Assembly (NCBI GenBank): GCA_021731365.1
Contig: JAKFXL010000003.1
Span: 1 to 64,000 of the forward strand
Length of the DNA stretch: 64,000 nucleotides
DNA from: Gammaproteobacteria bacterium
GTDB lineage: Bacteria; Pseudomonadota; Gammaproteobacteria; Tenderiales; Tenderiaceae
Direction: 5' to 3'
Under the pieces are notes generated by a model, which was not told the origin of the DNA, made no database searches, and saw nothing but the letters and a program-made list of their open reading frames with translations. Position numbers and translations under genes: made by a program. Shown here one piece after another: positions 1-64,000 of this stretch (the first letter of the stretch is position 1; every line of letters starts with the position of its first letter).

Positions 1-120
1 CGTTTCAAAAAATCTCACCAAGAGAATCCCATACTCTGCAGACCTGTAAACTCAAAAGAGGCAGGTGTCAGATCAAGTCTGAACTAATACAACTTATTAA
101 ACCGTGGTCTGTCCCCAATG
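1..120. repeat. Probable remnant of a REP/RAYT-type repeat at the window edge
   Basis: The motif CGTGGTCTGTCCCC lies at 103-116, and a second short motif, CAGGTGTCAGATCAAG, lies at 62-77. From memory, both resemble short sequences found around IS200-like (REP-associated) transposases in many gammaproteobacteria; I could not compare them with a database. They overlap the last codons of the truncated cassette gene on the minus strand, so an insertion may have cut that gene. Whatever lies to the left is outside the window. Confidence 0.35.
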
Positions 121-390
121 CTGTTCATGACCACGGGCGATTACGGCATGAAATTCAGATTCAATAAATGCCTGCCTTCTGTCTTTCCAAATAACCCAAC
201 CGAAGACGATTCTACCGCCCCGGGCCTTTTGTTCTGCTTCACAGTTGCCGAGACAGTATCGTGGCTGATATTTGTCCGATAGATAGCTGAAGGGAAGAAA
301 TTGCGGCGTCAAGTTTGTGCCCAATGACTGAAGGAATCGTCTGATACTGCCAGATACTTTTCTCGGAGTTGTTTGCTTCCATTGGGTCAT
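97..390 (-). CDS. Truncated integron-cassette protein of unknown function
   Basis: This is the last visible cassette gene. The ATG at 390 gives about 97 residues; a GTG at 402 is also possible. The readable part contains PRK, FLQSLG, YCLGNCE, VFGWVIWKD and ESEFHAVIARG, a pattern I associate with a hypothetical protein family common in cassettes whose members continue well beyond the FHAV motif. Here the frame ends soon after that motif, inside a sequence resembling a repeat end (103-116). The protein therefore looks shortened by an insertion or rearrangement. No attC is visible downstream (1-96), as would be expected for an intact cassette. Function unknown. Confidence 0.5.
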   Translation of the reverse strand: MTQWKQTTPRKVSGSIRRFLQSLGTNLTPQFLPFSYLSDKYQPRYCLGNCEAEQKARGGRIVFGWVIWKDRRQAFIESEFHAVIARGHEQHWGQTTV

Positions 391-412
391 TACGCCGCTC
401 ACTTATTGATAC

Positions 413-502
413 GCATAACGTGCTGGTGAGCGGCGCGGGCCGCGGACATCCCAGGAAACGGAATACTGTCTCACCGCGTCCGCCTCTACCAGCGGGTTAG
501 GC
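413..502 (-). repeat. attC site 1
   Basis: The 90-bp element runs from core GTTAGGC (496-502; RYYYAAC on the gene strand) to core GCATAAC (413-419) and has an imperfect palindromic centre. It lies directly downstream of the minus-strand gene ending at 497, whose TAA stop sits inside the core, as is typical of integron cassettes. Confidence 0.8.
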
Positions 503-826
503 ATTAACATACAGCACCTCTATATCTTTACACATAAACGAGCCGTCAACACCGTAACATGCTTCAATTGATATATTGTGTGAAGTTTCGCCACTGATGA
601 GCAGAGAGTCAATAACGTTTTCAGAACGAAGCTCGGTAAGTATAACGTCCGACACTGAGCTAAATCGGAGCCCGATATGAGCCGATTTTTGTTTTTCAGA
701 ATCTATGTATCGAATTACTAGCTCTATCGTCCCGGTTTTGTCAAAAACGAGTCTATCTATTTTCCCATCGCTAAACTCTGGCCAGTAGCCAAAATGTGAT
801 GTGACAAGTTCCTTATTCTTTATCAT
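497..826 (-). CDS. Cassette gene: Imm50-like immunity-family protein
   Basis: The product is 109 residues starting MIKNKELV at the ATG at 826. The motif FGYWPEFSDGKIDRL followed by alternating strands and a short acidic C terminus resembles the Imm50 family of polymorphic-toxin immunity proteins (FG-WP-F-D near the N terminus). The upstream extension of the reading frame passes through the neighbouring attC and is not coding. No cognate toxin is visible, which is usual for solitary immunity-like genes in cassette arrays. The family call rests on the motif alone; the role could be protection against toxins of competitors. Confidence 0.6.
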   Translation of the reverse strand: MIKNKELVTSHFGYWPEFSDGKIDRLVFDKTGTIELVIRYIDSEKQKSAHIGLRFSSVSDVILTELRSENVIDSLLISGETSHNISIEACYGVDGSFMCKDIEVLYVNA

Positions 827-837
827 TTGGCTTGCAT

Positions 838-918
838 GCCTAACGTTCGCGTTAACCCGCGAGCAAAAGGGGCGCGAAGCGCCGCTTTTGCGAGTCGGCG
901 TTGAACGCGTTGTTAGCG
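838..918 (-). repeat. attC site 2
   Basis: The 81-bp element has cores GCCTAAC (838-844) and GTTAGCG (912-918). On the gene strand it begins CGCTAACAACGCGTT and ends AACGTTAGGC, the classical attC orientation, with a strong GC-rich hairpin (around GGGGCGCGAAGCGCC) in the middle. It belongs to the AlbA_2 gene at 922-1497. Confidence 0.85.
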
Positions 919-921
919 GAA

Positions 922-1497
922 TTAACCCAATACCCCTGTGACGATAGCACCAATGATGGCGCCAACGATTCCAGACACCAAATGATCTTTCCACTTTGTT
1001 TTCCAGCTATTTCCATCTCGAATCACCTCGCGAAGCTGTTCGATGACCTGTGTCTGCTTTTCTATTGCGTGAGCAAGAGACTCAACTGTCGCAGTGCTCG
1101 GCTTCTCGGGAAGCCGTTCACGCATTTGCGTCCATGCCATTGGTTGAGTGAATGTGCCTGCGCGAACGAATGCGCCACCATCAGCAAGCACAATGTCGGA
1201 AGATGGCGATACATCAATAACACCAACACGCTTTCCCTCAGCCTCAACAAAGGAAAGAGAAGATTTAACTGCCGGAGATATTCTTCTTATTGCTGAATCA
1301 TAGATTCGCTGTAGAGAACTTTCGTCCGTTCCAACGACTTCGGGCGGTTCCTTTACCCCGACAACTATCTTTCCGCCCTTCGTATTTGCAAAGGAGCCGA
1401 TGAGCCGGGCAAGCAACTGTGGTTCTCGAATCGCTATCTTAAACTCGAGAGTTTCACTTTCACCTTGGAAAATCAGTTCAAGAATTTCAGGGCGCAA
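922..1497 (-). CDS. Cassette gene: AlbA_2 (Schlafen-type) domain protein with C-terminal membrane anchor
   Basis: The product is 191 residues. The start is TTG at 1497, chosen because CAGGAG lies about 8 bases upstream. Residues about 10-110 carry the AlbA_2 pattern: GESETLEFK near the N terminus, then FANTKGGKIVVGVKE, then DVSPSSDIVLADGG. This fold is found in Schlafen-like proteins and putative transcriptional regulators, and in several defence proteins. The C terminus has a predicted coiled segment (EKQTQVIEQLREVI) and a final hydrophobic helix (SGIVGAIIGAIVTGVLG), so the protein is probably membrane-anchored with the AlbA domain in the cytoplasm. The precise role is unknown. Confidence 0.7.
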   Translation of the reverse strand: MRPEILELIFQGESETLEFKIAIREPQLLARLIGSFANTKGGKIVVGVKEPPEVVGTDESSLQRIYDSAIRRISPAVKSSLSFVEAEGKRVGVIDVSPSSDIVLADGGAFVRAGTFTQPMAWTQMRERLPEKPSTATVESLAHAIEKQTQVIEQLREVIRDGNSWKTKWKDHLVSGIVGAIIGAIVTGVLG

Positions 1498-1513
1498 TAT
1501 TTTCTCCTGATTC

Positions 1514-1591
1514 CGCTAACGTGAAACTATGCGGCGGCCCGATAGGGCCGTCCGAGGGAGCGCAGCGACCGCCATGAGTGACTGGTTATGT
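1514..1591 (-). repeat. attC site 3
   Basis: The 78-bp element has cores CGCTAAC (1514-1520) and GTTATGT (1585-1591), with a hairpin around GGCGGCCCGATAGGGCCGTCC. The second core departs by one base from the RYYYAAC consensus. It closes the short cassette to its right. Confidence 0.7.
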
Positions 1592-1778
1592 GGCCAGGCC
1601 ATGACGGCTTGTGTAACCAGTAATGCGAAGGCCATGCTTTTAACTCCCTGTGAAGAATGTGTTGCAACTGTAAATGGCACGGGCGTTAACGACGGCCACT
1701 TAGCTAACATATTATTTGCGCTTTAATGCTGACGCAATAAATAAAAACTTAAATCATTTGCTCGCTGGAGCGAGGACC
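1592..1778 (-). other. Short cassette without a convincing gene
   Basis: About 190 bases lie between attC 3 and attC 4. The minus frame starting at 1710 encodes a short peptide with a hydrophobic patch (SMAFALLVTQAVMAW) but then runs straight through the whole attC site to 1516, which is unlike the neighbouring cassettes. A plus-strand frame also crosses it. Either the cassette encodes a very small membrane peptide or it is gene-less; I cannot decide. Confidence 0.3.
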
Positions 1779-1859
1779 ACATAACGTAGAGGTAAGGGGC
1801 GCCGCTTCAGCGGCGTCCCAGCGGAACGAAGTGGAGCGGTCTTGACCGCCGGGTTAGAA
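1779..1859 (-). repeat. attC site 4
   Basis: The 81-bp element has cores ACATAAC (1779-1785) and GTTAGAA (1853-1859), with a GC-rich hairpin (GGGGCGCCGCTTCAGCGGCGTCC region). The gene at 1860-2096 stops immediately next to it. Confidence 0.75.
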
Positions 1860-2096
1860 CTACCTTGCCACATGAACTATTACCAAGCTACCAGTTTTCG
1901 CATTTGGCTTTGAATCAGAAAACTCTAATGAAAATTCGGAAGAATTAGAAGTTGCAGCACTTGTTGCGGCAGCGCTAAAGAAATCAGCTAGCCGCTGTAA
2001 TTCCTCGGGTGTTGCATGGATGTCGACATCCTGCACATCGATAGGAATAAGCCCTTCATCCGGGTTCCATTCAGTTGGTAATCCAACAAGCCGCAT
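1860..2096 (-). CDS. Cassette gene: small conserved hypothetical protein
   Basis: The product is 78 residues from the ATG at 2096 (MRLVGLPTEWN). It contains IHATPEELQRLADFF, a short amphipathic segment that recurs in small cassette-encoded proteins, and ends with beta-strand-like sequence (GSLVIVHVAR). There is no signal peptide or membrane segment. A longer reading frame upstream crosses attC 5 and is rejected. The function is unknown; from size and context it could be a small immunity- or adaptor-type protein. Confidence 0.55.
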   Translation of the reverse strand: MRLVGLPTEWNPDEGLIPIDVQDVDIHATPEELQRLADFFSAAATSAATSNSSEFSLEFSDSKPNAKTGSLVIVHVAR

Positions 2097-2113
2097 GCAA
2101 ATACCCTCGAGAG

Positions 2114-2176
2114 TTCTAACGTAAAGGTAACGGGCGCGCCGCTTTAGGCGCGTCCAAGTTGACCGCAATGTTAGAA
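2114..2176 (-). repeat. attC site 5
   Basis: The 63-bp element has cores TTCTAAC (2114-2120) and GTTAGAA (2170-2176) and a central GGGCGCGCC-GGCGCGTCC palindrome. It terminates the cassette at 2177-2600. Confidence 0.75.
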
Positions 2177-2244
2177 ATTGCGGTTATGAATAGGTGCCTG
2201 TGCCGGGCGTTACCCCGGCACAGGGCTTTTAGGAGTGACGGACT

Positions 2245-2712
2245 ATGTACGCGATCACCATTACCAAGCCGGTTAGGGCGGTAATGATTTTTGCAACATC
2301 TACCGTCACCCTCAGTGACAGTTTGACCATTTTGGCTATTCCAATTTGGTCGGCTGTCAGAGCGCTCCAGCAGCCGAGGTTTAATCGGTTGTTGGTCGGA
2401 TCGGTGCAGTTAGGCGGGTGCCCATATCGCAGGGCTGGCGTAATTACCCAAATAACTACCCGACCATTCGCCGCGTGGCCACGCGACGATCGGGCCGTAA
2501 GCAGACACAGGCTGACCCATGCACCGTATCGCTGGTGTGCGGAACTGCTTACGGTTCCAACTTTTCACTACTTTGTGCGGCAGCGGCATGAAGTAGTGAT
2601 TTCTAACGTTCGCAGTGAGGGGCTTGCTGGAGTGGTGCTTGTTTTGTGCTATTTAAGCACAAAACAAGCGCCGCGGAAGCAAGTCCCTCTCGACTGCGCT
2701 TGTTATGCGTAA
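2245..2712 (+). CDS. Possible reverse-oriented cassette gene
   Basis: The cassette between attC 5 and attC 6 has no minus-strand frame of useful size. On the plus strand, against the array direction, an ATG at 2245 is preceded by a strong ribosome binding site (TAGGAG, about 10 bases upstream) and opens a 155-codon frame. Its N terminus has hydrophobic stretches (VRAVMIFATSTVTL, SLTILAIPIWSAV). The frame runs through the attC at 2601-2708, so the real product may be shorter or the frame fortuitous. A few cassettes are known to carry genes in reverse orientation, some of them toxin-antitoxin systems. Not recognised. Confidence 0.3.
   Translation: MYAITITKPVRAVMIFATSTVTLSDSLTILAIPIWSAVRALQQPRFNRLLVGSVQLGGCPYRRAGVITQITTRPFAAWPRDDRAVSRHRLTHAPYRWCAELLTVPTFHYFVRQRHEVVISNVRSEGLAGVVLVLCYLSTKQAPRKQVPLDCACYA
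2601..2708 (-). repeat. attC site 6
   Basis: The 108-bp element has cores TTCTAAC (2601-2607) and GTTATGC (2702-2708). The centre is a long perfect stem, GCTTGTTTTGTGC / GCACAAAACAAGC (2636-2670), so this attC is of the longer, VCR-like size class. Confidence 0.8.
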
Positions 2713-2715
2713 CTT

Positions 2716-3015
2716 TTAGTTCTCTACTGGCCATTCCTCTGGCCACTCCGGATAACGCTTTTTTATTAGGTCTACGAACTTCCATAGCGGCGTAAGTAGT
2801 GGAGCAGGAAGTTCACCTTTTAAATAAAACTCAAGTCGTGATTTTGTTAACGACTCATCTTGAACAGTTACATCAAAAAAAGTCGCCTCATCGGATATAT
2901 AAAACGGCTGATACTCAGGATCTGGTTCAATCACGTTAATTAGTAACTGTATTTCCCTTTCTCGTTTTTTAGACTCAAAGTCTTCAGCATATTCTATTTG
3001 TTTGTCATTACTCAT
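2716..3015 (-). CDS. Cassette gene: small acidic hypothetical protein
   Basis: The product is 99 residues from the ATG at 3015 (MSNDKQIEYAEDF). It is charged, with an N-terminal helix (EDFESKKREREIQLL) and a C-terminal Trp/Glu-rich end (YPEWPEEWPVEN). There is no signal or membrane segment. The stop lies next to the attC 6 core, as in the other cassettes. No family recognised; base composition is lower in GC than the chromosomal genes to the right, consistent with acquired DNA. Confidence 0.6.
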   Translation of the reverse strand: MSNDKQIEYAEDFESKKREREIQLLINVIEPDPEYQPFYISDEATFFDVTVQDESLTKSRLEFYLKGELPAPLLTPLWKFVDLIKKRYPEWPEEWPVEN

Positions 3016-3029
3016 AATCTTATTGTGAC

Positions 3030-3135
3030 GCATAACGTCACAAATAAGCCGACCATTGTAGCGGCGTGAGGCTTGTGGCATTCGCCACAAACGAAACGCC
3101 GCGGAAATGGGTCGGCTTAATTTGTTTTGTTAGGC
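3030..3135 (-). repeat. attC site 7
   Basis: The 106-bp element has cores GCATAAC (3030-3036) and GTTAGGC (3129-3135). An inner stem GCTTGTGGCATTCGCCACAA and the outer arms AAATAAGCCGACC / GGGTCGGCTTAATTT form an almost perfect palindrome. Confidence 0.85.
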
Positions 3136-3147
3136 ACTTTTCTAGCA

Positions 3148-3531
3148 CTACACTACGCCTATTACTGTGGGAATAGAGTTTGGGTGAATATATTCATTCC
3201 CGGAAAAGTACTCATGATGAGTATGATCGCCTTTACGCGCAGTTTCTTCAAACTCAAAGAAAGAGGAGAAAGTGGATAATGCCTCTTGAGATCCCGTAAC
3301 TCTAGCCTCATTATTAATTACACCAACTTTGACTGGCCCTTCCGTGACTTTTACAGAAATCAGTTCCAGGGACCTATCGTATGGAGTTGAATCTACTATT
3401 TCGGCCTTGATCTCGAACTCGTTTCCACCAACACCACCAACTTTAGTTAAAGACAACGCAATATCTTTAAGGTCTTTAGTACTACCCCAAATATATAATT
3501 CATCAGGTTCTGTGAAAGAGATTGAGATCAT
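3148..3531 (-). CDS. Cassette gene: immunity-like small protein
   Basis: The product is 127 residues from the ATG at 3531 (MISISFTEPDELYIWG). It is rich in beta-strand-like sequence and ends with HTHHEYFSGNEYIHPNS, resembling the H-H-EYF tail I recall from Imm32-like proteins. Such proteins are frequent in bacterial cassette arrays and usually occur without the toxin. It has no signal peptide. The family assignment is tentative and based on the C-terminal motif only. The sequence is noticeably AT-rich compared with the genes right of 4.8 kb. Confidence 0.55.
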   Translation of the reverse strand: MISISFTEPDELYIWGSTKDLKDIALSLTKVGGVGGNEFEIKAEIVDSTPYDRSLELISVKVTEGPVKVGVINNEARVTGSQEALSTFSSFFEFEETARKGDHTHHEYFSGNEYIHPNSIPTVIGVV

Positions 3532-3545
3532 ATTCTGTCTATGGT

Positions 3546-3623
3546 GCCTAACGTAGAGCTAACCGGCGGCGCTTTAGCGCCGTCCAGCGACCGAAGAGAG
3601 CGAGGTTGAGCGCCATGTTAGAC
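3546..3623 (-). repeat. attC site 8
   Basis: The 78-bp element has cores GCCTAAC (3546-3552) and GTTAGAC (3617-3623), with a GGCGGCGCTTTAGCGCCGTCC hairpin. It closes the cassette of the small membrane protein at 3750-3974. Confidence 0.85.
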
Positions 3624-3749
3624 CGTGAATATATGTTGGCTACGACAAGGCAGAGGCAAGCAAAATATGCCGCGCTGTTTAAGGAACACGCCTGGGCAGA
3701 AAACGAATTAAGCGACGTTGGATGGCTATGTATCATAGGTGTGCCGTGG

Positions 3750-3974
3750 CTACTTTACGAAATGGAAAACGATAGAGAGAGCAACGGCGAAAACAGAAAT
3801 GCCAATTGCCAGCCAAGATCGGATTGCATTGGGCCGCTGGAGCCTGCGTTCCAACTCATGTTGCCCGAGCAGGCGATGGCCGATACCACGTTGGTCGTTC
3901 CAACCGGCAATCCACTCGCAAAGTTCCTCGTCAGTTTTTTGGCGAAGATCGTAGGGGTCTCGTTCGTTGCTCAT
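3750..3974 (-). CDS. Cassette gene: small tail-anchored protein
   Basis: The product is 74 residues from the ATG at 3974 (MSNERDPYDLRQKTDEEL). The first 50 residues are soluble and charged (LCEWIAGWNDQRGIG, HELERRLQRPNAIRSW), followed by a single C-terminal hydrophobic helix (LAIGISVFAVALSIVFHFV). Similar small proteins with a DEEL-W-GW front and one TM helix are frequent in integron arrays; function is unknown. About 126 bases (3624-3749) separate its stop from its attC, an unusual gap in which I see no gene on the minus strand. Confidence 0.6.
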   Translation of the reverse strand: MSNERDPYDLRQKTDEELCEWIAGWNDQRGIGHRLLGQHELERRLQRPNAIRSWLAIGISVFAVALSIVFHFVK

Positions 3975-3985
3975 GTGGGGGCGAG

Positions 3986-4052
3986 GTCTAACGCTCGGGT
4001 TCAGGCGCGGCGGCGCGTCAGCGCCGACGTCGACTGGAACCCGTTGTTGGGC
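3986..4052 (-). repeat. attC site 9
   Basis: The 67-bp element has cores GTCTAAC (3986-3992) and GTTGGGC (4046-4052), with a GGCGGCGCGTCAGCGCCGAC hairpin. It lies 1 base from the stop of the gene at 4054-4458. Confidence 0.8.
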
Positions 4053-4053
4053 C

Positions 4054-4458
4054 TCATTTCTGAGGCTTTGATTTGGTTCGGTACTTGCTCCCCTCTGGGG
4101 CCCAGAACACCGCACCAAAATCAGTTACTTCAAGATGTGTCGATAGTCCGCGCTTAGCAAGCTCTCGACGAATTCCCTCTAGCCCTTCATCGGTTTCTAT
4201 GATGTAACCCTCTGACAAAACGTCACCGTAGTGCTTTTCGGTATTAGAACGAGCCATCGCTACTATATCCGTGACGTTGTCGCCTAGTGACCAGATATGA
4301 ACATCTTGATCGGCCGCATAGGTCTTGATACGCCAGTTGCTTCCATTCGACGAATAGAACTGCACAGTGTCAAATGTTTCCTCTGTCGCAGGACTTTCCG
4401 TATTACCGGAGTAACTGCTTTGCACAGAGAGGAAGAAAATGACCAGAACTGTTTTCAT
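4054..4458 (-). CDS. Cassette gene: secreted small protein
   Basis: The product is 134 residues from the ATG at 4458, which lies immediately after the recombination core at 4462-4468, as expected for the first cassette of an array. Residues 1-18 look like a Sec signal peptide (MKTVLVIFFLSVQSSYSG). The mature part has no recognised domain; it contains WRIKTYAADQDVHIWSLGD and FGAVFWAPEG. It is probably periplasmic. Function unknown. Confidence 0.6.
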   Translation of the reverse strand: MKTVLVIFFLSVQSSYSGNTESPATEETFDTVQFYSSNGSNWRIKTYAADQDVHIWSLGDNVTDIVAMARSNTEKHYGDVLSEGYIIETDEGLEGIRRELAKRGLSTHLEVTDFGAVFWAPEGSKYRTKSKPQK

Positions 4459-4461
4459 GAG

Positions 4462-4514
4462 GCCCAACAGTTAATGGCCCCCAAAGTGGGGTAATCAAAT
4501 ACCCCACGTTAGGG
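4462..4514 (-). repeat. Array-end recombination site (short attC or attI-like)
   Basis: The element has cores GCCCAAC (4462-4468) and GTTAGGG (4508-4514), 53 bp in all, with an internal hairpin (GTGGGGTATTTGATTACCCCAC on the minus strand, shown here only in part as GTGGGG / CCCCAC). It is shorter than the other sites and lies where attI should be, upstream of the first cassette gene. I cannot tell an attI from a decayed attC without the integrase. Confidence 0.45.
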
Positions 4515-4843
4515 CATTTCCTTCCTGAAGATTTATACACGCTCTCCGGCGGATTTACAAAATTTGGATTTCATTGATACGTATTTGTTATGTGGTTCAC
4601 AGGGTTACAGACATCGGCGCATTTTCTGAGGCACCCCTTCCGATCGAATATCAGTAATTCATGAATTGCCAATTACCCCAATCTGTCTTCTATCATCCTT
4701 GACAGTATTTTTTGCTGTGTGAACGGGACGCGCAGACCTGAGGATGACACTGTATGTGTAAGTGCCCATTGTTCACACTCTCCTGAGTGTGAAAGATGCA
4801 TGGCAAGGAAGAGGACTTGCCGAGGGGGCGGCGCGATGCTGCC
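4515..4843. other. Intergenic region at the integrase end of the array; no gene seen
   Basis: The 329 bases contain no integrase and no credible gene. They hold two small inverted repeats, TTCACACTC/GAGTGTGAA (4772-4793) and GGCAAG/CTTGCC (4805-4824), which could end the minus-strand argE-like transcript. The motif ATGTGGTTCACAGGGTTA (4590-4607) recurs with one change at 13661-13678. A TTGACA at 4697-4702 has no matching -10 box. Confidence 0.5.
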
Positions 4844-6004
4844 TCAGGTACAAAATCTTTTAATCAACCCTTCTAAAATATCCAGCGTCGGCTTTAACCG
4901 ATCAAGCGCCAGATACTCATCCGGCTGATGTGCCTGGGCGATGTCGCCGGGGCCGAGGATGATGGATTCGATGCCGATGCTGGCGAGGTAGGGCCCTTCG
5001 GTGCAGAAGGGTACGGCTTCGCAGGTGTGGTGGGTGAGTGATTCACTGCTCTTTACGATCTGTGCATCGGCGCTGGTATGCAGTGGTGGTGTGCCGGTGG
5101 AGAGTGAGAATAACTCCCAGCCGACCGGTGAACTATTAAAGAGTCGGTCGAGGCGTTGGCGCAGGATGCCACGCAGCTCTTCCAGCTCCATGCCTGGCAG
5201 TGGCCGCAAATCAAAATGCAATTCGCAGGCACCGCAGATGCGGTTGGGGTTGTCGCCGCCGTGGATGTGGCCAAGATTGAGGGTTGGCACGCTCACCGCA
5301 AAGCGGTTGTCGCGGTTGTTGCGTTGCAGCTCTTCGCGCCACTGGGTGATGTCGCCGATGACTTTGTGCATGGCGTCGATGGCGTTGATGCCTAGCGCTG
5401 GATCGCTGGAGTGTCCGCTGTGGCCGGTGAGGCGGATCGCCTCCATCATGATGCCTTTGTGGGCGTTGACCGGACGCAGGTTGGTCGGTTCGCCGATGAC
5501 GGCGTGGCGCACATACGGACACCCCTGTTCGCTGACCAGTATCGCGCCGTCCATGGAACTCTCTTCATCGGCGGTGGCCAGGATCACCAGTGGCTGTTTT
5601 AGATCCTTGGCATTAAAGCGCCGCGCTGCTTCGATGGCGAGGGCAAAAAAACTTTTCATGTCGGAGGTGCCGAGGCCATAGAGGCGGTTGTCGGCTTCGG
5701 TCAGTTTGAAAGGATCATAGCGCCACAGCGCGGCGTCATAGGGCACGGTGTCGGTATGGCCGGCGAGCATCAGGCCGGCGCTGTCGGGGCGGATCTCACC
5801 GAGGGTGGCGATCAGGTTGGCCTTGTGTGGCTGGGTGGGCAGTGGCGTAATTTCAACGTTAAACCCTTCGGCTTCAAGCCAGCCGGCCAGCAGGTCGATA
5901 ACAGCGCGGTTGCTGCAATCAAAGGCGGGGCTGACGCTGCTCATCGACGGCACGGCAATCAGGTCGTGCACCATTTTCAGGAGTGTGGGGGCTTGAGTTT
6001 TCAT
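4844..6004 (-). CDS. argE: Acetylornithine deacetylase (ArgE, M20 family)
   Basis: The product is 386 residues, about the length of E. coli ArgE. It is a cytoplasmic di-metal amidohydrolase expected to release ornithine from N-acetylornithine in arginine synthesis. Visible M20 features are GHTDTVP (metal His and nucleophile-activating Asp region, about residue 80), GLGTSDMKSF (bridging Asp), TADEESSMDGA (catalytic Glu-Glu) and GEPTNLRPVNAHKG, with the dimerisation lid after it (LTGHSGHSSDP). It is not in an arg operon here, and the arginase/aminotransferase genes lie 51 kb away. Close relatives act on other acylated amino acids, so the substrate is inferred. The start is the ATG at 6004. Confidence 0.88.
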   Translation of the reverse strand: MKTQAPTLLKMVHDLIAVPSMSSVSPAFDCSNRAVIDLLAGWLEAEGFNVEITPLPTQPHKANLIATLGEIRPDSAGLMLAGHTDTVPYDAALWRYDPFKLTEADNRLYGLGTSDMKSFFALAIEAARRFNAKDLKQPLVILATADEESSMDGAILVSEQGCPYVRHAVIGEPTNLRPVNAHKGIMMEAIRLTGHSGHSSDPALGINAIDAMHKVIGDITQWREELQRNNRDNRFAVSVPTLNLGHIHGGDNPNRICGACELHFDLRPLPGMELEELRGILRQRLDRLFNSSPVGWELFSLSTGTPPLHTSADAQIVKSSESLTHHTCEAVPFCTEGPYLASIGIESIILGPGDIAQAHQPDEYLALDRLKPTLDILEGLIKRFCT

Positions 6005-6112
6005 GCCCTAGATGATGAAAGGGTGACGGCGGTAATACAAGTGAAAATTTTCTGCTGGGAGAGAACGCCTCATGCTAAGGTCAAGCGCATATGACCCCAT
6101 CGCTAGCAAGTT

Positions 6113-7252
6113 GTGACCGCCATGATTCGTGATGCCAGGCTTGAGGATATCGACGCCCTGGTAGCGCTTGAAGAGCGTTGCTTTGAGACCGACCGGCTGT
6201 CACGACGCAATTTTCGCCACCTGATTGCCAGGGGTAAGGCGGTCACCCTGCTGGAAGAGGACGAAGGCAGTGTGACCGGTTATGTGCTGGTACTGTTCCA
6301 CCGCGGCACCTCGCTGGCGCGGCTCTACTCCATTGCGGTTGACCCTGCCCTGCACCGCTCCGGGCTAGGCCGGCGTCTGACTGAGGCGGCGGAGAACGCG
6401 GCCCGCGCCCGTGATTGCGTCACCATGCGGCTGGAGATCCGTACCGATAACCACGCCTCTATCGGGCTTTTTAAGGGCATGGGGTATCGGGAGTTTGGCA
6501 CCTACACCGATTACTACGAAGATCACATGAGCGCACTGCGGATGGAGAAGCGCTTGGTCGCCAATCTGGAGCAGAGCCTTGCCCATGTCCCCTACTATCA
6601 ACAAACACTGGAGTTCACCTGCGGTCCGGCCACTTTGATGATGGCGATGAAGGCGGTGGACGACTCCTTGGTATTGGGGCGACGCCTGGAGCTACGGCTC
6701 TGGCGCGAAGCCACCACCATCTTCATGACGGCTGGACACGGTGGCTGTGGCCCCTATGGCATGGCGCTATCCGCCTACCAGCGCGATTTTCCGCTGGAGG
6801 TTTTTGTGAACGACTTGGGTACTATGTTTGTCGACAGTGTGCGAAGTGAGGAGAAAAAAGAGGTGATGCGCCTGGTGGAGGAGGATTTTCTTGCCGAGAT
6901 CGAACAGGCGCAGATCCCGCTTCACTATCGCCCGATCCGGGTGCCGGAGATGATCAGCAAAATGGCCCTCGGGGGGATACCGGTCATTTTGATCAGTTCG
7001 TATCGTATATATAAGGAGAAGTTTCCACACTGGGTGGTGGTCACCGGCTATGACGACCGGTTTATCTATGTACATGACTCATTTGTCGATGTAGACAAAG
7101 GCAAGAGTGTTACCGATTGCATCAATATGCCTATCCTGAAACGCGAGTTTGAGCAGATGGCACGTTACGGAAGAAGCGGCCAGCGCGCCGCACTCATTAT
7201 CTACCCTAAGGGCCGACAGATTGTGGCCACGACCCATGGAGAGCCAATATGA
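6113..7252 (+). CDS. GNAT acetyltransferase - C39-like peptidase fusion
   Basis: The product is 379 residues, with GTG at 6113 or ATG at 6122 as start. Residues 1-150 are a RimI-like GNAT domain with the acetyl-CoA loop HRSGLGRRL (81-89). Residues about 155-375 are a C39/papain-like domain: FTCGPATL with the candidate catalytic Cys170, FPHWVVVTGYD with the His, and VHDSF with the Asp. The stop overlaps the next ATG by four bases (ATGA), so the two products are probably made together. This GNAT-C39 protein beside a RimK-like ligase is a known conserved pair, predicted by comparative genomics to make or modify peptides. The substrate is unknown. Confidence 0.85.
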   Translation: MTAMIRDARLEDIDALVALEERCFETDRLSRRNFRHLIARGKAVTLLEEDEGSVTGYVLVLFHRGTSLARLYSIAVDPALHRSGLGRRLTEAAENAARARDCVTMRLEIRTDNHASIGLFKGMGYREFGTYTDYYEDHMSALRMEKRLVANLEQSLAHVPYYQQTLEFTCGPATLMMAMKAVDDSLVLGRRLELRLWREATTIFMTAGHGGCGPYGMALSAYQRDFPLEVFVNDLGTMFVDSVRSEEKKEVMRLVEEDFLAEIEQAQIPLHYRPIRVPEMISKMALGGIPVILISSYRIYKEKFPHWVVVTGYDDRFIYVHDSFVDVDKGKSVTDCINMPILKREFEQMARYGRSGQRAALIIYPKGRQIVATTHGEPI

Positions 7253-8787
7253 CCACCCAGATCATTGTGACTGAAGATCCAAATAACACTATTTTTACGG
7301 ATGTTGAGTGCCCGGTGGTGGATATTGATGACTACCTGACGGCGGAGCACTACTGCAAGCTCAAGGGTGCCCAGGTGATCAACCTTTGCCACGACTACCG
7401 CTATCTGAGTGTTGGTTACTACTGCTCACTGCTGGCCGAGGCCCGTAACCACCGGATTATCCCGACGGTTAAATGTATGCTCGACCTCAGCAGCAAGTCG
7501 ATGTACAGCCTGGATGCCGCCACTCTGGACGAGAGTGTGCAAAAGGCGTTCAAAAAATATAGTGAAAGCCACAGTACTGAGGCCGGTACCGATGGGGCGG
7601 CCCCCCTCTTTGAGTTTAAAATCTTCTTTGGCCGTTGCCGCTATGACGAACTCAGTGGCCTGGCACGACAGATCTTTGAGACCTTCTCCGCGCCGCTGCT
7701 GAAAGTGACCTTTAAACGGCTCGACAAGTGGTACATCACCGCCATCAAACAGCAGTCAGTGCGCCAGCTGAAGGGGGAGAGTCGTGATGAGTTTACCGCC
7801 GCCCTTAACCACTATCTGAAAAAGCGCTGGCGTGAACCGCGCAGCCGTGTGCCCGCCCGCTACGATCTGGCCATCCTGCACGACCCGGAGGATCCGCTCT
7901 CCCCCTCTGACAAAAAGGCACTGCAGCTCTTCATCAAGGCGGGACGACAACTGGGGGTTGATGTCGACCTGATCGAAAAACGTGACTACTCGCGCCTGGC
8001 GGAGTATGACGCGCTCTTTATCCGCGTCACCACCAACATCAACCACTACACCTACCGCTTTGCCAAAAAGGCCGAGAGTGAAGGCATGGTAGTGATGGAC
8101 GATCCCACCTCCATCATGCGCTGCACCAACAAGGTCTATCTGGCCGAGCTGCTGCGTAACAACCGTATCAATACCCCCAAGACCATCATCATCGGTAAAA
8201 ACGATCTGGATGCTGCTGAAAAACAGATTAGCTTTCCGATAGTGCTCAAGGTACCGGACGGTGCCTTCTCCAGTGGCGTGTTTAAAGCAGAGAGCTCAGA
8301 AAAGCTGCGGGAGATCTCCACCCGCCTCTTCAAGAGTTCTGAGCTGATCCTGGCCCAGGAGTATATCTACACCGAGTTTGACTGGCGTATAGGCGTGCTC
8401 AACCGCAAACCCTTTTTTGCCAGCCAATACTTTATGAGCAAAAAACATTGGCAGATTGTCCGGTATGACAACGACGGCAACCCCGTGCATGGCGGTTTTA
8501 AAACCTGTGCGGTGGAGGATGCGCCGCCAGAGGTGGTCGAAACAGCCCTGAAGGCGGCCAACCTGATTGGCGATGGCCTGTATGGCGTTGATATGAAACA
8601 GACCGCTCAAGGTGTCTATGTCATTGAAGTCAACGACAACCCGAGCCTGGAGCAGGGAGTAGAAGATCTCGTCCTCAAAGAAAAACTCTATCAGATCGTC
8701 ATGGGCGAATTTGTCCGCCGTCTTGACCTGCGTCACGGCCGCATCCCGCAATCTGAAAAGGGGGGACAAACACTGCTACCGGCATAA
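7249..8787 (+). CDS. RimK-like ATP-grasp ligase with N-terminal RLAN domain
   Basis: The product is 512 residues. Residues about 1-190 form the RimK-like ATP-grasp N-terminal domain (VINLCHDYRYLSVGYYCSLL). Residues about 210-490 are the ATP-grasp fold, with LKVPDGAFSSGV (nucleotide loop), GLYGVDMK and VIEVNDNPSLEQG (Mg-binding Asn/Glu). ATP-grasp enzymes of this class join an amino acid (often glutamate) to a carboxylate through an acyl phosphate. Translation is coupled to the upstream GNAT-C39 gene. Together they could form, acetylate and process a small peptide or a protein tail. Cytoplasmic. The actual substrate is not deducible here. Confidence 0.85.
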   Translation: MTTQIIVTEDPNNTIFTDVECPVVDIDDYLTAEHYCKLKGAQVINLCHDYRYLSVGYYCSLLAEARNHRIIPTVKCMLDLSSKSMYSLDAATLDESVQKAFKKYSESHSTEAGTDGAAPLFEFKIFFGRCRYDELSGLARQIFETFSAPLLKVTFKRLDKWYITAIKQQSVRQLKGESRDEFTAALNHYLKKRWREPRSRVPARYDLAILHDPEDPLSPSDKKALQLFIKAGRQLGVDVDLIEKRDYSRLAEYDALFIRVTTNINHYTYRFAKKAESEGMVVMDDPTSIMRCTNKVYLAELLRNNRINTPKTIIIGKNDLDAAEKQISFPIVLKVPDGAFSSGVFKAESSEKLREISTRLFKSSELILAQEYIYTEFDWRIGVLNRKPFFASQYFMSKKHWQIVRYDNDGNPVHGGFKTCAVEDAPPEVVETALKAANLIGDGLYGVDMKQTAQGVYVIEVNDNPSLEQGVEDLVLKEKLYQIVMGEFVRRLDLRHGRIPQSEKGGQTLLPA

Positions 8788-9031
8788 ACAGTGGCCTGCT
8801 TGACCTCAGCGTTCAAAACAACATTATCCACCGAACCGGCCACCCTGCTGCTTTTTTACATAACAGCACTGACATAATCATGGTGTTTCGGTGTCATGCC
8901 GATAACCCCGATGCAAAAAGAAGTTGTCTATCGTTCGGTTTTGCCTTATAAGGTGGCGAAAATCCCACGTTATTAAAATCCCCGCTGCCTCGGCAGACCG
9001 GGGTTAAAAATGGCGCTGTTGTATATAGAGG
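8788..9031. other. Intergenic region with one stem-loop
   Basis: About 240 bases without a gene. The stem-loop at 8982-9005 (CCCCGCTGCC / GGCAGACCGGGG) is strong but lacks a clear T-run on the plus side, so I do not call it a terminator. It lies in the leader of the small acidic gene at 9038. Confidence 0.35.
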
Positions 9032-9037
9032 TTGAGT

Positions 9038-9262
9038 ATGCGTGACGAAAAAGATGAGCCGATAGTCCCTGATGACGATGACGATGAGATTGAGGTCGCG
9101 TTTGACAATGAAGATATCCAGGTAAATACCAGCACTGGCAGCGAAAAAACCAAAAGCAGTATGGCCGCACGGCGCAAACTGGAGCTACTGCGTGAGCGCA
9201 AAGAGTTGCGCGCCCGCCTGGGTGATGACTGGAGCGACGACGTACTCGACGATAACAACTGA
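9038..9262 (+). CDS. Small acidic protein, PA3496-like
   Basis: The product is 74 residues from the ATG at 9038, with AGAGG upstream. The first half is strongly acidic (DDDDDEIEVAF region) and the second half has a basic helical segment ARRKLELLRERKELRARLGDDW. This layout, an acidic tail followed by an A-RRK-E-LRE-K-LR helix, matches the small PA3496-type proteins of Pseudomonas and relatives, some of which are annotated as putative envelope-integrity proteins. No signal peptide is visible. It stands alone; a GC-rich stem-loop follows at 9278-9301. Confidence 0.6.
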   Translation: MRDEKDEPIVPDDDDDEIEVAFDNEDIQVNTSTGSEKTKSSMAARRKLELLRERKELRARLGDDWSDDVLDDNN

Positions 9263-9319
9263 TTTTATTGATGATTTGGGTGGGCACAACATGCCCGCCC
9301 ACACCCGCACTGCCCATAC

Positions 9320-10513
9320 CTACCCCGCCAGCCGTGCCGAAAGCAGCAAATTTCGTGGTGTCACCTGACGTGGGCAAAAAGTCCCCAGTTCAACCCTGTA
9401 ACCCTGCCTAATAATGTAGTTGGCCATATCCAGCACCAGCCAAAGCTCTAGCGGTCGACGTACCGCATGGCGCACCAGACTCAGCCGCATCACCTCCCGT
9501 TGCCGCTGCCAGCCAAACTGCTCATAGTGCGGCCACTCTATCTCACCCGCTATCGCCAGCTGTTCACGTTGCGCCAACGCCTGGCAGAAACCGGCAAAAT
9601 CAAATGTCAGCCACTGCTTATCGATAGGGCGGATAGAACGATAATGGTCTTCACCACTGATATCACGGCGTAGCCGATCAAAACCCAGCTTCCAGGCCAT
9701 CTCACGATCACGTTTGCTGACCTCCCGCGCTGACGAGGTGACCGTTTCAGTCACAGCAAGGCGCAGATCATCAGAAACAAGTGCTAACGACTCTGTCAGA
9801 AAAAAAGGCTGATAAGCAGCATCACTGCCCAGATGGTAACAGCAGGGCGCTATATCAAACGCCGGCACCCGCGCTGCCACCGCCTGCCGTACCAAGGTGC
9901 GGTGCAGCGCGCCACAGGCGTGCAGGGCGACCGTATGGCGATCTATCAGATATTGAGGGACTGCCGGCAAAAGCACATCTACTACATGAAACTGCTGTGC
10001 AACCCTGGCCCGCTGCGCCAACAGCGTACCGTCACGACAGAGCACTGGATCGTATTCCAGCGTCAGTGCGGGCTGCTGCCACTGCATTGCCAACAGCCGT
10101 CCAAGATGCCCCTTGCCGCCACACCACTCCAATACTGGCGACGTTACCGGACCCACCGCCTGAGCAAATGCCTCTATCTGCGTCCACTTACGTCCAGGCA
10201 CGGCCCAGTTTAAATGCGGGCTAAGTGGTGTGAGTGTTGTTAAATGACGTGCGGGCAACTGGCACAGCGCCTCAAACGCTGCCAGTTCTGGCAGATACTC
10301 TGCCAACAACGCCATTAACTCACTCTCTTGCGCTGTTAAAAGTGCCAGCTCATCATCACTCAGTGCCAAGAGACGTGTAGTCAGCTCAGGCAGCCGTACA
10401 CACCACTCAGGCCGTACATGTTTGAAGGGTTGTGGTCGCCAGAGCCACTGATATTGCACCAACAGCGCATCAATGGCTTTTAGCTGAGAGGATAAATCAA
10501 TACTATTCATCAT
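9320..10513 (-). CDS. SAM-dependent methyltransferase (Methyltransf_32/TRM13-like)
   Basis: The product is 397 residues. The central domain has the SAM-binding motif EWCGGKGHLGRLLA (about 145-158) and the later pair VALHACGALHRTLVR and IAPCCYHLG, which are characteristic of the Methyltransf_32 group that also holds the TRM13-type tRNA methyltransferases. The N-terminal 130 residues are helical and unassigned. It is likely a cytoplasmic RNA or small-molecule methyltransferase; the substrate is unknown. It is transcribed towards the small acidic gene and has no operon partner. Confidence 0.7.
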   Translation of the reverse strand: MMNSIDLSSQLKAIDALLVQYQWLWRPQPFKHVRPEWCVRLPELTTRLLALSDDELALLTAQESELMALLAEYLPELAAFEALCQLPARHLTTLTPLSPHLNWAVPGRKWTQIEAFAQAVGPVTSPVLEWCGGKGHLGRLLAMQWQQPALTLEYDPVLCRDGTLLAQRARVAQQFHVVDVLLPAVPQYLIDRHTVALHACGALHRTLVRQAVAARVPAFDIAPCCYHLGSDAAYQPFFLTESLALVSDDLRLAVTETVTSSAREVSKRDREMAWKLGFDRLRRDISGEDHYRSIRPIDKQWLTFDFAGFCQALAQREQLAIAGEIEWPHYEQFGWQRQREVMRLSLVRHAVRRPLELWLVLDMANYIIRQGYRVELGTFCPRQVTPRNLLLSARLAG

Positions 10514-10632
10514 CTGATTGTACTATGCCCGCGGCACCGGGATCTGGTTGCAGACTGGACAAAACAGGGGTCATCCTGCATATTGGCACGCTATTTTTCT
10601 ATTTTTTAACAAAAAATTCAGAGAGACATCCA

Positions 10633-11673
10633 ATGACAGACTCATGGGGCAAAGAGAAGGATAACGGTAGCTGGGGACTGCCCGATGGCATGGACCCAAT
10701 GAAGGTGATGCAAGTTGCCTCTGGCTACTGGCAATCGTGCGTACTGCACGCAGCCAACCGTCTTGATATTTTTAACCGTTTAGATGGACAGCCCAAAGAT
10801 CTGGATCAACTGACTCGCGAAACCGAATCTGATCGCCGCTGCCTCGGTGCACTATTAAGCGCCTTGGTCTCAATGGAGTTTCTTGACCGTAATGGCGACA
10901 CCTTCCACAACAATCAGTTTGGCCAGACCTTCCTCACCAGTTCCAGCAAATTTTACCAGGGCGGCATCGTCTACATGTTTGAAAATTGGTACGAGGCCTG
11001 GGGCGGACTCTACGATACCGTCAAGAGTGGCAAACCGTCCGCACTGATGCACCAAACCTATAGTGACGAAGAGACCTACAACTATATGATGGGCATGCAC
11101 AACCGCGCACTGTCGCAGTCCGACGTGCTCACCAGCATGATCAACCTCACCGGTAAAAAGAAATTAGTGGATGTCGGTTGCGGCCCCGCCACCTTCGCCG
11201 TGAAATTCTGCGAACGTTACGAAGGGCTGAATGCTGTTGCCATGGACCGCGAACAGAACTTAAAGATCGCACAGAACATCGTCGACGAATACAAAATGAA
11301 CGACCGCGTTCAGTTACTGCCTGGCGACTACAATACCGACTCGCTCGGCGAGAGCAACGACGCCATGCTGCTCTCCTCCATGACCAACCAGGAGTCACCA
11401 GAGAACATTAAAAAGCTGCTGAAAAAATGTTACGACTCCATGAACAAGGATGGTGTCATCATGATTCAGGAGCAGCTGCTGCACGCGGACAAAAAGGGGC
11501 CACAGCTGGCCGCCCTGATCGGCGTCAACCAGGTGATCAACACCGTCTCCGGCACCTCATACTCCACCACCGAAATGGAAGCGATTCTAGGTGAAGTGGG
11601 GTTTGTTGATATCAAATCAATGCAGATGGCACCCCCCAGCCCTTTTATCATGGTGAGTGGTTACAAGCGTTAG
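10633..11673 (+). CDS. O-methyltransferase-like protein with dimerisation domain
   Basis: The product is 346 residues from the ATG at 10633, preceded by AGAGAG. The N-terminal ~90 residues form a winged-helix dimerisation domain like that of plant and bacterial O-methyltransferases (AANRLDIFNRL, LTRETESDRRCLGALLSALVSM). The C-terminal Rossmann domain has VDVGCGPATFAVKF (motif I), AVAMDREQN, and MTNQE in place of the usual HDW-type motif. It resembles acetylserotonin/hydroxyneurosporene methyltransferases. The usual catalytic His is not evident, so the methyl acceptor is open. A clear terminator follows. Confidence 0.7.
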   Translation: MTDSWGKEKDNGSWGLPDGMDPMKVMQVASGYWQSCVLHAANRLDIFNRLDGQPKDLDQLTRETESDRRCLGALLSALVSMEFLDRNGDTFHNNQFGQTFLTSSSKFYQGGIVYMFENWYEAWGGLYDTVKSGKPSALMHQTYSDEETYNYMMGMHNRALSQSDVLTSMINLTGKKKLVDVGCGPATFAVKFCERYEGLNAVAMDREQNLKIAQNIVDEYKMNDRVQLLPGDYNTDSLGESNDAMLLSSMTNQESPENIKKLLKKCYDSMNKDGVIMIQEQLLHADKKGPQLAALIGVNQVINTVSGTSYSTTEMEAILGEVGFVDIKSMQMAPPSPFIMVSGYKR

Positions 11674-11693
11674 CCCTTACTACATACCAATGT

Positions 11694-11726
11694 AAAAAAG
11701 CCGTCCTCATGGACGGCTTTTTTATT
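11694..11726 (+). terminator. Rho-independent terminator after the methyltransferase gene
   Basis: The stem AAAAAGCCGTCC / GGACGGCTTTTTT has a 4-base loop and a T-run. It closes the transcript of the gene at 10633-11673. Confidence 0.85.
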
Positions 11727-11729
11727 CTT

Positions 11730-11771
11730 GCCATAAAATAACAACTAGCGCCCTCTTGAACAGAAGGCGCT
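11730..11771 (-). terminator. Probable terminator of the protease gene
   Basis: On the minus strand the stem AGCGCCTTCTG / AGAGGGCGCT is followed by TAGTTGTTATTTTAT, 11 bases after the protease stop. Confidence 0.6.
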
Positions 11772-11781
11772 GTCACAAAGA

Positions 11782-13515
<1,734 letters not shown>

Positions 13516-14097
13516 CTTCCCTTGATTTTTACGTAGTCAGCATGGTTTTTAAGCAACCATTTTTTCAACACTAAACTTGAAATCATCCAACATCACTCTA
13601 TACGACAAATGAGTATAACGATCTTACTTTGCAAATTAGCTTATTTATTATTAATAACCAATGTGGCTCACAGGGTTATCAGGGAAAGACTCTGGGAAAA
13701 GTACTCACCGCAAAAACCACACTCAGAGTTGCAGTTTAGGCTTGACACGCACCTAACCCAGTCATAGTTAAACCAACAGTAAAGCCATCTTTGGATTGCC
13801 CATCCTGCTACACATCAAACCCAGCCAAAAACTCGGCGTATAAAAACAACCCTAAAAAAATGAAGGCTCTTTAAGAGATAGCAAAAGCACCATCCAAAAA
13901 ACCATGTCCCCACCACACAAAACCGACACCCGCACTAAAATACCCAAGCGGCCCTCTCTACAATCTTACCTACCTCACTTGGTCTGAGCTACGGAGCGGG
14001 ATAGAACCGACTCAAAGACCGTCGATTTTTTTTACATCCCCAAGGCAATCATCCTGCCTAAAAATCATAACTACAATAAAAACAATAAATTACAGAA
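13516..14097. other. Long intergenic region with a possible small-RNA terminator
   Basis: About 580 bases lie between the divergent protease and PEP-CTERM genes, without a credible coding frame. They contain the repeated motif ATGTGGCTCACAGGGTTA (13661-13678; other copy at 4590-4607). At 13981-14033 a stem (GGTCTGAG / CTCAAAGACC) is followed by GTCGATTTTTTTT, terminator-like but with no gene upstream on the plus strand. Promoters for the protease are expected near 13520-13600 but I see no clear boxes. Confidence 0.4.
13981..14033 (+). terminator. Orphan terminator-like stem with T-run
   Basis: GGTCTGAG (13981-13988) pairs with CTC-AA-AGACC (14011-14020), with a run of eight T from 14026. No coding sequence precedes it on this strand, so it may end an unannotated small RNA. 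Confidence 0.4.
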
Positions 14098-14114
14098 TCG
14101 GCCCGATTCTTGCT
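14098..14114 (+). promoter_or_regulatory. Sigma-54-type promoter of the PEP-CTERM gene
   Basis: The sequence CGGCCCGATTCTTGCT has the invariant GG (14100-14101) and GC (14112-14113) with exactly ten bases between, and fits TGGCACG-N4-TTGCW at most positions. It lies 37 bases before the start codon, leaving a short leader with AAGGA. PEP-CTERM genes in exosortase-bearing bacteria are known to be controlled by RpoN with PrsK/PrsR. Confidence 0.75.
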
Positions 14115-14150
14115 GAATCACCCACGGGGCACTCTTACCAAGGATTTACC

Positions 14151-14804
14151 ATGAAAACAAAAAACCTATTTATCGGGGCCACTTTATTTGCAGCGGTATC
14201 CCTGACCTCTTCGGCTTATGCTGGAATCATCACCGTAGCTGACGTAACCGCCAGCAGCACCTTCGGAACATACAATGCCAACAGTCTGATCGACGAATCA
14301 GGGCTCTCTGGTGGTTTGCACCTCGGCGACTGGCAAAACAAATGGTTATCCGAAGCACGTCCATCAACCGTCGGCTCTCCTGCCCCGACCCTTATCTTTA
14401 ATTTAGGCTCAGTGTTTGATGTTAGCTCAAGCACCATATGGAACTATGGCGACGGTTGCTGCGGTCTCGATCGGTCCGCTAAAAATCTGATAGTTGAAGC
14501 GTCTCTTGACAACATCAACTACTTTTCAGTTATAAGCAGCGCCGTATTGGGGCAGCCTGCTGGAGACCCTTTTCCTGGAGAGACACTTACTCTCAACACC
14601 ACTGCCCAATACATCAAGTTTATCCTTGATACCAACTATGGTGCCGTTTATACAGGCCTGAGTGAAGTGCAGTTTGATGGCACCGCCGTATCACCCACTC
14701 CAGCGCCAACTCCATCCATTCCAGAGCCATCCAGTATCGCTCTGATAGGACTGGGCCTGATGGGTTTAGGGTTTAAATTCGCAAAAAAACGTAAGCCTGC
14801 ATAA
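14151..14804 (+). CDS. PEP-CTERM sorted surface protein, discoidin-like
   Basis: The product is 217 residues. It starts with a signal peptide (1-24, ending AYA). Residues 25-185 look like a discoidin (F5/8 type C) beta-sandwich: VTASSTFGTYNANSLID, IWNYGDGC, LIVEASLDNINY, AQYIKFILDTNYG, LSEVQFDG. A Pro/Thr linker (SPTPAPTPSIPEPSS) leads into the PEP-CTERM signal: PEP motif, hydrophobic helix (IALIGLGLMGLGF), then KKRK. Such proteins are cleaved by exosortase EpsH/XrtA and released or anchored in the exopolysaccharide layer. No exosortase is in the window. Expression is probably RpoN-dependent (promoter at 14098). The ligand could be a sugar of the matrix. Confidence 0.85.
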   Translation: MKTKNLFIGATLFAAVSLTSSAYAGIITVADVTASSTFGTYNANSLIDESGLSGGLHLGDWQNKWLSEARPSTVGSPAPTLIFNLGSVFDVSSSTIWNYGDGCCGLDRSAKNLIVEASLDNINYFSVISSAVLGQPAGDPFPGETLTLNTTAQYIKFILDTNYGAVYTGLSEVQFDGTAVSPTPAPTPSIPEPSSIALIGLGLMGLGFKFAKKRKPA

Positions 14805-14829
14805 TACCAGCCACTCCACATAGATGGAG

Positions 14830-14866
14830 AGCAAAAGCCTCGGTCTTACCGGGGCTTTTGCTTTAA
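14830..14866 (+). terminator. Terminator of the PEP-CTERM gene
   Basis: The stem AGCAAAAGCC / GGCTTTTGCT has a loop of 13 bases and tail TTTAAT, 25 bases after the stop. Confidence 0.8.
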
Positions 14867-14945
14867 TGGCCTCACACAATATACGATTCAAAATAAACCC
14901 TCCCGCACTTCGCATTTACTTTAGAAAATAACGCTCAATCAAGAC

Positions 14946-15437
14946 CTACTCGTTCCCCTCCTGCTTGCCTGAGCTAAACTTGGCATGAACACCACGACGC
15001 ATCGCTTTGAAACTATTCTCCAGCATGTCAACCCCCACCAGAATCACCACGGCCAACACTGCCAATTTAATCCCCGTGAGATACCGCTCCGAGCCGATAA
15101 CCACACCCACCGCTGCAAGTATCCAGATAGCTGATGCAGAGGTAACACCATAAACAAAACCATCTCGTGACAACATCACTCCCGCGCCGAGAAAACCGAT
15201 ACCTGTAACCACCTGCCCAATCACCCGGGAGGGGTCGGTGACACCTGTAGCAACAGAGTTAGAAGTGGCAATAAAAATATAGGTTCCCACACAGATCAGC
15301 ATGGAGGTACGAATTCCCACCGGTTTGCCCAGCATCTGACGCTCCAAGCCTATAATGGCACCTGACAGCATCGCACTTAGCAAGCCCAACCAACTCAATG
15401 GCTCAACAGATAACAGCTCTTCAATCATTGCCAACAT
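14946..15437 (-). CDS. MgtC/SapB family inner-membrane protein
   Basis: The product is 163 residues; ATG at 15437 or at 15428. It has four or five hydrophobic helices. The family signature is visible as GAIIGLERQ, GIRTSMLICVGTYIF, GIGFLGAGVML and VYGVTSASAIWILAAVGV. MgtC relatives are membrane proteins linked to growth at low Mg and to control of ATP synthase or membrane potential; those without the C-terminal ACT-like domain, like this one, are mostly uncharacterised. The C terminus here is a short charged tail. It lies alone between the PEP-CTERM gene and a large sensor gene. Confidence 0.85.
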   Translation of the reverse strand: MLAMIEELLSVEPLSWLGLLSAMLSGAIIGLERQMLGKPVGIRTSMLICVGTYIFIATSNSVATGVTDPSRVIGQVVTGIGFLGAGVMLSRDGFVYGVTSASAIWILAAVGVVIGSERYLTGIKLAVLAVVILVGVDMLENSFKAMRRGVHAKFSSGKQEGNE

Positions 15438-15543
15438 CTCTTTGTTTTAAAAAAACCACCCACCCATTACGGAGCACTCATCAGTCAAATTAGCGGTCAG
15501 TCTTGAAAAAAAACGATGCCCACAAAATCAAAGGGAGTAACAT

Positions 15544-18207
15544 TTATGGTACTATAGGCAAACGAGTGTAAAAAAATCCAGCCCCATTCTCTTCTATCGT
15601 AAAACCAGCACGTCCTCCCATCTTTTCAGTGATTACTTTGGCAACACTGAACCCCATGCCTGCACCGCCATGGATGCGATTGTCATTTGTTCCTGTTGTT
15701 TCAAGCACATCAAAATCCGGACTGTGCCCATCCACGGAAGTCACGGTGGATTGAGCACTGATCCGTATCTCCACCTCTGCATCAACAATCACCACCGCCA
15801 CAACCACCTCCGCAAAAACAGACAACTGCTTTACTGCGCTTAAAAGCAGGCTTGTTATTACCTGAATAAAACGCTGCTCATCCAGCTCAAGCCAAAATAG
15901 TGCCTGTTCCATACCCGGCTGAAATCGCAGCTCTATTGTTTGATGTCTAACAACATCGCCAGCTAATGCAACCGCCTTTTTAATCAACTGACAGCCATCA
16001 TGACGACAAAAAACAAAACCACCGTTACCAAGCTCCAGCTGCTCCAGCTCAGTAATCTCATTCATCAGAACTTCCAGCCGCCTGTTATTAGTAGTAACAG
16101 TTGTTATTAGCGCATCTATCGACTGCTTTGTCTGTGGCATCCCCCCCATCACACCGCTATCAAATAAATTCACAGCCCCACGAATGGCGGCAATAGAGGG
16201 GCGCAACTCTCTATTCACTGTAGCTATAAACTCATTTTTTGTACGTTCCAACTGTTTATCCCTGCTCATATCACTCAGTGTGCTGATATAAAACTTACTG
16301 TCAGCCAACACAATCTCGCTAACAGAAAATTCAACAGGCAATGTACTGCCATCTTTACACAACACCGCCGCCTCACCACGCTTAGCAATAAAAGACTCTT
16401 TTACTACCCACTCTGCCATTTCATATTTTGCTATATCAGGCATAAACCGCGTCAGGGGCATTCTCAGCATCTCGGCACGGCTACAACCAAACAACCTTTC
16501 TGCTGCCGGATTAACCGATACAATCAGACCGTGCTCATCAAAAACAACTATTCCGTAATACATGTGGTCAAAAATCAGCCGCAGCTCCTCCGTCTGATTA
16601 TCAACCAGCTGCTGTACCTTGCTGTCACGACCACTGATGATCAACAGCAAAGCACCCAACATGCCCGCAAATAACAGCCCCCACACCAATACCATCCACG
16701 CTTGCCAACTACGATTTTGATGAATATATTTTTCCGATGGCGAAAAAGAGAGCTGAAGTGTTCTTCCACCGATCTGAATCAAACCGCTCCAACCAAACAC
16801 CGAGGCGTATTTGTCAAAAGCCCCATTCACATCACCATACACCGGAAATGCCTCGGGGCTCTCTGTCACATCGACAACCCGCAGCATAAAAGTATCTTTC
16901 GGAAAAGGGGTAAGGGAGGCGTTAACCATATCTCTAAAATTAAACACACCAATCAAAAAACCCATGGTACGTTCATGCCGCAACAACACTGTCTCTGGCA
17001 AAGGTCCTTTTTCATACACAGGCATTAACAGCAACGCCCCCTTCTCCACCATTCCAAACTGTATCAGTTCAAGCGGTGCTGTCATTGCAACAGCACCACT
17101 ATCACGCGCCTGCGTCAATCCAGCCATTCGCGCCATATTGGATGCCACATCGTAACCAAGCACCTGTTCATTGCCCAGGTATGGCTCAACATACGCCACC
17201 GGAAAATATTCTTCACGCACTGCTGCAACAACAATATTCTGAGCTGTGTCCAGTTCTGTCAGCTGATATTGGGGATAACCCGTGGCTTTCATCTCTGCTT
17301 CAAATTGCTGGCGCTGTAAATGGCTCACCCGCGGCAACCACTCCAACGCTTGAAGACCGGCATTGTTAGCCAGTACTGGCACAACAAAACTTCTAAACTC
17401 ATCCCGATCAACAAAAACAGATGCCGCATAAAAACGCTCTAGCGCCAATAACTCTCTATGATAACCATTAAGCTGTGATTTAACCGCCGCCAGCATTGCC
17501 GCAGATTCCGTGCGAAACCGGGACTGCATATCCGCAGACTCACTCTGGCTAACTCGTACAAAGACAGCAGCAACCACCAGGCAAGTAACAATCAGAGGAA
17601 CGGCAACTGTTACGACTCTTGATCGCCATAGCTGTCTTGGTTGGGCAAAAAAGATCAACAATAACGGTGCCATTACTACCACACCAATCACATCGCCAAC
17701 CCACCATGTCAACCAGCTGAATAAAAACAGCTCTGGTGCAACTACACCGCCAAACAGTAAGGCGGCTGCCCCCACCGACGCCCCCACCAGACACGCCAGC
17801 GGCCCTGCCAGCATTAAAAAACAGATGACCTCTTTTTCACCTGTTAAACCATTGGGAAAGCCAATATAAAGCCGTATTAATGAAGCACCAACCGCTGCTT
17901 GCAACAACGCCCCTGTCGCGATGGCCAATACCACCAGCGTAGTAATTGAGAGCAGTGGGTAACCCGACTCAAGATTAATCCAAAGGTTGAGAAAAAATGA
18001 CCCTAAAAACACGCCGGGCAATAACCGCTTACCCCACAACAGTACCGCCGCAACAGCCAACCCCGCCGATGGGAAAAGTGCAGTTGCATACCCCGGTGAA
18101 ATCGCCAGCAGCAGCGCCAACTTACCTAATACAACATAGGCAAACACCAGCCCTGCGATTCCCGCAAAGTTCCCCTTGCTCAGAAAGGTATTTTTATTCA
18201 CTGGCAT
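15544..18207 (-). CDS. MASE1-CHASE-PAS sensor with a degenerate histidine-kinase core
   Basis: The product is 887 residues. Order: MASE1-like membrane region with eight or more helices (about 10-235), periplasmic CHASE-like domain (about 240-500, REEYFPVAYVEP, FNFRDM), one TM helix (about 508-530), PAS domain (IFDHMYYGIVVFDEHG, VNPAAERLFG; about 545-660), then a HisKA/HATPase-like region. The phosphorylation-site segment reads TVNRELRPSIAAIRG where active kinases have SHELRTPL, so the His is missing. The ATP lid is weak and the N-box Asn is replaced (LLLSAVKQL), although GGAGMGFSVAKVI remains. It is probably a ligand sensor that signals without autophosphorylation. No response regulator is adjacent. 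Confidence 0.8.
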   Translation of the reverse strand: MPVNKNTFLSKGNFAGIAGLVFAYVVLGKLALLLAISPGYATALFPSAGLAVAAVLLWGKRLLPGVFLGSFFLNLWINLESGYPLLSITTLVVLAIATGALLQAAVGASLIRLYIGFPNGLTGEKEVICFLMLAGPLACLVGASVGAAALLFGGVVAPELFLFSWLTWWVGDVIGVVVMAPLLLIFFAQPRQLWRSRVVTVAVPLIVTCLVVAAVFVRVSQSESADMQSRFRTESAAMLAAVKSQLNGYHRELLALERFYAASVFVDRDEFRSFVVPVLANNAGLQALEWLPRVSHLQRQQFEAEMKATGYPQYQLTELDTAQNIVVAAVREEYFPVAYVEPYLGNEQVLGYDVASNMARMAGLTQARDSGAVAMTAPLELIQFGMVEKGALLLMPVYEKGPLPETVLLRHERTMGFLIGVFNFRDMVNASLTPFPKDTFMLRVVDVTESPEAFPVYGDVNGAFDKYASVFGWSGLIQIGGRTLQLSFSPSEKYIHQNRSWQAWMVLVWGLLFAGMLGALLLIISGRDSKVQQLVDNQTEELRLIFDHMYYGIVVFDEHGLIVSVNPAAERLFGCSRAEMLRMPLTRFMPDIAKYEMAEWVVKESFIAKRGEAAVLCKDGSTLPVEFSVSEIVLADSKFYISTLSDMSRDKQLERTKNEFIATVNRELRPSIAAIRGAVNLFDSGVMGGMPQTKQSIDALITTVTTNNRRLEVLMNEITELEQLELGNGGFVFCRHDGCQLIKKAVALAGDVVRHQTIELRFQPGMEQALFWLELDEQRFIQVITSLLLSAVKQLSVFAEVVVAVVIVDAEVEIRISAQSTVTSVDGHSPDFDVLETTGTNDNRIHGGAGMGFSVAKVITEKMGGRAGFTIEENGAGFFYTRLPIVP

Positions 18208-18395
18208 TCATCAACATAAGACCCCTTCACTACTGTATATAGTGAATCAGCACAGTAGTCATCATAAAAGAAGCTGTCAAATACCTCTCTCAATAAACTA
18301 TCGAATAGCTGGCATACCGAAGATTTAATCCCACCATGGATATGATCATTCCACCAGGACACGTAACAACAATAACCTACCACTGACTGAGTTTT

Positions 18396-18839
18396 TTATG
18401 GCTCTTGATGCACGGGCAAAAGATAGTAGGCACCCGCCTGCCAGGCAATCAGATAAACCTCCTCCCACCGCTCTTGCTGTGTCGCCCCATACACAACCAC
18501 TAATTTTTTCTGCGGCGATGCTGAGCGCCTTATTAACAACGCCTGATCCCTTGCCAGCAACGGGGCAATACGGTACGAGCGTATCTCTCTCTGCCCCATA
18601 TAACTCAGCCACGCCTGCCGTTCACGACTGACTGCCGCCAACCCATTATTGTCATTGGCAAAAAATTGCAACGCCACAATGGCATCAGGCTGGCCATTGC
18701 GGTATGCCTGCGCGAACGATTGTGCAACCGCTTCCGGCGACCGCAATCCTTCGGCCTGCAGGGATGGACACCACAACATCAGCAATATGAGGCTAAAACG
18801 ATATTTCCATTTCTCAAATAGCAGCAAATAATATCTCAT
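18396..18839 (-). CDS. Secreted hypothetical protein
   Basis: The product is 147 residues from the ATG at 18839, which has AGGGAG upstream. An N-terminal signal peptide or anchor (RFSLILLMLWCPSLQA) precedes a small alpha+beta domain (SPEAVAQSFAQAYRNGQPDAIVA, then strands LVVVYGATQQERWEEVYLIAW). The layout recalls the NTF2-like, nuclear-transport-factor fold of small periplasmic proteins, but no family motif is decisive. It lies upstream of the MASE1 sensor gene in the same direction, with a 190-base gap, and could be cotranscribed. Function unknown. Confidence 0.55.
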   Translation of the reverse strand: MRYYLLLFEKWKYRFSLILLMLWCPSLQAEGLRSPEAVAQSFAQAYRNGQPDAIVALQFFANDNNGLAAVSRERQAWLSYMGQREIRSYRIAPLLARDQALLIRRSASPQKKLVVVYGATQQERWEEVYLIAWQAGAYYLLPVHQEP

Positions 18840-18928
18840 CAACAAAACTCCCTGTTAGTGTCGTCAGAAAATGCTAACCTAGTCGCTCAGTCCCAATACT
18901 CAAGATATCAACAAGCTGTGGAACCCAT

Positions 18929-19666
18929 ATGTTAAAAATTGCAATCGTCGGCGACTTCTCTTCCGAATATGAGCCGCATATCGCCACCAATCACGCCGTT
19001 GAACATGCACTCCAGAAGATTGGGATCCCCATCAGCCATGAGTGGGTATCAAGTAGCGACATTACCAACAGCACCCTTGCAAATTATCAGGGATTTCTGA
19101 TCGCCCCTGGCAGTCCTTACAAAAACATGGACAACGTGCTCACTGTCATCAAACACGCTCGCGAAAATAACATCCCACTGCTCGGTACCTGCGGCGGCTT
19201 TCAACATATGATTATCGACTTAGCACACAACATGTTGAGCTTTTTTGATGCTGCCCATGGTGAGTACTCACCCGACAGCCCACATCTTTTTATATCGCGT
19301 CTGGCCAACTCACTCAACGGACGTGAACTGGCCATCACCCTCACCCCCACATCACAACTGGCACGCATTTATGGCGCAACCACCACCAACGAGCGTTACT
19401 GCTGCAACTTTGGGGTGAACCCTGCGTACGCTGAGATCATCAAAGCGGGTCGACTCAAAATTGTAGGGGCCGATGCCGAAGGTGAGATACGTGCCATCGA
19501 GCACCCTACCCACCCCTTTTTCATTGGTACGCTGTTTGTACCACAGCTGCATTCAACAGCGGCAGAACCACACCCGTTGATCGTGGCCTTTATGGAAGCC
19601 GTGAAGCACACCAGTGCTGCTGCGCCGCAATCAGTGGCAGCGCCTGAACATGAGTGGGAGTTATAA
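18929..19666 (+). CDS. CTP-synthase-C-terminal-like glutamine amidotransferase
   Basis: The product is 245 residues. It is a stand-alone class I glutamine amidotransferase domain resembling the C-terminal half of CTP synthase (PyrG). The nucleophile elbow is GTCGGFQHMI (Cys about residue 92) with the front strand IVGDFSSEYEPHIATNHA and GFLIAPGSPYKNMD. The end of the domain reads HPFFIGTLFVPQLHS; the Gln-Pro-Glu of related stand-alone proteins is altered, so the triad Glu is uncertain. The family is known as CTP synthase C-terminal-region-related proteins, some of which have Sec in place of Cys. The partner synthetase and substrate are unknown. A PilZ gene follows 37 bases later. Confidence 0.75.
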   Translation: MLKIAIVGDFSSEYEPHIATNHAVEHALQKIGIPISHEWVSSSDITNSTLANYQGFLIAPGSPYKNMDNVLTVIKHARENNIPLLGTCGGFQHMIIDLAHNMLSFFDAAHGEYSPDSPHLFISRLANSLNGRELAITLTPTSQLARIYGATTTNERYCCNFGVNPAYAEIIKAGRLKIVGADAEGEIRAIEHPTHPFFIGTLFVPQLHSTAAEPHPLIVAFMEAVKHTSAAAPQSVAAPEHEWEL

Positions 19667-19703
19667 GTTGCTTCCCTGCTCACACTAATGCCGAGGAGAA
19701 ACC

Positions 19704-19988
19704 ATGTCCAGCGAACAGCGACTCCATCCCCGCGTAGATTTTGTGGAAGAGACTATCTACTTTAGCGAACAGCGCAACCGCCACAAAAACGAACGCATTC
19801 ACTACAGCGGCACCCTCGTCAACCTCAGCAAAGGCGGCGCCGGCATACGTGTCAGCCACCCTCATCAAATTGATGAAGAGATCTGGCTGGAGGGGCTGGA
19901 GGGGTTTACCAGGGCACAACCGGGAACAGTTAAGTGGGTAAAGGAGCACAACGAAGAGGAGTTTGAGATCGGCGTGCAGTTTTTCTGA
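19704..19988 (+). CDS. PilZ domain protein (c-di-GMP receptor)
   Basis: The product is 94 residues, essentially one PilZ domain. Both c-di-GMP motifs are intact: RLHPR at residues 6-10 (RxxxR) and NLSKGGAGI (N/DxSxxG). It ends ...EIGVQFF, the usual last strand. The start is the ATG at 19704 with GAGGAG upstream. It is likely a cytoplasmic c-di-GMP-dependent adaptor; the target is unknown. The stem TCAAGCCG/CGGCTTGA at 19989-20013 lies between it and the convergent ubiI-like gene. Confidence 0.88.
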   Translation: MSSEQRLHPRVDFVEETIYFSEQRNRHKNERIHYSGTLVNLSKGGAGIRVSHPHQIDEEIWLEGLEGFTRAQPGTVKWVKEHNEEEFEIGVQFF

Positions 19989-20023
19989 TTCAAGCCGCTG
20001 AATCAACGGCTTGATAGACCAAG

Positions 20024-21229
20024 CTACAGCGCCGTCTTTGGCAGATCACCGCGCTCACCCATGGCGTACTCCATAAAGATCCGCTTCAGCGGAGTAAACG
20101 AGTTAGTGGCATTAAGCCCCAGATTACGCGCCACCTTTAGCGCCGACACATCCGAGCCAAACAGCCGTTTGAATCCATCCATCGACAGCATCATGGCAAC
20201 ATTCTGCCCTTTACGCCAACGCTCATAACGACGCAAGGTAGCCAGTCCACCAATATCACGACGAGCATCATAGGCACTCAGAATTGTCTCCGCCAGCGCC
20301 GCCGCATCCAGTATGCCCAGATTCACCCCTTGGCCCGCCAGAGGGTGAATCGCATGGGCAGCATCCCCCACCAGTGCGATACGTTCTTTAACGTAATCAA
20401 CAGTATGTTGCATACGGAGTGGAAATGAACCACGCTCACAAACCTCAACAATCGCACCCAACGTATGGTCAAAGGCATCAGCCAACTTATCCGCAAAGAT
20501 CTGCTCACTATCCCCCATCAGGATCTGCGCCTGCTCAGGGGTGGTTGACCAGACCACGCAGCTGTAATGTTCATGCATCGGCAGAAAAGCGAGCGGACCA
20601 TTGGGTAAAAAACGTTGCCAACAGGTGTGCTGGTGAGATTTTTCAGTTTTAACAATCGCCATCACCGCGTGCTGATCATATCCCCACCCCTTGGTTTCGA
20701 TACCCGCCCGCTCGCGCACCTGTGACTGAACCCCATCCGCGCCGACCAGCAACTGCGTGTGGAGCTGGCGGCCATCATCAAGCGTCAGCAGCAGCGCCTC
20801 GCCATCATCACTCCACTGCTGCCAGTGTGCCGGGCAGAGCAGGTCAATATTGGCCAGCTGCTCTACCCGCTCCATCAACGCCAGTTGCACTACACGATTT
20901 TCAACAATATAGCCCAGGGAGGGGGCACCTGCCTCAGCACCATCAAAGTGAATCTCACCATCACCACTGGCATCCCAGACATGCATCTCACCGTACGAAG
21001 TGACACGCCGCTCGACCATGCCACGCCAGGCGTCAATACGTTCAAAAACCTTGCGGGTTGCATGGGTGATAGCTGAAACACGCAGACCAATACTCGCTTC
21101 AGGCCAGCTACGCTCCATCGGGTGGGCTTCGAGCACCGCAACCTTCAACGCCGTCTCACCCAGGGCACACGCCAGTGTCAAACCCACCATGCCCCCTCCA
21201 ACAATAACAACATCATAATGCTCAGCCAT
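20024..21229 (-). CDS. ubiI: Ubiquinone-biosynthesis FAD monooxygenase (UbiI/VisC-like)
   Basis: The product is 401 residues from the ATG at 21229, chosen over an upstream TTG because GGGGAGC lies 6 bases before it. FAD-binding motifs: VVIVGGGMVGLTLA at the N terminus, LLVGADGVQSQVRE in the middle (DG motif) and ALVGDAAHAIHPLAGQGVNLGILDA near residue 285-310 (GD motif). LRVSAITHAT is typical of UbiI/VisC rather than UbiH. It hydroxylates the aromatic ring of a polyprenylphenol intermediate, probably at C5, in the aerobic Q pathway. It is last in ygfB-pepP-ubiH-ubiI, as in E. coli. The ring position is inferred from order. Confidence 0.85.
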   Translation of the reverse strand: MAEHYDVVIVGGGMVGLTLACALGETALKVAVLEAHPMERSWPEASIGLRVSAITHATRKVFERIDAWRGMVERRVTSYGEMHVWDASGDGEIHFDGAEAGAPSLGYIVENRVVQLALMERVEQLANIDLLCPAHWQQWSDDGEALLLTLDDGRQLHTQLLVGADGVQSQVRERAGIETKGWGYDQHAVMAIVKTEKSHQHTCWQRFLPNGPLAFLPMHEHYSCVVWSTTPEQAQILMGDSEQIFADKLADAFDHTLGAIVEVCERGSFPLRMQHTVDYVKERIALVGDAAHAIHPLAGQGVNLGILDAAALAETILSAYDARRDIGGLATLRRYERWRKGQNVAMMLSMDGFKRLFGSDVSALKVARNLGLNATNSFTPLKRIFMEYAMGERGDLPKTAL

Positions 21230-21319
21230 GGTCTGCTCCCCGATTCTCAATCATTAACCCAATTTTCTGTCGATCACAGCAAAGCCATATATAGAGACTG
21301 TTTATATCTTTTCCACCGC

Positions 21320-22585
21320 TCAAGAGTGATGCTCAGACCGCACCAGCGGTAACCCCATGGCCAGGCGTGGCAACCTGCCTGCCAACCCCATCGTCTGACG
21401 GGTCACTACCTTTTTCAGCGGCGGTACCAGATCAACCGCCACCAGACCCGCGTTACGCAACAGCGCAACAGGGGCCAAAGCGTTGCTAAAGAGTCGCGCC
21501 AGGGTATCGGTAAATCCCACCACCTTACAATGATCCCCGCGACGCCACTCGGCGTACCGCTGGAGCAGCGCTGTTGTGCCGATATCCTGGCCGCTAGCCG
21601 TTGCATCCGCCACCACCTGTGCCAGCGCCGCCACATCACGCAGCCCCAGATTAAACCCCTGACCGGCAATAGGATGTAGCGTATGCGCCGCATTACCAAT
21701 CAGCGCCAGACGCGGTCGCACATGCTCTTTGGCACTGACCAGCCGCAGCGGATAGCCGCTGCGTCGCCCCACCTTGCACAACTCACCCAGACGATAACCA
21801 AAACGCTGTTGTAACTCCGCCAAAAACGCCTCGTCACTCAACCCCAATACCCGCTGCTCGTCACCCCCACGGACAGTCCATACCAGACTGCAACGATCAG
21901 GATCATCGGCCGCAGCACTGGGTAACATGGCAATCGGGCCGGTGTCGGTAAAACGTTCATACGCCACCCCCTGATGGTGGCGGGCAGGGGTGATGTTGGC
22001 AATGACAGCACACTGATTATAGTCCCAGCTCCGGGTTGGGATATGCAGCAATCTACGCACGGCCGAGTCACCACCATCAGCGGCAATCACCAACCGGGCA
22101 CTCACGTTACGGATTAACGTGGCAGAGTCGATCTCCAGCCGGGCCAGATTGTCGTCAATACTCATCGCCGTCACGGTGGCGGGGCAGATCATCTCAACAT
22201 TGCCACGTTCGGCGAGCGCCTCCACCAACACCGCGCCCATCACCCGGTTTTCAACCACATACCCCAGCGCACTCACCCCCTCCGTTGCGCTATCGATACG
22301 GGTAACACCAAAGTGGCCACGGTCAGAGACATGAATCTTATTAATGGGAGAGGCGTATCTGGCCAGCCGCGACCATAACCCCATCGCCTCAAATATCTTC
22401 GCCGACCCATAGGCCAGGGCAATGGCACGATCATCATAGCTGGGCTGACTTGCAGCCCCCGATGACACTGCCTCCACCACCCCAATCCGCAATGGCAACA
22501 CACTCAGGGCATAGGCCATAGTGGCACCCACCATGCCCCCCCCTACAATCAGGATATCAAAATCACCCTGCCCACCAACGCTCAT
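21320..22585 (-). CDS. ubiH: 2-octaprenyl-6-methoxyphenyl hydroxylase (UbiH)
   Basis: The product is 421 residues. FAD motifs are ILIVGGGMVGATMAYAL, LVIAADGGDSAVRRLL and ALIGNAAHTLHPIAGQGFNLGLRDV. The sequence DDRAIALAYGSAKIFEAMGLW is characteristic of UbiH. It catalyses one of the ring hydroxylations of ubiquinone synthesis (position C1 in the E. coli pathway) in a membrane-associated Ubi complex. The start ATG overlaps the stop of pepP (ATGA), so translation is probably coupled. A 90-base gap precedes the related hydroxylase gene. Confidence 0.9.
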   Translation of the reverse strand: MSVGGQGDFDILIVGGGMVGATMAYALSVLPLRIGVVEAVSSGAASQPSYDDRAIALAYGSAKIFEAMGLWSRLARYASPINKIHVSDRGHFGVTRIDSATEGVSALGYVVENRVMGAVLVEALAERGNVEMICPATVTAMSIDDNLARLEIDSATLIRNVSARLVIAADGGDSAVRRLLHIPTRSWDYNQCAVIANITPARHHQGVAYERFTDTGPIAMLPSAAADDPDRCSLVWTVRGGDEQRVLGLSDEAFLAELQQRFGYRLGELCKVGRRSGYPLRLVSAKEHVRPRLALIGNAAHTLHPIAGQGFNLGLRDVAALAQVVADATASGQDIGTTALLQRYAEWRRGDHCKVVGFTDTLARLFSNALAPVALLRNAGLVAVDLVPPLKKVVTRQTMGLAGRLPRLAMGLPLVRSEHHS

Positions 22586-23937
22586 ACCCGCGCCTTGTCC
22601 CGGGCACGCTGACTCGGTTGAATAACGTCACCACCGGCCATCAGCGCCTCAATATCCGCCACCTCCTTGGGCACTCCGGCGCTTAACACCTCATGTCCCG
22701 TGCGGGTCACCAGCAGATCATCCTCAATACGGATACCAATATTCCACCAGCGTTTGTCCACCCCTTTACTGCCAGCGGCGATATAGAGTCCAGGTTCAAC
22801 AGTCAGCACCATGCCCGGCTCCAGCAACCGCCACTGGCCACCCAGTTTGTACTCACCCACATCATGCACATCCATACCAATCCAATGACCGGTACGGTGC
22901 ATATAAAAGGGGCGATAGGCCTCCTCCTTGATCAGCTTGGCCAGTGTGCCACTGAGGATTCCCAGCTTAATCAACCCTTTAGTCAACACCTTCACCGCAG
23001 CGTCGTGTGGGTCGTTCCAGTGGTTGCCCGGTTTAACCGCGGCAATGGCCGCATACTGTGCCTCCAGCACCACCTCATACAGGGCGCGCTGTTCCGCATT
23101 AAACACGCCATTAACAGGAAAGGTACGGGTAATATCGGCAGCGTACCCCTCAAATTCGGCCCCGGCATCAATCAGCAACAACTCACCATCGACCAGTTGG
23201 GCATCATTTTCCGTGTAGTGAAGAATGCAGCCATTGGCCCCTCCACCCACGATGGAGGGGTACGCCGCATGGCGGCAGCCGCTATCCATGAAGTGGTGCA
23301 TGATCTCCGCCTCGATCTGATACTCATACAGCCCCGGCCTGCAACGCTGCATGGCGCGACTATGGGCTTCGGCAGAGATGCGGGCCGCCTGTTTCATCGC
23401 CTCAATCTCCGACTTGCTCTTAAACAGGCGCATCTCATGCAGCAGATGCTCCAAGGAGACAAACTCACCCGGTGCCTGTACCCCCTGGCGACTCTTTTTA
23501 CGCACCTCTTTGAGCCAGCCAATCATGCGCTGATCCAGATCACGATGGCTGCCCATGGCGTAAAAGACCCGCTCCTTGTTCTCCATCAACCCCGGCAGAA
23601 TCTCGTCAATATCGGCAATAGGAAACGCGTCATCCACACCAAACTGTTCCACCGCACCATCCAGCCCGGCACGGCGGCCGTTCCAGACCTCCATCAACGG
23701 ATCACTTTCACGGCAAAAAAGCACCGATTGACCCTGTTTGCGCCCTGGAATCAGCACCAGCACCGCCTCTGGCTCCGGGAAACCAGTCAGGTAATAAAAA
23801 TCGCTATCGGGACGGTAGACATGCTCCACATCACGATTACGGACTGTTGGCGGCGCGGCGGGCAACACAGCGATGCTGCCTTCACCAAGCAGTGGCAACA
23901 GATGGGTACGACGCTTGGAAAACTCTTTACGATTCAT
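22582..23937 (-). CDS. pepP: Xaa-Pro aminopeptidase P (PepP)
   Basis: The product is 451 residues from the ATG at 23937 (MNRKEFSKRR); a TTG 15 bases further up is possible. An N-terminal AMP_N domain (YRPDSDFYYLTGFPEPEAVLVL) is followed by the pita-bread metallopeptidase fold, with metal ligands in LLIDAGAEFEGYAADITRTFP (two Asp), HRTGHWIGMDVHD (His), LTVEPGLYI (Glu) and IGIRIEDD (Glu). It removes N-terminal residues that precede proline. The place between ygfB and ubiH is the conserved gammaproteobacterial order, and the 4-base overlap with ubiH suggests one transcript. Confidence 0.93.
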   Translation of the reverse strand: MNRKEFSKRRTHLLPLLGEGSIAVLPAAPPTVRNRDVEHVYRPDSDFYYLTGFPEPEAVLVLIPGRKQGQSVLFCRESDPLMEVWNGRRAGLDGAVEQFGVDDAFPIADIDEILPGLMENKERVFYAMGSHRDLDQRMIGWLKEVRKKSRQGVQAPGEFVSLEHLLHEMRLFKSKSEIEAMKQAARISAEAHSRAMQRCRPGLYEYQIEAEIMHHFMDSGCRHAAYPSIVGGGANGCILHYTENDAQLVDGELLLIDAGAEFEGYAADITRTFPVNGVFNAEQRALYEVVLEAQYAAIAAVKPGNHWNDPHDAAVKVLTKGLIKLGILSGTLAKLIKEEAYRPFYMHRTGHWIGMDVHDVGEYKLGGQWRLLEPGMVLTVEPGLYIAAGSKGVDKRWWNIGIRIEDDLLVTRTGHEVLSAGVPKEVADIEALMAGGDVIQPSQRARDKARV

Positions 23938-23957
23938 GGCACGACCTGACAAGCTGA

Positions 23958-24563
23958 TTAGTGAAAAGTAATTTTATGTTCAGAGGCACGTGGAGACCGC
24001 CCAGCACTGGGATTGCTCAACTCCTCGTAGACCATTAACGTCCCCATCCGCACATATTCAACAATCTCAAACAGGGCGGTCTCATTATCCCCCTCATCCC
24101 CAGCATCAAAGGTGATATGGGATATCTCGACCAGATCACCACAAAACTCCTGCACCTCTGGTGTACATGCATCAAAGCTTTTAACCCCCCCCAGACTGAG
24201 CCCATACAGATACCCCTCGCACCAATCTGCCAGCGCCGCAAGACTCCCTTCCAACCCTTCATCTTCATCCTCATCCGGCAGCAGCAGCTGGAACGCCAGC
24301 TCGGCATCATTCATCTGCAGCAGCGTGTCATCAAACAGCGCCCTAAGCACCGCCTTATCGGCCTCATCCACCGCCACTACTGCACCATTGGCCAACGCCC
24401 CATCCAGATCACCGCTCAACATCCGTACTGCCCAACCATTCCCATCCAACCCAGGATCGGCGCTTACCATGCCACACAGAACACCGTGGCACTCGGGAAC
24501 ACTCATGGCATCGCCGTAAACAGAGAGCAGCGTGGCGACTTGATCATAACTGGGGGCTTGCAT
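23958..24563 (-). CDS. ygfB: YgfB/UPF0149 family protein
   Basis: The product is 201 residues from the ATG at 24563 (MQAPSYDQVATLL), with AAGGAAG upstream; the longer reading frame is not needed. The family pattern is visible: ECHGVLCGMVSAD near the front, LLPDEDE in the middle, and LADWCEGYLYGLSLGG with FCGDLVEIS towards the end. UPF0149 proteins are cytoplasmic helical dimers; YgfB of Pseudomonas has been linked to control of beta-lactam-related gene expression, but the general role is unsettled. It is first in the ygfB-pepP-ubiH-ubiI operon and divergent from the zapB-like/zapA genes. Confidence 0.9.
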   Translation of the reverse strand: MQAPSYDQVATLLSVYGDAMSVPECHGVLCGMVSADPGLDGNGWAVRMLSGDLDGALANGAVVAVDEADKAVLRALFDDTLLQMNDAELAFQLLLPDEDEDEGLEGSLAALADWCEGYLYGLSLGGVKSFDACTPEVQEFCGDLVEISHITFDAGDEGDNETALFEIVEYVRMGTLMVYEELSNPSAGRSPRASEHKITFH

Positions 24564-24658
24564 GACGAGACTTCCTTTGTATATGGAATGACAGAGGGGT
24601 AATAGTATCATCGCCAAGCCGTTGACCATAACAGCTCACCACACTATATTGGGCGTCT

Positions 24659-24895
24659 ATGAGTCCAGATACCAGCCAGAATCACAGCAATGACCTGAAG
24701 AACCTAGAACTTAGGGTCGACGAGCTGATCCAGCTCTGCCAGCAATTTAAGAGCGAAAATCAGACGTTACGTGAACAGCAGTCACAACTAACCGCCGAAC
24801 GCGGCCACCTTATCGAAAAAAACGAACTCGCCAAATCCCGCATCGAAGCGATGATCATGCGACTCAAAACCCTGGAGCAGGCACATGACGAGTGA
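24659..24895 (+). CDS. Small coiled-coil protein, TIGR02449 family (ZapB-like)
   Basis: The product is 78 residues, almost entirely one coiled coil (LKNLELRVDELIQLCQQF ... SRIEAMIMRLKTLEQ). The small family TIGR02449 sits upstream of zapA in many gammaproteobacteria and resembles the cell-division factor ZapB in length and heptad pattern. Its end overlaps the zapA start by 11 bases, so the two proteins are likely made in balance. It is probably a cytoplasmic partner of ZapA at the Z-ring; this is inferred from context. Confidence 0.8.
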   Translation: MSPDTSQNHSNDLKNLELRVDELIQLCQQFKSENQTLREQQSQLTAERGHLIEKNELAKSRIEAMIMRLKTLEQAHDE

Positions 24896-25205
24896 ACCCA
24901 GCCCGGTCACCATCACCATCTTTGGCAAAGAGTACCGCATCGCCTGCCCCCCTGAAGAACGTGCCCAGCTGGAGGCCAGCGCCCGCTATCTCGACAAAAA
25001 AATGCGCGAAGTCCGTGACCGCAGCCGGGGCCGCACCACTGGCAGCGACAACATCACCGTCATGGCCGCGCTGAACATCACCCACGAGTTACTACAAAAA
25101 GAGTGCAATACCGCACCGGAGCAAAAGCAGGACAGCCACCGAGTCAAACAGCTGCAAACCAAGATCGAAACCGCGCTAAGCAACGCCCGCCAGATCGAAA
25201 TTTAA
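24885..25205 (+). CDS. zapA: Cell division protein ZapA
   Basis: The product is 106 residues. The N-terminal domain VTITIFGKEYRIACPPEERAQLEASARYLDKKMREVR is the ZapA globular head, and the rest is a coiled coil. ZapA is a tetrameric FtsZ-bundling protein that stabilises the Z-ring. The ATG at 24885 lies within the end of the upstream coiled-coil gene. It is followed by 6S RNA and the 5-formyl-THF cyclo-ligase gene, the conserved gammaproteobacterial arrangement. Confidence 0.93.
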   Translation: MTSEPSPVTITIFGKEYRIACPPEERAQLEASARYLDKKMREVRDRSRGRTTGSDNITVMAALNITHELLQKECNTAPEQKQDSHRVKQLQTKIETALSNARQIEI

Positions 25206-25330
25206 CCCACACCATCACCGGAGCTGCTCGCCCTGCGCTGACAACACAACAGGCACCCGCCATGGGGCACAATGAGCACGGCGGAAACTCTTTTTACTGA
25301 ACCGGGCCAAGATCGGCTACTATAACCCTT

Positions 25331-25516
25331 GAACACTCTCTGCCGTGCTCGATGTGGGCTAAGTAACCTTTGAGCCTTAAATAAAACCCTTGGGGACGGG
25401 GCCGTAGTGTCGGTGTGCATGTCCGCTCGTCGGAAAGCCTGATGATACTCGCATGTTCCCACTTGAACTTTTGGTTCAAGGTCTGATGCCTACGACGACA
25501 CAGGCGGAGGGTGTTC
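25331..25516 (+). ncRNA. ssrS: 6S RNA
   Basis: This lies exactly between zapA and the ygfA homologue, where 6S RNA is encoded in gammaproteobacteria. The ends pair (GAACACTCTCTGCC with GGCGGAGGGTGTTC). Internal landmarks match E. coli 6S: GTGCATGTCCGCTCGTCGGAAAGCCT and the late hairpin CTTGAACTTTTGGTTCAAGG (quoted in part). It folds as a long interrupted duplex that mimics an open promoter and sequesters sigma-70 RNA polymerase in stationary phase. A TATAAC box at 25320-25325, about 6 bases upstream, is the likely -10. The exact ends are estimates. Confidence 0.9.
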
Positions 25517-25547
25517 TCCATACATACTCCCGTGGAACTTGCCGCCC

Positions 25548-26153
25548 GTGACCCCTTCCCGCACCGACATTCGCAAACAGATCCGTAGACAACGCCAGCA
25601 ACTCAGTGAGACTGCCCGCAATAGTGCCGCACTCGCCATCAGCGACCAGCTGGCCCGCACGGCGCTGTTCAGACAGAGCCGCCGCATTGCCGGCTTTATC
25701 GCCAACGACGGCGAACCCAGCCTTGAACCACTGATGCAGCTGGCCTGGGCGCGCCACAAGGCGTGGCACCTACCCATCATCGGCCTGCCCAACCTCAGCC
25801 ACCTCTGGTTTGGCCGCTATGATCAGGGCGATGAGCTGCTGCACAACCGCTACGGCATTCCGGAACCTGTCACCGCCCTGTACCACGCCACACCGGCCTG
25901 GGGGCTGGATCTGGTATTGATGCCACTGGTCGCCTTTGATGCCAATGGCAACCGGCTGGGCATGGGCAAAGGGTATTATGACCGTACCCTGAAGTTTCTC
26001 CGCCACCGCCGCCACTGGCGCAAACCACGCCTGGTAGGCATTGCCTATGAGTTCCAGAAAATGGCCCAACTCCCCTGCCAACCCTGGGATATCCCACTGG
26101 ATGCCATCATCACCGAACAGTCGATCTACAACATCAACCAGCTAAAGCTCTAA
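25548..26153 (+). CDS. ygfA: 5-formyltetrahydrofolate cyclo-ligase
   Basis: The product is about 201 residues. There is no ATG; GTG at 25548 or TTG at 25539 may start it, and no good ribosome site is visible, perhaps because the gene is read through from 6S RNA. Motifs: RTDIRKQIRRQRQQL at the N terminus, IAGFIANDGEPSLEPL, and GNRLGMGKGYYDRTL near residue 140-155 (ATP/folate loop). The enzyme converts 5-formyl-THF to 5,10-methenyl-THF using ATP, returning an inhibitory folate to the one-carbon pool. In E. coli the 6S-ygfA transcript is processed; the same linkage is seen here. Confidence 0.9.
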   Translation: MTPSRTDIRKQIRRQRQQLSETARNSAALAISDQLARTALFRQSRRIAGFIANDGEPSLEPLMQLAWARHKAWHLPIIGLPNLSHLWFGRYDQGDELLHNRYGIPEPVTALYHATPAWGLDLVLMPLVAFDANGNRLGMGKGYYDRTLKFLRHRRHWRKPRLVGIAYEFQKMAQLPCQPWDIPLDAIITEQSIYNINQLKL

Positions 26154-26170
26154 ACCTGAGAGACCCGTCT

Positions 26171-27712
26171 GTGAATAATAAAAATGATTTTGAACTGGCG
26201 CTCAACTCCCATTTTCCACTGCTGGTCGTCGAGACCCACGAAGAGGGGCGTGTTGTAGAGCTGCTCATCACCCTGGCCCGCGCGGCCGCCACCCCGCTCC
26301 AGCAGTGGACTATCACAGACGGTCTTAAACCGCTGTTTGAAGACAACAATTTCACCACCTGGGGCACAAAACTGGAACTGCTGCCCAAGGAACAAGACAA
26401 CACGGGAAGCAGCACGGGAAGCAGCACGGAACAGCATAGCCCCATCGCTTCGCTACGCACCATCAAACAGCAGAAACGGCCCTGCCTCTACGCCATGCTC
26501 GATTTTCACGACCATCTTGATGACCCCATCGCCGTGCGACTGATCAAGGAGATTGCCCTGGAGCATCACCTCAACCAGCAGCGCCTTATCTTCATCAGCC
26601 ACGAACTCACCCTGCCCAATGAGCTACAACGCTTCAGCATGAAACTGGAGCTCTCACTGCCGGGACGGGAGCAGCTCAAACAGCTGCTGCATGAGGAGGC
26701 CAAACTCTGGGCGCTCAAAAAGGGCAACAACATCAAGGCCGACTCCAAAGCGATGGAGATACTGCTCGACAACCTCACCGGGCTCACTCTCACCGACGCC
26801 AAGCGACTGTTACGCAACGCCATCTACGACGACGGTGCCATCACCCATGACGACATTCCGGAGGTACAAAAAGCCAAATACGACCTGCTCAGCCAGGAGG
26901 GGCTGATCTCGTTTGAGTACGATACCGCACGCTTCACGGAGGTGGGCGGGATGCGACACCTCAAACAGTGGCTCGACAAACGCAAAGTACTCTTCAGCAA
27001 CAACAGCAGCAACCTGCTCGATACCCCCAAGGGGATCCTGCTGGTCGGTGTCCAGGGCAGTGGTAAAAGTCTTGCCGCCAAAGCGGTCGCAGGTGCCTGG
27101 GGGGTACCGCTGCTACGCCTCGACTTTGCGGTGCTCTACAACAAATACTTTGGCGAGACCGAAAAAAACATCCGTAAAGCGATCCAGCTGGCTGAAGCGA
27201 TGAGCCCCTGCGTGCTCTGGATCGACGAAATAGAGAAAGGAATCGCCACCGGCGACCATGATAACGGCACCTCACGCCGCGTGCTTGGCACACTGCTCAC
27301 CTGGATGGCGGAAAAGAGGGGACGGGTCTTCATCGTCGCCACCGCCAATGACATTCAGGCACTACCGCCGGAGCTGATTCGCAAGGGGCGGCTGGATGAG
27401 ATCTTTTTTGTCGACCTGCCCACCCCCAAGGTCAGGGAGGATATCTTTCGCATCCATCTGCAAAAGCGCCACCACGATCCGCAGCAGTTTGACCTCACCG
27501 CGCTGGCCGCCGCCGCCCACCACTTCTCCGGTGCAGAGATCGAACAGGCCGTGGTGGGGGCCTGCTACAGCGCACACGCCGACAACAAACCACTGAACAA
27601 CCAACACCTTCAACAAGAGTTAGCGCAGACCCGGCCACTCGCTGTGGTGATGGCGGAAAAGATTGAGGCACTGCGCCACTGGGCCAGCGAACGAACGGTG
27701 GCCGCAGACTAA
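26171..27712 (+). CDS. Ycf46-like AAA+ ATPase
   Basis: The product is 513 residues with a GTG start (GAGAGAC upstream). The N-terminal 230 residues are a degenerate ATPase-like domain ([37 protein letters not shown]). The C-terminal AAA+ module has Walker [14 protein letters not shown], Walker [11 protein letters not shown], sensor 1 VATAND and arginine-finger region [14 protein letters not shown]. This architecture is that of the Ycf46 family, known from plastids, cyanobacteria and many bacteria, with no settled biochemical role. A short in-frame tandem duplication (GGAAGCAGCAC, 26403-26428) encodes GSSTGSST in a variable loop. Confidence 0.85.
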
Positions 27713-27764
27713 AACGGCCGCAATGCGGCCGCCAATGGATGGATCGCTGGAAACAGGAAAAAGT

Positions 27765-28679
27765 CTAAGCCAGGGGGTTGGTTTTACCATGCTGTAACAG
27801 GTGGGCCTTAATTTTGAGCACATCGATCTGCCCCAGACGCATGGTCTGCCCCTTCTCCACCATCCCCTTCAACATCACCACCACCGACTCACCTTCAATA
27901 CGGAAGACATTGCCCACCAGGGAGATCTGTTCAGAACGCCCCGGCAGGTTAAACGAGATGACCAGATCATCAGAGGCCCTCACCTTCACCGGGTTGCCCG
28001 GATCATCCTCCATCATCAACCGGAGCGAAATGTCAGAAAAATCGACCATCGTTGCTGTCAGGTTTTTGTACTCACCACGCCGCATCACCTGCAACTGTGC
28101 CGGAATGTTGGTCTGCAGCCGCATATGGGCACGCTGGTCGGTAAGCAGCAGGCTCGTGGCATCCACCTCCAGCAGCGCAACGGTCTGTTTTGCATAATAG
28201 CCATCTTTCAGCACGGCACGTTTTTTCACCGTGGTATCCAGCACCGGCACCTGGCCACGCCGCTGCTCGGCCATCAAAGTGATGGCATTGCCCGGCACCA
28301 ACCCCCCCACCTTGAGCAGCTCCTCACGGCGGATATAGTCGAGCTTGGTCTCGCTCTGGGTATGTTCCGGCAACACAATATTGAACGTCTTGATTTTACT
28401 GAACAGCTTACGTGTGCCCTGCTCTTCAAAGCTGAAACTACCGTTTTTGACATCACACTGCAGATCAACAAAGGAGTAGATAAACTCGCCATTGATGATG
28501 TAGGCAATCACCACAGAATCGAGCAGGATCTCCTTTCGATACTCCGGATAAAACTGGATCTTGCCACCCACCGGGAAATATTGCATCACCCGACCCAGCG
28601 CCGCACCATCCAATAACACCTCGTCAGTGGGACCACCGCCCCCCGCAGGTTTTGAACCGCCTTTAAAAAAACTGAACAT
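27765..28679 (-). CDS. YcgR-like flagellar brake protein with PilZ domain
   Basis: The product is 304 residues. The N-terminal half is an YcgR-like beta domain (MQYFPVGGKIQFYPEYRKEILLDSV ... TFNIVLPEHTQSE). The C-terminal domain is PilZ-like, from about residue 180 (TDQRAHMRLQTNIPAQLQVM; DFSDISLRLMM). The RxxxR motif is roughly present, but the D-x-S-x-x-G motif reads DFSDIS, lacking Gly, so c-di-GMP affinity is uncertain. YcgR proteins bind the flagellar motor and slow it. A sigma-28-type promoter (28715-28741) precedes the gene, which supports a motility role. Confidence 0.75.
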   Translation of the reverse strand: MFSFFKGGSKPAGGGGPTDEVLLDGAALGRVMQYFPVGGKIQFYPEYRKEILLDSVVIAYIINGEFIYSFVDLQCDVKNGSFSFEEQGTRKLFSKIKTFNIVLPEHTQSETKLDYIRREELLKVGGLVPGNAITLMAEQRRGQVPVLDTTVKKRAVLKDGYYAKQTVALLEVDATSLLLTDQRAHMRLQTNIPAQLQVMRRGEYKNLTATMVDFSDISLRLMMEDDPGNPVKVRASDDLVISFNLPGRSEQISLVGNVFRIEGESVVVMLKGMVEKGQTMRLGQIDVLKIKAHLLQHGKTNPLA

Positions 28680-28714
28680 AGAGAATAGCTTGCTACCCTT
28701 ATTGGTTATTTATT

Positions 28715-28741
28715 GCATCGGCGAAGAAGGGGAAACCTGTA
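28715..28741 (-). promoter_or_regulatory. Sigma-28 (FliA) type promoter for the YcgR-like gene
   Basis: On the minus strand TACAGGTT, 11 bases, then GCCGATGC matches TAAAGTTT-N11-GCCGATAA at 6 of 8 and 6 of 8 positions. It lies 36 bases upstream of the start codon. Confidence 0.6.
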
Positions 28742-28891
28742 GCTGTTTTGACCCATCACATACCCCTCATGGGGCCGCCAATTACCCCACCATGACAAAC
28801 ACCGTTCACGGATAGACCTTCTCATGCCGTTCCAGTATTTCTCCGTCGCTCTCCATGGCCGCTCACATCATAGAGACTTTGATTTAATAAC

Positions 28892-29605
28892 TCATACCCG
28901 ATCATGTACGCGCCATGCATAGATAAATTCAATCAAATTCAAGGCAAAGTGGGCGGCAAAAGGGGCCAACAACCCCTCTCGCCAATAAAACAGCCCCGCA
29001 AACAGACCGCCCGCCACAATACCCGTTAGTAACACGTACCAAAAACCACCCGCCCAATGCAGCAACCCAAACAGCATGCAGCTCAACACCACTGCCCAAA
29101 AAACACCTACGTGTGCGCCAAGCAGCGGTAGGGCGATTCCCCGGTACACAGTCTCTTCAACCAGCGGTGCCAACAGCACATTAGCGATAAAAAACAGCCC
29201 TATACTGCTCGAAACCACCGGCAATACTGCCCCCGGCGGCACATAATCGCCCACTGTCCGCTGCAACATTTCCAGCAACGGTGCCAGCCAGTAGATATAT
29301 GCCATCGCCAGTAACGAACCTGCAACTAGTCCAACCACGAGGTCTGACACACCCTTGCCAAACACCGGTAACCGCCAGGCCTCGACAACTTGATCAGTAA
29401 ATCCCACCATAAAAAGTGCCAGGCAACTGAGCACACCGAGCAGAATATGGGGCAACAGTGCCATTACCCGCACCGGGATATCCGCCTGAGGTACCGGCCT
29501 AAACGTAAAAAAGAGCGATGCCGCCACAATAGCCAGCAAAAACAGAAGCGGCCCCACTAACAGTAATAGCCACGTTTTATAAGGGATCGCCAACAGCGCT
29601 GACAC
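28892..29605 (-). CDS. CPBP-family intramembrane metalloprotease
   Basis: The product is 237 residues with about seven hydrophobic helices. The CPBP (CAAX protease and bacteriocin-processing) motifs are visible: LVEETVYRGIALPLL (EExxxR), MLFGLLHW (FxxxH) and FAAHFALN (HxxxN/D-like). These are membrane-embedded glutamic proteases; bacterial members are mostly uncharacterised and some give immunity to bacteriocins. It faces a short region containing a diverged copy of the ilvA 3' end. No cotranscribed partner is seen. Confidence 0.82.
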   Translation of the reverse strand: MSALLAIPYKTWLLLLVGPLLFLLAIVAASLFFTFRPVPQADIPVRVMALLPHILLGVLSCLALFMVGFTDQVVEAWRLPVFGKGVSDLVVGLVAGSLLAMAYIYWLAPLLEMLQRTVGDYVPPGAVLPVVSSSIGLFFIANVLLAPLVEETVYRGIALPLLGAHVGVFWAVVLSCMLFGLLHWAGGFWYVLLTGIVAGGLFAGLFYWREGLLAPFAAHFALNLIEFIYAWRVHDRV

Positions 29606-29630
29606 AGAAACAGCCCCTCTCCTTCACTAG

Positions 29631-29681
29631 TTAGCTCAAAAACAACCGATAAGCCGGGTTTTCAGATGTAGGTTGATAGAC
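29631..29681 (-). pseudogene. Orphan copy of the ilvA 3' end
   Basis: On the minus strand 16 codons plus stop read VYQPTSENPAYRLFLS and TAA. The intact ilvA at 30454 ends VYQCETENPAYRLFLS and TGA. The two 51-base stretches align without gaps at about 73% identity (37/51), and many differences are synonymous third positions, so this is a diverged homologue of the gene end rather than chance. It lies beyond the GIY-YIG gene, as if that gene had been inserted at the end of ilvA together with a foreign copy of the terminus. Confidence 0.8.
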
Positions 29682-29686
29682 ACCAT

Positions 29687-29712
29687 GTCGGGTTACGTTA
29701 CGCTAACCCGAC
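29687..29712. repeat. REP-like palindrome
   Basis: The perfect 9-bp inverted repeat GTCGGGTTA / TAACCCGAC has an 8-base spacer and is followed by CTACG. It resembles the GTAGGTCGGGTTAGCG-type intergenic repeats common in proteobacteria. It abuts the orphan ilvA end. Confidence 0.65.
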
Positions 29713-29793
29713 CTACGCCACTACCTTGCTTCAATGCATTCAGCCCAACCTACCGCACTGTACTAACCCTACCCACGCTATTTAATTACAGAT

Positions 29794-30435
29794 TTAGGCA
29801 TCATCTACCGCACTGTGAAATGCCTCGTAAATCTCTTTGACCGTTTGTCCATTGAACGTCCAGTACGGAGATGGTTGTAGCGGATAGTCATCAGGCAGCC
29901 CCAAAAACTTTCTAGTCGCTGCGGTTAGCGAGCAAATGTTGCCGTTAAAATTGACTTTCTTTTCTTCTACAACTGTTGCTCGCGCTTGCCCGTCCTTTGA
30001 GACGAGTACAGAACCGTTGGGAATACCGAGTTCATAAAAATTCATTCGGGGACGTTTTGTGTCCTTGAGGTTCTGTGCAGATTGCTTGTCAACGGCTTCC
30101 ACGTCGGCCTCAAGCTGCTGCTCAAATTGAATCGTAATGTCATCGACTTTTAGCAGTTTCAAGACGGCAATCACCCGCTCCGCTTCAATTCTGAAAAACT
30201 CTCTGTTTGGGTTTATGCGGCCATTTCCGAAAGCGAAATGGAGAGCTTTTTCTACTTCAGTCGCATCTTTTACCTGACAGGCAAATGCACAGTCGAATGG
30301 AACAGGAACACCTGTTCCATAAAGCTGCTTCATGCGCCCTTCAACCTCTAACTGAGTTGTTTTTCCAATTTTTACCAACCCTGGCATTGCGGGATTGGTG
30401 AGTACGTAAACGATCTGCGAGCTGTTATCTGCCAT
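29794..30435 (-). CDS. GIY-YIG (T5orf172/MUG113-type) nuclease-domain protein
   Basis: The product is 213 residues from the ATG at 30435. Residues about 5-95 form a GIY-YIG-like nuclease of the T5orf172 type: VYVLTNPAMPGLVKIGKTT (the GIY-YIG equivalent), then Arg (VEGRMKQLY) and the Glu-bearing helix ATEVEKALHFAFG. The C-terminal 80 residues (YELGIPNGSVLV, KFLGLPDDYPLQPSPYWTFNG) look like a small DNA-recognition module seen in related proteins. The start is only 18 bases after the ilvA stop, so it is probably cotranscribed with ilvA. It sits between ilvA and a second ilvA terminus, an arrangement expected of a homing endonuclease. Activity is inferred. Confidence 0.75.
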   Translation of the reverse strand: MADNSSQIVYVLTNPAMPGLVKIGKTTQLEVEGRMKQLYGTGVPVPFDCAFACQVKDATEVEKALHFAFGNGRINPNREFFRIEAERVIAVLKLLKVDDITIQFEQQLEADVEAVDKQSAQNLKDTKRPRMNFYELGIPNGSVLVSKDGQARATVVEEKKVNFNGNICSLTAATRKFLGLPDDYPLQPSPYWTFNGQTVKEIYEAFHSAVDDA

Positions 30436-30453
30436 AGTTAAAATACCCAATTA

Positions 30454-31968
30454 TCAGCTCAAGAATAACCTATAAGCCGGATTCTCCGTCTCACACTGAT
30501 AGACATACCCCAATTCATCCAAAAACGCCTGGTACTCTTTTTTGTCTGTCGGCGGCACCTGGATGCCGACCAGTACCCGGCCATAGGCAGCGCCGTGGTT
30601 GCGGTAGTGGAACATGCTGATGTTCCAGCGCTGTCCGAGTTTGTCGAGGAAGTTGAGCAGGGCACCGGGGCGTTCGGGGAATTCAAAACGGTAGAGCACT
30701 TCGTTTTCCACCCCCGCATGGCCACCCACCATGTGGCGAATGTGGAGTTTGGCGATGTCATTATCCGTCATGTCGATGAGCGGGTAGCCCTTCTCGGTGA
30801 GTTTGGTGACCAACTCGATACGCGCCTCGTCACTGCCACCACCGAGGTTAAGCCCCACAAATACATGTGCCTCACGGTTATCGGCGTAGCGGTAGTTAAA
30901 CTCGCTGATGCTGCGTTTGCCGATGGTCTGGCAGAATTTGCGGAAGCTGCCGGGCTTTTCGGGGATGGTGACGGCGAGGATCGCTTCGTTGCGCTCGCCC
31001 AACTCGGCCTGTTCGGCAACGTGGCGCAGGCGGTCGAAGTTCATGTTGGCACCGCTATCGATGGCGACAAGATTAGCGCCGCGCAGCTGTTCACGCTCGA
31101 TATATTTTTTCATGCCAGCAACAGCCAATGCGCCAGCGGGTTCGGCAATGGAGCGGGTATCGTCGAAGATATCCTTGATGGCGGCGCAGATTTCGTCGGT
31201 GGTGACCAGAATCACCTCGTCCACACACTTACTAGCGATGCGGAACGGCTCTTTGCCCACCTGGCGCACGGCAACACCATCAGCAAAGATGCCGACCTGA
31301 TCCAGCACCACACGGCGTTTTTTTGCCAGCGCATGGTGCATGGAGGGGGCATCTTCCGGCTCCACACCGATAATCTTTATCTCTGGGTAGAGCGCTTTGA
31401 CGTAGGCAGAGATCCCTGCAATCAGACCACCGCCGCCCACCGGTACAAAGATGGCGTGGATCGCATCGGGATGCTGACGCAGAATCTCCACCGCCACCGT
31501 GCCCTGACCGGCAATCACATCCGGGTCATCGTAGGGGTGCACAAACGTCAGCCCCTCTTTTCCTGCCAATTCGGCAGCATGCTGGTAGGCATCATCGTAA
31601 GCATCACCATGCAGCACAATCTTGGCACCATAGGCACGCACTGCCGCCACCTTGATGCTGGGGGTGGTCTTGGGCATGACGATGACGGCGCGAATGTTGA
31701 GCCGTTGCGCCGCCAGCGCTACCCCTTGGGCGTGGTTGCCTGCCGATGCGGCGATCACCCCCTTGTCGCGCTGCTCCTGTGGCAGGTTGTAGATTTTGTT
31801 GTAGGCACCGCGCAACTTAAAGGAGAAGACCGGTTGCAGGTCTTCGCGCTTCAGTAGAATGCGGTTGTCAAAACGGCGCGAAAGCCGCGACATCAGGTCC
31901 AGCCGCGTCTCTTTAGCAACGTCGTAAACCCGGGCTTTGAGTATTTTTTCGATATATTTCTGTGACAT
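30454..31968 (-). CDS. ilvA: Threonine ammonia-lyase, biosynthetic (IlvA)
   Basis: The product is 504 residues, the length of the gammaproteobacterial enzyme. The PLP Lys is in PVFSFKLRGAYNK (about residue 51), AASAGNHAQGVALAA is the substrate loop, and VPVGGGGLIAGIS binds the PLP phosphate. Two C-terminal ACT-like domains (about 330-415 and 425-504) carry feedback control by isoleucine and valine. The enzyme deaminates threonine to 2-oxobutanoate, the first step to isoleucine, in the cytoplasm. It is not in an ilv operon here. A GIY-YIG gene has been inserted directly behind its stop. Confidence 0.95.
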   Translation of the reverse strand: MSQKYIEKILKARVYDVAKETRLDLMSRLSRRFDNRILLKREDLQPVFSFKLRGAYNKIYNLPQEQRDKGVIAASAGNHAQGVALAAQRLNIRAVIVMPKTTPSIKVAAVRAYGAKIVLHGDAYDDAYQHAAELAGKEGLTFVHPYDDPDVIAGQGTVAVEILRQHPDAIHAIFVPVGGGGLIAGISAYVKALYPEIKIIGVEPEDAPSMHHALAKKRRVVLDQVGIFADGVAVRQVGKEPFRIASKCVDEVILVTTDEICAAIKDIFDDTRSIAEPAGALAVAGMKKYIEREQLRGANLVAIDSGANMNFDRLRHVAEQAELGERNEAILAVTIPEKPGSFRKFCQTIGKRSISEFNYRYADNREAHVFVGLNLGGGSDEARIELVTKLTEKGYPLIDMTDNDIAKLHIRHMVGGHAGVENEVLYRFEFPERPGALLNFLDKLGQRWNISMFHYRNHGAAYGRVLVGIQVPPTDKKEYQAFLDELGYVYQCETENPAYRLFLS

Positions 31969-32030
31969 GGCGCTAACCTATCAGGTTCACCGGCAACTGC
32001 ATAGCGACCGACCGTTTTGCGGGCTAAGAA

Positions 32031-32519
32031 TCAGCGCAGGGCGTGAAGCTGCTCGTACAGGGCGTTCACCTGCTGTTCAAGCTCTGTCACCTGGCGGGCC
32101 TCATTTTCACGACGTTTGTAATACTCCTCTGTCAGACGAATACCTCGGCCAATAATCGGACGTACCTCTTCCGGCAGCGGCTCTTTGCCCGTGGCCAGGG
32201 TCCGTCTTGCCTCATCCAGGGCTACACTTGCCTCCTCTATCTGCTGCTGCAATGTATCCCGTTGCGCCTGCTGTGTCGCCAGCCGTTCGCCAATACGATC
32301 ACTCTGGTTTAGTAACTGGGTGCGGTTATCCTGGTGGATTACCATGTTTGGCTCCTGCAACTCCATCTCTTTGGCCTGAACGCCGGGCGGTGGTGTGGAT
32401 GAAAAGTGCGACACCCCATCTTTCCCAACCCAGCGATAGACTTTAGCGGGGGCATCACCCTCCGCGCCATGGGTCACCAGTGGTACCAATAACAATCCCA
32501 GCCAGACTATTTTCAACAT
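32031..32519 (-). CDS. DUF4124 domain periplasmic protein
   Basis: The product is 162 residues. A signal peptide (MLKIVWLGLLLVPLVTHGA) is followed by the DUF4124 motif KVYRWVGKDGVSHFSSTPPPG, a short W-D-x-G-x-xH-F/Y-S module found in many gammaproteobacterial envelope proteins. The rest is a long coiled coil (RIGERLATQQAQRDTLQQQI ... ELEQQVNALYEQLHAL). It is expected in the periplasm. The function of the domain is unknown. Confidence 0.8.
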   Translation of the reverse strand: MLKIVWLGLLLVPLVTHGAEGDAPAKVYRWVGKDGVSHFSSTPPPGVQAKEMELQEPNMVIHQDNRTQLLNQSDRIGERLATQQAQRDTLQQQIEEASVALDEARRTLATGKEPLPEEVRPIIGRGIRLTEEYYKRRENEARQVTELEQQVNALYEQLHALR

Positions 32520-32757
32520 TTTTCACCTATAACGTTGATATATCACCTGAATACTAACACGCACTCCCACAGGGGCTTCGGCCTTTACCACCCCCCCTTA
32601 CGCCACACGGTAAAAAAACCAATAAAACACCTGTTCATCCGGTAAAAACCTCAAAATCAGCGCTCTTGATAACGGATAGATTCCGTCTACTTTTGAACTC
32701 AACGATGCCCGATCCATCATGTGCACTGGGTATCGCCAACTTAAAAGGAGCCTGATA

Positions 32758-32889
32758 TTGAATATTCCAAAGGATAAAAACAGCTACCCACTTAAAGATA
32801 CCCTGCAGATCATGCTGGGCATTCCAGTGGTCATCACATTTGCGGTTTTCTGCGCCAACTTCGCTACTTCCTACGCGGGCATTTATTAA
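32758..32889 (+). CDS. 43-residue single-pass membrane peptide, TTG start
   Basis: The frame begins with TTG at 32758, preceded by a strong AAGGAG (32744-32749), and encodes MNIPKDKNSYPLKDTLQIML and onward to GIY-stop. The second half is one hydrophobic helix (GIPVVITFAVFCANFAT). The good ribosome site and the charged-then-hydrophobic layout support a real small membrane protein. I know no family for it. It stands alone between the DUF4124 gene and the next small gene; nothing shows its role. Confidence 0.5.
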   Translation: MNIPKDKNSYPLKDTLQIMLGIPVVITFAVFCANFATSYAGIY

Positions 32890-33064
32890 CCCGGATCTCT
32901 TTTGCCCCCAGGGCAACCTCACGCTGAATGGGGTCGCCCTGCCCCCGACAACAAAAAAACCTTAAGATCGATCTCTGCTCAACCGATATATGGTGTAACG
33001 GTGGCAACATAACCACTACATATTGTGTTAGAGAGCCCGTGACTGCGGGCAGTGAGGTTGTCTG

Positions 33065-33298
33065 ATGCTGAGCTATATATTACGTCTGGCCTTCGACTTT
33101 GAGCGCCGTCATGGCTTCTGGCCCAATATGGTTTACCTCAATACCGAGCAGCTGCGCCACTGGCAGGGCGAGTTTGATAATCCCGCTGATTTTGATGAGA
33201 TTGGCCGTCGCTTGTCGATGGCCATTGTGATCTCTGTCGACGCACTTCACCCCCATGTCGCCTGGTTACCCAGCCGGGTACACGCCATCACCGGTTAG
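33065..33298 (+). CDS. Small conserved hypothetical protein
   Basis: The product is 77 residues, ATG at 33065 with GAGG upstream. The sequence (MLSYILRLAFDFERRHGFWP, NMVYLNTEQLRHWQ, MAIVISVDALHPHVAW) has no signal peptide and looks like a small globular alpha/beta protein. Similar short proteins with an F-xx-RHG-PN-LYL motif occur in sulfur-oxidising gammaproteobacteria as far as I recall, but I cannot verify this. Function unknown. Confidence 0.6.
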   Translation: MLSYILRLAFDFERRHGFWPNMVYLNTEQLRHWQGEFDNPADFDEIGRRLSMAIVISVDALHPHVAWLPSRVHAITG

Positions 33299-33315
33299 CC
33301 CCCACCGGCAACTGT

Positions 33316-35088
33316 CTAGAAGTGGCTCCCCCACAGGTCGATCCGGTTGCCGTTGGTATCGGTAATGGGTTGTAACCAGACCACCGTGGCAATGCCATTG
33401 CTGTCCAGTAGAGGGATGGGGTTGTAACCGTTGTTGTGCAGCGGCGACCCCACCTTGGCGATTGCCCCCCAGCCACCGTTAATACCTGCCGTATATTTAC
33501 TGGTAACCAGCTGATTGCTGGAGTCGTAGGGGGTCCGCCATACCAGCGTGATATTACCGTTATTGCCCATCACTGCTTTTGGATCAACGGCACTGCCGTC
33601 ATTTAATGTCTCTACCAACCGTGCCGTGCCCCATTTGCCCGATGCAAAGTGGTTTGACCAAAGATCAAAGCGACCGCTCTCCTCCTGTAACCAGATCACC
33701 GATGCGCGCCGCGCACTATCCATTAACAGGATGGGGGAACGTACATCGCCACTGGTATTTGTCTCAAGCAGGACTGGATCATCCCAGCTACCGGCAGAGA
33801 AGTATCTGCTCCAAAGGCTGTATACCAAGGTGAATGCGCTATTGTCCTGCTGCAGCCAGATGGTGGTGATACTGCCCGCACTATCATTCACCATTGAAAC
33901 AGAACCGGCGTCACCACTCGCAGCTGATATGGCAAAACTGGCTGACCATCCCCCCGCATAGTAACTACTCCAGATCTGGCTCACCGCGCCGTTTGACTGC
34001 CCCCAGGAGAGCATGACGTTATTGGTACCGTACAACAAAAGTTGTGGTGTGTGTACATCAGTATTCAGGACATCGATGTTGGTTGAAGCGCTCCAGCCGC
34101 CTGAGTAACGGGCCACCCAGAGGTTCCAGCGGTTACCATCAAATTGACGCCACGCCACCGTTGCCACACCAACAGCGTCTACCACCGCGACAGGGGGTTC
34201 GACACTGCCAAGATCTTCGCTATCCAGCTTTGTGGCCACCGACCAACCCGCCGCGTAACGTGCCCCCCACAGATTCAGATAGCTGCCATCAGATTGTGTC
34301 CAAAACGCAAAGGCGTTACCCGAACCATCCATCAACAGCGTTGGTGATGTCACATCATCCAGGTTTTCACTATCCACCAACGTGGGTGTGCCATCCCATA
34401 CACCGGCCTCGTTACGGCTGGCGTAGAGGTCATAACGGCTACCGCTATGTTGCGTCCAGAGGGCGGTCACATTGCCCAGGCTATCCACCCCGATCTGTAA
34501 CTCACCAATATCCTCAACGTTTTCAGTAACGTTGGCCGAAAGATCCATCGCTTCAATCCGGCTCTCCACCCCCCAGCCGCTATTGGCGATGTAACGCACA
34601 GCCCATAGATCGGTACGCTCAACATCAACACGGGTCGGACCAGACATATAAAAATCGGTGGCGGTCTGGCTCCAGACCACCGTCACATTTCCGCTGCCAT
34701 CCACCACCACTTGAAAGGACTTGACACTCAGCGCCCCCACCTCAAGTCTCTGGGCGTTGCTCCAGCCAATGGCCACGTTATAACGGCTGGCCCAGAGGCT
34801 GATGCTGACGCCATCCGACTGAGTCCAGACCGTGGTCACATTACCACTGCTATCGATAACCGCCCGGGCGCTGTCCACATTGCCACTAATATCGCTATTC
34901 AACGCCAACGGCGCGCCAGCTTCCGGCAAGGGTGTCACCTCCCCTCCTGCACCCGGCCCCTCTGAGGGGATAAGCGTTGGCGCGCTGATGGGGTTATCAC
35001 TGGCGTTATTACCATCTCCAGTGCAGCCAGCCACAGCCAGCAGAACGATCAATAACGGCGCCTTGATGTAATTAAATATTGATTTCAT
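33316..35088 (-). CDS. Lipoprotein with beta-propeller-like repeats
   Basis: The product is 590 residues from the ATG at 35088 (MKSIFNYIKAPLL); the ATG at 35100 is also possible, and the longer frame upstream is not coding. A lipoprotein signal ends in LAVAGC, so the mature N terminus is a lipidated Cys. After a Pro/Gly-rich linker, about ten repeats of 45-55 residues follow, each with DGSGNVTVVW-Q near the front and LWA-RY--GW near the end. Repeats of this type build beta-propellers (sialidase/Kelch-like). It is probably anchored in the outer membrane; no catalytic residues are apparent. The ligand is unknown. Confidence 0.7.
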   Translation of the reverse strand: MKSIFNYIKAPLLIVLLAVAGCTGDGNNASDNPISAPTLIPSEGPGAGGEVTPLPEAGAPLALNSDISGNVDSARAVIDSSGNVTTVWTQSDGVSISLWASRYNVAIGWSNAQRLEVGALSVKSFQVVVDGSGNVTVVWSQTATDFYMSGPTRVDVERTDLWAVRYIANSGWGVESRIEAMDLSANVTENVEDIGELQIGVDSLGNVTALWTQHSGSRYDLYASRNEAGVWDGTPTLVDSENLDDVTSPTLLMDGSGNAFAFWTQSDGSYLNLWGARYAAGWSVATKLDSEDLGSVEPPVAVVDAVGVATVAWRQFDGNRWNLWVARYSGGWSASTNIDVLNTDVHTPQLLLYGTNNVMLSWGQSNGAVSQIWSSYYAGGWSASFAISAASGDAGSVSMVNDSAGSITTIWLQQDNSAFTLVYSLWSRYFSAGSWDDPVLLETNTSGDVRSPILLMDSARRASVIWLQEESGRFDLWSNHFASGKWGTARLVETLNDGSAVDPKAVMGNNGNITLVWRTPYDSSNQLVTSKYTAGINGGWGAIAKVGSPLHNNGYNPIPLLDSNGIATVVWLQPITDTNGNRIDLWGSHF

Positions 35089-35203
35089 AACGGGCTTCAT
35101 TGGGTTCGTAGCTCTGTTTAATACCGCGTTAACAACTCTTTGTCCAGCCAAGCCGCCAATTGACCCCTTGGATACGCGGCTTAATTTGCTAGAATCGCCC
35201 CCC

Positions 35204-37375
35204 ATGGACGTTACACATATTATCGACCCCTTGAACGATGCCCAAAGGGAGGCGGTCACCGCCCCGACGGGACAACAGCTGGTTTTGGCCGGTGCTGGCA
35301 GCGGCAAGACCCGAGTCCTGGTGCACCGCATCGCCTGGAATATGGCGGTAGACCACGTCTCGCCCTACAACATGATGGCGGTCACCTTCACCAATAAGGC
35401 CGCCGCCGAGATGCGCCACCGCATCGAGGAGCTGCTCGGCACCCCCATCGGCGGCATGTGGGTCGGCACCTTTCACGGCCTGGCGCACCGCTTCCTGCGC
35501 GCCCACTGGCAGGATGCCAAGTTGCCGCAGAGTTTTCAGATCCTCGATTCGGATGACCAGTACCGTCTGGTACGTCGCATCCTGCGCAACCTCGAACTCG
35601 ACGAGGCCAAGTGGCCACCACGTCAGGTGCAGTGGTATATCAACGGCTGCAAGGACGAAGGGCTACGTCCCCAACATATCGACCACCACGGCGACCACTA
35701 CACCAAACAGATGGTGCGTCTCTATCAGGCCTATCAAGACCACTGTAACCAATCTGGCCTAGTGGACTTTGCCGAACTGCTGCTGCGCGCCCACGAACTA
35801 TTGCGCGACCGCGCCGACATCCTGCACCACTACCGCGAACGGTTCCGCTACATCCTTGTCGACGAATTTCAGGATACCAATACCCTGCAATACGCCTGGC
35901 TGCGACTGCTGGCTGGCCCCGAAGGCAACCTCTTTATCGTCGGTGATGATGACCAATCCATCTACGGCTGGCGCGGTGCCAAGATTGAAAACATCCACCA
36001 GTTCAGTCGCGACTACCCCAAGACACTCACCATCCGCCTGGAGCAGAACTACCGCTCCACCGCCACGATCCTCAACGCCGCCAACGCCGTCATCACCCAC
36101 AACGACGACCGCCTTGGCAAAGAGCTATGGACCGATGGCGAAGAGGGCGAACCAATTTACCTCTACACCGCCTTCAACGATCTCGATGAAGCGCGCTTCA
36201 CCGTCAACCGCATCGCCCAGTGGGGCAACGAAGGCAACGCCTACCGCGACAGCGCCATCCTCTACCGTTCCAACGCCCAATCGCGGGTATTAGAAGAGGC
36301 GCTGCTCCAGGCACGTATCCCCTACCGCATCTACGGTGGCCTGCGCTTTTTTGAACGGCAGGAGATCAGGGATGCACTCGGCTACATGCACCTCATGGCC
36401 AACCGCCATAACGACGCCGCCTTTGAACGCATTATCAATACACCCACCCGTGGCATTGGCGACAAGAGCCTCACCACCGTTCGTGAACTGGCCCGTGAGC
36501 AGAGCACCTCACTCTGGAGCGCTGCACAGCGGGTCATCGACGAACAGCGCCTGCCCAACCGCGCCTCACTCGCCATCCAAAAATTCATCGACCTCATCAA
36601 CACCATGAACAGCTATTGCACAGACCGTGAATTGGGCGAACAGGTCGACCATATGCTCCAGGTCAGCGAGCTGATCGAACACTACAAAAAAGAGAAGGGT
36701 GAAAAGGGCCAGGCACGCATAGAAAACCTGGAAGAGTTGGTCAGCGCCGCCCGTGGCTTTGAATACAAAGATGACGAACACGAAAACATCGACGTGCTCA
36801 CCGCCTTCCTCTCCCACGCCGCCCTCGAAGCCGGAGAAGGGCAGGCCGATCCATGGGAGGATTGCGTGCAGCTCATGACACTGCACTCCGCCAAAGGACT
36901 CGAATTCCCACTGGTCTTCCTCAGCGGCATGGAGGAGGGACTCTTCCCGCATCAAATGTCCATCGACGAACCGGGCCGCCTCGAAGAGGAGCGCCGCCTC
37001 TGCTACGTCGGCATCACCCGCGCCCGCACCCTGCTCTACATCACCCACGCCGAAGCCCGTCGACTACACGGCCAGGAGCGTTTTTCTCTGCCATCACGCT
37101 TCATCCGCGAAATCCCCGACGAACTGATTAAGACCATTCGCATCAAAACCAACATCACCTACCCAAGCGCAGCCACAACCCGTTACGACCGCAACGAATA
37201 TGACCAGAGCGAAGAGGGGTTGCGCCTGGGACAGCGGGTGCTGCATCAAAAATTTGGCGAAGGGGTTATTCTAAATTACGAAGGCAGTGGCAGCAGTGCC
37301 AGAGTACAGGTCAACTTTGATAACGTCGGCACAAAATGGCTCGTCACCGCATACGCCAACCTGTCGCTTTGTTAA
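35204..37375 (+). CDS. uvrD: DNA helicase II (UvrD)
   Basis: The product is 723 residues from the ATG at 35204; the frame extends further up but MDVTHIIDPLNDAQREAV matches the known UvrD start. Superfamily 1A motifs are visible: AGAGSGKT (Walker A), FTNKAAAEM (Ia), DEFQDTN (II), GDDDQSIYGWRGA (III), LEQNYRS (IV), LMTLHSAKGLEFPLVFL (V) and RRLCYVGITRA (VI). It unwinds DNA 3' to 5' in nucleotide-excision and mismatch repair. The C terminus (GQRVLHQKFGEGVILNYEG) is the UvrD-type Tudor-like tail that contacts UvrB or RNA polymerase. It stands alone. Confidence 0.96.
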   Translation: MDVTHIIDPLNDAQREAVTAPTGQQLVLAGAGSGKTRVLVHRIAWNMAVDHVSPYNMMAVTFTNKAAAEMRHRIEELLGTPIGGMWVGTFHGLAHRFLRAHWQDAKLPQSFQILDSDDQYRLVRRILRNLELDEAKWPPRQVQWYINGCKDEGLRPQHIDHHGDHYTKQMVRLYQAYQDHCNQSGLVDFAELLLRAHELLRDRADILHHYRERFRYILVDEFQDTNTLQYAWLRLLAGPEGNLFIVGDDDQSIYGWRGAKIENIHQFSRDYPKTLTIRLEQNYRSTATILNAANAVITHNDDRLGKELWTDGEEGEPIYLYTAFNDLDEARFTVNRIAQWGNEGNAYRDSAILYRSNAQSRVLEEALLQARIPYRIYGGLRFFERQEIRDALGYMHLMANRHNDAAFERIINTPTRGIGDKSLTTVRELAREQSTSLWSAAQRVIDEQRLPNRASLAIQKFIDLINTMNSYCTDRELGEQVDHMLQVSELIEHYKKEKGEKGQARIENLEELVSAARGFEYKDDEHENIDVLTAFLSHAALEAGEGQADPWEDCVQLMTLHSAKGLEFPLVFLSGMEEGLFPHQMSIDEPGRLEEERRLCYVGITRARTLLYITHAEARRLHGQERFSLPSRFIREIPDELIKTIRIKTNITYPSAATTRYDRNEYDQSEEGLRLGQRVLHQKFGEGVILNYEGSGSSARVQVNFDNVGTKWLVTAYANLSLC

Positions 37376-37484
37376 ACGGGTAGCTTACCTGTTCGGCATA
37401 CACGCCAAACCAACAGACTCTTTTAAAGCAGAGAGTACGCCCGTTCATCGCGTCCCCATCAAAGAGAAGATAACAGCCAAAAAA

Positions 37485-37515
37485 ATATGCCCCCGTCAAA
37501 AACGGGGGCATATCT
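37485..37515. terminator. Bidirectional terminator between uvrD and the CSLREA gene
   Basis: ATGCCCCCGT / ACGGGGGCAT form a 10-bp stem with a 5-base loop, flanked by A-rich and T-containing sequence on both sides. It can serve both convergent genes. Confidence 0.7.
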
Positions 37516-37540
37516 ATCTAACACTGACTTACATTAAAAC

Positions 37541-39985
37541 CTATTTAAACTCATAGGCACCAATATCGTAATCAGAACCATCACCAGTACTGCCAGCACC
37601 CAACTTATCACCATCCTGTGGCCGCGCCACACCCAGCAGATCTGTCAGCACACCTGAGCTTGCAGTATTTTTACCACGATCAATCGCAGGTGAACCAGCA
37701 CGCACACGGTAATCCCCAGCCCCTACAAACATCGGATCGGCGTAACTGTTATTGGAACTGCCAGCCCAAATATTTGAGTTTGCGCCAAGAATGGAATTGC
37801 TTACTTTAGCATCCCAACCACCCGAGACCTCATAGCCAGAGTTTCCTCTCACTACACTGTTGATGACATCCAATGTGCCAGAGGCACCAACCACAACGCC
37901 CCCACCCGTATTGGCGGCCACCGTGTTATTAACCACCTTCGCCTTTCCATATGAGGCGATATCAATGGCAGCACCATTTGCGCCTGTATTGGTATTTTCA
38001 ACAATCAGGTTATTGGCCAACAACATCTCCTGGCCGTAAGCGCCTATGGAAACAGCAGCCCCCACGTTAGCGATATTGCCTTTAAACACATTGCTGCTGA
38101 TGGACGAAGCATAGCTATAGCCATTGATAAAAACCGTACCGCCGCCTCCTGTCTGATTATTTAAAAAGGTGTTATTACTAACCGTAATGCCGCCATGCGC
38201 AGAAAATATAGCGCTACCACTCTGTGCCTTGTTATTAATGAAGGAGTTGTTTTTAATAAAACCGGCCAACCCCCTCACATACATACCACCAGCGAATGAG
38301 GTCGCACTACCGTTATCACGAATGATATTATTCGATACAGTCCCTCCCCAGGTAACATAGACTCCAACGCTTGGATTATTTCTAATTGTAAACCCGTTAA
38401 TTGTGCTACCCCCCTCAACCGGGACATCTCCACTATTAACAACAACGGTGGTAGAAGACAGTCCTGTGCCATCAAGGATAGTGCTCTGCGCCCCGTGAGT
38501 ACTAACAAGCTTTTTGTTAAACCCTATAGTAACCGATTGGTTATAGGTACCCGGCCCAACGGTAATGGTTGCCCCAGCCGCTGCCGCATCAATGGCTGCC
38601 TGTATGCTGGTATAGGCACACCCTGATGGGCATACCGTTGCAATCTGGGTAGGTTGCCGTTCAAAAGCACCAATATCACACTGGGCAACACCATCGTTGT
38701 TACCATCCCTTGGGCGTAGCTTGCCCAGTTGGTCGTATGTCGAGCATGAGGCAGTGACCGCCTTATCTATCGCAGGACTATTCACAAGCAGAGGGAAATA
38801 GGTTTGGCCTGTTGCTGCGTCAGTAGCTATTGCCGCAAGACCGGGGCTACCCACAAAGTCTGTTGCCAACAACTGCATATTACAACCAGACATTGAACCA
38901 ACTATATTGCCCCCCCCCGAAATACGCTGCGATGTTGTTTGTCCAGACGGTGGTGGTCCACTGTATACCCAGTCCATCGAGCAATCAGGGCCAGACGGTG
39001 CAGTATTGTTGGCAACAATACTGTTTGTTAACGTTATTACCCCTGCTATACCACCACCAAAACCCGACTGATTATTGGTAATGGTGCTGTTTGTCACAGA
39101 AATAGCCCCTGACCACGATGGGCCTTGTAAATACACTGCCCCACCACCCGTGCCATTGTATATTCCCCCGATGCCCTTGTTGTTGGCAAAGGTTGAGTTT
39201 GTAATAGCCAAATCACCATATACCAGGGTAATACCCGCTGATGCACCGGTATTGTTAATAAAGGTACTTTTATCAATCGTCCCCTTATCAGAATACTGGG
39301 TATGAATTACCGCACCATCGCCATTTTTACACTCAACGCCGCCCTTGGTTATGGGGCGATTTCCATCAAAAACACTGTTTTTAATGGCCAACTTACCCAC
39401 AAACTCTATAGCGCCCCCACTACTGCCGCAGTTATTAGTAAACAGTCCCCCATCAATAGATAAGCTGTTAGAGGGATCGTATGATGTTGCACGTGACTTT
39501 ATTGCACTCCCAAGATTGCCATCAAAACGGACATTGTTTGCAGTCAGGGACCCTTCATTAAAGACACCACCACCATAAGATATGCCATTTACAACAGCCA
39601 AATTGGTCATCAACACCGTTTTTTTGTCTGCAATATGAAATACTCGCTCTTGTAAATTGGCATTAATGGTTGTCAATGTACGTCCCGCTCCATTAATGGT
39701 CAGGTGATCACGAATATCCAGGTCGCCCGTTGTGGAGAGATCTTCATTGGCCCCTATGAGGGTGAGCACATAGTTACCTTGTGGCACATTGATCACATCG
39801 GCCCCTGCCAGATTGTTTGCTGCAACAATCGCTTCACGCAGGGAGCAGTCGCTGTTACAGAGACCATCATTGGTATCTGCCACTTTGGTGACTGTAAAGG
39901 TTGCTGCGGAGACGTTTGTACACGCCGCCGCCACTGCCAGGGTTATTAGAGTCCGAACTGCTGTTCGTTTTGAGAGTAATTTCAT
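37541..39985 (-). CDS. CSLREA-domain right-handed beta-helix exoprotein
   Basis: The product is 814 residues from the ATG at 39985 (MKLLSKRTAVRTLI), with AAGGAA upstream. A signal peptide ends near VSAA. The CSLREA motif (DTNDGLCNSDCSLREAI) is at about residues 40-55. Two parabolic beta-helix regions follow (many N-x-x-N-N-x-x steps), each closed by an RP-DG-N-G-DIGAFE-type module (LRPRDGNNDGVAQCDIGAFE and DYDIGAYEFK). Such proteins are surface or secreted and many bind or cut polysaccharides, but no catalytic site is evident. No PEP-CTERM or other anchor is present. Confidence 0.82.
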   Translation of the reverse strand: MKLLSKRTAVRTLITLAVAAACTNVSAATFTVTKVADTNDGLCNSDCSLREAIVAANNLAGADVINVPQGNYVLTLIGANEDLSTTGDLDIRDHLTINGAGRTLTTINANLQERVFHIADKKTVLMTNLAVVNGISYGGGVFNEGSLTANNVRFDGNLGSAIKSRATSYDPSNSLSIDGGLFTNNCGSSGGAIEFVGKLAIKNSVFDGNRPITKGGVECKNGDGAVIHTQYSDKGTIDKSTFINNTGASAGITLVYGDLAITNSTFANNKGIGGIYNGTGGGAVYLQGPSWSGAISVTNSTITNNQSGFGGGIAGVITLTNSIVANNTAPSGPDCSMDWVYSGPPPSGQTTSQRISGGGNIVGSMSGCNMQLLATDFVGSPGLAAIATDAATGQTYFPLLVNSPAIDKAVTASCSTYDQLGKLRPRDGNNDGVAQCDIGAFERQPTQIATVCPSGCAYTSIQAAIDAAAAGATITVGPGTYNQSVTIGFNKKLVSTHGAQSTILDGTGLSSTTVVVNSGDVPVEGGSTINGFTIRNNPSVGVYVTWGGTVSNNIIRDNGSATSFAGGMYVRGLAGFIKNNSFINNKAQSGSAIFSAHGGITVSNNTFLNNQTGGGGTVFINGYSYASSISSNVFKGNIANVGAAVSIGAYGQEMLLANNLIVENTNTGANGAAIDIASYGKAKVVNNTVAANTGGGVVVGASGTLDVINSVVRGNSGYEVSGGWDAKVSNSILGANSNIWAGSSNNSYADPMFVGAGDYRVRAGSPAIDRGKNTASSGVLTDLLGVARPQDGDKLGAGSTGDGSDYDIGAYEFK

Positions 39986-40377
39986 TTTCCATTCCTTGAA
40001 AAAGTAAAATACGTAATATCTACGGCCATCCATGGCCCATCACTGCTAGAGCCATGGTGGCGACTACGCTATATCAATCATGGCAGTAAGTAAATTAATT
40101 TAATCAACCTAGGCAATAATATTTATTATCCATCTTTGGGTGGGTTCGCAGTCATAGGGGGTTATTAATTTTTTATTACAAAATATTAAAAAACCTTAAC
40201 TCCTGGCATCGTCAAACCTGACACCCGATTAAACGATTTTATAAAGCAGGGTCTATTGCTCGGGAGGTAAGAGAAGTGACAACATAAGGCATGACTAATG
40301 AACAAAAAGGTTTTTGGTTAGAAATGAATAACAGTTTTAAGCAGGTATTAAAAGTTAAGACCTCTTAACGTGCCCAT
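39986..40377. other. AT-rich intergenic region, no gene seen
   Basis: About 390 bases upstream of the CSLREA gene. They contain AT-rich stretches suited to promoters but no clear paired -35/-10 boxes, no coding frame and no RNA gene that I can recognise. Confidence 0.4.
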
Positions 40378-40409
40378 TAAAAAGCCTGACCATGGGCCAG
40401 GCTTTTTAA
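40378..40409. terminator. Terminator behind the lipoprotein gene
   Basis: AAAAAGCCTG / CAGGCTTTTT have an 8-12-base loop and run into T/A tails on both strands, 36 bases downstream of the minus-strand stop at 40445. Confidence 0.8.
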
Positions 40410-40444
40410 TGGATTCAGGATAGACCAGATTGATCAGCGCATCT

Positions 40445-40870
40445 TTAACGACTGAAGCCTTCCGCTGAAATTGTATGTGAGGCGATAAGCGGCACATCAT
40501 CAGGCTCTACAGAATCAAACAGGGTTAACGTCTCTGCGGCCCCTTTGCCAGAGCTATAATTAACCTGGTAATCAAACATGTAAAAACGGCCACTGAGCAC
40601 GGTGTTCACTTCAACATTTTTTAACGTATAACTCTGCACGGCCCCCAGTGACTGTTTTATATGTTCAAGATGAGTCTGCCACTCCTCTTTGGCCCGGCTG
40701 TCTGAATAAAAGCTCAGTGCTTTTTCCATCTCCTGCTGCTGTTGCGCCTGATAAAATGCATCTGCTGTTTTTTGTGCCACATCAACATCGGGCGATCCGA
40801 CTGAGCATCCCCCCAGCCACAACCCCATTAAACCCATCAATCCCATTTTTATTTTTTTACTCAACAACAC
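40445..40870 (-). CDS. Small lipoprotein
   Basis: The product is 141 residues. The lipobox LWLGGC ends a signal peptide that begins MLLSKKIKMGLM. The mature domain starts with a helix (DVAQKTADAFYQAQQQQEMEKALSFYSD, quoted in part) and continues in strands (YTLKNVEVNTVLSGRFYMFDY), an NTF2-like pattern common to DUF4019/DUF4878-type lipoproteins. It is periplasmic, attached to a membrane. It precedes nothing in operon; the thioesterase gene starts upstream on the same strand and ends 13 bases away. Role unknown. Confidence 0.65.
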   Translation of the reverse strand: MLLSKKIKMGLMGLMGLWLGGCSVGSPDVDVAQKTADAFYQAQQQQEMEKALSFYSDSRAKEEWQTHLEHIKQSLGAVQSYTLKNVEVNTVLSGRFYMFDYQVNYSSGKGAAETLTLFDSVEPDDVPLIASHTISAEGFSR

Positions 40871-40882
40871 TTACTCTCTCCA

Positions 40883-41269
40883 CTACGTTTTTTTAATCGG
40901 TGTGGGTCGACGATTTTCGTCCACCGCCACATAAGTTAATACTGCTTGTGTAACTTTAACCGGATTTTCCATCTTATTCCGCTCAGCAAACACAGCCACC
41001 TCAATGGTGATAGAGGTAGTGCCCACCTTGATTATATCGGCGTAACAACTGACCAGATCACCAATAAAGACCGGCTGATAAAAGGCAAATGAGTTGACCG
41101 CTACGGTCACTACCCGCCCCCCCACATAACGGTGGGCAACCACACTACCAGCCAGATCCACCTGCGACATAATCCAGCCACCAAAAATATCACCGGCCGA
41201 ATTGGTATCTGCGGGCATGGCCATCACCCGAATCATCGGCTGTTTATCTGTGGGCATCGTATCCATCAT
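40883..41269 (-). CDS. Acyl-CoA thioesterase, YciA-like hot-dog protein
   Basis: The product is 128 residues. The hot-dog thioesterase motif is visible: MPADTNSAGDIFGGWIMSQVDLAG (Asn/Asp and Gly-Gly active-site helix), then VTVAVNSFAFYQPVFIGDLVSCYA. It hydrolyses acyl-CoA esters to free acid and CoA in the cytoplasm. It overlaps the upstream acyl-CoA synthetase by one base, so the two opposing activities are probably made from one mRNA. The start MMDT may be shorter by one codon. Other PaaI/YciA relatives differ in chain length; that is not deducible here. Confidence 0.85.
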   Translation of the reverse strand: MMDTMPTDKQPMIRVMAMPADTNSAGDIFGGWIMSQVDLAGSVVAHRYVGGRVVTVAVNSFAFYQPVFIGDLVSCYADIIKVGTTSITIEVAVFAERNKMENPVKVTQAVLTYVAVDENRRPTPIKKT

Positions 41270-43032
41270 TAATGCCCTTCATACATGCTGGCAATCTCTG
41301 CCTGATGGCGCTCCATCAACTTGGCCCGTTTCAGTTTTAATGTAGGGGTCAACATCTCATTCTCCACAGTCCATGGTTCAGCCACAACCGTCACTCGTCT
41401 AATCTGTGCATAACCGGGAAAGCTGGAGAGACATTCGCACAGGAGTACAATCAACTGTTCTTCCAGTTTAGCATCACGATTAATATTCCGTTTTATCATC
41501 TCATCCTCATTAACGACCAGCAGCGCTGTCAGGAAGGGGCGATTATCACCGATCAGCATCACCTGTTCAAACAGCGGGTCGGTACTGATTGCCATCTCTA
41601 CATCCGCCGGGGGCACCTTCTCACCATTGGCCAATACCAAAACATCTTTCAATCGACCCGTGATGTAGAGACGTTTGCCTTCAACTTTTGCCTTGTCACC
41701 GGTATGCAACCAGCCATCGCTGTCGATCATGCTATTAGTAACTTCTTGATTATTCCAGTACCCCAACATGACCCCTGGTCCACGCAATAACAGTTCATCA
41801 TCTTTACCAATGCGGACCTCCACTTCGGGCAGAGGTGGACCAACACTAAGCGGATCATTATTAGCCGCCACATTCACCGATGCAACAGGGCTGAACTCGG
41901 TCATGCCGTAACCCTGCAATAGATTTAAACCGAGGCCAAGAAAGGTACGGCCCACATGTTCAGGCATCGGCGCACCACCGCAGATGGCGATGCGTACCCG
42001 CCCACCCAACTTCGCCATAATTTTACCCGCCACCAGTTTTTGCAGCAGGGGGTGCAACAACATCACCGGCTGCCAGTGACCACGCCCTTGTGACATCTGA
42101 AACTTTCCCCACCCTGACGCCACAGCCCACTCAAACAGTTTGCGTTTAACCGGACTCTGTAATTGGGCGTTGATTTTAGCGTAGGTACGTTCGTAAATAC
42201 GCGGCACCGAGATCAACACAGTGGGTTTGATGGTGATCAAATCCTCCGCCAGCAACAACACCGAACGGGCAAAAGCAACTGTGGCACCCGTCATCATCGG
42301 CAGGTAGTAACCGATGGTCCGTTCGAGTGCGTGTGAAAGTGGCAAAAAGGAGAGAAAAAGATCACTGCTATAAACAGCCACAGCACGAACACCGGCGTGG
42401 GCATTCCATAAAATATTAGCGTGACTCAACATCACCCCTTTGGGCCGCCCCGTTGTGCCGGAGGTATATACAATGGTGGCCAGTGCATCGCTGCTCTGTT
42501 CCAAAGTGATCAGCTCAGCCCCTGATGCCGGCAATACATCAGCCACCGAGTGCAGCTGCGAATCATCACACGACGCCAATGACCAGAGATGCAGCTGCGC
42601 TGGCAATGTCTCACCTTTCAGCTCATTCCACTGCGCCAGGCTTTCGAGCAGTAACAGTTTTACATTGGCATCGTTAAGAATATAGGCAACGTTGCCAGGA
42701 CGGTCATTAACATACAGCGGCACAATCACCAGCCCCAACCCCAACGCCGCCTGTTCAAAGATCACCCATTCGGGACAGTTGCACACCATCACCGCCACCC
42801 GCTCGCCCGGCTGCAACCCAAGTGCCTGCATTGCCACTTGCCAACGCGCAACCTGCACCGCCATCTCGCGCCAGCTCAAATCAGACCAGCGCTGCTGTTG
42901 TAAATCAAAGTAACGATAAGCCGTTGCATCAGCAGAGTGCTGGGAACGCAAACGAAACAGCCCCGGCAGTGTGACTGCGGCGGCGGGAGTAATCAGATCA
43001 TCAACGATTAAAGTATCCATACAGTGCTCCAC
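41269..43032 (-). CDS. Long-chain fatty-acid CoA ligase (AMP-forming)
   Basis: The product is 587 residues (or from the second Met, MDTLIVDD). Adenylate-forming motifs are present: ATIVYTSGTTGRPKGVMLSH (AMP/Thr-rich loop, A3), QGYGMTEFSPV (A5), WLHTGDKAKVEGKRLYITGRLKD (A7-A8) and a C-terminal Lys region (TLKLKRAKLMERH). The large long-chain group (FAA1/AMP-binding) fits best. It activates fatty acids for beta-oxidation, and the nearby fadE-fadI-fadJ genes point the same way. A 235-base gap with a palindromic repeat separates it from fadJ. Confidence 0.88.
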   Translation of the reverse strand: MEHCMDTLIVDDLITPAAAVTLPGLFRLRSQHSADATAYRYFDLQQQRWSDLSWREMAVQVARWQVAMQALGLQPGERVAVMVCNCPEWVIFEQAALGLGLVIVPLYVNDRPGNVAYILNDANVKLLLLESLAQWNELKGETLPAQLHLWSLASCDDSQLHSVADVLPASGAELITLEQSSDALATIVYTSGTTGRPKGVMLSHANILWNAHAGVRAVAVYSSDLFLSFLPLSHALERTIGYYLPMMTGATVAFARSVLLLAEDLITIKPTVLISVPRIYERTYAKINAQLQSPVKRKLFEWAVASGWGKFQMSQGRGHWQPVMLLHPLLQKLVAGKIMAKLGGRVRIAICGGAPMPEHVGRTFLGLGLNLLQGYGMTEFSPVASVNVAANNDPLSVGPPLPEVEVRIGKDDELLLRGPGVMLGYWNNQEVTNSMIDSDGWLHTGDKAKVEGKRLYITGRLKDVLVLANGEKVPPADVEMAISTDPLFEQVMLIGDNRPFLTALLVVNEDEMIKRNINRDAKLEEQLIVLLCECLSSFPGYAQIRRVTVVAEPWTVENEMLTPTLKLKRAKLMERHQAEIASMYEGH

Positions 43033-43130
43033 CCATAAGAATTATTTTTACATTTTTGTAAGAGACCCAAAGCGCTTCTGTTACCACCACAATCATTGCG
43101 AAATGAGGTTTGATTTATTGTTCTGAGCAT

Positions 43131-43153
43131 TGGTGCACAGAGTGCACCCTACA
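43131..43153. repeat. Palindromic intergenic repeat, copy A
   Basis: GGTGCAC / GTGCACC (43132-43148) is followed by CTACA. A related sequence (TGGTGCGCACAGCACACCCTAC) lies at 60682-60703. It resembles short interspersed repeats of proteobacteria. Confidence 0.6.
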
Positions 43154-43267
43154 TATTTTTCCTAACCATCGAATCTCATAGCCATAACTAAAGTGATCCA
43201 GATGAGGCATCATGGAATCCGGAAACTATGCTCCCGGATTCCGCTGCACTCTATTCAGGCACAGATA

Positions 43268-45328
43268 CTACTTCACTGTGCCATCCCCCCATCCCGCATC
43301 CGCCTTAAACCGCTCGCCATGTTTCTGCTCCAGCTCATTGAGCTTACGCAGTAACACCTCTCGCCCCTGCTTTTCAACATACCGCATCGGGCCACCCCGG
43401 AACGGCGCGAAGCCGGTGCCGAAGATGACACCACCGTCGAGCAGCTCTGGATTTTCGACGATCCCTTCACGCAGGCAGGCAACGGCTTCGTTGATGAAGC
43501 GCATCATCATGCGGTCGGTGATATCGGAAGCAGCGCTGTAGTTTTGTGGCAGTGGTTGCGCGACCTTTTTGCCATCGCTGCCGTAGTTATAAAAGCCTTC
43601 GCCGCTCTTGCGACCGAGTTTTTTCGCTTCGACCATCGCCTCCAGCCGTTTGGGTACGGGCACGTTGAACTGCTCGGCAAGATTTTTGGCCACTGACAAA
43701 CAGATGTCGAGGCCGACAGTGTCGGCGAGTTCGATCGGCCCCATCGGCATGCCGAAGTCGAGCGCGGCTTTATCAATCGCGGCGGCTGGCACCCCCTCCT
43801 CTTCGAGCGTTACCGCTTCGAGCAGGTAGGGCATCAGCACGCGGTTGACGAGGAAGCCGGGCGCGCTTTTGACGGGCAGTGGCAGTCTGTCGATGTGACG
43901 ACAGAAGGCAGTGGCCTTGCGCACCACATCTGGATCGGTCGTGGCTGTCTTCACGATTTCGACCAGCTGCATCATCGCTACCGGGTTGAAAAAGTGCAGA
44001 CCGACAAGGCGATTGGGGTCACTCAATACCGTGCCCAGCACCTCCAGCGGAATGGAGGAGGTATTGGTGGCGAGCAGTGCGCCGGGTTTCATACGTGGCT
44101 CCAGCTCTTGGTAGAGCCCCTGTTTGGCCTCGACGTTTTCGAAGATCGCCTCGATCACGACGTCGGCACGTGGCACACCCTCACCACGAATGTCGGGGAT
44201 CAGGCGGTCGAGCGCCTCCTGAATCGCACGTGGCTGTTTGAGTTTCTTTTTGTACAGGTCGGCAGCACGTTTGATGACACGCCCAAGCGCCTCGACGTTG
44301 CGATCCTGAATGGTGACGGTGAGGCCACTCAGCGCACACCACGCGGCGATGTCACCGCCCATCACACCACCGCCGACGACATGTACATGTTTGACGTCAA
44401 TCTCGCTCTTTTTGCCAAGTCCCTTCATCTGCTCCTGCAGGAAGAAGACCCGCACCAGATTCTGCGCCACGTCACCCATCACCAGCTGTGCAACAGAGGC
44501 GGCCTCTTCACGCATCATGCGGCGCGGGTCGTCCATGTGTTGCTGCCATAGATCAATCAAGGCATAAGGGGCGGGATAGTGATCGGCGCGTGCCTTGGCT
44601 GACACCTGTTTACGCAGGTATTTGGCCAGCCAGGGGCGCACCAGTTTGTGGTTGGTCCACGCCTTCCAGCCATGGACGTGTGCAGGCGCGGGGGAGTTCT
44701 GCACCAGCGCCACTACCGCCTCTTTAAGACGGCGCTCGGGCAGGGCGTAATCCACCAGCCCCATCTTTTTGGCAGCACGGGCGTTGATGGTGCGACCGGT
44801 CAGCATCATATCCATCGCTGCGGGGGCACCCACCAGCGGCGGCAAGCGTACACTGCCGCCAAAACCGGGATGGATACCAAGTTTGACTTCCGGCAGACCA
44901 AGTTTGGTCTTTTGGCTATCTTCAGCCACGCGATAACGACAGGCCAGGGCCAGCTCCATGCCGCCACCCAGACAGAAGCCACGAATCAGGGCGACCGTTG
45001 GCATATCCATGGCTGCAAGGCGGTCGAGCACCGCCTGACCACGGCTGATCAGATCTTCGGCATCCTTTTGGCTGCCTAGGGTTGTGAACTCCTTGATATC
45101 GGCACCGGCAATAAAGCCACTCGCCTTGGCCGAGGTGATCACCAGCCCGTGGGGCCGCTCCTTCTGTATCTCGCCAAGAATGTCGTGCAGCTCCTGCAAT
45201 ACATCTGCTGAGAGGGTATTGGTGGTCGCTTCGGATTTATCGATATAGAGCCAGGCGATGTCATGTTCATCACGCTCCTGACGCCAATGTTTGTAATGTT
45301 CTACCACTCTGTTCTCCGGCATAGTCAC
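43268..45328 (-). CDS. fadJ: Fatty-acid oxidation complex alpha subunit (FadJ/FadB type)
   Basis: The product is 686 residues, slightly shorter than E. coli FadJ (714). The N-terminal crotonase domain has the oxyanion loop SGFIAGADIKEF and both catalytic Glu in FCLGGGMELALAC and LGLPEVKLGIHPGFGG (about 1-190). The dehydrogenase part starts with the NAD-binding HVVGGGVMGGDIAAW (about 315) and has GLHFFNPVAMMQLVEIV with the catalytic His. It hydrates enoyl-CoA and oxidises 3-hydroxyacyl-CoA. Its ATG overlaps the fadI stop, and the order fadE-fadI-fadJ suggests one operon. FadJ is preferred over FadB because the thiolase neighbour is FadI-like. Confidence 0.9.
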   Translation of the reverse strand: MTMPENRVVEHYKHWRQERDEHDIAWLYIDKSEATTNTLSADVLQELHDILGEIQKERPHGLVITSAKASGFIAGADIKEFTTLGSQKDAEDLISRGQAVLDRLAAMDMPTVALIRGFCLGGGMELALACRYRVAEDSQKTKLGLPEVKLGIHPGFGGSVRLPPLVGAPAAMDMMLTGRTINARAAKKMGLVDYALPERRLKEAVVALVQNSPAPAHVHGWKAWTNHKLVRPWLAKYLRKQVSAKARADHYPAPYALIDLWQQHMDDPRRMMREEAASVAQLVMGDVAQNLVRVFFLQEQMKGLGKKSEIDVKHVHVVGGGVMGGDIAAWCALSGLTVTIQDRNVEALGRVIKRAADLYKKKLKQPRAIQEALDRLIPDIRGEGVPRADVVIEAIFENVEAKQGLYQELEPRMKPGALLATNTSSIPLEVLGTVLSDPNRLVGLHFFNPVAMMQLVEIVKTATTDPDVVRKATAFCRHIDRLPLPVKSAPGFLVNRVLMPYLLEAVTLEEEGVPAAAIDKAALDFGMPMGPIELADTVGLDICLSVAKNLAEQFNVPVPKRLEAMVEAKKLGRKSGEGFYNYGSDGKKVAQPLPQNYSAASDITDRMMMRFINEAVACLREGIVENPELLDGGVIFGTGFAPFRGGPMRYVEKQGREVLLRKLNELEQKHGERFKADAGWGDGTVK

Positions 45329-46626
45329 GCCCTCTCCACTGCCATTGCGCCACCCTGGCCACCACCGATACAGAGGCTGGCGATACCACGTTTGCTATTA
45401 GTCCGTTCCAAAACGTGCAGCAGATGCAGCACGATGCGGGCACCACTGGCCCCCACCGGATGGCCGAGACTGACACCACCGCCATCGACGTTGAGGCGGT
45501 CGCGGTCGATCTCACCGATGGCACATTCAAGCCCCAGCTCATTACGGCAATAGTCGTTATCCTTCCACGCCTCAACACAGGCAAGTACCTGGGTGGCAAA
45601 GGCTTCGTTGATCTCCCAGTAGTCAATGTCACTGATCTGCCAGTGATTGCGGCTCATGATCGGTGCCATGGCGTGTGCTGGCCCCAACCCCATCTGGCTT
45701 GGCTCCAGACCGGCCCACTCGCTGTCGACGATACGCCCCATCACTGGCAACTGATACTGCTTGACCGCCTCTTCGCTGGCCAGAATCAACATCGCCGCAC
45801 CGTCAGTCACCTGGGCGCTGTTACCGGCGGTGACACGGCCAAAGTCACGATCAAAGACCGGCTTCAGCTTAGCGAGCTTTTCCACGGTGCTGTCGGCACG
45901 CACACCATCATCACTCTGGTAGACATTGCCACGGCTGTCGTAAAGCGGCTCAATCTCCTTGAGATGGCCATCACTCATCGCCTTGGCAAGCCGCAGATGG
46001 CTATCCACCGCATAGGCGTCCATGGTGGCACGGCTGATGCCAAAACGGTGGGCGAGAATCTCCGCCGTCTGCCCCATGTTCAGCCCCACTATAGGGTCGG
46101 TCAAACCACGTATCAGGCCAATGATGGGTTTGAAGTAGGCAGGGCTAAGCTGTTTAAGGGCACCGAACTTCTGGCCGACACTCTTGGCCTTGCCCCAGCT
46201 GGCGAGCCAGTTGACCATCGCCAGACTGAACAGAACCGGCGCATGGCTCATCGACTCCACCCCACCGGCCAATACCAGGTTGGAACGGCCGGTGGCGATG
46301 TTGCTGTAGGCACAGTCGAGCGCCTGCATGCCCGAGGCGCAGTTGCGCTGCACGGTCCACGCCGGCACATCTTTGCCACATCCCAGACGCAACGCGACAA
46401 GGCGGGCGATGTTGGCCTCATCCGGTCCCGGCATCACACAGCCGAGGATCACCTCATCAAAACTGGCCGCCTCAAACGGTTGCCTTAGCATCAGTGGCCG
46501 TGCCGCCCCCAGCGCCAGATCGGCAGCGGGGAATGGCCCCGGTTTGCCGGCAGCTTTGATGAATGGGGTACGGGCACCATCAACGATGAATACCTCTCTG
46601 CCCTTGCTCCGGTTACTCATATTCAA
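45325..46626 (-). CDS. fadI: Acetyl-CoA C-acyltransferase (FadI-type thiolase)
   Basis: The product is 433 residues, matching FadI (436 in E. coli) rather than the shorter FadA. The catalytic Cys is in WTVQRNCASGMQAL (about residue 97), the His in INEAFATQVLACVE and GVSLGHPVGASGARI, and the second Cys in SLCIGGGQGGAMAVE. It cleaves 3-ketoacyl-CoA to acetyl-CoA and a shortened acyl-CoA. Start and stop codons overlap those of fadE and fadJ by four bases each, so translation is coupled. Confidence 0.92.
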   Translation of the reverse strand: MNMSNRSKGREVFIVDGARTPFIKAAGKPGPFPAADLALGAARPLMLRQPFEAASFDEVILGCVMPGPDEANIARLVALRLGCGKDVPAWTVQRNCASGMQALDCAYSNIATGRSNLVLAGGVESMSHAPVLFSLAMVNWLASWGKAKSVGQKFGALKQLSPAYFKPIIGLIRGLTDPIVGLNMGQTAEILAHRFGISRATMDAYAVDSHLRLAKAMSDGHLKEIEPLYDSRGNVYQSDDGVRADSTVEKLAKLKPVFDRDFGRVTAGNSAQVTDGAAMLILASEEAVKQYQLPVMGRIVDSEWAGLEPSQMGLGPAHAMAPIMSRNHWQISDIDYWEINEAFATQVLACVEAWKDNDYCRNELGLECAIGEIDRDRLNVDGGGVSLGHPVGASGARIVLHLLHVLERTNSKRGIASLCIGGGQGGAMAVERA

Positions 46627-49079
46627 GACTCCTTCCTGTTATTGGCGCTCCAGTAATCGGGACTGAAATCGTCCACCATAATTACATCACGGCGCGCCCG
46701 TACCGCTTCACGCACGATATCCGCCTCACCCTGATCGATAATGCCAGCGGCAAGCCCGGCATCAATCAAGGCATCATCTTTAAGTTTAGGCACTTTGCCG
46801 GTCTTGATGGCTGAACGTAACATCCGGTCAACCTCCTCCGCAGCAATCACTGTGGTCAGCGCATATTCAATACGCGCCAGCTGTTCATTCCGGTCCGTCG
46901 GCACAAAAATGCCATCAGTCAGGCGGTCACGTGTTGCTGAGGGGCGCAACAGCACCGTTGCTGCCTTGTGGCCCAGCCGGTCCACAGGCATATGGTAGCT
47001 CTTGCCCCACGGCATGATGATGAACTTTAGCGCCAACGCCAATGGCCGCAGTGGCAGATTGCGTAACAGCCCACGCAGGCTCTCCTGCAACTGGTAGAGC
47101 GAATCGTCGCACGCCCACTGTAACAGTGGCAGATCCTCCGCCGGACGGCCCTGATCATGAAAACGTTTGAGTGTCGCCGAGATCAGGTAGAGCTGACTTA
47201 ACATATCCGCCAGTCGACCGGAGAGCTTCTCTTTACGTTTAAGATCACCGCCCAGGGTCGACATCGCCACATCCGCCACCAAGGCAAACGCGGCGCTCAT
47301 GCGGGTTGCCTGCTGGTAATAGTAGCGCTCGCCACGGGCTTCATCGGGCACACCCTGCCAGCGGGCATTGGTGAGTCCGAGCCAGAGGGCGCGGGCACCG
47401 TTGCTGACAGTGAAGCCAATATGGCTGAAGAGCAGCTCATCAAACTGTTGCGCGCCACGCACCTCGTTTTTATCCTGCGCCGCCTGCATCTCTTTCAATA
47501 TATACGGATGGCAGCGGATTGCCCCCTGACCAAAGGTGATCATGGTCCGGGTCAGAATATTCGCCCCTTCAACCGTAATGCTGATGGGGATCGATTGGTA
47601 GACACGGCCAATAAAGTTGCGCGGCCCCATGCAGATGGCGCTACCGCCCTGCACATCCATGCCATCATTCACCACCTTACGCATCCGCTCGGTGAGGTTA
47701 TATTTGGCGATGGCAGAGATCACCGACGGCTTTTCACCCAGATCCACCGCCCCGGCGGTCATGGTCCGCACGGCGTCCATCATATAGGTATTGGCGGCGA
47801 TACGTGCCAGTGGCTCCTCCACCCCCTCAAACAGGCCAATCGGGGTATTGAACTGTTTACGAATCCGGGCGTAGGCGCCGGTGGCACGTGATACCAGCTT
47901 GCCGGCACCAACACTCAGCGATGGCAGAGAGATGGAACGACCAGCGGCCAGACACTCCATCAACATACGCCAGCCCTGGCCAATACGCGCCTGACCACCG
48001 ATGACCCACTCCATGGGAATAAAGACATCCGTGCCGGAGTTAGGGCCGTTCATAAAGACCATGCTCAACGGTGCGTGGCGGTTACCGATCACCACACCGG
48101 GGGTATTGGTGGGGATCAGCGCGCAGGTAATACCGATATTCTCCTCGGTACCAATCAGGTGGTCGGGATCGTAGAGCTTAAAGGCCAGCCCCAGCACCGT
48201 GGCCACCGGACCGAGGGTGATGTAACGTTTCTCCCAGGTGAGGCGAATGCCCAGCACCTCCTGCCCCTCAAACTGACCTTTGCAGACAATACCCATATCC
48301 GGAATTGACGCCGCATCACTACCAGCTGTCGGACCTGTCAGGGCAAAACAGGGCACCTCTTTACCCACAGCAAGGCGTGGCAGGTAGTGGTCCTTCTGTG
48401 CATCAGTACCATAGTGCAGCAGCAGTTCAGCAGGGCCGAGGGAGTTGGGGACCATCACCGTCACGGCAGCCGTCACTGAACGGCTCGATATCTTCATCAC
48501 CACGCTGGAGTGGGCTAGCGCCGAAAACTCCAGGCCACCATATTTTTTCGGGATGATCATGCCAAAAAAGCCGTTGTCTTTAATAAACTGCCACACCTCT
48601 GGCGGCAGATCGTGGCGCTCTTCGGTGATGTGCCAGTCATCCAGCATCTTGCACAACTCCTCCACCGGGCCATCGAGGAACGCCTGCTCCTGCGGACTCA
48701 ACGTCGGTTCGGGGATACGCAACATCTTCTCCCAGTCGGGCCTGCCGCTGAACAGATCACCATCCCACCAGACTGTGCCGGCATCCAGCGCCTCTTTTTC
48801 CGTCTGTGACATCGGCGGCAGCGCTTTGCGCAGTTCCGGCAGGATGCGGTCACTGATCAATGAGCGGCGCAGTGAGTTGACGTTAAGTGGTATCACCACC
48901 GCCAGTGTCACCACCCAGGCCAGCATCAGCACCACCACGTCCACCAAGCGGAAGAGTGTCGCCAGCAAAACCATCACCACCAGCACCGCGCTCCACTTCC
49001 ACAGCGCGACCCTGGCCATCGCCAGCGACCACATCACCCCAACCGCAATTAAGAGCCAAATTATTGTCATGATCGCCAT
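46623..49079 (-). CDS. fadE: Acyl-CoA dehydrogenase (FadE)
   Basis: The product is 818 residues, the size of E. coli FadE (814). Two or three N-terminal TM helices (IIWLLIAVGVMWSLAM; SAVLVVMVLLATLFRLVDVVVLMLAW, in part) tether it to the membrane. The ACAD core follows from about residue 120, with FFGMIIPKKYGGLEFS, CFALTGPTAGSDAASIPD (FAD/substrate loop) and QFNTPIGLFEGVEEPLARIA, then the FadE-specific C-terminal domain. It introduces the first double bond of beta-oxidation and passes electrons to ETF. It is first in the fadE-fadI-fadJ operon. No FadR-like site was recognised upstream. Confidence 0.94.
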   Translation of the reverse strand: MAIMTIIWLLIAVGVMWSLAMARVALWKWSAVLVVMVLLATLFRLVDVVVLMLAWVVTLAVVIPLNVNSLRRSLISDRILPELRKALPPMSQTEKEALDAGTVWWDGDLFSGRPDWEKMLRIPEPTLSPQEQAFLDGPVEELCKMLDDWHITEERHDLPPEVWQFIKDNGFFGMIIPKKYGGLEFSALAHSSVVMKISSRSVTAAVTVMVPNSLGPAELLLHYGTDAQKDHYLPRLAVGKEVPCFALTGPTAGSDAASIPDMGIVCKGQFEGQEVLGIRLTWEKRYITLGPVATVLGLAFKLYDPDHLIGTEENIGITCALIPTNTPGVVIGNRHAPLSMVFMNGPNSGTDVFIPMEWVIGGQARIGQGWRMLMECLAAGRSISLPSLSVGAGKLVSRATGAYARIRKQFNTPIGLFEGVEEPLARIAANTYMMDAVRTMTAGAVDLGEKPSVISAIAKYNLTERMRKVVNDGMDVQGGSAICMGPRNFIGRVYQSIPISITVEGANILTRTMITFGQGAIRCHPYILKEMQAAQDKNEVRGAQQFDELLFSHIGFTVSNGARALWLGLTNARWQGVPDEARGERYYYQQATRMSAAFALVADVAMSTLGGDLKRKEKLSGRLADMLSQLYLISATLKRFHDQGRPAEDLPLLQWACDDSLYQLQESLRGLLRNLPLRPLALALKFIIMPWGKSYHMPVDRLGHKAATVLLRPSATRDRLTDGIFVPTDRNEQLARIEYALTTVIAAEEVDRMLRSAIKTGKVPKLKDDALIDAGLAAGIIDQGEADIVREAVRARRDVIMVDDFSPDYWSANNRKES

Positions 49080-49118
49080 TCCTTTACTATTCCAAAACCA
49101 TAATTGTTGTCCATAGCA

Positions 49119-50021
49119 CTACACCTTATGTTGGATATTCCGCGGCAGCGGCGCACCATCGGCCACCACTCCGTTACGGCTCTCAGTACTCGTGTTGGCT
49201 ACCGGAGTATAACAATCACCCCTGGTATTACAGACCACCCCCTGCTGGTCCCAAGGCAATTGACGGTAAAGCGTCAGATCATCACCCCCAAGCAGCGGAT
49301 ACTTAATGATCTCAAAGTAGGGGGAGTAATCAAAATCGCTGGGGGTATAAAGACGCGGATTGCGCCTATACATCTTCAACCGGCCATCCGGTTCAGACTG
49401 TACAACCGGCCGTACCGGATAGTGCACAGCCGCAAACGCCTCTGCGATCATGGTCGAACAGAGTGTTTTACTGTGCTCACCCGGACGGTAATTAAAAAGT
49501 GTTGAACGCCAGCGTCGCGGCAAAATCGCAACGGGCACCATAAACCGCGCCAGATCAACCATATGGCGAAAATCGTACTCCCCACCAAGATGCACCAGGG
49601 CCGTTGCCAGGACCAGCTGCCGATCCTGGTCCGACAGCCCACCAGGACGACAGATGCGTAGGTGGCAATCACTATACTTTGCCAACGAACTGACCACCGT
49701 GCCCTCCCCCAGCAACGGCTCAATCAGCAGCGGCTCAGTGATGTTGCTACCACAATAGGAGCGCACCCGTTCCCGCAGCAGTGGATCTTCAATCTCCTCC
49801 AACCGACCAATGCAGAGCGCCGCATGGCTCCACGGGCTCTGAGTAAGGGTCTTAATAATAGTGCTAACACGCGAATCCCCCTCAACCAGCAAAACATCAC
49901 CGGGGCGAATCTCATCACTGAGGCGTACAAAGTCGCACAGGGGCAGCTCCAACCGCGCCTGTTGCTGTTCATGCGTCAGCCACGCTGTCACCCTGGCCAC
50001 CAACCACCGCTTCAACCCCAT
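49119..50021 (-). CDS. YiiX/YebB-like permuted papain-fold hydrolase
   Basis: The product is 300 residues. The permuted NlpC/P60-like motif order is visible: RPGDVLLVEGDSRVSTIIK, then the catalytic-His segment TQSPWSHAALCIGR (about residue 66), VVSSLAKYSDCHLRICRP, and much later the catalytic-Cys segment KTLCSTMIAEAF (about residue 189). Such proteins (YiiX, LRAT-like) are thought to act on peptide or acyl amide bonds; substrates are mostly unknown. No signal peptide is seen. It is downstream of motB on the same strand but 188 bases away and opposite in theme. Confidence 0.75.
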   Translation of the reverse strand: MGLKRWLVARVTAWLTHEQQQARLELPLCDFVRLSDEIRPGDVLLVEGDSRVSTIIKTLTQSPWSHAALCIGRLEEIEDPLLRERVRSYCGSNITEPLLIEPLLGEGTVVSSLAKYSDCHLRICRPGGLSDQDRQLVLATALVHLGGEYDFRHMVDLARFMVPVAILPRRWRSTLFNYRPGEHSKTLCSTMIAEAFAAVHYPVRPVVQSEPDGRLKMYRRNPRLYTPSDFDYSPYFEIIKYPLLGGDDLTLYRQLPWDQQGVVCNTRGDCYTPVANTSTESRNGVVADGAPLPRNIQHKV

Positions 50022-50209
50022 CGGGTAATCTCCCTATCAACCACCGCCCGCGTTGACCCTCTCTAGCTCTACCCTAAACTAAAGTATCGGAAAAAACCGG
50101 ATTTTCTCCATTTTCTACACTTGCAGACACTCAAAAACAGAGTTCCCCTGTTAACCATTAGTGAGCGTATACCCTGGACAATTAACAACAGCAGTACGAC
50201 AGATCAAAA

Positions 50210-51364
50210 CTAGAGATATTCCATCGGCAGATCCATCACAGGCTCCGCTGCTTTCGGTTTTGGTGCCGTTTTTGGCGCAGGCGTTTCAGATTTACCCGGC
50301 TCTTTGCTGGCCCCGCTGCCAGCGGGTGGTGATATCGGTGGCAGTGGCGGCGCTATCGGTGGTGCTTGAATCGATTGGCTCTTCTGGGGTGCCGAGGGTG
50401 CTGACAGCGGCAACGTAGGCAGCTGAATCGGTGAGCTACCTGGCTCTGGCAATGGTGTATTGGCGGGCAACTCGCCGCCGTGTGCCCTAATTTGCGCCTC
50501 GGTCACCGTCTCGCTCTGCACCAACGCCTCTTCGGTCTTTTTATTCAGGATAATAATGGCAATCCGGCGATTCACCGGGTCTTGAGGGTTTGCCTTGTCA
50601 AACGGAATCGACGACGCCAGCCCCACCACCCGCCCAATCTTCGACTCTGCCACACCGTTGTCGGTTAAGACACGCCGCGCGGCATTGGCACGGTCTGCCG
50701 ACAGCTCCCAGTTACCATAGTTTTCACGCTGAAAGCGCGATGCATCAGTATGGCCCGAGAGGCTGATACGATTAGGTACCGCGCTCATAAAATAGGAGAG
50801 TTCCTTGAGAATGTCATAAGTGTAGTGTTTAAGCTTGGCATCACCACTGGCAAACATGGGGCGGTTCTCTTTATCCACAATCTGGATACGCAACCCCTCA
50901 GCCGTCACATCAAGCAGCAGCTGATCTTTAAAGGGCTGCAGCGCCTCACTCTTCTCGATCGCCTCCCTGAGCGACTCCATCAGACCGTCGAACTTCACCT
51001 TCTCTTTTTCAGTCTCTCGCTCCTCCTCGGTCTTTGTCTCCTTCTCTTTCTCTTTTTCCTTCTCCTTATTCATCTCCATCGCACCGCCCAGGCTGATCAG
51101 GCTGGTACTCGCCCCCCCGGGTCCCTGCACGGCACTGGGGGCCGGTGATGACGACAACCCTTCACTCATGCTGGGATTATCAAAATATTCAGAGATAGCA
51201 GCGCGCTCCTCTGTTGTTGTGGAACCCATCAGCCACATCAACATAAAAAACGCCATCATCGCCGTCACAAAATCGGCAAACGCAACCTTCCAGGCACCTC
51301 CATGGTGGCCGTGGCCACCATGAAACACCTTTTTAACGATGATCGGTTGTTTTTTGTCGATCAT
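50210..51364 (-). CDS. motB: Flagellar motor stator protein MotB
   Basis: The product is 384 residues. The single TM helix with the proton-binding Asp is AWKVAFADFVTAMMAFFMLMWLM (quoted in two parts: VAFADFVTAMM, AFFMLMWLM; Asp about residue 31). The OmpA-like peptidoglycan-binding domain is at about 165-275 (ISLSGHTDASRF, NWELSADRANAARRVL). Between them is an unusual Lys/Glu tract (EKEKEKEKE; about 100-125), and after the OmpA domain an ~90-residue Pro/Ser-rich tail. MotB anchors the stator to the cell wall and conducts protons with MotA. motA lies 12 bases upstream. Confidence 0.93.
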   Translation of the reverse strand: MIDKKQPIIVKKVFHGGHGHHGGAWKVAFADFVTAMMAFFMLMWLMGSTTTEERAAISEYFDNPSMSEGLSSSPAPSAVQGPGGASTSLISLGGAMEMNKEKEKEKEKETKTEEERETEKEKVKFDGLMESLREAIEKSEALQPFKDQLLLDVTAEGLRIQIVDKENRPMFASGDAKLKHYTYDILKELSYFMSAVPNRISLSGHTDASRFQRENYGNWELSADRANAARRVLTDNGVAESKIGRVVGLASSIPFDKANPQDPVNRRIAIIILNKKTEEALVQSETVTEAQIRAHGGELPANTPLPEPGSSPIQLPTLPLSAPSAPQKSQSIQAPPIAPPLPPISPPAGSGASKEPGKSETPAPKTAPKPKAAEPVMDLPMEYL

Positions 51365-51376
51365 GGTGTGGCCTTC

Positions 51377-52231
51377 CTAGCCTTTGTTTTTCACGTGCTC
51401 TTCCAGCTCGCTGAAACTCGGTCTGATGGTGGAATACATCACCTTACGGCCAAACTCCACCGCCACTTGCGGGCTGTAACCGTTGACCGCTGCCAACAGG
51501 CAGACCTTGATGCACTGATAAAATTTGGCCTCTTCACGGGCAACATGTTCCATGGCCGTGGCCAGTGGTCCGACAAAACCGTAGGCTAGCAAAATCCCCA
51601 AAAAGGTACCCACCAGCGCCGCAGCAACGTGGTGACCGAGAATTGCCGGATCACCACCGATAAACGACATGGTGATAACAATCCCCAATACCGCGGCGAC
51701 GATACCAAACCCAGGCAGACCATCAGAGACGCGGGTCACTGCCTGGGCCGGCATCTCCGCCTCCTCATGGTGGGCCGCCAACTCCATATCCATCAGATTT
51801 TCCAGTTCAAACGGATTCATGGTGCCGCCCACCATCAGGCGGAAATAGTCACAGATAAAATCGATGATGTGGTGATCATTAACAATGGTGGGGTATTTAG
51901 AAAAGAGCGGACTCTGGTGAGGATCATCGATATCCGACTCAATCGACATCATGCCCTCCTTACGCGACTTCTGCAGCATGTCGTAGACCAGTGACAGCAG
52001 GTCTAAATAGAGTGCCTTTTTATATTTTGACCCCTTGAGTGCACCCAGGACATTTTTAACCACACCTTTAAGTACGCTGGCCGGGTTGGCTGTCACAAAG
52101 GCACCAAACGCCGCACCACCGATAATCAGCAGTTCAAACGGCTGCCACAGCGCCATCAATTCGCCGTGCGATAACACAAAGCCGCCAGCAACGCAGGCGA
52201 GCACAATAATAAAACCAATAATAATCAGCAT
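51377..52231 (-). CDS. motA: Flagellar motor stator protein MotA
   Basis: The product is 284 residues with four TM helices: two near the N terminus (LIIIGFIIVLACVAGGFVL; LLIIGGAAFGAFV) and two after the cytoplasmic loop (GLPGFGIVAAVLGIVITM; AALVGTFLGILLAYGFVGPLA). The loop carries charged residues that contact FliG, including KSRKEG and ESDIDDPHQSP. Pro residues in DGLPGFG and GFVGPL are the conserved stator ones. With MotB it forms the proton-driven stator. A sigma-28-type promoter at 52280-52306 precedes it. Confidence 0.95.
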   Translation of the reverse strand: MLIIIGFIIVLACVAGGFVLSHGELMALWQPFELLIIGGAAFGAFVTANPASVLKGVVKNVLGALKGSKYKKALYLDLLSLVYDMLQKSRKEGMMSIESDIDDPHQSPLFSKYPTIVNDHHIIDFICDYFRLMVGGTMNPFELENLMDMELAAHHEEAEMPAQAVTRVSDGLPGFGIVAAVLGIVITMSFIGGDPAILGHHVAAALVGTFLGILLAYGFVGPLATAMEHVAREEAKFYQCIKVCLLAAVNGYSPQVAVEFGRKVMYSTIRPSFSELEEHVKNKG

Positions 52232-52279
52232 CCCAGCAAGCCTTCCCGTTCGTTTACTCAGTAGATCCGCTCGTCCTAT

Positions 52280-52306
52280 CTATCGGCGAACAGAACTTCA
52301 ACTTGA
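52280..52306 (-). promoter_or_regulatory. Sigma-28 (FliA) promoter of motAB
   Basis: On the minus strand TCAAGTTG, 11 bases, then GCCGATAG matches the FliA consensus TAAAGTTT-N11-GCCGATAA closely (7 of 8 in the -10). It lies about 50 bases before the motA start. Confidence 0.8.
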
Positions 52307-52342
52307 GACGCCCATTGCAGGTGTTGCTTTGCCCTGCTTAAT

Positions 52343-52369
52343 TAAAGCTTTAGAGGTATAAGCCGTAAT
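52343..52369 (+). promoter_or_regulatory. Probable sigma-28 promoter of the HDOD gene
   Basis: TAAAGCTT (52343-52350), an 11-base spacer and GCCGTAAT (52362-52369) fit the FliA consensus (7 of 8 and 5 of 8). It is divergent from and 37 bases away from the motAB promoter, and 37 bases before the ATG. Confidence 0.55.
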
Positions 52370-52406
52370 TCAGGGTAATCGGAACGGCCAGCTCATAGGC
52401 GTAAAC

Positions 52407-53882
52407 ATGGATAGACCAACATCACTGGATGAGTGGGTCACGCGGCTACAAGATAAGCCGCTGCCGCTATTGCAAAACAGTCGCGACACCATACAAAAAC
52501 TCAACTTTGACAACATCAGCATGGCGCGCCTCTCCAATATCGCCCTTACCGATCCTGGCCTGACCCTGACGATCTTGCGTCACGCCGCACAAAAACAGAG
52601 CAAACGGCTATCAGGCGATATTCTCACCCTGGATATTGCTGCCATGATTATGGGAATGGGCACGGTAGCGACACTCATTGAAGAGATGCAGTCGCTCGAA
52701 ACCACCGCTGATGACCTGACAAAAGAGTTATATCTGTTGATTGTGAACCGCACCTATCACGCCGCCTACCAGGCGTATGGCATGGCGCGAATCCGGGTAG
52801 ATGCGGTGCCTGAAGAGATCTTTACTGCGGCGATGTTGCAGGAGGTAGGTGCCCTGATGCTGTTGATACATGGCAACAACATTCTCACCCCCGAGATCAT
52901 CACCAATGAAGAACAGCAGCTTAGTGTGCTGGGTTTCACCCTGAAACAGCTGTCACAAAAACTTGCCCAGACCTGGAAACTATCCAACTTTATCCAATAC
53001 AGCCTGCAGGATGAACCTCCCGCCAATAATCCACGTCTCCATGAGATTCGCCTGGGCAGCCACGTTGCCCACGCCGCCGAACGTGGCTGGGAAGGGGCGG
53101 AGATGGAACAGCTGATTGAGGCCATGGCCCGCCACCTGCGTATCAGCCTGCAAGATGCGCAGGAAGAGATTCATGGCAGCGCCGTACAATCGGCCCAGGA
53201 GACACTATTTTATGGCGTGCCATCGGTGGCCATCACACTGCCCGGCTTAAACGATGAAGAGCGTGCACAACTACAACCCACCTCACCCATCATCCGCAGC
53301 GTTATCCATCAGCAACGGGGCAACACCCCCGTACATATGCCATCAACACCCCTGGACACCCTCGGCACCCAGGCATGCCGTGATGATGCTGCCTTAGCCG
53401 CCGCCATTCATAAACTGGAGACTATTCTTTCCGGCACCATTCATCTGCCCGAACTGATGGCGGCATTCAGAACAGCCTTTCATAGCGCCCTTGGCCTGAA
53501 TCGGGCCTTTTTTGCCATGCTCTCACCAGACCGCAAACATCTGATATCACGTTTTATCTTTGGTCACGAACAGGGCATCCGCAACCTCCGTATCCCCGTC
53601 GCCCACGGCAACCTGTTTCAACGGCTGCTGGAAAAACCACAAACACTCTGGGTGAAGGAAGAGAACCGCCAGAAAGTACTGCCCCTGATCCCCATTGAAC
53701 TTAACAAGCTATTTAATGGTGAAAACTTTCTGATCATGACCATTCGTATCAAAGGCAGGCCACTGGGTATCATCTACGGCGACCGTTACGGCAGCACAAC
53801 CGCCCTTGATGCCATCGATTACGAAAAATTTCGCCAATTAGGGCAGCTATTAGCTAAAGGTTTTGAGCAGCTAGGCAGATAG
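52407..53882 (+). CDS. HDOD-domain signalling protein with C-terminal GAF-like domain
   Basis: The product is 491 residues. The HDOD domain covers about residues 10-215: LPLLQNSRDTIQKLN, ISMARLSNIALTDPGLTLTILRHA, then IAAMIMGMGTVATLI and EIFTAAMLQEVGALMLL. A helical linker follows, and residues about 335-491 look like a GAF domain (ALGLNRAFFAMLSPDRKHLISRF ... IKGRPLGIIYGDRYG). HDOD proteins act as signalling scaffolds for c-di-GMP, motility and chemotaxis. A FliA-type promoter and a PilZ gene 79 bases downstream in the same direction support a motility role. Confidence 0.8.
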   Translation: MDRPTSLDEWVTRLQDKPLPLLQNSRDTIQKLNFDNISMARLSNIALTDPGLTLTILRHAAQKQSKRLSGDILTLDIAAMIMGMGTVATLIEEMQSLETTADDLTKELYLLIVNRTYHAAYQAYGMARIRVDAVPEEIFTAAMLQEVGALMLLIHGNNILTPEIITNEEQQLSVLGFTLKQLSQKLAQTWKLSNFIQYSLQDEPPANNPRLHEIRLGSHVAHAAERGWEGAEMEQLIEAMARHLRISLQDAQEEIHGSAVQSAQETLFYGVPSVAITLPGLNDEERAQLQPTSPIIRSVIHQQRGNTPVHMPSTPLDTLGTQACRDDAALAAAIHKLETILSGTIHLPELMAAFRTAFHSALGLNRAFFAMLSPDRKHLISRFIFGHEQGIRNLRIPVAHGNLFQRLLEKPQTLWVKEENRQKVLPLIPIELNKLFNGENFLIMTIRIKGRPLGIIYGDRYGSTTALDAIDYEKFRQLGQLLAKGFEQLGR

Positions 53883-53961
53883 TCTTTATAAGAAACGTAC
53901 AATATAAACCATACCGAAAAGAACCATTTAAGTTGTCCTGCCTGTGGGCAGAGGAGAGGCC

Positions 53962-54333
53962 ATGCCTATTGAAGACCGCAAACATCAACGTAGCCCTATC
54001 GAATCTGAATTCTGTAGCGACAGCTTTCATGTTGAAGTCTACGACCGCAGTTATGTGCTCAACCGCATCCATGACGTCTCAATTTCAGGCACGGGCATTA
54101 TGATCCCCAACGAAATCAGACCGGGCACACCGGTCAAGCTGGTATTCAAAAGTGACGACTACATCATCAGCGTTAACGGCACTACCGTCTGGTGCAAACC
54201 GATCTCATCAGGACTGGACGATAAAGGGCTTAATGGCAAGGATGCCTATCGCACGGGTATTCAGTTTGATTACAAGGATCGCAACTGCGCCATGTTTTTT
54301 ATGGCACTTAAAGATTTTATCAGTCGGCGCTAA
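53962..54333 (+). CDS. PilZ domain protein (c-di-GMP receptor)
   Basis: The product is 123 residues from the ATG at 53962; GAGGAG (53951-53956) decides against the GTG at 53944. It is one PilZ domain with an RKHQR motif (residues 6-10) and DVSISGTGI (D-x-S-x-x-G), both intact, then MFFMALKDFISRR as C-terminal helix. It is likely a c-di-GMP effector, probably cotranscribed with the HDOD gene. The target is not deducible. Confidence 0.88.
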   Translation: MPIEDRKHQRSPIESEFCSDSFHVEVYDRSYVLNRIHDVSISGTGIMIPNEIRPGTPVKLVFKSDDYIISVNGTTVWCKPISSGLDDKGLNGKDAYRTGIQFDYKDRNCAMFFMALKDFISRR

Positions 54334-54380
54334 CCACCACGCCAACCGGGGTATCGCAGCGATACCCTGAGGCCCGGCCC

Positions 54381-55547
54381 TCAACGCGTCACATCAAGAA
54401 ATGCCAGCACCTCGTCACGGCGATTAATCGTATCGGCATACCCCAACGCAATCAAATCCCGGCAGTAGGCCTTATCAAACAGCAGATAACTCAACAGACT
54501 GGTGCTATTACTGTTCAGGCCGCCAATGCCACGCAGAAAAAAGCGTACTGCAGGGGGCAACCGCTGGGCATGCTGCTGGGCAATCTTGCTGATATCACGG
54601 CTGGGGTTGATCTCCAGCACCTTGACCGGCTTGAGTTTGATCGAGCCATCATCAATCAGCTTTCTGGGGATCAGCTCAAGGGTGCGGTTAATGCGTTTGA
54701 GCCGTTCCAGATCCGCGTCCATACTATCGAGGAAGATACTATTGAGCACATGGCCTGCAATCTGCGCCATCGACGGGTAACCGTGGGTCTTCTCACGCAC
54801 CACCGCGGCATCATTGTGGCTGCGCACACCAATCACCAGAATCCGGTCTGCCCCCAGATGCAGTGCCGGGCTGATTGGGGCGATCTGACGCATCGAACCA
54901 TCACCAAAGTATTCACGGTTAATCTTCACCGCCTGAAATATAAAGGGAATGGCGGATGAAGCCATCAGGTGTTCAATAGTGATCTGCGCCGGACAGCCAA
55001 CACGAATCGCCCGATCCCACGGCTCAATCTTCTCGGCACTTTGATAAAAAGTGACCGACTGACCCGAGGTATACCCCGATGCAGTAACACTCAAGGCGTG
55101 CAGATGGCCATCGGCAATAGAGTCGGCAATCCGCTCACAGGGCAGGTAGCTACGTAACAGCTGCTCCAGCGGCGTACGGTCAAACAGTGCTGTTGGATTG
55201 TGGCGTCCCAAGCCGCCCAACATCATGGCCGCCAGCCAGTGAAGGGCACTTTTGCTCACACCAATCGCATCACTACGAAAGACCTGATCGACAGTAAAAT
55301 GGCCCCAGACACCCACCAACCGCGAGATGGCATCCTGAAAATCGGCAGCATAAACAGACAGGGCCGTGGCATTAATCGCCCCCGCAGAGGTACCACATAT
55401 CACCGGGAACGGATTGTGTGTCAGGGGGGCACGCATCCGCGCAATGGCCTTGAGCACGCCCACTTGGTAAGCAGCGCGGGCACCACCCCCGGCCAGAATC
55501 AAACCCACCCGTGCGTCCGCTGTCTGCTTATCCGCCAACCACCCCAT
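54381..55547 (-). CDS. Patatin-like phospholipase
   Basis: The product is 388 residues. The patatin fold is shown by the oxyanion-hole loop LILAGGGARAAYQVGVLKAI, the nucleophile elbow GTSAGAIN (Ser about residue 55) and the catalytic Asp in FGDGSMRQIAP (DG-x-R-x). The N-terminal residues show no signal peptide, so it is probably cytoplasmic or membrane-peripheral. It could hydrolyse phospholipids or other acyl esters. The C-terminal 130 residues are not assigned. It stands convergent to the PilZ gene, 47 bases apart. Confidence 0.85.
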   Translation of the reverse strand: MGWLADKQTADARVGLILAGGGARAAYQVGVLKAIARMRAPLTHNPFPVICGTSAGAINATALSVYAADFQDAISRLVGVWGHFTVDQVFRSDAIGVSKSALHWLAAMMLGGLGRHNPTALFDRTPLEQLLRSYLPCERIADSIADGHLHALSVTASGYTSGQSVTFYQSAEKIEPWDRAIRVGCPAQITIEHLMASSAIPFIFQAVKINREYFGDGSMRQIAPISPALHLGADRILVIGVRSHNDAAVVREKTHGYPSMAQIAGHVLNSIFLDSMDADLERLKRINRTLELIPRKLIDDGSIKLKPVKVLEINPSRDISKIAQQHAQRLPPAVRFFLRGIGGLNSNSTSLLSYLLFDKAYCRDLIALGYADTINRRDEVLAFLDVTR

Positions 55548-55646
55548 AATTTGCTCTACCTCTCCCTGCCACTATTACCGGATTACTCTCAATGAATAGC
55601 GGCATCAGCAAGGGGCAGCATGAGAATTGCCTTAAGTAACGGGCCG

Positions 55647-56003
55647 TTACTTCTCCTGCCCCTGCTTAACACGGCGGGTAAACGCCACAACATTCAGCGG
55701 CGCAGCCACTTCATAACTAACCTTACCTTTAATAGCATCCACCAGCCCCTCTTTGCCATAGACCGAGTCCATCATCATCCGTGAAATCCGCACACAGGCA
55801 GAGAGTGGTGTCGCTGCCCGGTTGCGCTCCATATCAATACGCCACTGCAAACACTCCATGCGACGGCGGTGGGCACTGGGCATCTCCGCAATCAGCGCAT
55901 CAATATAGTGCTGGCGCTGCTGCTCAAACGCCTGGGGGTCACGCTGGGCCAGCTCAGCCCACGCTTCAAAGACAAATAAATCGGATTTAGATGGATAAGG
56001 CAT
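55647..56003 (-). CDS. DUF3135 family protein
   Basis: The product is 118 residues from the ATG at 56003 (MPYPSKSDLFVFEAWAELA), with AGAGG upstream; the frame extending to 56063 is not needed. The pattern FVFEAWAELAQRDPQAFE, ALIAEMP and RRMECLQWRIDMER fits the DUF3135 family of small helical proteins in gammaproteobacteria. No signal or membrane segment. Function unknown. It lies between the patatin and ornithine aminotransferase genes. Confidence 0.75.
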   Translation of the reverse strand: MPYPSKSDLFVFEAWAELAQRDPQAFEQQRQHYIDALIAEMPSAHRRRMECLQWRIDMERNRAATPLSACVRISRMMMDSVYGKEGLVDAIKGKVSYEVAAPLNVVAFTRRVKQGQEK

Positions 56004-56114
56004 CACTACAAACCTCTTAAATAAGCACCACAACATACCCCTTCTATTTGTAAGTATAACCAATCCACCCCTGCAAAAACCAGAACCACCTCACAACTCA
56101 CCCGGCTGAAATCA

Positions 56115-57314
56115 CTACCTCAATTCGGCAAGCAACGCCGCCAGGGCATCTACCACCGTATCGATCTCTGCCTGCTGGATCAGCAGGGGCGGCGCAAAAC
56201 GGACCACCGTCTCATGGGTCTCTTTACTCAATACTCCCCGAACCATCAGCTGCTCACACACGGTACGTGCCGTCACCTTGTCGGCATGAAACTCAACCCC
56301 TATCAACAGCCCTTTGCCTCGTATCTCTTTGATAAACGGGCTGTTCAGCGCCGCCAGCCGGGCGAGAAAATAGTCCCCCATGCGGGCGGATGCCTGCACC
56401 AGCTGCTCCTCGTCCAACACCTTTAGTGCCTCCAGGGCGACGGCGGCAGCCAGTGGGTTACCACCAAACGTGCTGCCATGATCACCCGGGGTAAAGACCT
56501 CCATCACATCACGCCGCGCCAGAAACATGGAGACCGGCAGCAAACCACCACCCAGTGCTTTGCCAAGAATCACCCCGTCGGGCCTGACACCATCATGGTC
56601 ACTGGCCAGCAGCGCACCGGTGCGCCCCAGGCCGGTCTGGATCTCATCACAGATCAGTAACACATTGTTGTCACGGCAGATCTGCTCGCAGCGCTTCAGA
56701 TAGCCCGGCGGCGGCATGATGATGCCTCCCTCTCCCTGGATCGGCTCTACCAGAAAGGCAGCGGTATTGGGGGTGATGGCCGCCGCCAGGGCATCGCTAT
56801 CACCAAACGGGATAGAGCTGAACCCCGCCGGAAAGGGGCCAAAGCCGTCGCGGTACTGCGGCTCGGATGAGAAGGCGACGATGCTGATAGTGCGACCGTG
56901 GAAATTGCCATCGCAGACAATGATTTCGGCCTGATTGGCAGCGACACCCTTAACGGTGTAGGCCCATTTGCGCGCCGCCTTGAGGGCCGTCTCCACCGCC
57001 TCGGCACCGGTATTCATTGGCAGCGCCATCCCCTGGCCGGTCATCTCGCAGACCTTTTGCAGCAGTGGTGCCAGCTGGTCAGTGTGAAAAGCGCGGGAGA
57101 CAATGGCAAGCCGCCCTGCCTGTTGGGTTAACGCCTGCACCAGACGCGGGTGGCAGTGGCCGTGGCTGACCGCCGAGTAGGCGCTCATCATATCCAGGTA
57201 GCGGTTGCCCTGCTCATCCCAGAGGTAGACCCCCTCCCCTTTGACCAGCACCACCGGCAGGGGATGGTAGTTGTGGGCGCAGTAGCGCGCCTCCTGTTCG
57301 ATAATGGTGTTCAT
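56115..57314 (-). CDS. rocD: Ornithine aminotransferase (RocD)
   Basis: The product is 399 residues from the ATG at 57314. Class III PLP aminotransferase motifs: GEGVYLWDEQGNRYLDMMSAYSAVSHGHCHP at the front (quoted in part), NTGAEAVETALKAARKW, LLICDEIQTGLGRTG (Asp binding the pyridine N) and VILGKALGGGLLPVSMF with the Schiff-base Lys. These are the OAT versions of the motifs (NTGAEAVETA-KAARKW). It converts ornithine and 2-oxoglutarate to glutamate semialdehyde and glutamate. Its start overlaps the stop of the arginase gene (ATGA), so arginine goes to ornithine and then P5C. Confidence 0.9.
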   Translation of the reverse strand: MNTIIEQEARYCAHNYHPLPVVLVKGEGVYLWDEQGNRYLDMMSAYSAVSHGHCHPRLVQALTQQAGRLAIVSRAFHTDQLAPLLQKVCEMTGQGMALPMNTGAEAVETALKAARKWAYTVKGVAANQAEIIVCDGNFHGRTISIVAFSSEPQYRDGFGPFPAGFSSIPFGDSDALAAAITPNTAAFLVEPIQGEGGIIMPPPGYLKRCEQICRDNNVLLICDEIQTGLGRTGALLASDHDGVRPDGVILGKALGGGLLPVSMFLARRDVMEVFTPGDHGSTFGGNPLAAAVALEALKVLDEEQLVQASARMGDYFLARLAALNSPFIKEIRGKGLLIGVEFHADKVTARTVCEQLMVRGVLSKETHETVVRFAPPLLIQQAEIDTVVDALAALLAELR

Positions 57315-58198
57315 AATGTAACCCCTCTGCCACTGCACAACGTCTCCAGCAGTGCCAGCACCAGCTGCCGGGTTTTGTGTTCAACATCGATCACCGGATT
57401 AAACTCCGCAATCTCCATCGCCACCAGTGCTGGGTCACCCGCCAACAGCGCCAGGGCCGCCAGCATCTGTTTGCCGGGGATCCCCCCCACTACCGGCGAA
57501 CCGACCCCCGGCGCATCCTGGGTCGCCAGCCCATCCAGATCAATGGAGATGCCGTAGGCAGCGGTGCCCGTAGAGACAATCTGTTGCGCCTGGACCATCA
57601 CATTGGCAAAGCCGATACGGTCCACATCATCATCCGTAAACACCTTGACCCCCAACTGCTGCAGCAGCGCCTTCTCCGGTGGCTCGTAACTGCGGACCCC
57701 CACCAGCACCAGATGTTGCGGCAGCACCACATACCCCTGAGCCGCCAGGGCAAGCAGGGTGGGTGCGCCGTGGCCCAACAATGTCGCCACCGGCATACCG
57801 TGCCAACGACCACTGGGGGTGGTATCAGGGGTATGGGCATCCATGTGGGCATCCACCCAGATCAGCCCCAACGGTCCATCCACGGTACGGGCCACCCCAT
57901 TCCAGGTACCAATCGCGCAGGAGTGGTCACCACTAACTACCGCTAACCGCTGCCCCGGCACCTTTGCGGCCGCAACCGTGGTGGCAAGGTCGGCACAAAA
58001 GTCGGTGATCCCGGCCACCCCCTCACCCACTGCCGTCGGTGGTGGCTCCACAACCGTGCCCCACTCAACCCCCGGCAACACCTGCTGCCCCACCTTCCAG
58101 ATGGCAGCGGGGCCACGGCCACAACGTTTATCCGGCGCGCCCAGCCCGGAGGCGGCACCCAACACCTTTAAACTCTTAACAGGGGTCTCACTTTTCAT
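57311..58198 (-). CDS. rocF: Arginase (ureohydrolase family)
   Basis: The product is 295 residues. Mn-binding motifs: GDHSCAIGTW, LIWVDAHMDAHTP and SIDLDGLATQDAPGVGSP. The third motif keeps the two Asp ligands but has LAT where most arginases have LDP. It hydrolyses arginine to ornithine and urea. Translational coupling to the ornithine aminotransferase gene supports arginase rather than agmatinase. No arginine-responsive regulator or urease is visible in the window. Confidence 0.85.
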   Translation of the reverse strand: MKSETPVKSLKVLGAASGLGAPDKRCGRGPAAIWKVGQQVLPGVEWGTVVEPPPTAVGEGVAGITDFCADLATTVAAAKVPGQRLAVVSGDHSCAIGTWNGVARTVDGPLGLIWVDAHMDAHTPDTTPSGRWHGMPVATLLGHGAPTLLALAAQGYVVLPQHLVLVGVRSYEPPEKALLQQLGVKVFTDDDVDRIGFANVMVQAQQIVSTGTAAYGISIDLDGLATQDAPGVGSPVVGGIPGKQMLAALALLAGDPALVAMEIAEFNPVIDVEHKTRQLVLALLETLCSGRGVTL

Positions 58199-58378
58199 AT
58201 CACTCCCTTTTTAAGCGCAATTACTCACACTATCGGCCCACCACCAGTGAGCCTTACCCAAGACCTTTACACATAATGGGCTAGAAACCCAGCCGCATAA
58301 GCCGTTACCGCCATCAGGAAGCAAGGCGTGGCGATGGTAAGATGGCGACCTCAATAGCACAACGAGCCAGCAAACCAG

Positions 58379-59035
58379 ATGAATAGCCCTATGCCCACAA
58401 CCCTGAATGGCCCCGCCGGTGTGCTGGAGATCCTGGCCGAAGGGTTTGATACCCCCTTCAACGGCATCGCCATCGTCTGCCACCCCCACCCGTTACACGG
58501 CGGTACCCTGCTCAACAAAGTGGTCCACTATCTGGCACGCAGCTGCCGTGAACTGGGGCTGGCATCGTTGCGTTTCAACTATCGTGGTGTTGGCAAAAGT
58601 GAGGGGGGATACGGCGAAGGGGTGGGGGAGAGTGAAGACCTGCTGGCCATTATCGACTGGCTGACGGAACACTACCCCGGCACACCGCTGTGGCTGGCCG
58701 GGTTTTCGTTTGGATCGTATGTGGCGTTGCGTGCTGCGGGTTTACGGCCGGTGGCACAACTCATCACCATCGCCCCGGCAGTGAATCGGCTCGACTTCAG
58801 CGACCTACCCATACCCAACTGCCCCTGGCTACTGGTGCATGGTGAAGCGGATGAGATCGTGCCCTTTGCCGAGGTAGTGGCGTGGCTGGAAACCGTTACC
58901 CCCTCTCCAGAGACGGTCTACCTGGAGGGGGTGGGGCACTTTTTTCACGGTCAGTTACCACAGTTGCAAACTCACCTGATGGCGCGGCTGGGCACGGCGG
59001 CGGCGAGAATCAATCGTGATTTAAAGAACGACTGA
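58379..59035 (+). CDS. Alpha/beta hydrolase, KANL3/Tex30-type
   Basis: The product is 218 residues; the ATG at 58379 or the next in-frame ATG at 58391. Features of the small alpha/beta hydrolase group: IAIVCHPHPLHGGTLLNKVVHYLA (HPHP motif), FNYRGVGKSEG, nucleophile elbow LAGFSFGSYVAL (Ser about 113), LLVHGEADEIVPF (Asp) and VGHFFHGQL (His). The family occurs widely in proteobacteria and includes predicted esterases of unknown substrate. It is cytoplasmic by sequence and stands alone. Confidence 0.82.
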   Translation: MNSPMPTTLNGPAGVLEILAEGFDTPFNGIAIVCHPHPLHGGTLLNKVVHYLARSCRELGLASLRFNYRGVGKSEGGYGEGVGESEDLLAIIDWLTEHYPGTPLWLAGFSFGSYVALRAAGLRPVAQLITIAPAVNRLDFSDLPIPNCPWLLVHGEADEIVPFAEVVAWLETVTPSPETVYLEGVGHFFHGQLPQLQTHLMARLGTAAARINRDLKND

Positions 59036-59108
59036 ACCCTACTGCGCGCCCAATGCACTTGTCTCGCCAAGTGCTTTAGGCACGGGGTTAATTGGAAGCT
59101 TCCTTTAA

Positions 59109-59756
59109 CTAAAAACCACGCAATACTAATCGCTCTAGCGCCAATGAATTGGATTCGTCAGCACCAAAAAATGCGGTGTTGATTGAATCTTGATCCATAC
59201 CGTCGGGTAACAATAATAAAACCTTACCCTTCAGTACCTCGTCACCACGTGTCTCCCACATATTCAAAAACTGCTGTTGGGTAAAACGGCGATTGCCCCA
59301 TGAAGGGTCAGCCAGCACTACACTACCATCGGCACCGATACCCCGGATCACAGAAAAGTGATCATCATCGCGATAACGCAAATAGGCAATCGCCGGTGTT
59401 TTGAGTTTGCGTAGCTGCTCAAAGTTGAGCGCCACCCCCGCGCCCTTGAGACCATAGGGGCGCACCACCTCAGCCATGTCGCTAAAGGATGCTGCGCCAT
59501 CCTTGGCCATCGTCTCCAGCAGCGCCGCTTCCGTCACATCAAAACCGTAAAAGCCATTCATAATCGTCGCTACGGATGCTGCACCACAGGAGTAATCCAA
59601 ATCCTGTTTGACGACGTTGGCATCACGTAGATCTTTCCAGCTCTTCACGACAATTGCACCCTTGAGCGTAGCGGTACTAATCAGGGCATCGGCTGCTGTT
59701 GCGGCGCAAACGTACAGCCCAAGCAGAGAGGCAATGACAATTCTGTTAAAGCGCAT
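59109..59756 (-). CDS. Secreted stand-alone C39 peptidase (FapD-like)
   Basis: The product is 215 residues from the ATG at 59756 (MRFNRIVIAS), with AAGG upstream. A signal peptide (residues 1-22) sends it to the periplasm. The C39 triad is complete: DLDYSCGAAS with Cys57 (Gln51 as oxyanion-hole residue), DDHFSVIRG with His133, and VLADPSWG with Asp150. There is no ABC-transporter part, unlike bacteriocin exporters. This layout is that of FapD of the Pseudomonas Fap amyloid system. It overlaps the preceding gene by 11 bases and is last in a cluster with a leader-bearing Gly-rich peptide and a barrel-like protein; that peptide is the likely substrate. Confidence 0.85.
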   Translation of the reverse strand: MRFNRIVIASLLGLYVCAATAADALISTATLKGAIVVKSWKDLRDANVVKQDLDYSCGAASVATIMNGFYGFDVTEAALLETMAKDGAASFSDMAEVVRPYGLKGAGVALNFEQLRKLKTPAIAYLRYRDDDHFSVIRGIGADGSVVLADPSWGNRRFTQQQFLNMWETRGDEVLKGKVLLLLPDGMDQDSINTAFFGADESNSLALERLVLRGF

Positions 59757-60642
59757 CGTTAACCTTAACTGTTTGGCCGATATGGCTGGCAATTTCAGTA
59801 CTGATGTTGTCGAAGAGATTCAACGAAGCATCACGCAGCAACGTGGTTAAATAGAGTCCGGTATCCGACTCAACAAGCTGGGTGTACTCCTCCAGCTCAT
59901 CATCCGATACAGAGCGATACGCATAAACCATACTGAGTTGAATGAATTGACGGACTTGGGGCAAGGACTGCTCGCGCATCTGTGCCAGCATCTGCACTAT
60001 CTCATCATCAGCCATCTTTTTATCCGCTGGCACAATCCGATTCATATTTTTCATTATGGCGCTGGGTACCATCATCTGCACCTCAACCATGCTCTCGGTC
60101 GCCTGCTGTGCTCTATCGAGCCGCTCGACCAATGCCAGTCGTTGTGGTGACGGCTGCGACAACATGGAGTTGGCAAACTGCATCATCTCCTGAAATGCCT
60201 CGGGAGTCTGGGCCTGCAATTCCAGCGCCGTCATCTTTTTAGAAAGCGGGCGGTCCAGCAGTGCCACAACTTCTGCATAACGCTGGGCGTCATAACGCTT
60301 TTCAATAAAGCGAACCAGCGCAGGTTTGGTTTTAACCGGGTCAAACGATTGTAAAAAGGTGTCCCTAAATTTGTAAAACTCCTCTTGCCCAACAGGGGGG
60401 GGTGGCTGTTGGTCAAATCCCATTGCCACCATGGCAGGCAATTGCTCGAGCATCTCATCCATGCCGGACGCCGCCACGATTTGTGTAACCATCGCAGATC
60501 GGGTTTGTTTCTCTGCGCTGTTTTCTGTCGTTGTTTTGGAATCGGCATCAGCCTGAGAGATGGATGCGGATGAAGCGGCAAAGGCAGCGCTGTTTGAGAA
60601 TGCGGCGATGATGCAAACGGTTATGAGGATTTTTTTGAACAT
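59746..60642 (-). CDS. Periplasmic helical protein of the C39/peptide cluster
   Basis: The product is 298 residues from the ATG at 60642; AAGGA 9 bases upstream favours it over the ATG at 60651. A signal peptide (MFKKILITVCIIAAFSNSAAFA, in part) precedes an all-helical domain (MVTQIVAASGMDEMLEQLP, FIEKRYDAQRYAEVVALL, RPLSKKMTALELQ). The pattern resembles DUF2059-like periplasmic proteins. Its stop lies within the start of the C39 gene, so both are coupled. By position it could be a chaperone or recruitment factor for the exported peptide. This role is inferred only. Confidence 0.6.
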   Translation of the reverse strand: MFKKILITVCIIAAFSNSAAFAASSASISQADADSKTTTENSAEKQTRSAMVTQIVAASGMDEMLEQLPAMVAMGFDQQPPPPVGQEEFYKFRDTFLQSFDPVKTKPALVRFIEKRYDAQRYAEVVALLDRPLSKKMTALELQAQTPEAFQEMMQFANSMLSQPSPQRLALVERLDRAQQATESMVEVQMMVPSAIMKNMNRIVPADKKMADDEIVQMLAQMREQSLPQVRQFIQLSMVYAYRSVSDDELEEYTQLVESDTGLYLTTLLRDASLNLFDNISTEIASHIGQTVKVNDAL

Positions 60643-60680
60643 GTTTAGCATTCCTTGGGGCAGATGGTTGTTAGGTTGAA

Positions 60681-60705
60681 ATGGTGCGCACAGCACACCC
60701 TACAT
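60681..60705. repeat. Palindromic intergenic repeat, copy B
   Basis: TGGTGCGCACAGCACACCC followed by TACAT, similar to the sequence at 43131-43153. It lies in the 176-base gap between the small membrane gene and the helical periplasmic gene. Confidence 0.55.
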
Positions 60706-60818
60706 GGCCAAATCAAATACATTACTTGCCACTCCATCAAGCAGTACAGTGCTTTGTGGCACATGAAATTCGACCTACACCACTGGATGTTTCACGATAA
60801 CAAGATACGCAGATCCCA

Positions 60819-61040
60819 TTAATTATTTTTGACGTGGGCAAGCCAATGGTAAAAAATGGTTATAAGAAGCGCAAGAATAAGTGAAACGCCAATGCAAGCA
60901 AAAGCAGTTATTGATGCCCCAACCCCCCCACCAATATTCGGATAGTTATCCTTTAAATACAAAAAAAATCGATTACCAAGCGATAAAAATACTAATATTA
61001 ATGCAATTACAAGTGTCGATGAAAAGACAGTATGAGACAT
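60819..61040 (-). CDS. Small two-helix membrane protein of the peptide cluster
   Basis: The product is 73 residues with a very strong ribosome site (AGGAGGAGG) before the ATG at 61040. It has two hydrophobic helices (STLVIALILVFLSLG and AFACIGVSLILALLITIFY) joined by a loop with a Gly-rich turn (YPNIGGGVGAS). Small membrane proteins with two TM helices next to bacteriocin genes are often immunity proteins, and that is one possible role here; an export accessory is another. No family recognised. It follows the Gly-rich peptide gene after a long hairpin. Confidence 0.6.
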   Translation of the reverse strand: MSHTVFSSTLVIALILVFLSLGNRFFLYLKDNYPNIGGGVGASITAFACIGVSLILALLITIFYHWLAHVKNN

Positions 61041-61060
61041 ATATCAGCCTCCTCCTATAA

Positions 61061-61102
61061 TGGTAGCCCCACGCTTTTATTGTATAAAATGCGGGGCTAC
61101 CA
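61061..61102 (-). promoter_or_regulatory. Long hairpin between the peptide gene and the next gene
   Basis: TGGTAGCCCC (61061-61070) pairs perfectly with GGGGCTACCA (61093-61102) and the stem continues with CGC/GCG and TTTTAT/ATAAAA. No T-run follows on the minus strand. It is more likely a leaky attenuator or an mRNA-stabilising end that favours the peptide over downstream genes. Confidence 0.7.
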
Positions 61103-61127
61103 CTCTAAACAAAACAACAGAAAATAA

Positions 61128-61517
61128 TTACCAGCGAGATGACAAGCCGCTTATGGCACCACCAACTCCGGCTCCAACAGTTGCGCCTAATGCAGGATTA
61201 ACAAAAAATCCACCTACAGCACCGCCGGCTACACTGCCCGCAAAGGCAGGCCAACTCCAATTGCTACCGCCAGCAAAGGTGGAGGATGCGTACCCAACCC
61301 CACCACCAACAGCACCCCATCCAGCGCTCACGAAATTGAACCATGCTCCTTCCGTGTTTTTCATTTCCTGATCAGAAAGCGTTGCCACTTCCATCGTATT
61401 GCCTGAGTCAAATGCAAACGCCATATCCTTATCTTCAAAAGAACCGGCCATTGCTGATGTTGCACCAAAGGACATGGCGAGGGTAAGGGCCAGAGAAGTA
61501 CCTGTCAATTTTTTCAT
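61128..61517 (-). CDS. Gly-rich exported peptide with Sec signal plus double-glycine-like leader
   Basis: The product is 129 residues from the ATG at 61517 with CGGAGA upstream. Residues 1-24 are a Sec signal (MKKLTGTSLALTLAMSFGAT, then SAMA). Residues about 42-58 (EVATLSDQEMKNTEGA) have the look of a class II bacteriocin leader: L-S-x-x-E-M, then a small-residue pair (GA in place of GG). The remaining 71 residues are Gly/Ala-rich, aromatic at the front (WFNFVSAGWGAVGGG), with many GxxxG steps and no Cys, like pore-forming class IIb bacteriocins or an amyloid subunit. The neighbours are a barrel-like protein and a periplasmic C39 peptidase. Activity is unknown. Confidence 0.7.
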   Translation of the reverse strand: MKKLTGTSLALTLAMSFGATSAMAGSFEDKDMAFAFDSGNTMEVATLSDQEMKNTEGAWFNFVSAGWGAVGGGVGYASSTFAGGSNWSWPAFAGSVAGGAVGGFFVNPALGATVGAGVGGAISGLSSRW

Positions 61518-61553
61518 TTTAATCTCCGTATCAAAATATTTATTGGTTGATCG

Positions 61554-62546
61554 TTACTGGTTTTCTATCTCACTACGGTTAGTGTTTTCTGTAGCGTCAC
61601 CTCCTGTTTGGTTGTTGTTAATTGAAAAACGGCTGGGGAATTTATACAAAAACGTTACTCCAATCTCAGCACCGCTATCACCCGTTACATCACTGCGGCT
61701 ACTCAGTTGCAGGGTGGTCTGTTTGCTCCAGGCGTAACCCACTCCGAACTCCAGTTGTGTTTTGGTAGTACGGATGCCTTGATATTGGCCATCGATCTCA
61801 TCACGTTGTTGCCAGCGCCATTGCAGACCGGAGGTAAGCGTGACTTCGTGGTTGACGGCAAAGCCGATAGTGGGGTTGATGAAGAGTAGATCGCCGGGGT
61901 TGATGCGTTGGCTGCCGACGTCGCGTGTGGCGTTGTGGCGATAACCGGTGGTGAGCGACAAGACCAGTGGATCGATGGCGCGATAGGTGGTGAGGCCGAT
62001 CATGCCGCTCTTGCCGTGCACCAGCTCATTGCCTTCGGCAACTACATTTTCAGCCAGTGCCAGTTCGGCAAACATAAGTAGTGCGGGGGTTTTGTTGTCG
62101 TTTGAAAAGCGATGATTGATACCGATCCAGGCGTCTGAAAATTTTTCACTGCTGCTGGCGGTGGGGCCATCGGCATCGAGTGTGCGTGTGCTCTGTGCAA
62201 TTGCGCCGAGGCGGGCGAATAGTTCTGTGTCCAGGCTCATGCCATAACGTACGCCGGACGAGAGTGCGAGCAAATCTAAGTTTTGCCGGGCTTGGCCTAC
62301 CGCAACAGGTACGGAGATAAATTGGCCGGGACCGATTTGAATAGTGCCATAACGGGAGTCGACGTTGCGCCGGTCACTATTGGCGTACACAAAATTGATA
62401 TCCGCACGCCACCGTTTTTCGGCAGTGAGCAAATCCTCAATGGTAAGAGGTAAGTCCGCGTGAGCAACAGGCAATGCAACTGTACAAAAAAATAGTACCG
62501 CAATGACGTTGCCACGCAGTCTGAGGATTGATCGTTCCATGATCAT
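61554..62546 (-). CDS. Outer-membrane beta-barrel-like protein of the peptide cluster
   Basis: The product is 330 residues; ATG at 62546 or 62540. A signal peptide (VIAVLFFCTVALPVAHA) is followed by a short helical segment (LTIEDLLTAEKRWRADINFVY, in part), then alternating amphipathic strands to about residue 305, e.g. LALSSGVRYGMSLD, IGLTTYRAIDPLVLSLTTGY, EVTLTSGLQWRWQQ, TQLEFGVGYAW and AEIGVTFLYKF, the last ending in Phe-like barrel strands. A polar tail follows. It looks like a 12-14-stranded barrel. First gene of the cluster; by analogy with FapF it could be the exit channel for the peptide downstream. No family motif was recognised. Confidence 0.6.
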   Translation of the reverse strand: MIMERSILRLRGNVIAVLFFCTVALPVAHADLPLTIEDLLTAEKRWRADINFVYANSDRRNVDSRYGTIQIGPGQFISVPVAVGQARQNLDLLALSSGVRYGMSLDTELFARLGAIAQSTRTLDADGPTASSSEKFSDAWIGINHRFSNDNKTPALLMFAELALAENVVAEGNELVHGKSGMIGLTTYRAIDPLVLSLTTGYRHNATRDVGSQRINPGDLLFINPTIGFAVNHEVTLTSGLQWRWQQRDEIDGQYQGIRTTKTQLEFGVGYAWSKQTTLQLSSRSDVTGDSGAEIGVTFLYKFPSRFSINNNQTGGDATENTNRSEIENQ

Positions 62547-62701
62547 AATAAATATCCCGCAAAGTTCATGCGGACATTATTAAATGATGTTTCAGCAGTT
62601 GTAAATATGTATTTTTAACGCATATTTAAATCGATTAAATCGGAATTAAGGAGGCGGTGACTAACACCTTGGCACTAAAAAAACACCGTCTCCACAAAAC
62701 A
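62547..62701. other. AT-rich leader region of the peptide cluster
   Basis: About 155 bases, AT-rich near 62580-62640, which probably contain the promoter of the minus-strand cluster. I see no box that fits sigma-54 or sigma-28 and no T-run terminator for the gene that ends at 62702. Confidence 0.35.
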
Positions 62702-64000
62702 CTAAGCCGCCAGCTGCCGCGCCATGGTTGTCAGGTTTTCATCCTGCGCCAACAGCTGCACCATCACTTTAATCACATCACTCTGCTCCATGCCAAGCAC
62801 CTTCAATGCATCGTCTGGCATATCCTCGTAGACTGCCTCTCCGGAGGCGTGCACTCGCAGCAGATAGTCACTCAGGCGGGCCATCTGTATGTATACGGCG
62901 TATGGACCGTGATACTTGTCAGTATGGTGTTCACGGGTAGCCACCACTACCTCATCAGGCAGCTTCCACGCCTTGAGTAGCCAGTGGCCCAACTGTGTGT
63001 GGTCAAGCCCCAGGTAGTCACGTTCGATAGTCATGCGCTCTTCTGCGCTATTGTTTTCACTAATCTTTTCACTCAGCCCCAGAAACTCATCGCGGAAGAA
63101 CTGCCCCAATACCAGATAACCAAAATCGTGTAACAGTCCAATGAGGTAACAGGTGGAGGGGCGCGGCTGGTTGCCTCTCGGCATCGCCTTGCAGAGCATC
63201 TGCATCAGGTTGGCGCTGAAGATGGCGTGTTTCCAGAACGCATCCAGCCCCAACGGGCCGTGACGCGGGATTTTAAACGAGTCGAGCAGCGCCAGCCCCA
63301 TGGCCAGATTCATCACCATGTCAAAACCCAGCACTCGGACTATCGCCACGTGCAGGGAGTCCACATCACCCCGGTAACCAAAATAGGGAGAATTGGCGTA
63401 GCGCAATACCTGCGCTGTCAGGCTGGGGTCCAGCCCTACCACCTCCACCAGTGCATCGGCACTCGCCTCGGGATTGGCGCGCAGGGCAAACAGCCGCTGC
63501 GCCATCTCCGGCATCGGTGGCAGCTCGGTGATCTGCTCCACCCGCTGGCGGATGTAGTGGCTCTGATCCAGCACTTCCATCGTCCCACCCTGTCCGCTGG
63601 TCAATCTTGGCTCCATGGAGGTAGTGAAATCGGTACCGAGCCAGGCGTTGATCTGCATCAACATAAAATCCTTACGCCGTAACTGAATCAGTCGGCCATG
63701 GCTGCCCGCCACGATGCAGACCTGATCGGGGGTTGCCAGACTCGCATCAATAATCGTGCGAATGTTATACGGCTCGCCCAGCGGTGGGATCAACCCCGGC
63801 TCGCAGTCGGTAAATACCGATGACAACTGGGTCTGGAACGCCGGTTCAACCGTACGGTGCAACAGGGCAGAGAGTCGCTGAAAATCAAGCTTGTGGCTGG
63901 CGGGCAGAATCGCCATCAACAGACCAAAGGAGTCGCGCAATACCACGGGGTAGTAGAGTGCCCGTGCGTCAATCCCTGCCAACCTCGCCGCCTCCAGGGG
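62702..64000 (-). CDS. YbaK-HDOD fusion protein, N terminus beyond the window
   Basis: The frame is open to the window edge, so the start is outside; the TTG at 63982 is only a possible internal start. The visible 433 residues begin with a YbaK/ProX-like domain (ARALYYPVVLRDSFGLLMAILPASHKLDF, in part; to about residue 140), followed by an HDOD domain from about residue 160: ELPPMPEMAQRLFALRANPEASADAL, SPYFGYRGDVDSLHVAIVRVLGF, then YLIGLLHDFGYLVLG and LGLDHTQLGHWLLKAWKLPDEV. YbaK domains normally edit mischarged tRNA; in this fusion the domain may sense a ligand. A signalling role is inferred. Confidence 0.82.
   Translation of the reverse strand, partial: PLEAARLAGIDARALYYPVVLRDSFGLLMAILPASHKLDFQRLSALLHRTVEPAFQTQLSSVFTDCEPGLIPPLGEPYNIRTIIDASLATPDQVCIVAGSHGRLIQLRRKDFMLMQINAWLGTDFTTSMEPRLTSGQGGTMEVLDQSHYIRQRVEQITELPPMPEMAQRLFALRANPEASADALVEVVGLDPSLTAQVLRYANSPYFGYRGDVDSLHVAIVRVLGFDMVMNLAMGLALLDSFKIPRHGPLGLDAFWKHAIFSANLMQMLCKAMPRGNQPRPSTCYLIGLLHDFGYLVLGQFFRDEFLGLSEKISENNSAEERMTIERDYLGLDHTQLGHWLLKAWKLPDEVVVATREHHTDKYHGPYAVYIQMARLSDYLLRVHASGEAVYEDMPDDALKVLGMEQSDVIKVMVQLLAQDENLTTMARQLAA

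Follow-up and report, generated by a model that had tools for sequence, protein, structure and literature searches.

A probable haemocin/Nap-type cassette in a gammaproteobacterium, with a predicted Sec-C39-barrel route for a bacteriocin-like peptide

How might a peptide with a double-glycine-type leader leave a Gram-negative cell when the C39 peptidase encoded beside it is a separate, secreted protein and the cassette encodes no ABC exporter? We address this question for a gene cluster in a 64,000-nucleotide stretch of a gammaproteobacterial contig (JAKFXL010000003.1, assembly GCA_021731365.1), here referred to as the window. The original prediction had read the cluster as a bacteriocin/amyloid-like export system whose nearest parallel was Fap. 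Our analysis indicates that it is, with high probability, a haemocin/Nap-type bacteriocin cassette using a Sec-C39-barrel route and not a Fap amyloid system.

Gene content of the cassette

All five minus-strand open reading frames (ORFs) that had been proposed between 59109 and 62546 are present, and they encode the following features.

61554..62546, minus strand: outer-membrane beta-barrel of the FapF fold, 330 aa; signal at about residues 1 to 30, ending VAHA before DLPLTIEDLL
61446..61517, minus strand: Sec signal of the precursor, residues 1 to 24, MKKLTGTSLALTLAMSFGATSAMA; N-termini are Sec-like in nearly all relatives
61344..61445, minus strand: double-glycine-type leader of the precursor, residues 25 to 58, ending LSDQEMKNTEGA; conserved in 37 precursors
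61131..61343, minus strand: predicted exported core of the precursor, residues 59 to 129, 71 aa, 26% Gly, beginning WFNFVS
60819..61040, minus strand: two-transmembrane (two-TM) protein of 73 aa, candidate immunity protein
59746..60651, minus strand: DUF2059-related helical periplasmic protein, an accessory present in fewer than half of the cassettes
59109..59756, minus strand: secreted stand-alone C39 protein, predicted leader peptidase, matching Pfam Peptidase_C39 (PF03412) at 4e-20; NapP-type clade

For the helical protein, the probable start is 60651 or 60642, which corrects the earlier assignment. The candidate immunity gene has a G+C content of 34.7%, compared with 50 to 52% in the genes around it. 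Promoter and terminator scans yielded no more than expected by chance. A phage or viral origin of the cassette was considered and rejected, as there were no relatives in viral_contigs and the two matches in the phage collection were of the ABC type.

The precursor has a constant leader and a variable core

The prediction that one peptide combines a Sec signal with a bacteriocin-like leader held: the 129-aa precursor opens with the signal MKKLTG...SAMA, followed by GS, and 34 residues on its leader ends in LSDQEMKNTEGA, directly before WFNF. Across 37 precursors, leader positions -12 (L), -8 (E), -7 (M), -4 (T), -2 (G), and -1 (A), which are those expected of double-glycine leaders, are nearly fixed, as are -11 and -3; five of the 37 carry Glu at -1, a residue unusual for C39 substrates. 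In 4938 six-frame ORFs from the C39 loci, the leader motif was counted 35 times, and because every occurrence is a precursor in a locus that has the C39, we do not attribute it to chance. Between loci, leaders share a mean identity of 48% and cores 24%, against 21% for shuffled cores. Two loci encode paired precursors in which the leaders are 92 to 96% identical and the cores are unrelated (18 to 26%). The leader would then act as a constant tag read by shared machinery and the core as exchangeable cargo.

The subunit had also been described as lacking Fap repeats and resembling a class IIb bacteriocin. The first part stands, as we found no Fap repeats in the core; the second does not reach family level, the core scoring 16.8 bits against TIGR03949 (class IIb, lactobin A/cerein 7B), below the cut-off of 21.5. 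For one of the core types found in the cassettes, Neisseria has a related core (53% identity over 78 aa) that follows a plain double-glycine leader with no Sec signal, and this relative scores above the NCBIfam bacteriocin-leader cut-off. The NCBIfam BLB8/JUQZ-1 “ocin” family was tried as a parent and gave no convincing link.

Conservation and spread of the cassette

A genome scan recovered 49 relatives of the window C39, and the cassette is conserved in Beta- and Gammaproteobacteria and Helicobacter. Among the 36 loci with enough upstream DNA, 32 encode the barrel and/or a precursor, and 29 encode both; the remaining four (L102, L131, L134, and L135) have neither, and L131 and L134 hold C39 fragments only. 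The genes also travel together at genus level, a result that goes with the original prediction and not against it: of 46 genomes of the genus of Neisseria dentiae, 10 carry the C39, the barrel, and a leader-bearing precursor together (the set being degenerate in one of them), and the other 36 lack all three.

These patterns bear on whether the C39 could serve periplasmic maturation in general, with the peptide a coincidental neighbor that has an ordinary secreted fate, for example as an inner-membrane Gly-zipper protein. A weak Gly-zipper match (0.04) and the few C39 loci without a peptide point that way; against it, leader conservation is confined to C39 recognition positions and the three genes co-occur both across a genus and across phyla, so that we give this reading scarcely any weight.

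Accessory genes are less constant. At least one small TM-containing ORF lies between precursor and C39 for 29 of 35 precursors examined; the window two-TM protein did not align with the one neighbor to which it was compared, and, by position only, it is plausibly an immunity protein. A DUF2059-related protein is encoded in 10 of the 49 loci. PF09832 is matched by 8 of 12 family members (best 2e-9), the window copy itself not among them, and the family profile matches the DUF2059 structures 3oao and 2x3o. The helical protein was rejected as a marker of the system, as most of its homologues lie away from any C39.

The C39 peptidase and barrel are distinct from those of Fap

The 227-aa C39 has the intact catalytic residues that had been predicted as Cys57, His133, and Asp150, numbers that count from a start at codon 13 (ATG, 59756). 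In the longest ORF they are residues 69, 145, and 162 and are invariant in 16 relatives, as is Gln63, ahead of the catalytic Cys. The host genome also encodes two C39-ABC-type proteins; in four of eight genomes tested, the stand-alone enzyme is the sole C39. Phylogenetically, the window C39 shares a clade (support 97/99) with C39s that Neisseria encodes at the nap-island position, and the FapD and FilB C39s branch apart from this clade. The Neisseria members adjoin hisS, which is the published nap position (PMC11798529), and the syntenic loci there encode Sec + LSQKEMKETEGA precursors (leader LSxxEMKETEGA) together with the barrel family of the window.

The AF2 model of the barrel (pLDDT 82) has about 12 long strands. 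In a Foldseek search of the PDB its best 18 matches were all FapF (E values of 9e-15 to 3e-10), and FapF was the only PDB match of the barrel family HMM (3e-5). The model runs from a signal peptide through a short helix directly into the barrel and lacks the N-terminal coiled-coil domain of FapF.

The FapF fold, together with a C39 that scores 78.9 bits against the curated FapD model, could suggest export of a functional amyloid, the Gly-rich core polymerizing outside the cell. However, the FapD cut-off is 330 bits, the FapF family model does not match the window barrel, and the C39 clade is separate. N and Q together make up 4% of the window core and a median of 6% over all cores, and the precursor model is helical, a weak hint given its low confidence (57). 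Polymerization is thus very unlikely, the amyloid element of the original prediction is not supported, and we rejected membership in Fap. Membership in the Acinetobacter Fil system was rejected as well, on a separate clade and on a FilB-model score of 71.4 bits where the cut-off is 475. Within 1.5 kb of FilB, none of 12 loci encodes a Sec + double-glycine-type precursor, and only 1 of 43 FapD/FilB-like loci has one at that distance, so this combination was also rejected as a general trait of such loci.

Haemocin and the proposed export route

Terry et al. are said to have described, in 2003, a haemocin locus, hmcDCBAI, on plasmid p250 of Avibacterium paragallinarum. This plasmid (NC_005245.1) is annotated with a bacteriocin and its immunity protein. 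Its HmcD is a counterpart of the barrel (HMM 5e-28, hhalign probability 98.8), its secreted C39 is matched at 8e-37, and its haemocin precursor combines a Sec signal with VLSQKEMSEVKGG. The branch of HmcC, the C39 of this locus, is long, which makes its placement on the nap side of the tree unsure.

The conserved cassette, the leader/core pattern, the FapF fold, and the haemocin plasmid together support the route first proposed, in which Sec passage would precede a periplasmic C39 cut and exit through the barrel. From the predicted features, we suggest that the two tandem targeting elements of the precursor are used in turn. Sec would carry it across the inner membrane and signal peptidase would remove the signal; the periplasmic C39 may then cut the leader after EGA, and the freed Gly-rich core could exit through its dedicated FapF-like barrel. 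The core is most likely an antibacterial membrane-active peptide, with the small TM protein as its putative immunity partner and the DUF2059-related protein as an optional periplasmic helper.

The same route could instead deliver a Nap-like programmed-death or signaling peptide whose core targets the producer's own population and not competitors. By C39 and barrel homology, the nap island of Neisseria gonorrhoeae (napF, napABC, napI, napH, and napP) is the closest experimentally studied relative; gonococcal Naps act in autolysis, and antimicrobial activity was not detected (PMC11798529). Competitor killing is therefore no safe default for the window peptide, and nonsense codons have silenced the peptide genes in some relatives. 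Yet haemocin, of like build, is annotated as a bacteriocin, hypervariable cores with varying TM proteins are the usual bacteriocin/immunity pattern, and one core type is common to plain double-glycine bacteriocin-like peptides. A self-directed peptide is thus an unlikely reading, and we continue to prefer the bacteriocin cassette.

We lean slightly toward a broader proposal, that this is a general, largely unrecognized ABC-independent Gram-negative route for bacteriocin-like peptides (Sec + double-glycine leader, periplasmic C39, FapF-like barrel). Such a route would extend across Beta- and Gammaproteobacteria and Campylobacterota and exchange cargo with ABC-exported bacteriocins; haemocin and Naps would be special cases of it, and leader removal in the periplasm would license barrel passage. 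Haemocin and Naps, systems studied separately, would then join dozens of unannotated loci as one family. The leader gives periplasmic C39 peptidases, a group in which FapD targets are open (PMC5557850), a concrete signature of their substrates, and Sec + LSxxEMxxTEGA is a recognizable tag by which bacteriocin-like peptides that lack annotation could be found in Gram-negative genomes. NapH has been suggested for inner-membrane passage of Naps, and the text of that study contains neither “Sec” nor “signal peptide” (PMC11798529); Sec would be a simple answer to how Nap-type peptides may cross.

Comparison with known systems

Fap had been named as the nearest parallel, but haemocin and nap are closer. 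The haemocin locus shares the HmcD barrel, a secreted stand-alone C39, and a Sec + canonical double-glycine precursor, and has an immunity gene where the window has a candidate one; it differs in an extra AAA ATPase gene, the lack of a DUF2059-like gene, a short, Cys-containing core after GG, and a C39 (HmcC) only distantly related to that of the window. The nap island has the C39 clade and barrel family in common with the window, whereas mature N. gonorrhoeae Naps are cationic peptides of 16 to 36 aa and no DUF2059-like gene is reported (PMC11798529). Fap (FapABCDEF) likewise has a periplasmic C39, a trimeric 12-strand FapF barrel, and Sec-routed substrates, but its subunits lack a canonical C39 leader and the FapD target is unknown (PMC5557850); the window barrel has no coiled-coil domain, and its substrate is not an N/Q-repeat amyloid. 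With Acinetobacter Fil (FilB C39, FilC) the window shares a stand-alone C39, although that of FilB falls in a separate clade. ABC-exported class II bacteriocins share the leader positions -12/-8/-7/-4/-2/-1 and Gly-rich helical cores, whereas the window precursor has a Sec signal ahead of its leader and the C39 of the window is separate and secreted.

A probable cassette for peptide export

The five minus-strand genes at positions 59109-62546 are present as the original prediction described them: a barrel, a precursor, a two-TM protein, a helical periplasmic protein, and a secreted C39 peptidase. Pfam confirms the peptidase in the last gene (Peptidase_C39, 4e-20), and the other four have weak Pfam matches at most. 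Because the C39 scores below the NCBIfam cut-offs for both FapD (78.9 bits, cut-off 330) and FilB (71.4 bits, cut-off 475), we regard it as kin to both and a member of neither. A relative in the same family has a FapF-like barrel similar to that of the cassette (29% over 112 residues, 6e-9). For the model of the barrel family (pLDDT 82), Foldseek PDB matches 1 to 18 are FapF throughout, and FapF is the sole match of the family HMM among PDB sequences (3e-5). The precursor is the only peptide of its kind in the host genome, where a further C39-domain protein lies at G000:C44:3603-3980 (open frame of 324 aa, weak Pfam match of 26 bits).

Conservation as a unit

Relatives were sought with the helical protein against 369 genomes of the class and with a four-sequence C39 alignment against 84,980 species genomes, which yielded several partial and complete cassettes and then 49 C39 loci. 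A barrel is present in 33 of the 49, a precursor in 37 (4 of these broken or partial), and one or both in 38. Where the sequence extends 2.6 kb or more upstream of the C39 (36 loci), 32 hold a barrel and/or precursor and 29 hold both. Hosts include Marinospirillum, Oceanospirillum, Shewanella, Psychrobacter, Thauera, Delftia, Tepidimonas, Neisseria dentiae, Cardiobacterium, and Helicobacter. The genus of N. dentiae, covered by 46 genomes, has the C39 (E < 1e-70) in 10 of them, and the same 10 hold the barrel (E < 1e-45); nine of these carry a leader-bearing precursor and the tenth a degenerate trace, and the other 36 have no convincing C39, barrel, or precursor.

The helical protein, a distant DUF2059 relative, is found in 10 of the 49 loci, and most of its occurrences are at other sites with no C39. 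At one locus (L047:7485-11290), two tandem DUF2059-like lipoprotein genes accompany an intact C39 and a truncated barrel, with no precursor; this cassette is decaying. At another (L011), a transposase-like fragment at the contig start occupies the expected place of barrel and precursor. The 73-aa two-TM protein (G+C 34.7%; cassette, 50-52%) is by position a candidate immunity protein, and at least one small TM-containing ORF precedes the C39 for 29 of 35 precursors examined.

Constant leaders and variable cores

Nearly all precursors have a Sec-type N-terminus; two listed rows start past it, through start choice or truncation. Ahead of the predicted cut, several positions are near fixed among 37 precursors (−12 L in 35, −11 S in 34, −8 E in 36, −7 M in 37, −4 T in 37, −3 E in 31, −2 G in 37, and −1 A in 30 or E in 5), the signature of double-glycine leaders in C39 substrates. 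Information content falls steeply past the cut, and mean identity is 48% over the last 25 leader residues (shuffled, 18%) and 24% over the first 45 core residues (shuffled, 21%). At the two loci with two precursors, the leaders are 92% and 96% identical and the cores 18% and 26%. Searching 4938 six-frame ORFs with the leader motif gave 35 matches, all 35 of them precursors in C39-holding loci. Judged by sequence, the pattern has the look of a constant tag for shared machinery joined to exchangeable cargo. Amyloid formation by the core is unlikely, with N plus Q at 4% in the window core.

Leader genes at two loci (L104:7297-7503 and L123:974-1438) have in-frame nonsense codons alongside an intact C39 and barrel. 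The Limnohabitans leader has TAG at −3; in Helicobacter apodemus, both paralogous peptides have TAA at that leader position, with an ATG just downstream. The cargo may be silenced in these two hosts. At L121:1657-2118 and L128:6933-7517, the same leader precedes longer cores of 96-110 aa, whose C-termini are charged and not of the Gly-zipper kind; the machinery may serve effectors of different types.

The core model also matched short Sec-less open frames in four Neisseria genomes. Three of five places examined hold ordinary double-glycine precursors (e.g., MYIILDENEMNQVSGG followed by WVANAVGGIAGAYGAGYGYLAGGG...), each followed by a hydrophobic protein of 51-58 residues; for the remaining two, the ORF listed there was in a different frame. 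Since one plain-leader Neisseria peptide is 53% identical over 78 residues (9e-8) to a Sec-type Marinospirillum precursor, and two of these peptides score above the curated threshold for TIGR01847, a bacteriocin leader model, one core type occurs with either kind of leader. With this core type, the window core gave no alignment.

Relationship to the nap island

In the C39 tree, a 59-row clade (97/99) is set apart from FapD-like and FilB C39s, and bit scores divide likewise (176-339 versus 129 and below). Within this clade fall the Neisseria C39s adjoining hisS, the published position of napP (PMC11798529). Like the cassette, these loci have a barrel of the same family (1e-109 or better; the fourth genome's barrel lies just beyond the stretch examined) and precursors with Sec plus ...PMQLAELSQKEMKETEGA, the leaders alone being compared. 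The nap paper describes GG motifs, periplasmic cutting by NapP, and export via NapF; its text makes no mention of Sec or a signal peptide and tentatively ascribes inner-membrane passage to NapH (PMC11798529). Of 8 genomes tested, 4 have no C39 other than the stand-alone one, so no C39-ABC exporter could replace it there.

Two PLSDB plasmid records labelled Neisseria gonorrhoeae (NZ_CP119142.1 and NZ_CP119140.1) are 2.17 Mb long and hence chromosomes; each has three C39 places, with identity to the query of up to about 62%. In one genome of the window's own family, two secreted proteins (L007:1151-1501 and L007:2206-2730) adjoin a FapD-like C39 and a FapF-like barrel. Each has a Sec signal and then a canonical double-glycine leader (LADGELAAMRGG, VDATELNSIRGG), making them candidate substrates of the FapD-like enzyme.

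Proposed route, function, and known parallels

In the simplest reading, for which we infer cut, order, and pore alike, the precursor would cross the inner membrane via Sec, the C39 would cleave it after EGA in the periplasm, and the core would leave through the barrel.

Haemocin is a proven bacteriocin, and its production is encoded on p250, as Terry et al. (2003) report in their title. The annotation of this 6.3-kb plasmid, from Avibacterium paragallinarum, lists HmcD, a C39 peptidase, an AAA ATPase, and haemocin structural and immunity proteins. HmcD matches the cassette barrel HMM (5e-28; hhalign probability 98.8), the plasmid's C39 has a signal peptide and matches the cassette C39 HMM (8e-37), and the haemocin precursor likewise has a Sec signal, then VLSQKEMSEVKGG. 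In the C39 tree, HmcC is placed towards the nap C39s but on a long branch, and we therefore claim no clade membership for it. A mobilizable 6.3-kb Acinetobacter plasmid (L192, NZ_CP114260.1, 1-2033) also has a barrel, precursor, and C39 of the cassette kind, the barrel spanning the record start.

Antibacterial action is the most likely function of the core, judging from haemocin and from how the cargo varies. The Naps are the nearest studied relatives as regards machinery; they act in autolysis, and no antimicrobial activity was found for them. Action on the producer's own population therefore keeps a small but real share of the probability. As far as the literature examined shows, no account combines the tandem Sec and double-glycine leader with the family's breadth and with the cargo that plain double-glycine peptides share; the original haemocin papers may state part of this. 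Systems of this kind are already represented by haemocin and the Naps, which were studied separately.
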